From Oscillospiraceae bacterium (GTDB lineage Bacteria; Bacillota; Clostridia; Oscillospirales; Ruminococcaceae), in NCBI GenBank assembly GCA_017462785.1, contig JAFTQJ010000061.1, positions 1 through 32,843 on the forward strand: DNA of 32,843 nt, given 5' to 3'. Under the pieces are notes generated by a model that saw only the letters and a program-made list of their open reading frames with translations, had not been told where the DNA came from and did no database searches. The translations under genes and the position numbers were made by a program. Below, piece after piece: positions 1-32,843 of this stretch. Position 1 is the first letter of the stretch; each line of letters opens with the position of its first letter.

Positions 1-206
1 GCAATTACTGTTTCACACTCTGTTATAGTCTTTTTGCTGACTTTACTCTTATTATTCTTCTCCTCAGCTCTCTTTCAAGCTCTGAGAAAAGGAATCTTAG
101 GGTTCCAGTTTATTTTTGTTAGCATTGTTCAGTTTTCAAGATGCAAGAGATTTTTCATTCTCTTTTGAAGTTCAACAGTTGTTTTCTTTACCGCTGCAAC
201 TCCTTT
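1..206 (-). other. Leader of an rRNA operon (inferred), transcribed off the left edge
   Basis: No gene is seen here. Read on the minus strand, the stretch downstream of two consensus promoters contains TCTTGAAAACTGAACAA near 130-146, a motif very common in Firmicute rRNA leaders and spacers (boxA-like antitermination region). No coding frame with a ribosome-binding site is present on either strand. The 16S gene would lie beyond base 1, so the rRNA assignment is an inference from the leader motif and the promoter strength. Confidence 0.6.
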
Positions 207-235
207 ATTATACCACATTTTTTGAAGTTTGTCAA
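207..235 (-). promoter_or_regulatory. Promoter P2 (proximal) of the putative rRNA operon
   Basis: On the minus strand there is a perfect -35 TTGACA (230-235), a 17-bp spacer and a perfect -10 TATAAT (207-212) preceded by TGTGG (extended -10). A/T-tracts lie just upstream (236-265) and resemble an UP element. Confidence 0.85.
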
Positions 236-440
236 GAGGTTTTTCAAAACTTTTTTCAAAGTTTTTGCTTTGCTTCATCGTGCTAAACCGTCCGCAGTGT
301 TCGATTCTCTATCGCTTTTGTCTGCTCCGATCTTCGTTCGCTTCCGCTTCCCTTTGCCCTCTTTACTATTCTTCTTTCAATCTGCGGTTTTTCGCCATGC
401 TTCGAGGTTTTTTGTTTCTCTCTCGCCTGACGACTATATT

Positions 441-469
441 ATTATAGCACACTTTCGGCGGTTTGTCAA
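441..469 (-). promoter_or_regulatory. Promoter P1 (distal) of the putative rRNA operon
   Basis: On the minus strand a perfect TTGACA (464-469), 17-bp spacer and TATAAT (441-446). It lies 234 bp upstream of the second consensus promoter in the same orientation, the tandem arrangement typical of rRNA operons. The stretch between the two holds no supportable gene. Confidence 0.8.
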
Positions 470-538
470 CACCTTTTAGCGTAGAAGGATATAGAAAAAA
501 CGAGTTCCTTTTTGTTCATTTTGCCATGCAGCTCATTC

Positions 539-808
539 CTACAATTTCTCCAGCAGCATACCGAGCGACAGCATCAGAAAAATCACCAGAAGTGCTGCAA
601 GCCGCATAAGGGTTGGCAGGTTCTTTTCTTGAAAAAGCATCCCGAGAAACTCCTTCGCTCCGTTCTCCGGTTCCTCTTCCTTTCGATTGCCGGAATACGC
701 CGTCAGGATCGGTACCGTTTCCCATCTGGTAACACACGCACCGCAGTATCCGCATTCGTCCTCATCACCCTTTCGCTCCTCACCGCAGGACGGACAATAT
801 TCTGCCAT
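539..808 (-). CDS. Small zinc-ribbon membrane protein, function unknown
   Basis: An 89-residue protein starting at ATG 808, with GGAGGTG seven bases upstream. The N-terminus has Cys5-x2-Cys8 and Cys19-x2-Cys22-x2-Cys25, a zinc-ribbon arrangement. A charged, Glu-rich middle is followed by one hydrophobic segment at about residues 66-86, so it is probably a tail-anchored membrane protein with a cytoplasmic metal-binding head. Such small zinc-ribbon membrane proteins are widespread in Firmicutes and mostly uncharacterised. It follows the tRNA terminator directly and precedes the distal rRNA-type promoter. No function is proposed. Confidence 0.7.
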   Translation of the reverse strand: MAEYCPSCGEERKGDEDECGYCGACVTRWETVPILTAYSGNRKEEEPENGAKEFLGMLFQEKNLPTLMRLAALLVIFLMLSLGMLLEKL

Positions 809-820
809 TCGTTCACCTCC

Positions 821-860
821 GTATAAAAAGAAAACACCCGAAGCAGAACTTCGGGTGTTT
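821..860 (-). terminator. Rho-independent terminator of the tRNA operon
   Basis: A 12-bp perfect stem (832-843 with 849-860) and 5-nt loop, followed on the minus strand by a T-rich run (821-831). It sits just after tRNA-Gly. Confidence 0.9.
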
Positions 861-892
861 CATGCATACCGAGAATATTTCCCCGATACGAT

Positions 893-968
893 TGGAGCGG
901 ATTACGAGGCTCGAACTCGCTACCTCCACCTTGGCAAGGTGGCGCTCTACCAGATGAGCTAAATCCGC
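893..968 (-). tRNA. tRNA-Gly (GCC)
   Basis: 76 nt on the minus strand. The acceptor stem GCGGATT pairs with AATCCGC, the anticodon loop TTGCCAA gives GCC (Gly), the T-loop is TTCGAGC and the 3' CCA is encoded. It is the last gene of the four-tRNA operon. Confidence 0.96.
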
Positions 969-975
969 ATTGAAT

Positions 976-1051
976 TGGTGCTTCCGGGCGGAATCGAACC
1001 GTCGACACATGGATTTTCAGTCCATTGCTCTACCGACTGAGCTACAGAAGC
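976..1051 (-). tRNA. tRNA-Phe (GAA)
   Basis: 76 nt on the minus strand. Acceptor GCTTCTG pairs with CGGAAGC (one G-U), the anticodon loop CTGAAAA gives GAA (Phe), and CCA is encoded. The T-stem GACGG/CCGCC contains one A-C mismatch at its second pair, which is unusual but does not disturb the rest of the cloverleaf. Confidence 0.94.
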
Positions 1052-1057
1052 ATCAAT

Positions 1058-1134
1058 TGGCGACCTGGATGGGACTCGAACCCACGACCTCCGCCGTGAC
1101 AGGGCGGCGTTCTAACCAACTGAACTACCAGGCC
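1058..1134 (-). tRNA. tRNA-Asp (GTC)
   Basis: 77 nt on the minus strand. Acceptor GGCCTGG pairs with CCAGGTC, the anticodon loop CTGTCAC gives GTC (Asp), the T-loop is TTCGAGT and CCA is encoded. Confidence 0.96.
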
Positions 1135-1141
1135 AGATTTA

Positions 1142-1217
1142 TGGTGGGAGCTACAGGGCTCGAACCTGTGACCCTCTGCTTGTAAGGCAGATGCTCTCCC
1201 AGCTGAGCTCAGCTCCC
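1142..1217 (-). tRNA. tRNA-Val (TAC)
   Basis: 76 nt on the minus strand. Acceptor GGGAGCT pairs with AGCTCCC, the anticodon loop CTTACAA gives TAC (Val), the T-loop is TTCGAGC and CCA is encoded. It is the first tRNA after the operon promoter. Confidence 0.96.
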
Positions 1218-1271
1218 ACCGAGGCCATGTCTTTCAGGAGTGTATTGTGTTGTCCTCCCTGCGACTATTAT

Positions 1272-1300
1272 AGTATACCACACCTTTAGGGAAAAGTCAA
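1272..1300 (-). promoter_or_regulatory. Promoter of the Val-Asp-Phe-Gly tRNA operon
   Basis: On the minus strand TTGACT (1295-1300), 17-bp spacer and TATACT (1272-1277). It points into the tRNA cluster about 55 bp downstream. Confidence 0.8.
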
Positions 1301-1438
1301 CACCTTTTTTCAAATTTTTTTGAGTTTGTGAAATCCATGTGTGAAACCGTTTTTTCAACGTTGAAAATTGTTTGATATAAGCAGAAAGTGGGGGATTTTG
1401 GGGAGGAATACCCCTGCATCCCCTTTTTTAAGGGGATT

Positions 1439-1600
1439 CAGCTTGTCAAAAAAGTCTTTTTTGGGGGGAGAACCCCAAAGATTGCCCCCACCCCAACCCC
1501 CCCCCCAGAGGGGGAGGGGCTATATTGCGAGGGTACTGCGTACCCTCAACCCGCCAAAGGACTTCGTCCTTTGAACCTGTTGAAGTTTTTCGACAGACTG
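1439..1600. repeat. 162-bp hairpin-rich repeat with imperfect inverted ends, copy A
   Basis: The left end reads CAGCTTGTCAAAAAAG. The right end, reverse complemented, reads CAGTCTGTCGAAAAAC, giving imperfect terminal inverted repeats of about 16 bp. Inside are several snap-back palindromes: GGGG...CCCC, a C-run against a G-run near 1490-1520, GAGGGTACTGCGTACCCTC, and AAAGGACTTCGTCCTTT. No open frame is supportable. Near-identical copies lie at 6123-6284 and 11750-11910. It resembles a non-autonomous MITE- or REP-type element. The rest of 1301-1628 holds a further short GC-rich hairpin (1388-1438) and no gene. Confidence 0.75.
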
Positions 1601-1628
1601 CGGAGGGTGCTGTGCATCCTCCGCTTTG

Positions 1629-3668
1629 TCAATTCAGTCCGTTCTCTCCGTTTCTTGCAAACAGCCGCACGATGTCCATGTACAGGGCGTGGTGCTCTTC
1701 GTGGGTCAGGAGGGGATCCTGTTCCAGAATTCTGTCAGCTGCATGCTGCACATCATGCAGCATGGTACCGTCCGTCAGACTGGCAAGCTTCAGCGGCGGC
1801 AGTCCATGCTGCATACTGCCGAAGAAATCACCCGGTCCTCTCAATTGCAGGTCGGCTTCTGCGACCTGAAAACCATCCGTTGTACTGCTCAGGAGCCGCA
1901 GCCGCTGTTTATTCTCCTCATTTGCATGCTCCGTGATCAGGATACAATGGCTCTGATGGCTGCCACGCCCCACACGGCCACGCAGCTGATGCAGCTGGGA
2001 CAAACCGAAGCGTTCCGCATCCTCGATCATCATGATAGTGGCGTTCGGGACATCGACACCGACCTCGACCACAGTGGTACAGATCAGCACGTCGATCTCA
2101 TGTGCACGGAACTGCTCCATGGTTTCGTCCTTCTCCTGTGCACTCATCTGACCATGCAGTATGCCGGTACGCCATTCCCTGAGCATGCCCTCACGCATCT
2201 GCTCGGCGTAGACGGTGACAGCCCGCAGGTCGGTTTCGCCCTCCTCGATCGCCGGACAGACAATGTACGCCTGCCGCCCCTGTTTCAGCTCCCCGATCAG
2301 GAAGCCCACCGCCCGTTCACGGAGCTTTCCGGTCACGGCATAGGTTTTCACAGGTTTTCTGCCGCTGGGGAGGGAGTCGAGGACGGATACATCCAGATCT
2401 CCATAGACCATGAGGGCGAGAGTGCGGGGGATGGGTGTGGCGGACATGACGAGTTTATGCGGAACACCGCCCTTTTCTGCGAGGGCGGTACGCTGTGCCA
2501 CACCGAAGCGGTGCTGTTCGTCGGTGATGACAAGCCCCAGTTTCTGATAGGTCACAGCTTTCTGCATTACGGCATGGGTGCCGACGATCACCTGTGCGGT
2601 GCCGTCTGCGATCCTTTCATGGCATTCACGCTTCTGCTTCTGCGTGAGGGAACCGGTCAGCAGGCAGACCTCCACACCGAGGGGGGCGAGAAAGCCGCTG
2701 AGCGTCTGGAAATGCTGACCGGCGAGGATCTCAGTCGGAGCCATGAGTGCACACTGGCAGCCGTTCTGCACGCAGAAATAGCAGGCGGCGGCAGCCACGG
2801 CGGTTTTGCCGCTGCCAACATCGCCTTGCAGCAGGCGGTTCATGGGACTTTCGCCGGACAGGTCGGAGCAGATCTCCTCCACGGCACGTTTCTGTGCATC
2901 CGTGAGGGTGAACGGCAGACTCTGATAATAGGGTGTGAGATCGGTCGCAGGATCCATGGGGTACTGGCTTTCCTTACTGCCACGCTTTTTCAGGAGCCGC
3001 AGACCGATTTGCAGACGCAGCATTTCCTCAAAGGCAAGGCGGCGGCGTGCCCGTTCGGTTTCCTCCAGATCCTCCGGCAGATGCACCGCACGGAGGGCAT
3101 CGGCAAGGGGCATGAGCGAGAATTCCTCCAGAATGGAGGGCGGCAGCGTTTCAAAGGGTGTTTCCTCCAGAATCGACAGGCATTCACGGATATTCGTCCG
3201 CACCATTGCACTTGTCAGACCGGTGATCTGGGGATAGACCGCCTCAATGGGGTGATCCTCCTCCCTGTGCACCTGCGGTGCGTGGATCTGGCGGTCGAGC
3301 AGTGTACCGCCGATCTTGCCGGACATGGTATAGGTCCTGCCGACCTCCAGAGCCTGATAGGCGTACACATTATTGAAAATGAGGATCTCCAGCCCCGTTC
3401 CGTCCTCATCGGAGGCAGTCAGCCGGTAGAGCTGTGTGCCGTTTCGGGAAAATACGGGGCGTTGCTTGCCCGTGATGGTCACACGGACAACGGCGGACGC
3501 ATCGAGGGGAATTTCAAACACGGGGGTCGGATTGCGGTAATCCCGATAGGTACGGGGGAAATAATAGAGCAGGTCATAGGGGGTCGTGATGCCGAGCTTC
3601 TGGTAAAGCTCAAACCGCTTTTTGCCCACGCCTTTCAATTTGCTGATGGACAGGAATAATCTGGTCAT
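1629..3668 (-). CDS. recG: ATP-dependent DNA helicase RecG
   Basis: 679 residues, the usual RecG length. RecG remodels stalled replication forks and branch-migrates Holliday junctions. The N-terminal part (to about residue 240) is the wedge/OB region. The helicase core has Walker A GDVGSGKT (282-289), the DEQH box (383-386), motif III SATPIPRT (409-416) and QLRGRVGRG in the second RecA lobe. I chose the ATG at 3668, which has AGGTGATC just upstream; a frame open 48 bp further lacks a ribosome-binding site and runs through a hairpin. It is the third gene after the Gls24-like gene and fakA, matching the Bacillus yloU-yloV-recG neighbourhood. Confidence 0.96.
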   Translation of the reverse strand: MTRLFLSISKLKGVGKKRFELYQKLGITTPYDLLYYFPRTYRDYRNPTPVFEIPLDASAVVRVTITGKQRPVFSRNGTQLYRLTASDEDGTGLEILIFNNVYAYQALEVGRTYTMSGKIGGTLLDRQIHAPQVHREEDHPIEAVYPQITGLTSAMVRTNIRECLSILEETPFETLPPSILEEFSLMPLADALRAVHLPEDLEETERARRRLAFEEMLRLQIGLRLLKKRGSKESQYPMDPATDLTPYYQSLPFTLTDAQKRAVEEICSDLSGESPMNRLLQGDVGSGKTAVAAAACYFCVQNGCQCALMAPTEILAGQHFQTLSGFLAPLGVEVCLLTGSLTQKQKRECHERIADGTAQVIVGTHAVMQKAVTYQKLGLVITDEQHRFGVAQRTALAEKGGVPHKLVMSATPIPRTLALMVYGDLDVSVLDSLPSGRKPVKTYAVTGKLRERAVGFLIGELKQGRQAYIVCPAIEEGETDLRAVTVYAEQMREGMLREWRTGILHGQMSAQEKDETMEQFRAHEIDVLICTTVVEVGVDVPNATIMMIEDAERFGLSQLHQLRGRVGRGSHQSHCILITEHANEENKQRLRLLSSTTDGFQVAEADLQLRGPGDFFGSMQHGLPPLKLASLTDGTMLHDVQHAADRILEQDPLLTHEEHHALYMDIVRLFARNGENGLN

Positions 3669-3689
3669 ATGATCACCTATAATAGAGGC

Positions 3690-3715
3690 TGCTGTGCGAA
3701 GTGCACAACAGCCCA
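3690..3715 (-). other. Hairpin just upstream of recG
   Basis: A near-perfect 11-bp stem (GGCTGTTGTGC / GCACAGCAGCC) around a 4-5 nt loop, about 22 bp before the recG start. No long T-run follows, so it is more likely an mRNA-stability or attenuation element between fakA and recG than a full terminator. Confidence 0.5.
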
Positions 3716-3831
3716 TTGGTTATTGATGTTTTCATCCGCTTATGCATCGCACAGCCGGTGAGCTTTCCTGCAAACGGAGATCCCCCTCACAGGTTCGCTG
3801 TCAGATGCATCTGCCGGCACAGGCTCCGTGC

Positions 3832-5481
3832 TTACTCTACGGAGATGATATAATAGTACACCGGCTGTCCGCCGTTCACCAGCATCACTTCGATTCTGTC
3901 GCCGAACTTATCCTGAAGCTTGGCAACGAGCTGTTCTGCGGTTTCTTCATCCACATCCTCACCGTGCATCACAGTGATGAATCCGGTTTCGTTGTTCACC
4001 ATCCGCTTTGTCAGGCGGTATGCGGCATGGTTCAGGTCCTTATCCGTGAACGAGAGCTTGCCATTATCCAGAGCCATGACCTCACCCTTCTTGATGGGTG
4101 TGCCGTCCAGCTCGGAATCACGGGCTGCAAATGTGATCTGACCTGTGGAAACCTTTTCAAATGCCTTGGTCATCGCAATGCGGTTGCCCTCGGCATCGAG
4201 TCCCTCGTCAAATGCCATCATCGCTGTCATACCCTGCGGAATGGTTCTGGTCTGGAGCACGAATACATTTCTGTCAGCAAGTGCAACAGCCTGCTCCGCT
4301 GCCATGATGATATTCTTATTATTCGGCAGTACAAAGACATTCTTTGCCGGAGTTGCATGGATCGCACGGAGGATGTCATCCGTGGAGGGGTTCATGGTCT
4401 GACCGCCTCTGACAACATTGTCCGCACCGAGATCACGGAACATGTTCTCGATGCCCTCACCTGCTGCAACTGCCACAAAGCCGAACGGCTTCTCCGGCTC
4501 TGCACGGACATAGGTTTCATCCTGTGCGGCATTCTGTGCCTCACGCACTCTGCCGGCATGCTGGATCCGCATATTTTCGATCTTGGGCTTGGGGTCGTTG
4601 ATGAAATAGCCGAATTCCAGAGCTTTCTGGAGTGCCAGACCGGGGGTGTCGGTATGCACATGCACCTTGATGATCTCGTCATCATCCACCACCACAACGC
4701 AGTCGCCAATGGTTTCGAGGTATGCACGGAGCTTGAACGGATCGGGGCAGTCCTTATGCTTTTCCACGATGAATTCCGTACAATATGTGAAATTGATCTC
4801 CTCTTCCAGATCCACTCTGCCGATGGCAGCAACGGGGGCTTCCGGCTTTGCAGGAGCTTCTGTTTCCGCCGGAGCTTCGCCGTGCATCACTGCAAGCATT
4901 GCCTCCCAGACGGTGAGCAGACCCTTACCGCCGGCATCGACAACGCCGGCTTTCTTGAGGATCGGGAGCATTTCGGGGGTCTGTTCGAGTGCCTCCGCCG
5001 CAGCACGGCAGGTTTCCTCCCAGACCGTCACCACATCGGCATTCTCACGGGCAGTGAGCTGTGCCTGCTGTGCACCGAGTCTTGCTACGGTGAGGATCGT
5101 GCCCTCGGTGGGCTTCATAACGGATTTGTAGGCTGCCTGCACACCGATCTCCAGTGCATTGGCAAGATCAGCCGACTGTGCAGTTTCCATCCCAGCCAGA
5201 CCCTTGGCAAAGCCACGGAACAGGAGGGAGAGAATGACACCGGAATTGCCTCTTGCACCTCTGAGCATGGCAGAAGCGGCACGGTCTGCGACCTCGGAAA
5301 CTGCCGCATCATCGGACATGACCATCAGCTCCCGTCTTGCAGCGGAAAGGGTCATGGACATATTGGTACCGGTATCACCATCGGGAACGGGGTACACGTT
5401 GAGTTCATCAATGGCTTTTCTGTTCTTTTCAAGTGTAACGGCTGCGGAACAGATCGCATCCTTCAAAAGCTTACCATTCAT
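3832..5481 (-). CDS. fakA: Fatty-acid kinase catalytic subunit FakA (DAK2/YloV family)
   Basis: 549 residues, close to Bacillus YloV. The family phosphorylates fatty acids held by FakB (DegV) proteins, making acyl-phosphate for phospholipid synthesis. The N-terminal DhaL-like (DAK2) domain has the Mg-ATP binding motif PDGDTGTN (33-40) followed by further conserved His/Asn-containing segments. The C-terminal half is the YloV-type DegV-like domain. The start at ATG 5481 has AAGGAG about ten bases upstream. It lies 17 bp after the Gls24-like gene and is probably cotranscribed with it and recG. No fakB gene is in this window. Confidence 0.93.
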   Translation of the reverse strand: MNGKLLKDAICSAAVTLEKNRKAIDELNVYPVPDGDTGTNMSMTLSAARRELMVMSDDAAVSEVADRAASAMLRGARGNSGVILSLLFRGFAKGLAGMETAQSADLANALEIGVQAAYKSVMKPTEGTILTVARLGAQQAQLTARENADVVTVWEETCRAAAEALEQTPEMLPILKKAGVVDAGGKGLLTVWEAMLAVMHGEAPAETEAPAKPEAPVAAIGRVDLEEEINFTYCTEFIVEKHKDCPDPFKLRAYLETIGDCVVVVDDDEIIKVHVHTDTPGLALQKALEFGYFINDPKPKIENMRIQHAGRVREAQNAAQDETYVRAEPEKPFGFVAVAAGEGIENMFRDLGADNVVRGGQTMNPSTDDILRAIHATPAKNVFVLPNNKNIIMAAEQAVALADRNVFVLQTRTIPQGMTAMMAFDEGLDAEGNRIAMTKAFEKVSTGQITFAARDSELDGTPIKKGEVMALDNGKLSFTDKDLNHAAYRLTKRMVNNETGFITVMHGEDVDEETAEQLVAKLQDKFGDRIEVMLVNGGQPVYYYIISVE

Positions 5482-5498
5482 CTGTAGCTGTCTCCTTC

Positions 5499-5834
5499 TT
5501 ACGGCTCTACGACCTCGTCAACATAAACTCTGACGAGGGCAACGGGAATACGCACGGCATCTTCAATGACAAATTCGATCTTATGCATCAGGCTCTGCAC
5601 TACGGCAGGGATATTCACGCCGTACATTACCTTGACATGGACGGAAACAATGAGTTTCTGATCCTTGGTCGTGATCTCGACCGGACCTCTGCGATGTTCA
5701 AAAAGCAGGTCGGTCAGTCTGGTTTCGGCAAGACCTGCAACGCCGAAGCACTGCGTAACGGTCTGTTCCGTCAGTTCACGCAAATAGGTATCGGAAATGG
5801 TGATCTTTCCGATATGGTTTTCCATATACAACAT
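5499..5834 (-). CDS. Asp23/Gls24 family envelope-stress protein (YloU-like)
   Basis: 111 residues from ATG 5834, chosen because AGAGAGG lies nine bases upstream; in-frame starts at 5855 (GTG), 5843 and 5825 are possible. The small alpha/beta fold with the family core (ITISDTYLRELTEQ, then VKVMYGVNIPAVVQSL) matches Asp23/Gls24 proteins, which are small cytoplasmic, often membrane-associated proteins linked to envelope stress. YloU precedes YloV (FakA) in many Firmicutes, as here. Confidence 0.88.
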   Translation of the reverse strand: MLYMENHIGKITISDTYLRELTEQTVTQCFGVAGLAETRLTDLLFEHRRGPVEITTKDQKLIVSVHVKVMYGVNIPAVVQSLMHKIEFVIEDAVRIPVALVRVYVDEVVEP

Positions 5835-5893
5835 ATCTGCCATCCTCTCTGTCACACACGGAGCATCCGTGCGATTGATCTATACTCCATACT

Positions 5894-5922
5894 ATTATAC
5901 CACATCTTTTTTCAGAATACAA
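5894..5922 (-). promoter_or_regulatory. Promoter of the gls24-like/fakA/recG operon
   Basis: On the minus strand TTGTAT (5917-5922), 17-bp spacer and TATAAT (5894-5899) preceded by TGTGG (extended -10). Confidence 0.75.
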
Positions 5923-5952
5923 GCCCCATTTATTGGCGAAATGAAATCTTTT

Positions 5953-6001
5953 CAAAAAATGTTCCTCCCCGTGAAAACAATTACGGGGAGGAATGTTTTT
6001 T
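5953..6001. terminator. Bidirectional terminator hairpin
   Basis: Stem TTCCTCCCCGT (5962-5972) with ACGGGGAGGAA (5983-5993), 11 bp, with a T-run on the plus strand (5995-6001) and another on the minus strand (5953-5959). It insulates the gls24-like promoter from minus-strand readthrough. The only upstream minus-strand frame is a 28-codon hydrophobic ORF (6031-6117). Confidence 0.8.
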
Positions 6002-6030
6002 ATGTGAAAGATGCAATATAATCTATGAAA

Positions 6031-6117
6031 CTATATGTTCCGCCAGAGCCTGCATACGCCGCATAGCCAGAGGATTGTAATGCCAATCAGTGCAGCTGCC
6101 AGTTTTGGATATATCAT
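6031..6117 (-). CDS. Possible 28-residue hydrophobic peptide
   Basis: The frame starts at ATG 6117 and ends in TAG at 6031-6033. It encodes one strongly hydrophobic stretch (LAAALIGITILWLCG) with a basic C-terminus (CRLWRNI), and ends about 38 bp before a strong terminator. No ribosome-binding site is visible, because the upstream sequence is the end of repeat copy B. It could be a small membrane peptide, or the remains of a gene cut by the repeat. Speculative. Confidence 0.25.
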   Translation of the reverse strand: MIYPKLAAALIGITILWLCGVCRLWRNI

Positions 6118-6122
6118 AACCA

Positions 6123-6284
6123 CAGCTTGTCAAAAAAGTCTTTTTTGGGGGTTAGAACCCCAAAGATTGCCCCCACCCCAACCCCTCCCCCAGAGGGGAG
6201 GGGCTATATTGCGAGGGTACTGCGTACCCTCAACCCGCCAAAGGACTTTGTCCTTTGAACCTAACAAGGTTTTTCGACAGACTG
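6123..6284. repeat. 162-bp hairpin-rich repeat with imperfect inverted ends, copy B
   Basis: Same length and orientation as copy A (1439-1600), with only scattered differences. The ends are CAGCTTGTCAAAAAAG and, reverse complemented, CAGTCTGTCGAAAAAC. The same internal palindromes are present (GAGGGTACTGCGTACCCTC, AAAGGACTTTGTCCTTT). The remainder of 6002-6362 holds no clear gene. Confidence 0.8.
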
Positions 6285-6362
6285 AACCATTCCTCCCGTT
6301 TTCATATATTCACTTATATAACATCCAAACACAGAAAATATTGGATAAAAACTAAAATTGAA

Positions 6363-6391
6363 CAAAAAGGACGGTACACGATGCACCGTCC
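6363..6391 (-). terminator. Terminator of the hrcA-grpE-dnaK-dnaJ operon
   Basis: Stem GGACGGT...ACCGTCC with GTGCATCGTGT between (6369-6391), followed on the minus strand by TTTTTG. It lies 12 bp after the dnaJ stop codon. Confidence 0.9.
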
Positions 6392-6403
6392 ATCTTCATT
6401 CAT

Positions 6404-7561
6404 TTAAGAAAAAATATCCTTCAGCTTATCAAAGAAGCCCTTTCGCTTTGCGTAGTTCTTCTCATTCAGGGAGCTTTCAAACTCTTTGAGCAGTTCTTTC
6501 TGCTTCTTGGAGAGGTTCTTGGGCACTTCAATATACAGCTTGACATACTGGTCGCCCCTTGCATCACGCTGGAGGTGCTTGATGCCCTTGCCCTTGAGTC
6601 GGGTGCGGGTGCCGTTCTGTGTGCCCTCAGCAATATTGAATTTCACATTGCCGTCAATGGTCGGCACGGTGATCTCATCGCCCATGACTGCCTGTGCATA
6701 GGTGATCGGGATCTCACAGTGCACATCATAACCCTCACGGCTGAAGATCGGGTGCGGACGCACGGAAACACTGACATTCAGATTGCCGGCAGGACCGCCG
6801 TTGATGCCGCAGTCACCCTCACCGGATACACGCAGTGTCTGACCATCGTCGATACCTGCCGGAACGGTCAGGTTCACCTTTTTCTGGACACGCACTCTGC
6901 CTGCACCACGGCACTTCTGACAGGGATTCTTGATGATGGTACCCTTACCGCTGCAATGCGGACAGGGCTTTGACTGGGAAACGACACCGATCATGGTCTG
7001 CTGTGTTACCTTGATGGTACCTCTGCCGTGACAGTCCGGACATACCTCAGTCGCTGCATTATCCTCGGAACCGGAGCCGCCGCATGCTGCACATTTTTCC
7101 ATATGTCCGATGCTGATCTCCTGTGTCTTGCCGGTGCATGCCTCCATGAAGCTGATGTTGATGCCGGTGTTGATGTCCTTGCCCCGTCTGGGTGCATTGG
7201 CAGAATTTGCACGGGCTGTGGAGCCGCCGCCGAAGATGCCGCCGAACAGATTCTCCAGAATATCGCTCATGTCACCATAGCCGCCGGGGAATCCGCCCAT
7301 GCCGCCCATACCGCCCATGCCGTCAGCACCGCCTACTGCGTCATGACCGAACTGGTCATATCTCTGACGCTTCTCGGGGTCGGACAGTACGGAATACGCT
7401 TCGTTGATGTCCTTCATCTTCTCTTCGCATTCCTCACGGTTCTCCGGATGCAGGTCGGGATGGTTCTCTCGTGCCGCCTTCTTGTACGCCTTCTTGATCT
7501 CATCCTCGCCGGCACCCTTCTGTATGCCTAAAATCTCATAATAATCACGCTTCTCAGCCAT
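6404..7561 (-). CDS. dnaJ: Chaperone DnaJ (Hsp40)
   Basis: 385 residues. It is the cochaperone that delivers unfolded clients to DnaK and stimulates its ATPase. Order of parts: J domain with HPD at 34-36, a Gly/Phe-rich linker (GGMGGMGGFPGGYGD), four zinc-binding CxxCxGxG repeats (CAACGGSG, CPDCHGRG, CPHCSGKG, CQKCRGAG), then the two beta-sandwich client-binding domains. The start at ATG 7561 has AAAGGTGG upstream; the open frame before it runs through hairpins and is not coding. It is the last gene of the heat-shock operon, 282 bp after dnaK. Confidence 0.97.
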   Translation of the reverse strand: MAEKRDYYEILGIQKGAGEDEIKKAYKKAARENHPDLHPENREECEEKMKDINEAYSVLSDPEKRQRYDQFGHDAVGGADGMGGMGGMGGFPGGYGDMSDILENLFGGIFGGGSTARANSANAPRRGKDINTGINISFMEACTGKTQEISIGHMEKCAACGGSGSEDNAATEVCPDCHGRGTIKVTQQTMIGVVSQSKPCPHCSGKGTIIKNPCQKCRGAGRVRVQKKVNLTVPAGIDDGQTLRVSGEGDCGINGGPAGNLNVSVSVRPHPIFSREGYDVHCEIPITYAQAVMGDEITVPTIDGNVKFNIAEGTQNGTRTRLKGKGIKHLQRDARGDQYVKLYIEVPKNLSKKQKELLKEFESSLNEKNYAKRKGFFDKLKDIFS

Positions 7562-7796
7562 AGTTATCCACCTTTCGACGATATTTCCGCCGGACAGCCG
7601 CAATTGATGTGGGGGATTCTGTCCCCCACGCCCCCTGCCAAAGGGATAACATCCCTTTGGAATCCCATGGCGTTTTCCCATTGCCCCCTACGGGAAAAGG
7701 GAAAACGTTAAGATTCAAAGAAAGCTTTCCTTTGTCAGAGAATGTCAGAGCAGTACCCCACAGCAATGGGGCAGCACGACGAAAATATTGTCCGAC
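7562..7796. repeat. Hairpin-packed dnaK-dnaJ intergenic region
   Basis: No gene. Consecutive palindromes fill the gap: GTGGGGG/CCCCCAC (7609-7629), CCAAAGGGAT/ATCCCTTTGG (7638-7660), CGTTTTCCC/GGGAAAACG (7671-7707), CAAAG...CTTTG (7716-7734) and CCCCA/TGGGG (7756-7771). The run looks like a REP-type insertion or mRNA-processing region. A shorter relative of the second hairpin (CCTTGGAATCCC) recurs near 16632-16643. Confidence 0.6.
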
Positions 7797-7832
7797 AGCT
7801 GTAGGGCAGATGTCATCTGCCCTGAAACAGCT
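7797..7832 (-). terminator. Large hairpin after dnaK (partial terminator or processing site)
   Basis: AGCTGT, an internal asymmetry, then AGGGCAGATG pairing with CATCTGCCCT and ACAGCT: about 16 bp of stem, 11 bp after the dnaK stop. There is no long T-run, so partial termination or RNA stabilisation of the dnaK message is more likely than full termination. Confidence 0.55.
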
Positions 7833-7843
7833 ATTATAGTTGC

Positions 7844-9700
7844 TTACGCCTCAGTAAAGTCTGCATCAATGACATCATCGTCACTGCTGGGAGCTTCCTG
7901 TGCATTGCCCATGCCGCCCATTGCGTTCGGGTCAAAGCCTGCATTCATGGCATTCGGGTCGCCGCCTGCCTGCTGGTATGCCTTGGAGCTGAGTTCGTAG
8001 AATGCCTGCTGGAGAGCATCGGTCTTTGCCTTGATGTCCTCGGTATTGCCGGATTCCAGAACGCCCTTGAGTGCGTTGATCTTCTCCTGAATCGGAGCCT
8101 TGTCAGCTTCTGTGATCTTGTCGCCGAAGTCGTTCATAGCCTTCTCGCACTGGAACACGAGGTTCTCAGCCTGATTCTTGGCATCGACTGCCTCACGACG
8201 CTTCTTGTCCTCTTCTGCATATGCCTCTGCATCCTTGACAGCCTTCTCCACATCTTCCTTGGACATGTTGGTAGATGCAGTGATGGAGATCTGCTGCTCC
8301 TTGCCGGTACCCAGATCCTTTGCGGAAACGTGTACGATACCGTTGCTGTCGATGTCGAAAGTAACTTCGATTCTCGGAACACCTCTCATTGCCGGAGCGA
8401 TGCCGTCCAGACGGAAGGTACCGAGCTGCTTGTTATCTCTTGCAAATTCTCTCTCACCCTGCAGCACGTTGATGTCAACAGCCGGCTGGTTATCAGCGTA
8501 GGTGGAGAAGATCTCGCTCTTCTTTGCGGGGATGGTGGTATTACGCATGATCATCTTGGTGCACACGCCGCCTGCGGTTTCGATACCGAGGGAGAGGGGT
8601 GTTACGTCGAGGAGCATCAGACCCTCCTTGACATCGCCTGCGAGCAGACCGCCCTGCAGAGCTGCACCGAGTGCAACGCATTCATCGGGGTTGATACCCT
8701 TGAACGGCTCCTTGCCGATGAGGTTCTTAACAGCTTCCTGTACTGCCGGAATTCTGGAGGAACCGCCGACCATGAGCACCTTGTCGAGATCGGATGCTTT
8801 GAGCTTGCTGTCCTCAAGAGCCTGACGAACCGGACCCATAGTTGCCTGTACGAGGTCTGCGGTCAGCTCGTTGAACTTTGCCTGAGAGAGTGTCAGGTTC
8901 AGGTGCTTCGGGCCGTTTGCGTCAGCAGTGATGAACGGCAGATTGATGTTTGCAGTGGGAGTGGAGGACAGCTCGATCTTTGCAGCCTCAGCAGCATCCT
9001 TCAGTCGCTGCATTACCATCTTGTCGTTGGACAGATCCATGCCCTGCTCCTTGCGGAACTCGTCAACCATCCAGTTGATGATTCTCTGGTCGAAGTCATC
9101 GCCGCCCAGACGGTTGTTACCAGCGGTAGCAAGTACCTGCTGCATGCCCTCGCCCATTTCGATGATGGAAACGTCGAAGGTACCGCCGCCGAGGTCGTAT
9201 ACCATAACAGTCTGATCCTCTTCCTTGTCGATACCATAGGAGAGTGCAGCTGCGGTCGGCTCGTTGATGATTCTCTTAACAACCAGACCTGCGATCTGAC
9301 CTGCGTCCTTGGTTGCCTGACGCTGGGAGTCAGTGAAGTATGCCGGAACAGTGATCACTGCTTCGTTCACAGTTTCGCCGAGGTAGCTTTCAGCGTCTGC
9401 CTTCAGCTTCTGGAGGATCATTGCAGAGATCTCCTGCGGCGTGTACTGCTTGCCGTCAATGTCCACCTTATGATTGGTGCCCATGTGACGCTTGATGGAA
9501 GCGATGGTCTTGTCGGGGTTTGTGATTGCCTGATTCTTTGCAACCTTACCCACCAGACGCTCGCCTGTCTTGGAGAATGCCACAACGGACGGAGTAGTTC
9601 TTGCACCCTCTGCGTTTGCGATGACAACAGCGTTACCGCCTTCAACGACTGCTACGCAGGAGTTTGTTGTACCGAGGTCAATACCGATAATCTTTCCCAT
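7844..9700 (-). CDS. dnaK: Chaperone DnaK (Hsp70)
   Basis: 618 residues, normal for a Firmicute Hsp70. The N-terminal nucleotide-binding domain has the phosphate loops GIDLGTTNS and [10 protein letters not shown], then the linker and substrate-binding domain ([14 protein letters not shown]), a helical lid, and a Gly/Met-rich tail ending in acidic DDDVIDADF. The start at ATG 9700 has AAGGAAGGAAAG upstream. Third gene of the CIRCE-controlled operon, after grpE. It lacks the extra N-terminal segment typical of Gram-negative DnaK, which is usual for Firmicutes. Confidence 0.98.
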
Positions 9701-9797
9701 AATTCTCTTTCCTTCCTTATAGCACAGAGTCTGTGCCGGTGTTTTGCTCCCATTGCACTTTTTGCAGTGGTCGCATGTGTTTCAATCATTGACTGAC

Positions 9798-10340
9798 TTA
9801 GTTTGCCACTGCAACCATTGCAGGGCGGATCAGGCGATCCCTGAGCTTGTATCCCTTCTGGAATACCTCGCAGACGGTGTTCTCGGGGAATTCTTCATCC
9901 GCCTCTGTCTGCTTGATTGCCTGATGGATATTCGGATCAAATTCTGCTCCGAGTGCTTCAATCTCCGTCACACCCAGCTTATCCAGAAATGTTTTCAGCT
10001 GGTTGAAGATCATTGCCATTCCTTCTTTGTACTGTGCATCGGTGCAGGGTGCATCAATGGCACGTTCAAAATTGTCAACGACCGGAAGCAGCTGCTCCAC
10101 ACATTTTGCAGTTGCATCGCCGTAGGTTTCCAGCTTTTCCTTGGCGGTACGCTTGCGGAAATTGTCAAACTCCGCAAACAGCCGCAGGTACTGTTCCTTC
10201 TGCTCTGCAAGCTCCGCTGCGAGGGCATCGTCTGCATCCGCTTCCTCTGCTTCCGCCGCTTCACATTCCTCTGCTTCTGCGAAGTCCTCTTCTTCGTCGA
10301 ACTCCTCATCGAGCATTGCTTCACGCTGTTCTTCGTTCAT
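9798..10340 (-). CDS. grpE: Nucleotide exchange factor GrpE
   Basis: 180 residues from ATG 10340, which has AAAGGG seven bases upstream; a GTG three codons earlier is less likely. GrpE releases ADP from DnaK. A long acidic N-terminus (EEFDEEEDFAEAEE) leads into the coiled-coil dimer helix (LRLFAEFDNFRKRTAKEKLE) and the C-terminal beta domain with the family signature near GYKLRDRLIRPAMVAV. It lies 15 bp after hrcA and 97 bp before dnaK. Confidence 0.96.
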   Translation of the reverse strand: MNEEQREAMLDEEFDEEEDFAEAEECEAAEAEEADADDALAAELAEQKEQYLRLFAEFDNFRKRTAKEKLETYGDATAKCVEQLLPVVDNFERAIDAPCTDAQYKEGMAMIFNQLKTFLDKLGVTEIEALGAEFDPNIHQAIKQTEADEEFPENTVCEVFQKGYKLRDRLIRPAMVAVAN

Positions 10341-10355
10341 GGGACTCACCCTTTC

Positions 10356-11387
10356 TTATTGTTCTTCGTCCTCATCTTCCTGCTGTTCCGAGATCAGGTC
10401 TGTAATTTTCTGTGAAAAATATTCCAGATACGGAATAACTTTCGCATAGTCGAGCCGCATCGGGCCGATCACGCCCAGCGAACCGACATGGCGTTCGCCC
10501 TTCCGGTACTTGGATACGATCATGCTGGAATTGCCGATGACAAAGCCGTCATTGCCCTCTCCGAACAATACACGGATGCCGCTGAACGAATCATCCAGAA
10601 GCTCCGTCAGCTCATCCTTGTGCTCAATAAAGCGGACGACCTCCATTTTATCAAGCTCCTTGTGGGAGAACAGGTTGCTTTCCCCTCTGAACATCAGTGC
10701 ATGCTGCCGCAGATCATGCGACAATTCGCACAAGCCCTGCACCAGCGGTGCCAGCACCATCATATAGGTGCCCATTGCCGCTGCGAGGTTTTCCATCATT
10801 TCGTCGGACAGGTCATCCACCGAAATGCCCTCCAGATGCTCTGCAAGGTACTTGGAAAACAGGGCAAGCTGTTCATTGGTCAGGTCAATTTCCAGTCTGC
10901 ACGCCTTATTCTTGATGCTGCCGCCGGAGGTGATCAGCAGGATCACATAGATCCGCTTTCCGGTCGGGATGACCTCCACCTTGGAGATGATGGAGAATTT
11001 CGGTGAAAAATCCGACACGACCGCTGCACACTGCGTCAGTTCCGCAAGTGCCGTGGTTGCATTCTGGATCAGAAGCTCCTCGGTCATGGGACCCTGCTGT
11101 GCAAGCATATCGTCGAGCCGTTCCTTTTCCTCACCGGAAAGGCACTGTGCCGTCATCAGCTCATCAATATAAAGCCTGTAACCATTGATGGTTGGTACTC
11201 TGCCTGCGGAGGTATGGGGCTGTTCCAGATAGCCCAGCTGCTCCAGCATCGCCATATCATTCCGCACGGTGGCAGCCGATACGCCGATGTCCGGAAGCTT
11301 TGCGATCACCTTGGAACCCACAGGTTCACCGGTCCGCACATACTCCTCCACGACGGCAGCTAATATTTTCAGCTTGCGGTCTTTCAA
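10356..11387 (-). CDS. hrcA: Heat-inducible transcription repressor HrcA
   Basis: 343 residues. HrcA represses heat-shock operons by binding CIRCE operators, and its folding depends on GroEL. The N-terminal winged helix has the family start (KILAAVVEEYVRTGEPVGSK) and an SAATVRNDM recognition helix, followed by the GAF-like dimer domain and the acidic tail EDEDEE. The only start that fits is TTG at 11387, with GGGAG about ten bases upstream. HrcA probably represses its own operon through the CIRCE 40 bp upstream. No groE genes are in this window. Confidence 0.96.
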   Translation of the reverse strand: MKDRKLKILAAVVEEYVRTGEPVGSKVIAKLPDIGVSAATVRNDMAMLEQLGYLEQPHTSAGRVPTINGYRLYIDELMTAQCLSGEEKERLDDMLAQQGPMTEELLIQNATTALAELTQCAAVVSDFSPKFSIISKVEVIPTGKRIYVILLITSGGSIKNKACRLEIDLTNEQLALFSKYLAEHLEGISVDDLSDEMMENLAAAMGTYMMVLAPLVQGLCELSHDLRQHALMFRGESNLFSHKELDKMEVVRFIEHKDELTELLDDSFSGIRVLFGEGNDGFVIGNSSMIVSKYRKGERHVGSLGVIGPMRLDYAKVIPYLEYFSQKITDLISEQQEDEDEEQ

Positions 11388-11426
11388 AGGAATACGCTCC
11401 CTTCTGGCAGTTTGTCGTTTCGAGTG

Positions 11427-11453
11427 TTAGCACTCTTTCTCTTCGAGTGCTAA
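11427..11453. promoter_or_regulatory. CIRCE operator of the hrcA operon
   Basis: Perfect consensus TTAGCACTC - 9 bp - GAGTGCTAA, located between the -10 box and the hrcA start. This is the HrcA binding site. Confidence 0.98.
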
Positions 11454-11457
11454 GTAT

Positions 11458-11486
11458 AGTCTACCACGAATTATGACAAAAGTCAA
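11458..11486 (-). promoter_or_regulatory. Promoter of the hrcA operon
   Basis: On the minus strand TTGACT (11481-11486), 17-bp spacer and TAGACT (11458-11463). The CIRCE lies just downstream, so HrcA would block initiation. TATACT at 11453-11458 is an alternative -10 with poorer spacing. Confidence 0.65.
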
Positions 11487-11547
11487 GGGGCAGTTTGATT
11501 TTTGGTGAAAATTCTAAATTCAACAAGCAGAATTACACCGTTTTGTA

Positions 11548-11588
11548 CAAAATACAAGCCCTTTTCCGGCAAATCACCGGAAAAGGGC
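11548..11588 (-). terminator. Terminator hairpin downstream of the gene remnant
   Basis: GCCCTTTTCCGG paired with CCGGAAAAGGGC (12 bp), followed on the minus strand by CTTGTATTTTG. It separates this region from the hrcA promoter. Confidence 0.7.
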
Positions 11589-11624
11589 GGGGGATTTTTC
11601 ATATGATCAAACTGCACGGAATGA

Positions 11625-11702
11625 TCACTCGGCTGGCACGAGGGTGAATTTGTGGATGTAGGCGAGGGCGGCTTCGGCATCGAAAATGTTTAGTTGACTC
11701 AT
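11625..11702 (-). pseudogene. Probable 3' remnant of a gene (25 codons)
   Basis: The frame ATG 11702 to TGA 11625 encodes 25 residues that read like the end of a soluble protein (SQLNIFDAEAALAYIHKF...). It has no ribosome-binding site. Its open frame is cut just upstream by the 31-bp terminator repeat, and it is followed by its own terminator. I do not recognise the family; it may be a chance frame. Confidence 0.3.
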
Positions 11703-11719
11703 TAGGTCGTGTTGACACT

Positions 11720-11750
11720 AAAAAGTCCGTCCCCTCACGGGAACGGACTC
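11720..11750 (-). terminator. 31-bp terminator repeat, copy 1
   Basis: On the minus strand GTCCGTTCCC / GGGGACGGAC hairpin followed by TTTTT. It is identical over 31 bp to 11912-11942; the two flank repeat copy C. Confidence 0.8.
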
Positions 11751-11910
11751 AGTCTGTCGAAAAACCTTGTTAGGTTCAAAGGACGAAGTCCTTTGGCGGG
11801 TCGAGGGTACGCAGTACCCTCGCAATATAGCCCCTCCCCCTCTGGGGGAGGGGTTGGGGTGGGGGCAATCTTTGGGGTTCTAACCCCCAAAAAAGACTTT
11901 TTTGACAAGC
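11750..11910. repeat. Hairpin-rich repeat, copy C (inverted relative to A and B)
   Basis: 161 bp in the opposite orientation to copies A and B, starting CAGTCTGTCGAAAAAC and ending CTTTTTTGACAAGC. It carries the same internal palindromes and lies between two perfect 31-bp direct repeats (11720-11750, 11912-11942). Confidence 0.8.
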
Positions 11911-11911
11911 C

Positions 11912-11942
11912 AAAAAGTCCGTCCCCTCACGGGAACGGACTC
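11912..11942 (-). terminator. 31-bp terminator repeat, copy 2
   Basis: The same hairpin and T-run as at 11720-11750, with no mismatch over 31 bp. It follows the duplicated msmK 3' end and would terminate transcripts coming from it. Confidence 0.8.
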
Positions 11943-11964
11943 TGGAAATTCAATTTTCAGGAAA

Positions 11965-12004
11965 TCAGTTCACAATTGTTCTCTCAGTTTCCTTGTCGAA
12001 CAGG
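11965..12004 (-). pseudogene. Duplicated 3' end of the msmK-type ATPase gene
   Basis: 11968-12004 matches the msmK 3' end at 12129-12165 at 36 of 37 bases. In frame it encodes [12 protein letters not shown], exactly the C-terminus of the ATPase, but ends in TGA instead of TAA. This is a remnant of a second msmK copy or of a local duplication. A palindrome, GGCACAGAGCCTGTGCC (12003-12019), begins at the break. Confidence 0.7.
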
Positions 12005-12061
12005 CACAGAGCCTGTGCCGGCATTCGCTGCCTTATGCACTTCGTGCAAGCGGCAGCACAA

Positions 12062-12094
12062 ATACAAAAGACCCGCCCTATTTAAGGACGGGTC
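12062..12094 (-). terminator. Terminator of the msmK gene
   Basis: GACCCGTCC/GGGCGGGTC stem with loop TTAAATA (12070-12094), then TTTTGTATTT on the minus strand. Confidence 0.85.
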
Positions 12095-12125
12095 TGCATG
12101 ATTCACGAAAAATCAATCACAACCA

Positions 12126-13268
12126 TTAGTTCACGATTGTTCTCTCAGTTTCCTTGTCGAACAGGTGAATCTTGTTCGGGTCGATTGCAACCTTGATCTC
12201 ATCCTGCGGCTTTGCAGTGGAACGAGGAGATACTCTTGCGATCAGCGGTGTGCCCTCGCACTCGAGGTACAGATAGGTTTCAGCACCCATCATTTCGGTG
12301 ATCTCTACGTTACAATCAATGATACCGGTTGTTGCGTTGGACAGGTACATTTCCTCATCGTGAACAGCCTCAGGACGAACGCCCAGAGTAACCTCACGAT
12401 CAACATACTTCTCCAGCTCCGGAATGGACTTGGACTCGGGAACGATGATCTGATACTTCACGCCTCTGTGGGACTTTGTATCCTCAGAACCGAACTCAAC
12501 ATAGTACTGTCTGTTCTCGTTCTTCTTCAGAACTGCGTCGATGAAGTTCATCTGCGGAGAACCAAGGAAGCCTGCAACGAACTTGTTGATCGGATTCTCA
12601 TACAGGTTCTGCGGTGTATCGATCTGCTGTACAAAACCGTCCTTCATAACTACGATACGGTCACCCATTGTCATAGCCTCGGTCTGGTCATGTGTTACAT
12701 AGATGAATGTTGTACCCAGCTTCTTGTGCAGCTTGGAGATCTCAGTTCTCATCTGTGCACGGAGCTTAGCGTCCAGGTTGGACAGCGGCTCGTCGAGCAG
12801 GAATACCTTAGGATTACGAACGATCGCACGACCCAGTGCAACACGCTGACGCTGACCACCGGACATTGCCTTCGGCTTTCTGTCGAGCAGGTGGGACAGG
12901 TCGAGGATTCTTGCAGCCTCTTCTACCTTACGAGCAATCTCATCCTTCGGAACCTTGCGGAGCTTCAGACCGAATGCCATGTTCTCGAATACTGTCATAT
13001 GCGGATACAGAGCGTAGTTCTGGAAAACCATTGCGATATCTCTGTCCTTCAGTGCGATGTCGTTTACCAGACGGTCGCCGATGTACAGCTCGCCCTCGGA
13101 GATTTCCTCCAGACCAGCGATCATACGCAGTGTAGTGGACTTACCGCAGCCGGAAGGTCCTACCAGAATGATAAACTCCTTGTCTCTGATTTCGAGGTTT
13201 ACATCGGATACAGCTACAACGCCGCCCGGATACTTCTTGTAGATTCCTCTAAGTGATAAACTTGCCAT
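12126..13268 (-). CDS. msmK: MsmK/UgpC-type sugar ABC transporter ATPase
   Basis: 380 residues, the length of carbohydrate-uptake ATPases. Walker [10 protein letters not shown] (37-45), Q-loop in [11 protein letters not shown], signature SGGQRQR (136-142), Walker B VFLLDEP with Glu160, and His switch in YVTHDQTEA. The C-terminal third is the MalK-like TOBE/OB regulatory domain. The start at ATG 13268 has AGGAGG nine bases upstream. No permease or binding protein lies nearby, fitting the shared multi-task ATPases (MsmK/MsiK) that energise several sugar and oligosaccharide importers, which would suit a polysaccharide degrader. The exact substrates cannot be told from sequence. Confidence 0.9.
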
Positions 13269-13342
13269 TTATTCCAGTCCTCCTGTTTACAAAAATTAAG
13301 ACACAGCAGCAGAATACTGCCGCATTCTTTTTGCCTATTAAT

Positions 13343-13371
13343 ATCATACCAAATTATGACGGATTTTTCAA
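13343..13371 (-). promoter_or_regulatory. Promoter of msmK
   Basis: On the minus strand TTGAAA (13366-13371), 17-bp spacer and TATGAT (13343-13348) preceded by TGG (extended -10). A leader hairpin lies at about 13302-13316. Confidence 0.65.
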
Positions 13372-13383
13372 TCCGCTATTTAC

Positions 13384-14175
13384 CTAAACTTCACGCCCCT
13401 CATTTATCGAATATGACGAAAAATTAGTCATGATTCGTTCATATATAGCGTCGAAGTTTCCGGCTTTCAACATATTTTCAACATCCTTGTGCAAAACCTC
13501 CACATGTGCACCAAACGGCAATTTTTCAGGTAAAATCATGCCTCCGACGGCAACACGGTGCAGACTTTCCACATGATTGGAGAGTGCTGCGAACATCCGC
13601 TTGACCTGATGGTATTTCCCTTCATGCAGGCAGATGAGCACATAATTCCCCCTGCCCTCCAGCGGTCTTGCCTCTGCCGGCATGCACTGCGTACCGTCCC
13701 CGAGCTGCAAGCCGTCCGCCAGCCGTTTGATGTCACCGGCACGGCAGGGCTTTTTGAGCCTTACGAGGTAGTATTTGGGCACATGGCTTTTGGGAGCAAG
13801 CATCCGGTGTGCGAGATCACCGTCATCGGTGAGCAGGACGAGTCCGGTGCTGTCCGCATCGAGCCTTCCGGCTGGGAATAAGCCTTTGACACGGAGCTCT
13901 GCGGGGAGCAGATCGAGCACAGTTTTATGCATCCTGTCCTCGGTTGCACAGATACAGCCCTGCGGCTTATTGACAAGAAAGCAGACATGGGACTGACCCA
14001 CGAGCTTTTTGCCGTACAGGGTGACTTCCTGCACATCGGGGTCGATCTTGCGGCTGCCGTCGCACTCCGTCATACCATCCACCTGCACGGCACCATTTTT
14101 CAGGATGCTTTTCACATCGCTGCGGGAATGGGGGGTTCGGTTGGCGAGGAGCTTGTCGAGTCTGATCTGAGCCAT
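13384..14175 (-). CDS. RsuA-family rRNA pseudouridine synthase
   Basis: 263 residues. The N-terminal S4 RNA-binding domain (about 1-60) is followed by the pseudouridine synthase domain with catalytic Asp106 in GRLDADSTG and the conserved LVLLTDDGDLAHRML. RsuA/RluB/RluE/RluF enzymes isomerise single uridines in 16S or 23S rRNA. RsuA (16S) is the nearest guess from length and the KYHQVKRMF motif, but the target is not certain. The start at ATG 14175 has GGAGGAATT upstream. It is divergent from the small secreted-protein gene at 14259. Confidence 0.9.
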   Translation of the reverse strand: MAQIRLDKLLANRTPHSRSDVKSILKNGAVQVDGMTECDGSRKIDPDVQEVTLYGKKLVGQSHVCFLVNKPQGCICATEDRMHKTVLDLLPAELRVKGLFPAGRLDADSTGLVLLTDDGDLAHRMLAPKSHVPKYYLVRLKKPCRAGDIKRLADGLQLGDGTQCMPAEARPLEGRGNYVLICLHEGKYHQVKRMFAALSNHVESLHRVAVGGMILPEKLPFGAHVEVLHKDVENMLKAGNFDAIYERIMTNFSSYSINEGREV

Positions 14176-14258
14176 AATTCCTCCGTTCTTCTGAGCATTC
14201 CGCATGCATATACTGCATAGGAATGTATCCACACAACTTGTCTGAGGAGGTCATCCCC

Positions 14259-14717
14259 ATGAAACGTTATGCGAAATATTTACTGATCGCACCGCCGCTT
14301 CTGATCTGCACAGCGGCTGTTTGTCTGTGCCGCAGCAGTTCCGGCGATGCACAGCAGGAAATTCCGGCTGCATCGGAGGAGCAGAGGGCACAGTATCTTG
14401 CCATGCAGGGTTTACAGGCGAAGGTGCTGTATGCGGAACCGGTCGTGATCCCTTGGGAATTTGGGGGATGCTATGCAGAATATGCAGCCTTGCAGGAATT
14501 CCAGCAGCTGCCGCTTGCAGGATATGCAGGCAGGTCTGCATCATGCATCACCTATGAGGTCACGGACAGTGATCCGCTGCTGTATGCGGAGCTTCTGACA
14601 GCGGACGGGATCCTGATCGGAGCACAGTGCTACCATCCGGAGGACGGGCAGGTGCTGACGATACAGGGGGAACCGTTCAGTATGTCATCAAGCACGGTAC
14701 AGCGTGATATTACTTAA
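14259..14717 (+). CDS. Small secreted or membrane-anchored protein of unknown function
   Basis: 152 residues from ATG 14259, preceded by GAGGAGG eight bases upstream. The N-terminus (MKRYAKYLLIAPPLLICTAAVCLC) is a signal peptide or membrane anchor; no clear lipobox is seen, though Cys residues follow the hydrophobic core. The rest is a mixed alpha/beta domain with no family I recognise. Its end overlaps the end of the convergent DUF4870-like gene by 8 bp. The short divergent gap from rsuA must hold its promoter, but I see no convincing -35/-10 pair. Confidence 0.75.
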   Translation: MKRYAKYLLIAPPLLICTAAVCLCRSSSGDAQQEIPAASEEQRAQYLAMQGLQAKVLYAEPVVIPWEFGGCYAEYAALQEFQQLPLAGYAGRSASCITYEVTDSDPLLYAELLTADGILIGAQCYHPEDGQVLTIQGEPFSMSSSTVQRDIT

Positions 14718-15084
14718 ACGCAACAAAGAGCTTGCCGACGAAGGGCAGGTATCTTGCCTTGCCCTGCAGTGCACTGACGAGCAGGAAAACCCATGCTGCC
14801 AGACAAACCAGACTGAGCAGACCGGAGATCAGACCGCCGATGAGGGGAATGATGCCGATGATACCGCCTGCGATGCTGATCACAAGATTGGTAATCAGCA
14901 GGATCAGACCCTGATTAGCGTAAAACTTAGCGAATGCGGATTCTTTTGCAGCGACCAGCGGGATCCAGCAGAGGATCGGGATGGTAGCAACGGCTGCAAT
15001 ACCCTTATTGGACTCGATGTCATCGGGGGTAAACATGTCGTTTACGTCCTGCAGTGCTTCGTCCTTGAGGTTGTTAAAATCCAT
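14710..15084 (-). CDS. Small multi-pass membrane protein, DUF4870-like
   Basis: 124 residues from ATG 15084, with GAGGAGG upstream. A soluble N-terminus of about 40 residues (LKDEALQDVNDMFTPDDIESNKG) precedes three to four hydrophobic segments. The first transmembrane stretch, then ESAFAKFYANQGLILLI, then Gly/Ile-rich helices (GGIIGIIPLIGGLISG) fit the DUF4870/Tic20-like small membrane proteins of Firmicutes, whose role is unknown. It lies 13 bp after nrdR and is probably cotranscribed. Confidence 0.8.
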   Translation of the reverse strand: MDFNNLKDEALQDVNDMFTPDDIESNKGIAAVATIPILCWIPLVAAKESAFAKFYANQGLILLITNLVISIAGGIIGIIPLIGGLISGLLSLVCLAAWVFLLVSALQGKARYLPFVGKLFVAFK

Positions 15085-15097
15085 ATATATGCCTCCT

Positions 15098-15553
15098 CTA
15101 TTCTTGTTCATCGTCATTGAGTGCTGAAATTGCGGCAATAAAGCCTGCAACATCTTTAAAGTCCTGATACACGGATGCAAAGCGGATATATGCAATGGCA
15201 TCAAGGTGACGCAGGCGTTCGAGCACGATGGAGCCGATCTTATCGGAAGTCATCTGGCTGCTCCAGCTTGCGGCGTAGCGTTCCTCCACCTCATCGGCGA
15301 TGGAATTGACCTGAGCGATGCTGACAGGACGTTTCTTGACGGCATGATAGATGCCGGCAAGGAGTTTATTCCGGTCGAACGGTTCAAAGGATCCATCCCG
15401 TTTCACAACGATCCGAAGGGGTTTTTCCATGATCTCGTAGGTCGTGAAGCGTTTATGGCATTTCTGGCATTCACGTCTGCGTCTTTTCTTATCTTCGATC
15501 GGGCGTGAGTCGATGACTTTGGAATCCTCATTTCCGCAGAAGGGACATTTCAT
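15098..15553 (-). CDS. nrdR: Transcriptional repressor NrdR
   Basis: 151 residues, the standard length. The zinc ribbon uses Cys3, Cys6, Cys29 and Cys32 (KCPFC ... CQKCHKRF), followed by the ATP-cone domain (VVKRDGSFEPFDRNKLLAGI). NrdR senses ATP/dATP and represses ribonucleotide reductase genes. The start at ATG 15553 has AGAGGTGG upstream. No nrd genes are in the window, so its targets lie elsewhere. Confidence 0.96.
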   Translation of the reverse strand: MKCPFCGNEDSKVIDSRPIEDKKRRRRECQKCHKRFTTYEIMEKPLRIVVKRDGSFEPFDRNKLLAGIYHAVKKRPVSIAQVNSIADEVEERYAASWSSQMTSDKIGSIVLERLRHLDAIAYIRFASVYQDFKDVAGFIAAISALNDDEQE

Positions 15554-15604
15554 ATTTCCACCTCTTTTGTCCGGTTTTGCACATTATCACGATGTATACT
15601 AATA

Positions 15605-15633
15605 ATTATACAAAATTTTCCGCTTTCTGTCAA
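15605..15633 (-). promoter_or_regulatory. Promoter of nrdR
   Basis: On the minus strand a perfect TTGACA (15628-15633), 17-bp spacer and TATAAT (15605-15610). Confidence 0.85.
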
Positions 15634-15733
15634 TGCAGAAAATTCACAATATTACAACGGATTTCCGGTGTATTTTTCATATACATACAATAATTGCGGG
15701 GTTCTGAGGACTTGTGTCCTTTGGAAACCCCTG

Positions 15734-15764
15734 TCAAAAATGTGTCCGCTGAAAGGCGGACACA
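15734..15764 (-). terminator. Terminator after the TIM-barrel gene
   Basis: TGTGTCCGC/GCGGACACA stem (15741-15764) with a 6-nt loop, followed by TTTTTG on the minus strand. Confidence 0.9.
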
Positions 15765-15772
15765 TTCATTTT

Positions 15773-16570
15773 TCACTCCTCAGTGTTCCTCCTCCTCATC
15801 AGCATGGAGAGCATGCGGTAGTTGCTGACAAGGTCGGAGATGCCACGGAAATTGGAACGGTAGAGTTCGAGAATGACGGAGCATTCGGGGCTGCATTTGT
15901 CGAGCTGCTCCAGAAAGCTGCGGATGCGGAAGCTGCCGGAGCCGAGGGGCAGACAGTCGCCTTTTTCGCCGTGGTCGCTGATATGGACATGCACCACACG
16001 GCTGCCGAGGGTGGCGAGGATCTCTTCGGGAGATTCGCCGGAACGGACTGCCTGCTTGGTATCAAGGACAAATCTGACCTCACTGCCCATCCGGAGAGCC
16101 ATTTCACGCAGGAAGCGGAGGGAACGGCTCTGACAGCGTTCGACATTTTCCTGTGCAACGATGATGCCCTCTTCCTTTCCTGCCTGCACGAGTCTTGCGA
16201 AGCGTTCGCAGTAAAGGTCCACGGGGACGGGGTGCTGGGCATCATTGCCGTGGAATACGAAGATCTCCGCACCGAGGGTATGCATGGCATCAAAGGTACG
16301 CTTGTAATAGCTGATCATCTCTTCAACACGGCGTTCATAGCGTGAAAAGAGCATCATCGGCTCCATGGGGCATGCAAAGGGGTGCACGCTCCTGCAGGTC
16401 ACGCCGAAGCGTGTCATAATGTCGGAAAGGTTGGACACAAATTTGCGGCGGAGTTCCTGGTCCGCATTGAAAAAGATTTCGACATGGGTGATGCCGTTGA
16501 CGGCAAGTTCATAGAGGGAATCCTCCAGAAGCTGGGGATAGAGGCATGCGGTGGATACGCCGGGCTGCAT
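15773..16570 (-). CDS. Sugar phosphate isomerase/epimerase-like TIM-barrel protein
   Basis: 265 residues from ATG 16570, with AAAGGAG upstream. The sequence follows the xylose-isomerase-like (AP endonuclease 2) TIM-barrel pattern: HVEIFF, the EIFVFHGND strand, IIVAQENVE, VRFVLDTKQ and VVHVHISDHGEKGD, with His, Glu, Asp and His residues that would bind a divalent metal. The substrate cannot be predicted. It follows potD by 121 bp on the same strand and ends in a terminator, so it may be the last gene of the polyamine operon or have its own weak promoter. Confidence 0.8.
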   Translation of the reverse strand: MQPGVSTACLYPQLLEDSLYELAVNGITHVEIFFNADQELRRKFVSNLSDIMTRFGVTCRSVHPFACPMEPMMLFSRYERRVEEMISYYKRTFDAMHTLGAEIFVFHGNDAQHPVPVDLYCERFARLVQAGKEEGIIVAQENVERCQSRSLRFLREMALRMGSEVRFVLDTKQAVRSGESPEEILATLGSRVVHVHISDHGEKGDCLPLGSGSFRIRSFLEQLDKCSPECSVILELYRSNFRGISDLVSNYRMLSMLMRRRNTEE

Positions 16571-16691
16571 AATGTGGCTCCTTTCGGTCGTTTTTGTATT
16601 GTTTGGTGGCTGCTTTGAATAAGGCGAAATCCCCTTGGAATCCCTTTTTTCGGCTGTGCTCCCCAATGCATCCGCCGGCAGGGACACCCCA

Positions 16692-17963
16692 TCAGAAAAT
16701 ATCCTTTTTGCTCTTGATGTACCGCCGGATCAGGATGATGATGATCGCCAGCAGGCAGAGGACAAGGAATGTGGGCATGAGCCATTTGTTCACGGTTTCC
16801 TCCTCGGCGGACTTCATTTCCGTCCAGAGGTCCTGCATGAGCTGGTTGGCTTCATTCGACAGGTTCACGAAAACGGTCGTGCGTTCCGCAATGAAATCCT
16901 GATCGGGATAGGACACGGGATCATTCTGCACTGCCTCATCGAGCATTGCAAATGCAGCGGAATGGGGCGTGGAATAGCAGATATAGTCGATATTGGCAAA
17001 GGCAATATCCGGTTCGCACATGAAGTTGATGTACATTTCTGCGGCTTCCTTCTGCTTGGCTCCTGCCGGAATGCACATCGCATCCACAAACAGGTTGGTA
17101 CCGCTTGCAGGAACGACGAAATTCAGGGAATCATTCTCCGCCATGATGGTCAGGGCATCACCTGCATAGTACGGGGCGATCAGGGCATCGCCCGCACCCA
17201 TCTTGTCGAAAATTTCATCCATGACATACGCCTGCACCACGCTTTTCTGCTCCTTGAGCTTCTCCGCACAGGCTTTCAGCTCGTCCGGATCTTCCGTATT
17301 GATGGAGCAGCCCATCAGGGATTCTGCGATCATGAACGCATCACGGGGATTATCAAACATCAGGATCTGGTCGAGGTAGGTTTCATCCCAGAGAATATCC
17401 CAGTCGATGTCCTCGGGATCGAGGTCGATCACGGTTTCATCGTAGATGATGCCGACCGTGCCCCATGTGTACGGGACGCTGTAGGCGTTCTCGGGGTCAT
17501 ATGCCATATTGCGGAAATTGTCCATGATATAGCTGAAATTCGGGATATTGTCAAAGTTCAGCTCCTGCACCATGTTCTCCTTGATCATCTTGCTGATCAT
17601 GTAGTCGGAGGGGATGATGATGTCATAGGACGCACCGCCGCCCTTGAGCTTGGCGTACAGCTCCTCATTGGTGGAGTAGTTGGTATAATTCACCTTGATG
17701 CCGGTGAGCTTGGTGAATTCCTCATTCACATTCAGCGTGCCCTCATCGGCACCTGTGGATATGTATTCGCCCCAGTTGTAGACATTGATGGAAATGCCGG
17801 CATCCTTGAAGCGTGTGTAGTATTCCGGATCAGAAATGGTGAGGGTCTGGGCAGCGGAAGCCTCCTCTTCGGCGGCTTCCTCCGTCACCTCGGAGGAACA
17901 TCCGGTCAGAAAGCCGAGCATGAACACGGGCAGACAGAGGATGGACAGAATTTGTTTCTTCAT
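16692..17963 (-). CDS. potD: Spermidine/putrescine ABC transporter substrate-binding protein PotD
   Basis: 423 residues from ATG 17963, two bases after the potC stop; a GTG six bases earlier is possible. It is a lipoprotein (LTGC, Cys22) with the periplasmic-binding fold (INVYNWGEYISTG, YDIIIPSDYMISKMI, VPYTWGTVGIIYD), typical of PotD. It would capture spermidine or putrescine outside the membrane for PotABC. The C-terminus carries an additional hydrophobic segment (about 393-413) followed by RRYIKSKKD, so the mature protein would be anchored at both ends. Confidence 0.93.
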   Translation of the reverse strand: MKKQILSILCLPVFMLGFLTGCSSEVTEEAAEEEASAAQTLTISDPEYYTRFKDAGISINVYNWGEYISTGADEGTLNVNEEFTKLTGIKVNYTNYSTNEELYAKLKGGGASYDIIIPSDYMISKMIKENMVQELNFDNIPNFSYIMDNFRNMAYDPENAYSVPYTWGTVGIIYDETVIDLDPEDIDWDILWDETYLDQILMFDNPRDAFMIAESLMGCSINTEDPDELKACAEKLKEQKSVVQAYVMDEIFDKMGAGDALIAPYYAGDALTIMAENDSLNFVVPASGTNLFVDAMCIPAGAKQKEAAEMYINFMCEPDIAFANIDYICYSTPHSAAFAMLDEAVQNDPVSYPDQDFIAERTTVFVNLSNEANQLMQDLWTEMKSAEEETVNKWLMPTFLVLCLLAIIIILIRRYIKSKKDIF

Positions 17964-17965
17964 AC

Positions 17966-18769
17966 TCACGCCCCCTTATAAGTACCGTTCTTCTTGGCGG
18001 TTCTCGTTTCAATGAGGTGCTTGACGATCAGGACGATCACGACCACAAGGAAGATCAGTGTGGACAATGCATTGATCTCAGGGGAGATCTTGCGTCTTGT
18101 CATGGAATAGATGGTGATGGGCAGCGTCTGCGAGGTCGAGCCGCTGGTGAAATAGCTGATGACAAAATCATCGAGCGAATAGGTGAAAGCGATCAGAAAA
18201 CCGCTGACGATGCCGGGCATGATCTCGGGGAGGATGACCTTCTTGAACGCCTGAAAGGGGCTGCATCCGAGATCCTGAGCCGCTTCATAGAGATGGGGAT
18301 CCATCTGCTTGAATTTCGGCATGATATTGAGGATGACATAGGGCACATCGAAGGTGATGTGTGCAAGCAGGAGCGTCACAAAGCCGAATTCGAGGTTCAT
18401 TCTTGCTGCGAAGAACACGAACAGGAGCATGAGGGATACACCAGTGACGATCTCGGGGTTGATGATGGGCATATTGGTGATATTCATGACCACAGCCTTG
18501 GGCACTTTCCGCATGCTGTTGATGCCGATGGCAGCGAGCGTGCCGAGGATGGTGGAAATGATGCTGGTAAGGACTGCAATGATGATGGTGTTCACAAGAG
18601 AAGAAATGATGATCTCATTGTGGAACAGTCTTTCATACCAGTCAAGGGTGAAGCCGCTGAACACGGAACGGCTTTTGGTTTCATTGAATGAAAAGACGAT
18701 CAGAACAAAGATCGGGACATACAGAAAGAGCATGACCAGAACAAGATAAAGATGAGCCAATTTTTTCAT
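17966..18769 (-). CDS. potC: Spermidine/putrescine ABC transporter permease PotC
   Basis: 267 residues with six predicted transmembrane segments and the EAA coupling motif (EAAQDLGCSPFQAFKKVILPEIMPG), typical of the second polyamine permease. The start at ATG 18769 has AAGGGGGGCGG upstream. It sits between potB (13 bp gap) and potD in the order A-B-C-D. Confidence 0.94.
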   Translation of the reverse strand: MKKLAHLYLVLVMLFLYVPIFVLIVFSFNETKSRSVFSGFTLDWYERLFHNEIIISSLVNTIIIAVLTSIISTILGTLAAIGINSMRKVPKAVVMNITNMPIINPEIVTGVSLMLLFVFFAARMNLEFGFVTLLLAHITFDVPYVILNIMPKFKQMDPHLYEAAQDLGCSPFQAFKKVILPEIMPGIVSGFLIAFTYSLDDFVISYFTSGSTSQTLPITIYSMTRRKISPEINALSTLIFLVVVIVLIVKHLIETRTAKKNGTYKGA

Positions 18770-18782
18770 ATGCCGCCCCCCC

Positions 18783-19592
18783 TTAAATCAACACTTGATC
18801 ATCCGGACTGAACTGATTCATCACCGTCATGATCAGCAGGATAATCACCATCAGTACCAGCGAGATCGCCGCCCCGAGATGCGGATTATAGGCATTGCCG
18901 AGGAACTGCATCTCGATGAGGTCACCGATGAGCAGATTCGAGCCGCCGCCGAGCATACGGGAAATAATAAAGGTGGAGATCGCCGGCACGAATACCATTG
19001 TAATACCGGAGGTGATGCCGGGCACGCTCAGGGGGATGATGACACGGAAGAGGGTATTCCAGAAATTGCAGCCGAGGTCGGTTGCCGCTTCGAGGACGCT
19101 CTTGTCGATCTTCACCATCACGGAATACAGCGGCAGGATCATGAAGGGCAGGTAATTGTAGACCATGCCCAGCACAACCGCACCGGAGGTGTTGATGAGC
19201 TTGAACGGTCCCAGCCCCACAAGCCCGAACAGGTAATTGATGATGCCGTTATTGCCGAGGAGCGTCATCCATGCGTAGGTACGCAGGAGGAAGTTCATCC
19301 ACATGGGGAGCATGACGATCAGGAGCATTGTCCCCTGCTTGTGCTTGTCCATGCGTGAAAGGATGAATGCCAGAGGGTACGCCATGATCAGGCAGATCAC
19401 GGTAGCGATCAGTGCAAGCCAGATGGAACGCACGAAGATATTGGCATACTGTCCGACATCGGATACATACTGAATGGTAAATCTGCCCTCATCATTGGTG
19501 AGTGCAAAATATGCCACCATGAGCAGGGGCACAAGAATGAACACCACCATCCACACAAGATAGGGGGCAGCGAAAATTTTCATCTGCTTCAT
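18783..19592 (-). CDS. potB: Spermidine/putrescine ABC transporter permease PotB
   Basis: 269 residues with six transmembrane segments and the EAA motif (EAATDLGCNFWNTLFRVIIPLSVPG). I chose ATG 19592 because GGAGG lies seven bases upstream. An in-frame ATG at 19598 overlaps the potA stop (ATGA) but would leave the ribosome-binding site too close. It pairs with PotC to form the membrane channel. Confidence 0.92.
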   Translation of the reverse strand: MKQMKIFAAPYLVWMVVFILVPLLMVAYFALTNDEGRFTIQYVSDVGQYANIFVRSIWLALIATVICLIMAYPLAFILSRMDKHKQGTMLLIVMLPMWMNFLLRTYAWMTLLGNNGIINYLFGLVGLGPFKLINTSGAVVLGMVYNYLPFMILPLYSVMVKIDKSVLEAATDLGCNFWNTLFRVIIPLSVPGITSGITMVFVPAISTFIISRMLGGGSNLLIGDLIEMQFLGNAYNPHLGAAISLVLMVIILLIMTVMNQFSPDDQVLI

Positions 19593-19594
19593 CT

Positions 19595-20638
19595 TCATTC
19601 CTCCGTTTTCTTCATAATATGAATGTCGAACGGATCAAAGGTCATGCCGATCATTGCACCGACCGGCTCCGCCTTGGTGGAATGGATGATCCATTTGTGA
19701 TCCACACCGTCCACGATCATTTCATAGTGCACGCCCTTGAATACCACGGATTCCACAATACCGGTGAGCTTTGCACCCTCGGCAGAAATGACCTTGACAT
19801 CCTCCGGACGGATCACCACGTCCACGGTTTCATTCGGGGAAAAGCCCTTATCGACACATTCAAACTGTCTGCCGGTGAATTCCACCACGCAGTCCTTGGG
19901 CATATGACCGTTGACGATATTGCTCTCGCCGATAAAGTCCGCAACGAATGCATTGACCGGCTCATTATAAATGTCCGTCGGAGAGCCGATCTGCTGGATC
20001 ACGCCGCCGTTCATAACGACAATGCGGTCGGACATGGTGAGGGCTTCCTCCTGATCGTGGGTGACATAGACAAAGGTCAGCTCCATTGCCTGCTGGATCT
20101 TGCGAAGCTCGGTCTGCATTTCCTTGCGGAGCTTCAGGTCAAGAGCACCCAGCGGTTCATCAAGGAGGAGGACTTTCGGCTGATTGACAAGTGCACGGGC
20201 GATGGCAACACGCTGCTGCTGACCGCCGGACAGACGGTTGACAGTCCGCTTTTCAAAGCCCTTGAGATTGACAAGCTCCAGCATTTCGCCGACACGTCTG
20301 AGGATCTCCTTTTCGGGGAGCTTTTTGACACGCAGACCGAATGCAATATTTTCATAGACATTGAGGTGGGGGAAAAGTGCATACCGCTGGAATACGGTAT
20401 TGACATTGCGTTTATGGGGCGGCACACCGTTGATCTTTTTTCCCTCAAACAGCACATCACCGCTGGTCGGCTCAATGAAACCGCCGATGATCCGCAGAGT
20501 TGTGGTCTTGCCGCATCCGGACGGGCCTAAAAATGTCACGAACTCCTTATCCTTGATGTCAAGACTGATGCTTTTCAGGATGCGTTCGCCGTCCTCGAAT
20601 TCCACTACAATATCCTTCAGGCTGACTACATTCTCCAT
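19595..20638 (-). CDS. potA: Spermidine/putrescine ABC transporter ATPase PotA
   Basis: 347 residues. Walker [10 protein letters not shown] (38-46), Q-loop [11 protein letters not shown], signature LSGGQQQR (136-143), Walker B VLLLDEP and switch His in YVTHDQEEA. The C-terminal TOBE domain carries [10 protein letters not shown]. The start at ATG 20638 has AAAGGAAC upstream. First gene of potABCD. Confidence 0.95.
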
Positions 20639-20657
20639 TTCACACGTTCCTTTCGGG

Positions 20658-20690
20658 GAAATGTCAAAAAGGAAGAAATTTCGACATTTC
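20658..20690. promoter_or_regulatory. Inverted repeat in the potA leader
   Basis: GAAATGTC (20658-20665) and GACATTTC (20683-20690), perfect 8-bp arms 17 bp apart, between the promoter and the potA start. A third related half-site, AAATGTC, lies at 20752-20757 over the -35 box. It could be a repressor operator or an RNA hairpin. Confidence 0.5.
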
Positions 20691-20730
20691 ACAATAAAAT
20701 CGGTACTGTGGCAAAAAATATACCATATTA

Positions 20731-20759
20731 ACTATACGGCAAAACAGGGAAAATGTCAA
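20731..20759 (-). promoter_or_regulatory. Promoter of potABCD
   Basis: On the minus strand TTGACA (20754-20759), 17-bp spacer and TATAGT (20731-20736). Confidence 0.75.
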
Positions 20760-20786
20760 TAGTTTTCGGGGAATTTTCTTGGAACG

Positions 20787-21143
20787 TCATCCGGTAAAAT
20801 CAGGCTTCACTGCATCAGCCAGAATTACAGTTACCGGCTTATTCATTTTCCGACAGTTGTCAATGACATATTTCGTTCCCCTGGAGCTGCCGTCCCAGAA
20901 GGCAAGGACTGCATCTGCGTACGCAATGATCTGTAAATTCCGTTTCAAGGGTGCACCCCTCCGGAATTTCTGATAATCCGGAAGAAATTCTTTCAAAGGA
21001 ATACCGTGTTTCTGAGCGTACGCCCTTGCACAGCTGTCAACGCCCCGTGCTCCCCCACTCACGATTTCCGTCACATTGTCCGGCAGATACTGTTCAAGAT
21101 TTGAGATGCTCACATTCCGTGAACCAATGACTGCAATTTTCAT
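20787..21143 (-). CDS. SLOG-family (YspA/YpsA-like) nucleotide-binding protein
   Basis: 118 residues from ATG 21143, with AAAGGAAAAG upstream. It has the Rossmann-like SLOG pattern: KIAVIGSRN at the N-terminus, then the glycine motif SGGARGVD (29-36), and AVLAFWDGSSRGT near residue 85. SLOG proteins bind nucleotides or nucleotide-derived ligands; small stand-alone members occur near mobile or conflict genes, but this one has no partner effector nearby. It is divergent from the ribbon-helix-helix gene. Confidence 0.8.
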   Translation of the reverse strand: MKIAVIGSRNVSISNLEQYLPDNVTEIVSGGARGVDSCARAYAQKHGIPLKEFLPDYQKFRRGAPLKRNLQIIAYADAVLAFWDGSSRGTKYVIDNCRKMNKPVTVILADAVKPDFTG

Positions 21144-21160
21144 AGACTTTTCCTTTCTAT

Positions 21161-21204
21161 TGGATGCATTTTAGATACATTTTGCATCCATACAATACAT
21201 TATA
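21161..21204. promoter_or_regulatory. Operator-like repeats and extended -10 between the SLOG and RHH genes
   Basis: A perfect inverted repeat TGGATGCA (21161-21168) and TGCATCCA (21183-21190) encloses two direct repeats on an 11-bp period, GATGCATTTTA and GATACATTTTG. On the minus strand an extended -10 TGGTATAAT (21199-21207) lies just upstream with a weak -35, so the repeats overlap the expected transcription start of the SLOG gene. The adjacent RHH protein is the obvious candidate binder (inference). Confidence 0.55.
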
Positions 21205-21268
21205 CCACAGTTTCACGGTAAAATAAAGTCATTCCAGAAGAAAATTAAACATAAAAGGAGTGCATTTT

Positions 21269-21457
21269 ATGTCCATGAAAAGTCTGTCGATCCGGATTGA
21301 TTCCGACATGCTGGATAAGCTGCATGTGGTTGCTGACTATGAAGCACGTTCTGCAAATGGTCAGATTCTGATCCTCATTCGTGAGTGCATCGAAAAATAT
21401 GAGGAGAGGCACGGCAAAATTGAATTGGGAAATGAGAAGAAAAACACCGGAGCCTGA
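21269..21457 (+). CDS. Small ribbon-helix-helix (Arc-like) DNA-binding protein
   Basis: 62 residues from ATG 21269, with AAAGGAG eight bases upstream; a GTG three codons earlier is less likely. A beta strand (KSLSIRID) followed by two helices (DMLDKLHVVADYEAR, NGQILILIRECIEKYEERHG) is the RHH fold of Arc/MetJ/antitoxin-type regulators. No toxin gene is adjacent. The stop codon lies inside the terminator hairpin. Confidence 0.75.
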   Translation: MSMKSLSIRIDSDMLDKLHVVADYEARSANGQILILIRECIEKYEERHGKIELGNEKKNTGA

Positions 21458-21473
21458 ACGCTTCGGTGTTTTT
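21441..21473 (+). terminator. Terminator overlapping the RHH stop codon
   Basis: AAAACACCG/CGGTGTTTT stem, extended by GAG/CTT, with TTT following. The TGA stop (21455-21457) lies in the loop. The following stretch 21474-21577 holds no gene. Confidence 0.75.
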
Positions 21474-21577
21474 GCTGCAAAGAATGCACCGGCTCCGGTC
21501 GGGGGGCAATCCCCCATGCTTTCAGATCCTCCCCTCCCCGAAAAGTCAAAACATCACTTTTTTAATAAGATATGCTA

Positions 21578-21606
21578 TTGACAACGCATGCATGATGCAG
21601 TATAAT
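21578..21606 (+). promoter_or_regulatory. Promoter of the dockerin arabinanase gene
   Basis: Perfect TTGACA (21578-21583), 17-bp spacer and TATAAT (21601-21606). The spacer contains GCATGCATGATGC, a palindrome-like run that could be a regulator site. Confidence 0.85.
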
Positions 21607-21663
21607 TGTAACTGTAATATGAACAATTCTCGGAAAGTAACAAATATGAAAGGAGTTCATTTT

Positions 21664-24378
21664 ATGAGGGGAATTTTGAAAAGAAGTGCGGCTTTCCTGC
21701 TTGCCGGTGCAGTTGCCGCATCCTCCGGCATTGCCGGCATCATCGGCTCTGCGGCAAATCACGCAAGAGTGGCAGTCCATGACCCGTCCATCTACAAGAT
21801 GGAGGACGGCAGTTATTTTATCATCGGCTCGCATTTAGGTGCGGCGACCTCTCCGGATCTCGGCAGCTGGACGCATGCTGCGAATTCTGCCGCAGGTACG
21901 AAGAACACCACATTCTTCAAGGACATCTACACCGACCTTGCAGTTCCGGCAGCATGGTCATCCCCGTCCAATGCAAATTATGACCTCTCCGGCAATCTCT
22001 GGGCACCGGATATTATCTGGAATCCGGAGCTTGGCAAATACTGCATGTACCTGAGTGTCAACGGCGACAACTGGAAATCCTCCATCGTCATGTGCACAGC
22101 GGACAATATCGAGGGTCCGTACACCTATGTGGATACCGTGGTATACTCCGGCTTCAACAACAGCGACACGTTCCACTATTCCAAGACGGATGTGGAAAAG
22201 GTGCTCGGCAGCAATCCCGATATTTCCCGCTACCTTTCCAACGGTGAATGGAATGCCAACTACGGCACGAATGCCATTGATCCGGCGGTGTTCTATGATG
22301 AAAGCGGTGCACTGTGGATGGTCTACGGTTCCTGGTTCGGCGGTCTGTTCATGCTGGAGCTTGACGAAAGCACGGGTCTGCGTGATTATCATGTGACCTA
22401 TCAGACCGTGAACAACGCATCGGATGCCTACATGGGCATCAAGGTCGCAGGCGGTCACTGGGTATCCGGTGAAGGCCCGTACATTGAGTACATGGAGGAT
22501 CCGGAAACGGGCAAGGGCTATTACTATCTCTTCGTTTCCTATGGCTGCTTCAACAATGACGGCGGCTACAATATGCGTGTGTTCCGCAGCGACTATCCGG
22601 CAGGTCCCTATGTCGATCAGAACGGCAACTCCGCTGTGTACACCTCCGGCGGCAACAATATCGGCGGCAATATCGGCATGAGGCTGATGAGCAATTACAA
22701 GTGGAACTGCAATGACAGACCGAACAAGGCACAGGGTCACAATTCCCTGCTGATGGATGATGACGGCAAGCTCTTTGTGATCTATCACAACAAATTCGAC
22801 GATGCCTACGGCTTCCATGAGGTGCGTGTGCACCAGCTCCTGATGAATGAGGATGGCTGGGTGAATGCGGCACCCTATGAATATGTACCGGGTGAGGAAG
22901 TTTCCGCTGCCGGTCATACGATGGAGGCAGTCACGGGTGAATATGAATTCATTTTCCACCAGCTGAACCAGACCATTGTGGATGATCAGGTAACCAGCGG
23001 CAACAATGCGGAGGTGGAATATTCCCAGAATATCACACTGAATGCGGACGGCACTGTTACGGGCGATATTACCGGCACATGGACAATGGCGGAGGATTCT
23101 GCGGACATGACCCTGACCTATGACGGCGTGACCTACAAGGGCAGCTTCATTGTGCAGGCGGATGAATCGGCGGAGATGGTGCAGAAGATGACGTTCACTG
23201 CATCCGGCAACAATACCTGTGTATGGGGCAGCAAGAAGGATGCCTATGTATTCTCCGAGGATCTGAAGGATGCATCCAATGCGGAAAGCAAGCTCACCTA
23301 TGCACCGCAGACAGCACAGCATCCCACGGACTACTCCAGACTTTCCGGCACGGAGCTTCTCTCCGGCGTTTCCTACTATATTACGAGCAAATTCAGCGGC
23401 ATGGTGCTTGACCTTGCAGGCGGAGCAACGGAGGACGGCACGGGGATCCAGCAGTGGAACAGGACGGGCGGCAGTCATCAGGAATGGCGTATCTGTGCGG
23501 TGGATGAGGAATACTGCAAGATCGTTTCTCTCTCGGACGAATCGAAGTGCATCGGCGTGCAAAACACAACGGAACCGGGAGCGAAGCTTGCAGAATTGCA
23601 GACCTACACGGGCGAGGACAGCCAGCTGTGGAAGATCGTGCAGGACGGTGCATTCTATGGTATCATTTCCAAGGCAAATGATAACGCAGGACTGGACGTT
23701 TACGGCTGGTCGGACGAAGCCGGCGGCGAGATCGCAATCTATGATTTCTGGGGCGGCGGCTGCCAGCTCTGGAATCTGGAGCCGGTCTGCCCGAGCGTTC
23801 CGGACGGCAGCTACATGGTGAAGAACGTTAACAGCAGCCTGTTCATGACCCTGCAGAACAATGTGAACGCAGCACAGGGAATTCCCCATGCATGGAAATT
23901 CACGAAGCAGGAGGACGGCACCTATCTGATTCAGGCAGAAAACGGCGAATATCTGACTGTGTATGAAAATGCGGCGGATGACGGGCTGAATATCGGCGTG
24001 GAGGAGTTCGACGACAGCGTCGGTCAGTATTTCAGACTGCACTGCAATGCGGACGGTTCCTATGTCCTGCTCACAGAATCCTCCCACGGCAAGTCCTGTG
24101 CGGATGTATTCGAGATCAGCACGGAGCCGAATGCGAACATCTGCCAGTGGAATTACTGGGGCGGCGACGGACAGAAATTCATCCTCGAACCGGCGGGCAG
24201 ACCTGATGGTGATGTGAATGCGGATGATAGTTTCAACATCAAGGATATTATCATGATGCAGAAGCATCTGCTCGATGCCGGCAGCATCGTGGACTGGATC
24301 GCAGGCGACATCGACAACAGCAACAGCATCAATGCATTTGATCTGGCAATGATGAAGAAAATGCTGCTTGCAAAATAA
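21664..24378 (+). CDS. Secreted GH43 endo-arabinanase with ricin-type domains and dockerin
   Basis: 904 residues from ATG 21664 (AAAGGAG upstream). A signal peptide (1 to about 31) leads to a GH43 five-blade propeller of the endo-1,5-alpha-arabinanase type: base Asp40 (VHDPSIY), NLWAPDIIWN, Asp206 (NAIDPAVF) and acid Glu270 (SGEGPYIEY). A beta-sandwich like the C-terminal domain of Abn2-type arabinanases follows (about 430-550), then two ricin-type beta-trefoil regions (about 565-705 and 715-840) that would bind sugars. It ends in a type I dockerin (848-904) with two calcium loops, DVNADDSFNIKD and DIDNSNSINAFD. It would cut pectic arabinan while docked on a cellulosome scaffold. Monocistronic, with its own promoter and terminator. 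Confidence 0.93.
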   Translation: MRGILKRSAAFLLAGAVAASSGIAGIIGSAANHARVAVHDPSIYKMEDGSYFIIGSHLGAATSPDLGSWTHAANSAAGTKNTTFFKDIYTDLAVPAAWSSPSNANYDLSGNLWAPDIIWNPELGKYCMYLSVNGDNWKSSIVMCTADNIEGPYTYVDTVVYSGFNNSDTFHYSKTDVEKVLGSNPDISRYLSNGEWNANYGTNAIDPAVFYDESGALWMVYGSWFGGLFMLELDESTGLRDYHVTYQTVNNASDAYMGIKVAGGHWVSGEGPYIEYMEDPETGKGYYYLFVSYGCFNNDGGYNMRVFRSDYPAGPYVDQNGNSAVYTSGGNNIGGNIGMRLMSNYKWNCNDRPNKAQGHNSLLMDDDGKLFVIYHNKFDDAYGFHEVRVHQLLMNEDGWVNAAPYEYVPGEEVSAAGHTMEAVTGEYEFIFHQLNQTIVDDQVTSGNNAEVEYSQNITLNADGTVTGDITGTWTMAEDSADMTLTYDGVTYKGSFIVQADESAEMVQKMTFTASGNNTCVWGSKKDAYVFSEDLKDASNAESKLTYAPQTAQHPTDYSRLSGTELLSGVSYYITSKFSGMVLDLAGGATEDGTGIQQWNRTGGSHQEWRICAVDEEYCKIVSLSDESKCIGVQNTTEPGAKLAELQTYTGEDSQLWKIVQDGAFYGIISKANDNAGLDVYGWSDEAGGEIAIYDFWGGGCQLWNLEPVCPSVPDGSYMVKNVNSSLFMTLQNNVNAAQGIPHAWKFTKQEDGTYLIQAENGEYLTVYENAADDGLNIGVEEFDDSVGQYFRLHCNADGSYVLLTESSHGKSCADVFEISTEPNANICQWNYWGGDGQKFILEPAGRPDGDVNADDSFNIKDIIMMQKHLLDAGSIVDWIAGDIDNSNSINAFDLAMMKKMLLAK

Positions 24379-24382
24379 TGAA

Positions 24383-24418
24383 AGAACCGTCCGGGCATGG
24401 CTCGGACGGTTCTTTTTC
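24383..24418 (+). terminator. Terminator of the arabinanase gene
   Basis: AGAACCGTCCG/CGGACGGTTCT, 11-bp stem, followed by TTTTTCT. Confidence 0.92.
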
Positions 24419-24429
24419 TGTCGTCGGCT

Positions 24430-24681
24430 TCACTGCATCCTGCCGCAGATCTCACCGAATCTTGCACAGATCGCTCCGTAATTCTCCCGTCTGTGCGGAT
24501 ACAGACAGCCGGAACAGTCCTTGGTGCCGTCCGGCAGGATGGTGAATGCACCGCCGCATTCCGTACCGAGCACATACAGCGGACAGTAGCAGAACAGACA
24601 GTTGAAATCCTCCGGATCCGCCCCCTCATGGCAGGGAAAGCATTCACAGCTTTTATGTGAAAAATATTGATATTCCGGCAT
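24430..24681 (-). CDS. Cysteine-rich small protein (metal-binding), last gene of the ECF operon
   Basis: 83 residues with eleven Cys, including CECFPC, CLFCYC and CSGC, from ATG 24681 with GGAGGG upstream. It matches the Cys-rich small-domain family (PF04071-like), a probable metal-binding module. Similar Cys-rich segments are fused to the cobalamin-synthesis enzyme CobD in some archaea, which fits a corrinoid locus. It starts 8 bp after the S-component gene. The exact role is unknown. Confidence 0.7.
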   Translation of the reverse strand: MPEYQYFSHKSCECFPCHEGADPEDFNCLFCYCPLYVLGTECGGAFTILPDGTKDCSGCLYPHRRENYGAICARFGEICGRMQ

Positions 24682-24689
24682 ATTCCCTC

Positions 24690-25376
24690 CTAAACTCCAT
24701 ATTTGATCCTGATCCTCTCAAGCTTCTCCCCGAAGGGCTTGGCAAGCCAGAACAGGAACAGGAAATTGGACACGGCATAGAGCACCAGATGCGGCAGGGA
24801 AGCCAATATTTTGGCGAGATACAGCTGAAGATCGAACCCCTCCCCGTACCAGAGCACCGTCCATACATCCATGATCATCGAATAGAGCACACCAGCCAGC
24901 AGACCGGTGCACAGAAGCAGTGCACGGCTCCGCTTCAGCGGCTCCGCCATTGCTCCGGCAATCCAGCCGATCAGCCCCCACGCAAGCATCTGGAATGCCG
25001 TCCACGGTCCCTGTCCGAAGTAGAAATTCGACAGAAGTGCCGCCATTGCACCGGTCAGAAAACCGGCTTCACTGCCGAGGTACATTGCCGTCAGCATAAT
25101 GACCGCCGTCACGGGCTTGCAAAGGGGGATGAAGCGTCCGGCAATGCACAGTGCCGTCATGATCGCAGTGAGCACCAAACGCCGTGTTCCGGTCTTTTTT
25201 CGTTCGATGCCAGCCAGAAAGAGAAGCACGGACAATGCCGCCGCCGCAAAGGAAATGAACAGATGCCGCCTCTCTCCGAAAATGACCGCCCCCGCAATCA
25301 CGAGAGCAGGCAGGAGCACAAAGGGAATTGCCCATCTGAGGACATTTTGAAGCATGCGGTTTCGGATCATGAGCAT
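24690..25376 (-). CDS. ECF transporter S component, probably cobalamin-type
   Basis: 228 residues with about six hydrophobic segments. I chose ATG 25376 because AGGGGG lies eight bases upstream; ATG 25370, overlapping the ATPase stop as ATGA, is the alternative. The core segment (LTAIMTALCIAGRFIP, then GSEAGFLTGAMAALLSNFYFGQGPWTAFQMLAWGL, quoted here only in part as recognised motifs GQGPWT and QMLAWG) matches vitamin S components. The S component gives substrate specificity. Corrinoid specificity is inferred from the upstream riboswitch and the transcobalamin-like neighbours, not from its own sequence. Confidence 0.8.
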   Translation of the reverse strand: MLMIRNRMLQNVLRWAIPFVLLPALVIAGAVIFGERRHLFISFAAAALSVLLFLAGIERKKTGTRRLVLTAIMTALCIAGRFIPLCKPVTAVIMLTAMYLGSEAGFLTGAMAALLSNFYFGQGPWTAFQMLAWGLIGWIAGAMAEPLKRSRALLLCTGLLAGVLYSMIMDVWTVLWYGEGFDLQLYLAKILASLPHLVLYAVSNFLFLFWLAKPFGEKLERIRIKYGV

Positions 25377-27004
25377 GATGCAGACCCCCTTTTCCCGTTC
25401 TGCCGGCACAGGGCGGCGGCATCCTCCACCGTTACGGCATTGTCAAAATGCCCCCTTGTCATGCGGCTTGCGGCGGTCGTGTAGAAACTGCTTTCGGAGA
25501 AGAATTTCCTCGGCATATCGGAGGAGATCACGTTCCCACGGAAAAAAAGTGCACATCTGTCCGCACATTCTGCGGCAAGCTCCGTATCATGCGTGACAAT
25601 GACGATGGTCAGCCCCTCCTCTTGCAGCTGCCGGAGAATGCCGGTCAGCCGCTGCTTGGCATGGGCATCCAGCCCCTTGGTCGGCTCATCGAGAAGGAGG
25701 AGTTTCGGCTTTCGGGCAAGCACCTTTGCCAGAGCACAGAGCTGCTGTTCGCCGCCGGAAAGGTCGTAGGGATGCTTGTCATAGAGGTGATGCAGGTCAA
25801 AGGGGAATGCTTCCGCACCTGCCTCCTCCAGCTCCTCACGGACGGTATTTTTCAGAAAAACGGTCTGCACGTCCTGCGGAAGTGCCGCAAGGCAATGGTC
25901 ATAGAGCGAATGGTTTTTGTAGTCTTTCAGGCGTTTTCCGAATACACGGATGCTCCCTGCACAGGGCTTGTGCAGTCCGGCGGCGGCATGCAGGGCGGTG
26001 GTCTTGCCGGAGCCGTTGCCGCCGAGGATGCAGAAGATCTCCCCCTCCTGCACCGTCAGGCTCAGATCCGAGAGCACATCCGGCAGATGCCTTTCATAGC
26101 GGAAGAACACATTCCGGAATTCCAGAGCTGCCGGCTTTTGCTCCGGCGGCTCTTGTTCGGGGAGCGTGCGGATATGGTCGGCATAATGCGTTTCGAGGAA
26201 GTCACGCCCCTCACGCACGGTCAGCGGACAGACCGCACCGGCATCAAGGGTACAGAAAAGCCTTGCGGCGGCAGGCATCGCACAGAGAAGCTCCGGTTTT
26301 CCACGCAGGGAAGCGATCGCCTCACGGGGGGGAGCATCGTGCAGGAGTGCCCCGTTTTCCATCACCAGCAGGCGGTCACAGATGGGGATGATGTCCTCGA
26401 GCCGGTGTTCGGCAATGAGAATGGTCAGAGAAAAGTCCGTGCAGAGCCGCCGGAGCGTGGTGATAAAGTCCGCCGCTGCGATCGGGTCGAGCTGTGCGGT
26501 CGGCTCGTCGAGGATGAGGAGATCCGGCTGCATCACCATCACAGCGGCGAGGTTGAGCAGCTGCTTCTGACCGCCGGAGAGCGTGGACACATCCCTGTCA
26601 AACCAACGCTCGATCCCGAACCAGCTCGCCATCTCCGCAATGCGTCTTGCAATGGATGCCTGCGGAACATGGAGATTTTCAAGCCCGAACGCCAGCTCGT
26701 GCCACACCTTGTCGGTCACGATCTGCTGTTCGGGTCTTTGCATGACAAAACCGATTCGGGCGGCAGCATCCCTCTCGGACAGGGCGGAAAGCTCCGTGCC
26801 CCTGAACCGGATCGTGCCGCTGAATTCCCCCATCGGTGTCAGCTCACGCTTGAGCAGCCGCAGGAGGGAGGATTTTCCGCTGCCGGTCGCACCGCACAGT
26901 GCGATGAATTCGCCCCTCTGCACGGAAAAACTCACGTTCCGCACGGCTGGTGCGGTGCATTTGGGGTGGGTAAAGCTCACATTTTCGACAGAAAGCAGTG
27001 CCAT
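25367..27004 (-). CDS. Fused double ATPase of an ECF transporter (EcfA-EcfA')
   Basis: 545 residues holding two complete ABC ATPase domains in one chain. Domain 1: Walker A GATGSGKSS (38-46), signature LSGGQKQ (142-148), Walker B LLILDEPTA. Domain 2: Walker A GGNGSGKTT (328-336), signature LSGGEQQ (about 418-424), Walker B LLLLDEPTKG. Most ECF modules have separate EcfA1 and EcfA2; the fusion suits a dedicated transporter. The start at ATG 27004 has AAAGGAGG upstream. It overlaps the ecfT end by 28 bp and the S-component start by 10 bp. Confidence 0.92.
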   Translation of the reverse strand: MALLSVENVSFTHPKCTAPAVRNVSFSVQRGEFIALCGATGSGKSSLLRLLKRELTPMGEFSGTIRFRGTELSALSERDAAARIGFVMQRPEQQIVTDKVWHELAFGLENLHVPQASIARRIAEMASWFGIERWFDRDVSTLSGGQKQLLNLAAVMVMQPDLLILDEPTAQLDPIAAADFITTLRRLCTDFSLTILIAEHRLEDIIPICDRLLVMENGALLHDAPPREAIASLRGKPELLCAMPAAARLFCTLDAGAVCPLTVREGRDFLETHYADHIRTLPEQEPPEQKPAALEFRNVFFRYERHLPDVLSDLSLTVQEGEIFCILGGNGSGKTTALHAAAGLHKPCAGSIRVFGKRLKDYKNHSLYDHCLAALPQDVQTVFLKNTVREELEEAGAEAFPFDLHHLYDKHPYDLSGGEQQLCALAKVLARKPKLLLLDEPTKGLDAHAKQRLTGILRQLQEEGLTIVIVTHDTELAAECADRCALFFRGNVISSDMPRKFFSESSFYTTAASRMTRGHFDNAVTVEDAAALCRQNGKRGSASCS

Positions 27005-27834
27005 CGGATCGCCTCCTTTGCTTCGGTCATCACCGGCAGGAGCACCAGAATTCCATAGGAAATCAGACTGCAAACAGCTGCCGGAGAATGGACGGATACG
27101 GTAAATCGGGGGTAGAAGCTGTGGTCGAGTGCCCCCAGCCCTGCAAGGGTGAGGGCGGTGCACAGCAGGCTCAGGCTCAGAAGCAGGACATCCCCACGGC
27201 GAAAGCGGAAAATGGCGAATTGCGTCCGTTTTCCGATGCCGTAGCCCCTCGCCGCCATGCTGTCAGCGGTGATGATGCCGTTTTCAAGTGCCCATGTCAG
27301 CAGAATGGAGAACACACGCAGATGATCACGCAGACGATCCTCTCTGTAAAGTCCGAGGGCTTTCTGTGCCTGTGTGATCTTCTTCGCCTGTGTACCAAGC
27401 AGGGCCACATACCGCATTGCCATCGAAAGGACGAGGGCAAGCTTCGGGGAAAGCCTGCCGCAGACATAGAGGAGCTTGTCACGGGTCATGAGCCTTGAAA
27501 AGCTGCGGAACCAGCAGAGCACCGCCAGCATGGAGCAGGACGCAAAAACGCCGTAGATCAGAGCTTCCAGCGTGACGGGGTTGTGGTTGAGCACAAAGAG
27601 CACGGTCACGCCGCTGTGGGAGAAAAGGGGATTGAGCAGGGCAAGGAGGACGAACAGCCCGAGCGTAAACAGGGAGCTTTTCAGAGCAAAGCCCCCGTGC
27701 AGGAGGCACAGGAGCAGTGCTCCGGCAAGGGAAATGAGCGTTACTGCCGGATGCATACAGAACATGGCAATGCCGGAAACAGCGAAGAAATATACCGTCA
27801 GTACAGCCGGATTGTGATCGGAAAAGCCCCTCAT
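26977..27834 (-). CDS. ECF transporter transmembrane component EcfT
   Basis: 285 residues with several N-terminal and C-terminal transmembrane segments around a cytoplasmic coupling region. The Ala-Arg-Gly motif that binds the ATPases is in SMAARGYGIG (195-197). The start ATG 27834 overlaps the stop of the preceding gene (ATGA), which suggests translational coupling. Together with the fused ATPase and S component it forms a complete vitamin importer. Confidence 0.92.
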   Translation of the reverse strand: MRGFSDHNPAVLTVYFFAVSGIAMFCMHPAVTLISLAGALLLCLLHGGFALKSSLFTLGLFVLLALLNPLFSHSGVTVLFVLNHNPVTLEALIYGVFASCSMLAVLCWFRSFSRLMTRDKLLYVCGRLSPKLALVLSMAMRYVALLGTQAKKITQAQKALGLYREDRLRDHLRVFSILLTWALENGIITADSMAARGYGIGKRTQFAIFRFRRGDVLLLSLSLLCTALTLAGLGALDHSFYPRFTVSVHSPAAVCSLISYGILVLLPVMTEAKEAIRWHCFLSKM

Positions 27835-29330
27835 CCCTCCACATCCTTTCCAAGATCAAGCGAATACAGCCATTCCACAAGGTCGCCGTCCGTGAGGACG
27901 TATTCGCCGCAGCCGACCGAGGGGGACGCACCATTGACATGGAATACCCAGCCGGACAGGTCGCCGCAATCGAATTCATAGAGGTCGGAAATGCCCTGTA
28001 CATAGGCAAGCTCCGGCGTACCGCTGTACTCGATGCGGATGCCCTCCGCTCTGGCGGCACGGGTCAGGGCATCAAAGGCGGTATCGCCCTGTGCAAGGGG
28101 GACTTCGGTAAGCCCCAGAATTTCGCCGTTTTCCGGAATATGATCCGCTTTGCCTGCCACGGTGTCACAGCGGATGGTGAGCTTCACGCTGCCGATGATC
28201 TCTTCCTCTGCAAGGCTCTCGGGCTGGTAGTAATCCTCCGCACTCTCGATCTGCACCAGCCACACCAGCAGGATACCGCCGGCGGCAAGCAGTAAAACAG
28301 TGAGGGCGGTTCTGCGTTTCTTCCGCAGAAACAGCACAATACAGCCGATTCCTGCCGCACCGAGAATGCATGCCGTAATGATGACACGGCAGTCTGGCGG
28401 GACGGCACGTCCGGATGTGCTCACAAGGTAGGGGTTGGTGTCCGCTTGCAGGGCATGGAGGGCGAAAAACACCTGTATATTGGCGTTCTGATTGACTGCA
28501 CCGCCCTCGGAATGGCTGAAGCTCCCATCCGCAAGGCGGTATTTTGCAATGCCGTCAAGAAGGGTGTTCCCGTTTTTCACAAAACGCTCATCCGTCAGCG
28601 GTTCGATGCCGAGGGTATGCAGGGCAAGGAGCACCTGTGCGGTGCTTTCGGGATTCGGCACGCCGTAGCTTGCAAAATCGCCGCCCTCGAGCTGCTTTTC
28701 CGAAAGAAGGGCAAGAGCACGGTCGATCTCTGCCGGATATTCGCCGTAATACGGTGCAAGTGCCTGCAAAGCCATAGCAGTGACATCCGCATCGCTCTGC
28801 TCCCCCGTCAGTGCCCAGCCGCCGTCCGCAAGCTGGAGGGAGAGGAGGTTCTGTACAACATCCTGTGCGGTGTACTGACTGCCGGTACAGCCGCTGTTCA
28901 GCAGATGCAGACCCCAGACCCAGCTCATGATCCCCATCTCACCGATGGAATTTCCCATCGTTTCGGCAATATACGCTTCACCGCCGCCAACGCAGAGATA
29001 GGCAAGGGCATATTTCTGTGCGGTCACGGCACTGGTGACTGTGTTTTCTGCAAGATAGGCATCGAGTGCCTTGGAATATGCCGAAAAATCGTAGTTTTCG
29101 GCATCCTGCGACAATGCGAGCACATACCATTCCGCCGTCATTCCGGCATTGTCCGCAAGTTCTCCGTCAAGCCAGTCCTGCACGGAATCCGCCCCATCCT
29201 GTGCAAGCTCATAGGCAAGTACGCCGTCGAGCAGCTCCTGTGCATCGGCGGCACTGCATGCAAGCGGTGTGAGCAGGGTGCACAGGAGGAGCAGGATCCC
29301 CAGAATTCCGGCAAATTGTTTACTTCTCAT
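27831..29330 (-). CDS. Transcobalamin-like membrane protein: alpha/alpha toroid plus DUF4430 domain
   Basis: 499 residues. A signal peptide (1 to about 27) is followed by an all-helical prenyltransferase/squalene-cyclase-like toroid (about 30-300) with QLADGGW (166-172) and LADGSF (266-271) repeats. Two transmembrane segments (314-335 and 341-360) flank a cytoplasmic RKKRR turn. A DUF4430 beta domain (about 380-492: GDTAFDALTRAA, SGWVFHVNG, DGDLVEWLY) ends the protein. Both globular domains would face outside. Alpha toroid plus DUF4430-like beta domain is the plan of animal transcobalamin and intrinsic factor. With the riboswitch and ECF genes this points to extracellular corrinoid capture (inference). 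Its start overlaps the preceding gene by 11 bp. Confidence 0.85.
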   Translation of the reverse strand: MRSKQFAGILGILLLLCTLLTPLACSAADAQELLDGVLAYELAQDGADSVQDWLDGELADNAGMTAEWYVLALSQDAENYDFSAYSKALDAYLAENTVTSAVTAQKYALAYLCVGGGEAYIAETMGNSIGEMGIMSWVWGLHLLNSGCTGSQYTAQDVVQNLLSLQLADGGWALTGEQSDADVTAMALQALAPYYGEYPAEIDRALALLSEKQLEGGDFASYGVPNPESTAQVLLALHTLGIEPLTDERFVKNGNTLLDGIAKYRLADGSFSHSEGGAVNQNANIQVFFALHALQADTNPYLVSTSGRAVPPDCRVIITACILGAAGIGCIVLFLRKKRRTALTVLLLAAGGILLVWLVQIESAEDYYQPESLAEEEIIGSVKLTIRCDTVAGKADHIPENGEILGLTEVPLAQGDTAFDALTRAARAEGIRIEYSGTPELAYVQGISDLYEFDCGDLSGWVFHVNGASPSVGCGEYVLTDGDLVEWLYSLDLGKDVEG

Positions 29331-30252
29331 GACGCTTGCGTGTCAGAGCCATGCCAGCCGCCGCAGTCAGGACAGCCGCCACGAGTGCGAAACCGGTCTT
29401 GTCACCGGAAGCCGGATTGGAAACGGCTGCGGCAGTGGTGGCAGTTGTGGTCTTGGCTGTGGTCTGTGCGGCTGTTGTGGTGTTCGTGGTTGTTGTTGTG
29501 GTCGTGGTGGTTGTTGTGGTGGTTTCCGGTGCGGCGGTCGTATCCGCAGTGGTTTCGGGTGCGGTCACTTCTGCCTTGCAGACGGGGGGCACGAGGATCT
29601 GTGTATCGGAAACGGCACTGAGCACGGCATTTCCGGCATTTTCAAGGGTCAGCGTCACCTTTCCCTGTGCATCGGTCAGGAATGCGGAAACTTCGCCGTT
29701 GATGGTGATGGCGGCACCCTCCACGGGCTTCTGGATGGGGTTCCAGTTTTCGTCATAGCCATTTGCGGTGAGGGTCAGGGTGAATTCCTCGCCGGACTGC
29801 ACGGAAACAGTGTTCACATCAAAATAGCAGTAAGCATCGGAAAATCCGGTCAGATCGGTATAGCAGTATGCATTGACATAGCTGCCATCAGCAATGGGAT
29901 CCTCCAGCGACAGGGCGGAGGCATGGTTCACACAATAGCCGTAGCCGCTGCCCTGCTCGATACCCCAGAGCTTGGTGATGCCAAGACCGAACTCGGTGCG
30001 GGAATTGCCGTAGCCGGCAGCGGCACCGCCGTCATAGTGGTTCTCATGGGCGAGGTACAGGGCATCATTGATGGTGAGTGCACCATCGCCGTCGGCATCG
30101 GTCACGGTGACGGGTTCAGCGGCGAGCACGAGTGCACCGGTATTGTCGGAGATGGTGACAAAGACCTCGGCGGAATCGGCAGCGGATGCGGAAAGGGGGA
30201 GTGCGGCTGTGAGTGCGAGCACGGCAGCGGCAGAAATCAGTGTTTTTTTCAT
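29320..30252 (-). CDS. Wall-anchored surface protein with beta domains and Thr-rich stalk, DUF4430-like
   Basis: 310 residues from ATG 30252, with GAGAGG upstream. Signal peptide 1-24 (SASA/AD). The first domain (about 27-145) has KLWGIEQGSGYGYCVN and DPIADGSYVNAY, resembling a DUF4430-type ligand domain, and contains an EF-hand/dockerin-like calcium loop DADGDGALTIND (52-63). An Ig-like domain (about 150-216) follows. A Thr/Ala-rich stalk (230-276) leads to NPASGDKTG (279-287), a hydrophobic segment and RKRHEK, a non-canonical sortase signal. It is probably the outermost corrinoid binder, displayed from the wall, but no ligand has been shown. The next gene starts within its last codons. Confidence 0.75.
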   Translation of the reverse strand: MKKTLISAAAVLALTAALPLSASAADSAEVFVTISDNTGALVLAAEPVTVTDADGDGALTINDALYLAHENHYDGGAAAGYGNSRTEFGLGITKLWGIEQGSGYGYCVNHASALSLEDPIADGSYVNAYCYTDLTGFSDAYCYFDVNTVSVQSGEEFTLTLTANGYDENWNPIQKPVEGAAITINGEVSAFLTDAQGKVTLTLENAGNAVLSAVSDTQILVPPVCKAEVTAPETTADTTAAPETTTTTTTTTTTTTNTTTAAQTTAKTTTATTAAAVSNPASGDKTGFALVAAVLTAAAGMALTRKRHEK

Positions 30253-30269
30253 GTGAATGACCTCTCTTT

Positions 30270-30470
30270 TCATGATTTTGCAGATTTGGGTGGTTTTACG
30301 CCGGCAGCTTCCAATGCCCTCGGCCACGGACCGAGGAATGCTTTCACGGCGATGACCTCACGCTCTGTGAAGTCGGAACGTTTGGGATAGCGGTTTTCGC
30401 CCCGCTCCTGCAATTGCCGGTATTTCTCCTGCAAAAGCGAGATGCAGTCCGATTTGGTGAACTTTTCCAT
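30270..30470 (-). CDS. Small HNH-endonuclease-associated-repeat-like protein
   Basis: 66 residues from ATG 30470, preceded by GAAGGAGG. The pattern (YPKRSDFTEREVIAVKAFLG, then PWPRALEAAGV) matches the helical repeat found beside homing endonucleases (HNH_repeat family), thought to bind DNA. Here it stands alone as the first gene of the riboswitch operon, 17 bp before the wall-anchored protein gene. No nuclease domain is present. It could be a local regulator. The family call is by eye. Confidence 0.65.
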   Translation of the reverse strand: MEKFTKSDCISLLQEKYRQLQERGENRYPKRSDFTEREVIAVKAFLGPWPRALEAAGVKPPKSAKS

Positions 30471-30534
30471 AAACACCTCCTTCAATGGTTTCGCATACAC
30501 AGACAAAAAAAGTGCCTTTTCATCGCCAAAGCAA

Positions 30535-30603
30535 CAAAAAAGCACAGCAATTTTCCACATCCGGAAAGGGGCACTCCCCCTCGGACATTTCCAACGGCTG
30601 CAC
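30535..30603 (-). terminator. Riboswitch-controlled terminator
   Basis: On the minus strand GTGCAGC (30597-30603) pairs, with two wobbles, to GCTGTGC (30542-30548). An inner stem, GTCCG-AGGGG with CCCCT-CGGAT, lies between, and TTTTTTG follows. Lying between the aptamer and the first gene, it is the likely expression platform; ligand binding would favour termination (inferred). Confidence 0.65.
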
Positions 30604-30610
30604 TTTTCAG

Positions 30611-30720
30611 ATCCAAAAATGCGGTTACCTGCATTGTCCGGCCGGTATTCCGACTATACGGCAGTGATGGCTGCGACGGATTTTCACCGAACTTCCCCTG
30701 TACCGGACTGCGAAATGGAT
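30611..30720 (-). promoter_or_regulatory. Cobalamin-type riboswitch aptamer
   Basis: On the minus strand GGGGAAGTTCGGTGAAAATCC (quoted in part: GGTGAAAATCC at 30678-30688) followed by GCAGCCATCACTG matches the conserved core of B12 riboswitches. A B12-box-like TGCAGGTAACCGCA lies at about 30619-30633. GTCCGG pairs with CCGGAC, and a closing stem ATCCA/TGGAT joins 30716-30720 to 30611-30615. The B12 box is one base shorter than consensus. The RNA would turn off the downstream uptake operon when corrinoid is plentiful. Confidence 0.85.
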
Positions 30721-30727
30721 TTTTTTC

Positions 30728-30756
30728 ATTATAGCATGGGAGAGGGGATTTGTCAA
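30728..30756 (-). promoter_or_regulatory. Promoter of the riboswitch/ECF operon
   Basis: On the minus strand a perfect TTGACA (30751-30756), 17-bp spacer and TATAAT (30728-30733). The start site falls at the first base of the aptamer. Confidence 0.88.
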
Positions 30757-30900
30757 GTAAATGCCGGCAATTTTAGATTTATCATTTGCAAAATCGACAT
30801 TTCCCCCTGCCCCTCTGGTTTCCCCTCTGCACACCCCTTCCGTCACCCCACCCCCTTTGTCGATTTTGCTGAGAGTTTTTCTATCCGAAAAAAATTCAGC

Positions 30901-30929
30901 TTGCCTTCCATGCAAAAATATGCTATCAT
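30901..30929 (+). promoter_or_regulatory. Promoter of the ECF sigma operon
   Basis: TTGCCT (30901-30906), 17-bp spacer and TATCAT (30924-30929) preceded by TGC (extended -10). It could be a vegetative promoter; autoregulation by the sigma factor cannot be judged here. Confidence 0.55.
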
Positions 30930-31019
30930 TATGTCACACTTTCCCATCGCAGTGTGTCTGTATAGATGAAAGCCCAAACGTGCGTCAAGCTTATATGATA
31001 CAAGAAAGGAGGACTGCCC

Positions 31020-31544
31020 ATGACGGAAGATGCAATGCGGCAAAGGGCGGTATATGACGAGTATTTCAATTATGTGTACGCCATCGTGCTGCGGATCCTG
31101 CATGACTGCGGCAGTGCGGAGGATGCCGAGGAATGCGTCATTGATACCTTTGCTGAGGTGCTCCCACGCCTGCATGAGATACAGGAACAGTCACTCAAGG
31201 CATACCTCGGAACCACCGCAAGACATAAAGCCCTCAATGCCGCCCGTGTGCTCCGGCGTGAAAACAGCCGGAATGTACCGATGGACAGCGTGCAGGAGCT
31301 GACAGCTCCGCAGATCGTCGAGGAGGCAGCGGAGGAAAACCAGCTCCGGCAGCTCCTGCTCCGGAAAATCACCGAGCTTGGAGAGCCGGACACCAGCATC
31401 CTCATTCAGAAATATTACTACGGCCGCAATTCCAGAGAGATCGCAAAGCTCACAGGACTGACACCGGCAGCCGTCAGACAACGCTGCACCCGTGCCGTCA
31501 AACGCCTGAAACAGGAGCTTTCCGGCTGGGAACTGATTTGGTAA
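31020..31544 (+). CDS. RNA polymerase sigma factor, ECF (sigma-70 family)
   Basis: 174 residues from ATG 31020, with AAAGGAGG upstream. Region 2 (YDEYFNYVYAIVLRILHD, then AEDAEECVIDTFAEVLP) and region 4 (SILIQKYYYGRNSREIAKLTGL, then AAVRQRCTRAVKRLKQEL; parts quoted) are the two domains of extracytoplasmic-function sigma factors. It lies 13 bp before the membrane-anchored gene, the usual sigma/anti-sigma pair. Confidence 0.93.
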   Translation: MTEDAMRQRAVYDEYFNYVYAIVLRILHDCGSAEDAEECVIDTFAEVLPRLHEIQEQSLKAYLGTTARHKALNAARVLRRENSRNVPMDSVQELTAPQIVEEAAEENQLRQLLLRKITELGEPDTSILIQKYYYGRNSREIAKLTGLTPAAVRQRCTRAVKRLKQELSGWELIW

Positions 31545-31557
31545 AGGAGGTCATCGC

Positions 31558-32724
31558 ATGAAACATAAGCGTCATATCAGCAGCATCCTGCAAAATGCTG
31601 ACGAACAGACCGCACAGCAGATCGCAGAGCTTTCCCCTCCGGCGGATGCCGAAACGAAGGAACGGCTCTATCAACGCATACAGGAACGAATGGAACAGCC
31701 CGTGTCCGTGACGGAGGAACGCTTCACCGTCAGAACGGTGCACCGTGCCCCTTGGGGGAAGATCACAGCGGCGGCAGCCTGCCTGCTCATTGCAGGAGGT
31801 GCGGCAGGCGGTGTGCTTCTCAGCGGAAGACCCGGCGGCACACAACCCCTTGCACCGGGACAGTCCGTGGCATCCACACAGTTTGCAGCATCCGAACAGC
31901 CCACAGCACCGCCGCAGCCCACGGATAAAATAAAGAAGGAGTGGACGCAGGAGGAGGTCTATGCACTGTGCATGGATTCCCTCGACAATCTGAGAAAATA
32001 CGGGCGATTTTCCTGCTCTGTGGCTAAGACGACCGCACAGAAAAATGCTCTCGTTCCGGAGCTTCAGGCGGAGCTGGAGCTGGATTTTGAAGCGGAGATC
32101 TATCACAGTGCCGCACAGTATACCATCTACGATCAGGAAACGATCACAATACAGAAAAATCAGTGGTACTATGCCGATGGATGCGAGCTACAGCTGTCCG
32201 AATGCCTGACCGACGATCATGCACAAGGAAAAGGTGTATTCAGCCAGCCGGAACAGAATTTTGTCCTGAGAGGCAGGGGCGGCAGTCCATCCGACTTCCC
32301 GATCAACACCGCATTTCTGATGGAAACCTATCTGTCGGATTTCAGCAAGTGGGAGGTCGTGGGCACGGATGTGTTCGACTATGTGTTCATCGAGGATCCC
32401 ACCACGAACATCACCCATGCAATGCAGCGTGAGTGCATCGTGCTGGAGCTTTCTGGGGATGTGTTCGGTGAGCAGTTCGGAAGCAGTAGTCAGGTAATGG
32501 TGGACGCAGAAATCGGCATGTGGCTTCAGATCGTCTATTATGATGCGGACGGCACTGTCAGCAGGACAAATCTCAACGACCTGAAATTCGGCAGTGATGC
32601 GGAAATCACGCATCCTTACAACATCGGGCAGGAGATCCTCAAGGGGGATTATGTCTTTGATACGGAGTATGAGCTGCCGGACAGCTATCTGAAACATCCG
32701 ATGGAGATGCACACAGAGGAATAA
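31558..32724 (+). CDS. Putative anti-sigma factor with one membrane segment and a large outer domain
   Basis: 388 residues from ATG 31558 (AAAGGAGG upstream). A cytoplasmic N-terminus of about 65 residues (helical, with LQNADEQTAQQIAEL) would hold the sigma factor. One transmembrane segment (68-89) follows, then a Pro/Gln/Thr linker and an extracellular domain of about 260 residues with beta-rich repeats (AQYTIYDQETITIQKNQWYY; YYDADGTVSRTNL). The outer domain loosely resembles the RseB/LolA-type sensor fold, but that is a guess. No zinc-binding anti-sigma motif is seen. Confidence 0.75.
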   Translation: MKHKRHISSILQNADEQTAQQIAELSPPADAETKERLYQRIQERMEQPVSVTEERFTVRTVHRAPWGKITAAAACLLIAGGAAGGVLLSGRPGGTQPLAPGQSVASTQFAASEQPTAPPQPTDKIKKEWTQEEVYALCMDSLDNLRKYGRFSCSVAKTTAQKNALVPELQAELELDFEAEIYHSAAQYTIYDQETITIQKNQWYYADGCELQLSECLTDDHAQGKGVFSQPEQNFVLRGRGGSPSDFPINTAFLMETYLSDFSKWEVVGTDVFDYVFIEDPTTNITHAMQRECIVLELSGDVFGEQFGSSSQVMVDAEIGMWLQIVYYDADGTVSRTNLNDLKFGSDAEITHPYNIGQEILKGDYVFDTEYELPDSYLKHPMEMHTEE

Positions 32725-32740
32725 ACACGAAATGTGCAGC

Positions 32741-32843
32741 AGCTTGAGTCTGTTGAAAAACCACTCTTTTGAAGCCGAAGGCAAGGACAAAAGTTTTTGA
32801 TCGACCTTTTTTCAAAAAGGTCGTGGGGTCAAGGGGCGAAGCC
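32741..32843. repeat. Repeat-family end at the right window edge, truncated
   Basis: GAGTCTGTTGAAAAACC (32746-32762) resembles the right end of repeats A-C. It is followed by a GACCTTTTTT/AAAAAGGTC hairpin (32803-32822) and GGGGTCAAGGGGCGAAGCC. It continues past the edge. The hairpin may also end the anti-sigma transcript, but has no T-run. Confidence 0.5.

Follow-up and report, generated by a model that had tools for sequence, protein, structure and literature searches.

A cobalamin riboswitch-linked operon encoding a candidate corrinoid importer and predicted surface capture proteins in an Oscillospiraceae bacterium

Seven packed, co-oriented genes occupy positions 24430-30756 of a 32,843-nt stretch (the window) of contig JAFTQJ010000061.1 from Oscillospiraceae bacterium GCA_017462785.1, a genome that is 88% complete. 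All features of this operon lie on the minus strand, in the order promoter, cobalamin riboswitch, terminator-like stem and genes, with gaps of 17 bases between the genes of the 66-aa and 310-aa proteins and 8 bases between those of the S component and the 83-aa protein, and overlaps at the other junctions. The original prediction had placed a riboswitch ahead of seven tightly packed genes, and both the covariance model and the gene calls bear this out.

The sigma-70 type promoter (TTGACA, 17 nt, TATAAT; 30728-30756) agrees with the consensus at 12 of 12 positions, has an extended TG, and is the single perfect one of three promoter-like sites in the 751-base region, for which shuffled sequences give 0.7. 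The compact cobalamin riboswitch aptamer that follows (30623-30722) passes the RF00174 covariance model narrowly, scoring 32.0 bits where the gathering threshold is 31.5 (E 1.3e-4 over the whole window); it is real but marginal, lying 0.5 bit above the cut-off and falling short of the model's length. At the corresponding position several close relatives pass RF01689 (AdoCbl-II, a compact family), and some relatives score above the RF01689 or RF01482 thresholds. Alignment of the window aptamer with seven other loci gave 13 predicted pairs in the compact aptamers, two of them changed on both sides in this small set of eight sequences. Between the aptamer and the first gene, a terminator-like stem with seven T (30512-30545) is the probable expression platform, a call that rests on position because shuffles give 1.1 such sites by chance against the one observed; z is -3.1 for the 176 nt 3' of the aptamer.

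The importer genes encode EcfT of the CbiQ family (285 aa, 26977-27834; PF02361 28.0 bits, cut-off 25), a fused EcfA-EcfA' ATPase, EcfAA (545 aa, 25367-27004; two ABC_tran stretches, TIGR04520 316.2 bits, cut-off 315), and a CbrT-like ECF S component (228 aa, 24690-25376; ECF-ribofla_trS 47.9 bits, cut-off 26.7), family matches that confirm the earlier claim of a complete ECF importer. The S component profile reaches CbrT (6FNP) in the PDB at E 3.9e-17, with 4hzu_S, which we take to be another S component, as runner-up at 1e-3, and the protein itself has 6FNP as its single match below E 0.9 (E 2.5e-9). This structure was deposited as ECF-CbrT (PMC5997447). Predicted B12 import is well supported.

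The gene at 27831-29330 encodes a predicted tethered transcobalamin-like protein of 499 aa, composed of an alpha/alpha toroid (residues 25-300; 28431-29258), recognised with a profile of relatives, a two-helix transmembrane hairpin with RKKRR in the turn (residues 316-359; 28254-28385) and DUF4430, a transcobalamin-like SLBB domain (residues 415-490; 27861-28088). DUF4430 (PF14478) scores 56.3 bits (Pfam cut-off 23.8), and its comparison with transcobalamin in hhalign gave 90.7% probability and a score of 47.1, which none of 150 column shuffles equalled (maximum 25.8); hmmsearch against solved structures gave four matches up to E 10, all of them transcobalamin, the best at E 0.11 (5no0). The window toroid falls under the Pfam cut-off (Prenyltrans 14.9 against 26.5) and is clear with the profile of 39 relatives. 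Its hhalign score with transcobalamin is 31.9, also unequalled in 150 shuffles (maximum 23.8), at a probability of only 18.1%, and transcobalamin is absent from the best 60 of the 69 solved-structure matches of the toroid profile and does not appear among the 18 matches with E up to 1 that a profile of the whole protein gave. Toroid precedes SLBB domain in 15/15 close homologues, and the transcobalamin-type plan proposed earlier stands in its order, with DUF4430 above cut-off and both halves similar at profile level, the toroid weakly. The hairpin, which the earlier reading had missed, appears in a simple hydropathy scan as two strong hydrophobic segments between toroid and DUF4430 in all 15 homologues; no earlier description of it was found in the literature searched.

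Upstream lies the gene of a wall protein (310 aa, 29320-30252; the listed frame, of 335 aa, begins upstream of the 310-aa start) with a signal peptide, two domains, a Thr-rich stalk and a C-terminal anchor. The anchor comprises NPASGD (residues 279-284; 29401-29418), presumably a sortase-type sorting motif, then a hydrophobic helix and an RKRHEK tail; the motif is atypical in the window and mostly PxTGD in relatives. Together with six above-cut-off sortase matches in the genome, these features support the suggested wall-type surface protein. The N-terminal domain (about residues 26-146) has a conserved DxDxDG loop and an end-to-end alignment with SLBB over 82-83 columns, which is longer than in any shuffle but has a score that 20/200 and 34/150 shuffles matched and that is lower than the reversed control; an iterated HMM search from the wall protein never reaches SLBB. 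The second domain (about residues 146-232) is of CarboxypepD_reg/Ig-like type, below the Pfam cut-off in orthologues. The protein has no Pfam family above cut-off, its family being without a Pfam entry, and a PDB search to E 5 gave no relative.

Among 16 genus members, the wall protein family carries a sortase-type anchor in ten, a membrane helix in one and a dockerin in five, and a riboswitch lies upstream of its gene in 14 of the 16, three of these 14 loci having been in the model training set. The riboswitch is also directly upstream in seven of nine short loci showing no adjoining toroid gene, such as L118. Of 197 genomes, 14 have a strong match to the wall protein (E below 1e-90), and precisely these 14 match the fused toroid-hairpin-DUF4430 protein with E no higher than 1e-59; the two proteins are on different contigs in G188, G139 and G028. 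In G072 the fused protein is truncated by the end of its contig (E 6e-49) and there is no match to the wall protein. The swapping of anchors among orthologues, dockerins included, was absent from the original prediction, and the literature searched yielded no earlier description of this family and its three anchors.

Two small proteins flank these genes. The HNH_repeat-like protein (66 aa, 30270-30470) has no Pfam family above cut-off (PF18780 23.1 bits, cut-off 26) and is conserved between the riboswitch and the first structural gene, having been aligned in the window and 10 relative loci. The Cys-rich small domain protein PF04071 (83 aa, 11 Cys, 24430-24681; zf-like 79.4 bits, cut-off 27), which we take to be linked to cobamide synthesis, also adjoins importer genes in L043 and L139. 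In the host genome, a methionine synthase-like B12 protein was recognised from its translated sequence, and there are six other B12-binding matches, of which two score under the family cut-off; CbiC was not detected in the 88% of the genome that is represented.

The association of these elements extends to relatives. DUF4430 and ECF genes lie on one strand within 4.5 kb in 43 of 60 fetched regions, and a riboswitch is upstream in 24 of the 43 by RF00174 above cut-off, in 26 on adding RF01689 (scanned in 10 of the 60) and in 29 on adding a purpose-built model run on all 60, one of whose three additional regions (L052) was in its training set. The other 14 show no riboswitch, the RF01689 scan having taken in four of them, and several, not all, end at contig ends. 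None was found in the eight regions without a DUF4430 match. Cobalamin riboswitches above cut-off number 84 across the 66 relative genomes, and by a rough estimate well under one would coincide with DUF4430-ECF genes by chance. In the host genome, the sole DUF4430 match and the sole above-cut-off cobalamin riboswitch coincide.

The operon probably encodes a riboswitch-controlled, high-affinity importer of corrinoid, the vitamin B12 group, a reading to which we assign a probability of about 0.82; the aptamer above cut-off and the S component nearest to CbrT support the import function originally predicted. At low cellular corrinoid, the terminator would not form and the operon would be read. 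The toroid and SLBB domains would both face outward, with the basic turn of the hairpin inside, so that the pair could clasp a single corrinoid in the manner of transcobalamin's two domains. Closure would take place just above the S component, which would carry the corrinoid inward, powered by EcfT and EcfAA, and the wall protein may be an outer link in this capture chain, either binding corrinoid itself or positioning the capture complex. Imported corrinoid could then feed the methionine synthase-like protein and other B12-binding proteins.

It seems unlikely that the operon imports, in place of complete cobalamin, either cobalt or a precursor or substrate for remodelling such as cobinamide or another cobamide. 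Genes for the uptake of cobalt and of precursors can likewise be governed by cobalamin riboswitches, EcfT matches CbiQ, which is annotated as cobalt transport, and the PF04071 protein, with its presumed tie to cobamide synthesis, closes the operon. Cobinamide is also taken up by both known B12 transporter families (PMC6593275). The CbrT-like S component, which has no CbiM-type family among its family-model matches, speaks against cobalt; cobalamin and cobinamide fit the evidence equally. Somewhat less improbable, yet still doubtful, is that the wall protein captures nothing and is instead a spacer, structural or adhesive, under shared regulation with the importer. Its lack of a Pfam family, of a PDB relative up to E 5 and of a reliable SLBB match would agree with this, as would a second domain of a type that is typical of surface stalks, but the fact that it and the fused toroid protein strictly occur together and the riboswitch directly upstream in 14/16 genus members argue for capture. 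Its outer domains are identical at 165 of 201 residues between sortase- and dockerin-anchored versions, and such conservation across a change of anchor fits a functional head better than a spacer.

It is very improbable that the toroid protein is a membrane-acting enzyme, related to terpene cyclases or prenyltransferases and without corrinoid binding. Its nearest solved sequences are the squalene-hopene cyclases, which the toroid profile matches down to E 5e-24, but the outcome that would have refuted the original prediction, a toroid aligning only to enzymes with catalytic residues, did not appear: at the fourth position of the DxDD motif, which has a role in those cyclases, 15/15 close relatives have V, I, C or A, and none of the 39 toroids has D. 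Fusion to DUF4430 in an ECF and riboswitch context also opposes an enzyme, and some doubt is left by the first and third Asp, retained in 14/15 and 15/15 close relatives.

Corrinoid capture may moreover be modular. Dockerins, the plugs of cellulosome scaffolds, replace the wall anchor of the wall protein family in some sister species, and in two of six genomes examined all detected cohesins lie within B12-riboswitch gene runs, which suggests cohesin-dockerin corrinoid capture. The host genome has nine cohesin matches, five of them on one 1347-aa frame. We give even odds to capture being buildable on such scaffolds, the window holding a sortase-anchored form, sister species a riboswitch-controlled module attached by dockerin to a cohesin scaffold, and two more distant relatives (most clearly G150) a dedicated 'B12 scaffold' on which toroid and SLBB halves would assemble non-covalently through cohesin-dockerin contacts. 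If these versions hold, the scaffold assembly of plant-fibre digestion is also used in vitamin capture. Type I dockerins and cohesin scaffolds are shared with the cellulosomal dockerin proteins of Ruminococcaceae (PMC6118326), whose partners are glycan-cleaving enzymes, whereas the dockerin cargo here is under a cobalamin riboswitch. Genomes with a single cohesin are known (R. albus, PMC6118326), as are cohesin-dockerin pairs outside cellulosomes, which act as adhesins (PMC10553843).

Gut and rumen microbes compete for corrinoids, surface capture in Gram-positives is poorly known, and relatives of known B12 transporters were found in only nearly half of the auxotroph variants of a gut genome survey (PMC6593275). 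This locus provides a complete candidate, in which a membrane-tethered transcobalamin relative and a CbrT-type importer are joined under one riboswitch. Its core reading is already known: CbiO/CbiQ operons whose toroid plus transcobalamin-like proteins bear Gram-positive anchors were described, together with the scavenging idea, by Burroughs et al. 2007 (PMC1796856), a publication that the original prediction had missed. That work predates CbrT, and in its accessible text the word 'riboswitch' has no occurrence and neither a transmembrane hairpin nor the wall protein family, anchor swapping or cohesin-dockerin versions were found. Relative to the literature searched, the new elements are the hairpin and the riboswitch-linked wall protein family with its three anchors and no Pfam entry.

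ECF-CbrT of Lactobacillus delbrueckii, for which ATP-driven cobalamin uptake has been shown (PMC5997447), has in common an ECF importer with a CbrT-like S component. In that species FolT2 uses the same ECF module as CbrT (PMC5997447), whereas here the module sits in the operon, EcfAA is fused, and predicted surface capture proteins and a riboswitch are added. In L. delbrueckii the cbrS gene adjoins cbrT, and a lactobacillus proteome paper lists an 'additional lipoprotein component of putative cobalamin ECF transporter' and, as a separate entry, a DUF4430 protein encoded next to rtpR. BtuG is a surface B12 binder of Bacteroides. The DUF4465/BtuJ surface binders of that genus (PMC13398666) likewise stand for high-affinity B12 capture in gut bacteria, but DUF4465 is a beta-jellyroll, and the terms ECF and transcobalamin are absent from that paper. 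Human transcobalamin II and intrinsic factor share the N-terminal toroid and C-terminal SLBB domain with the 499-aa protein, the profile-level similarity of both halves in the same order having been established by comparison with transcobalamin, not intrinsic factor; the human proteins are soluble and without a membrane hairpin, and the toroid similarity is weak (18% probability). The 2007 proposal that animal transcobalamin derived from Gram-positive bacteria (PMC1796856) is opened by this locus to a biochemical approach.

Between 30756 and 24430 the minus strand can be read as a single transcription unit, a putative operon which, like those of the relatives, was delimited by gene packing. 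It opens with a perfect promoter located by sequence scan (TTGACA-17-TATAAT, from 30756), followed on the same strand by a compact cobalamin aptamer (30722-30623; RF00174, 32.0 bits against a cut-off of 31.5) and a terminator-like stem with seven T (30545-30512), of which 1.1 such matches are expected by chance. The seven genes either overlap or are separated by no more than 17 bases, bearing out the original prediction of a riboswitch ahead of packed genes, and encode, in order, a 66-aa HNH_repeat-like protein, a wall-type protein of 310 aa that is predicted to be secreted, a 499-aa toroid/DUF4430 protein, EcfT, a fused EcfAA, an S component and an 83-aa Cys-rich protein of PF04071, a family which we take to be linked to cobamides. 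The genome (2.58 Mb, 88% complete) holds no second DUF4430 match and no second cobalamin riboswitch above cut-off, one further match, at 12.4 bits, falling under it. The small HNH_repeat-like protein (30270-30470) has a conserved motif, with a basic tail in relatives, and repeatedly sits between a cobalamin riboswitch and the first structural gene (11 loci aligned); it is possibly a nucleic-acid-binding regulator. Divergent from the operon, on the plus strand at 31020-32724, are a sigma-70-family gene (region 2 and 4) and, after it, a gene for a 388-aa protein with no family above cut-off, and four clustered tRNA genes occupy 896-1217 on the minus strand.

Four results, from the S component, DUF4430, the toroid and the gene context, agree in pointing to a putative corrinoid system. 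Among solved structures the S component's single convincing relative is 6FNP, with E 2.5e-9; a 16-sequence S-component profile aligned to it at E 3.9e-17, the next match (1e-3) being 4hzu_S, which we take to be another S component. The deposition of 6FNP names it as ECF-CbrT, a cobalamin transporter (PMC5997447). With this as the nearest solved relative, the corrinoid role first proposed for the ECF importer is well supported. Cobalt transport was weighed as an alternative and discarded, since the S component does not resemble CbiM.

The DUF4430 profile (58 domains), searched against solved chains, matched transcobalamin alone up to E 10, weakly (best E 0.11), and profile-profile comparison of the two gave a probability of 90.7%, with none of 150 shuffles as good. 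The toroid profile beat all 150 shuffles against transcobalamin at a probability of just 18.1%, both comparisons being based on small alignments. Its best solved matches were squalene-hopene cyclases, and transcobalamin was not among the best 60 of 69. In none of 15 close or 39 wider toroids does the fourth position of DxDD, the cyclase motif, carry a D, and the residues at positions 1 and 3 are largely retained. The transcobalamin-like plan originally predicted for the protein is supported through DUF4430 and more weakly through the toroid. What we take to be the transcobalamin contact residues, Asp176, Asn224 and Gln273, seem partly alignable to D182 and Q286 and were not counted as evidence.

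Gene context was drawn from 60 regions around relatives of the 499-aa protein, taken from 58 of the 66 genomes with a match and leaving out the eight weakest (G045, G093, G078, G064, G030, G100, G097 and G157). DUF4430 is paired with ECF genes in 43 of the 60 regions, and in 24 of these 43 an RF00174 riboswitch above cut-off lies upstream of them on their strand. A scan of 10 of the 60 regions with RF01689 adds riboswitches at loci L047 and L050, and a home-made compact cobalamin riboswitch model, run on all 60, adds L046, L083 and L052, the last being a training sequence. With this coverage no riboswitch was detected in 14 of the 43 DUF4430-ECF regions, nor in any of the eight regions lacking a DUF4430 match; such absence counts are soft, as most genomes are draft assemblies.

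Hydropathy scans placed two hydrophobic segments between toroid and DUF4430 in all 15 fused homologues compared, 14 of which open with another such segment, and in the 499-aa protein the turn between the two contains RKKRR. With an N-terminal signal sequence and this two-segment hairpin both domains would face outside, making the protein a tethered transcobalamin whose two outer domains pivot on the membrane hairpin. Many of the more distant relatives carry the toroid and DUF4430 halves on separate proteins. The sequence shows the parts and their control, and we infer that corrinoid would be bound and relayed from the wall protein to the hinged clamp, then to the S component and the cytoplasm. 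The same genome encodes six sortase matches and seven B12-binding matches, five above cut-off, including a methionine synthase-like B12 protein read from translation; CbiC was not detected at 88% completeness. Two proteins of relatives (L034:7884-9419 and L043:6908-8596) match the NCBIfam 'SCO2321 family membrane protein' weakly, far under cut-off, hinting at toroid membrane protein relatives elsewhere.

The wall protein has no Pfam family above cut-off, and a sequence search with its family found no PDB match up to E 5. Strong matches (E <1e-90) occur in 14 of 197 genomes of the bacterial family, exactly those with a fused toroid protein match of E 1e-59 or lower. Genome G072, whose contig-cut fused protein scores 6e-49, has no wall protein match, and the other 30 of 44 genomes listed have weak ones (3.6e-9 or worse), mostly to the stalk and tail region. 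Within the genus, 17 of 38 genomes have wall-protein matches and 16 were counted as orthologues, leaving out L138, whose 93-bit match is confined to profile positions 126-265 and whose C-terminus differs. The home-made model places a riboswitch copy in the roughly 450 bases ahead of 14 of the 16 genes, L133 at just 20.3 bits and three (L122, L123 and L137) being training sequences or identical to one, and none at L132 and L134; the Rfam threshold was passed independently at 7 of 16. Nine wall genes have no adjoining toroid gene, and seven of these nevertheless have a riboswitch. In hhalign comparisons for a possible SLBB homology, the wall N-domain scored 16.3 and 14.7, lower than its reversed control (20.2 and 21.7); 20 of 200 and 34 of 150 shuffles scored equally high, and iterated HMMs did not arrive at the domain. 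A dockerin protein at L139 matches the wall family over 70 columns (score 32.4, 0 of 150 shuffles) and SLBB weakly (25.7, without a shuffle control), a possible likeness taken as a lead only.

The 16 wall C-termini comprise ten of sortase type (NPASGD, PAATGD or PxTGD, presumably sorting signals), one plain membrane helix and five type I dockerins, as assigned by reading the C-termini and, for dockerins, also by HMM and Pfam. All five dockerin-type orthologues (L137:170-1069 in genome G139, L129, L130, L131 and L135) have a riboswitch-model match upstream. Their dockerins exceed the Pfam cut-off of 22.9, the five scores being 25.1, 29.0, 26.2, 32.0 and 39.5. The sortase-type L127 and dockerin-type L131 are sisters in the anchor tree (support 100/99), share 165 of 201 outer-domain residues and each have an AdoCbl-II riboswitch that scores about 55 bits. 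The starred branches of this tree, whose rows were unevenly trimmed by pattern, in which L034 and L123 are the same sequence and in which L114, cut by a contig end, is labelled membrane by kinship with L041, force the conclusion that the dockerin was gained or lost at least twice.

Cohesins were sought in six genomes. The window genome has nine matches, five on one 1347-aa frame, so the organism is a probable cellulosome maker; the convergent neighbour of the operon (21466-24378, plus strand) encodes a GH43 enzyme that carries a dockerin as well as ricin-type lectin repeats. Genome G183 (97% complete) has all three of its cohesin matches, one above cut-off by itself, inside a packed minus-strand run with two cobalamin riboswitches (L139:208-18711, G183:C26). 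This run encodes a 112-aa protein, whose likeness to the HNH_repeat-like protein was judged by eye only, as well as a DUF4430-FecR protein, a propeller protein of 1270 aa and two dockerin proteins; it also encodes a protein whose two cohesin stretches together reach 30.0 bits against a cut-off of 24.1, another cohesin that stays under cut-off, and the importer genes EcfT, EcfAA, S component, second EcfT and PF04071. The single cohesin match of genome G150 (95% complete) lies within L078:1674-7548 (G150:C4), on a protein also matched by an iterated SLBB model (E 2e-9) but not by Pfam DUF4430; this protein adjoins a toroid-dockerin protein and has an above-cut-off riboswitch upstream. Dockerins also occur on SLBB or toroid proteins at L035, with a riboswitch, and L067, with ECF genes, where no riboswitch was found. 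In the other four genomes the cohesin matches are on contigs apart from their listed toroid or wall loci. The evidence allows a scaffold-type reading of the cohesins in B12 gene runs, with a predicted cohesin-dockerin pairing. Single-cohesin genomes are described elsewhere, in passages on R. albus (PMC6118326), and cohesin-dockerin pairs are treated as adhesins in another study (PMC10553843). Among passages of open-access literature naming dockerin and cobalamin, no link between dockerins and B12 uptake was found.

The hairpin form, the riboswitch link and the wall family were not found reported in open-access literature, which is weak evidence of novelty. The central idea of transcobalamin-like corrinoid capture is not new, because it is anticipated by Burroughs et al. 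2007 and by a proteome paper (PMC9963975) that uses the label 'additional lipoprotein component of putative cobalamin ECF transporter'. In the account of Burroughs et al. 2007 (PMC1796856), transcobalamin-like SLBB domains of bacteria are joined to toroids in proteins bearing signal peptides and Gram-positive anchors. Their operons, by the same account, often include a second SLBB protein that is extracellular, generally contain CbiO/CbiQ genes and belong to bacteria that usually lack B12 synthesis; B12 scavenging and transfer to animals were proposed for them.
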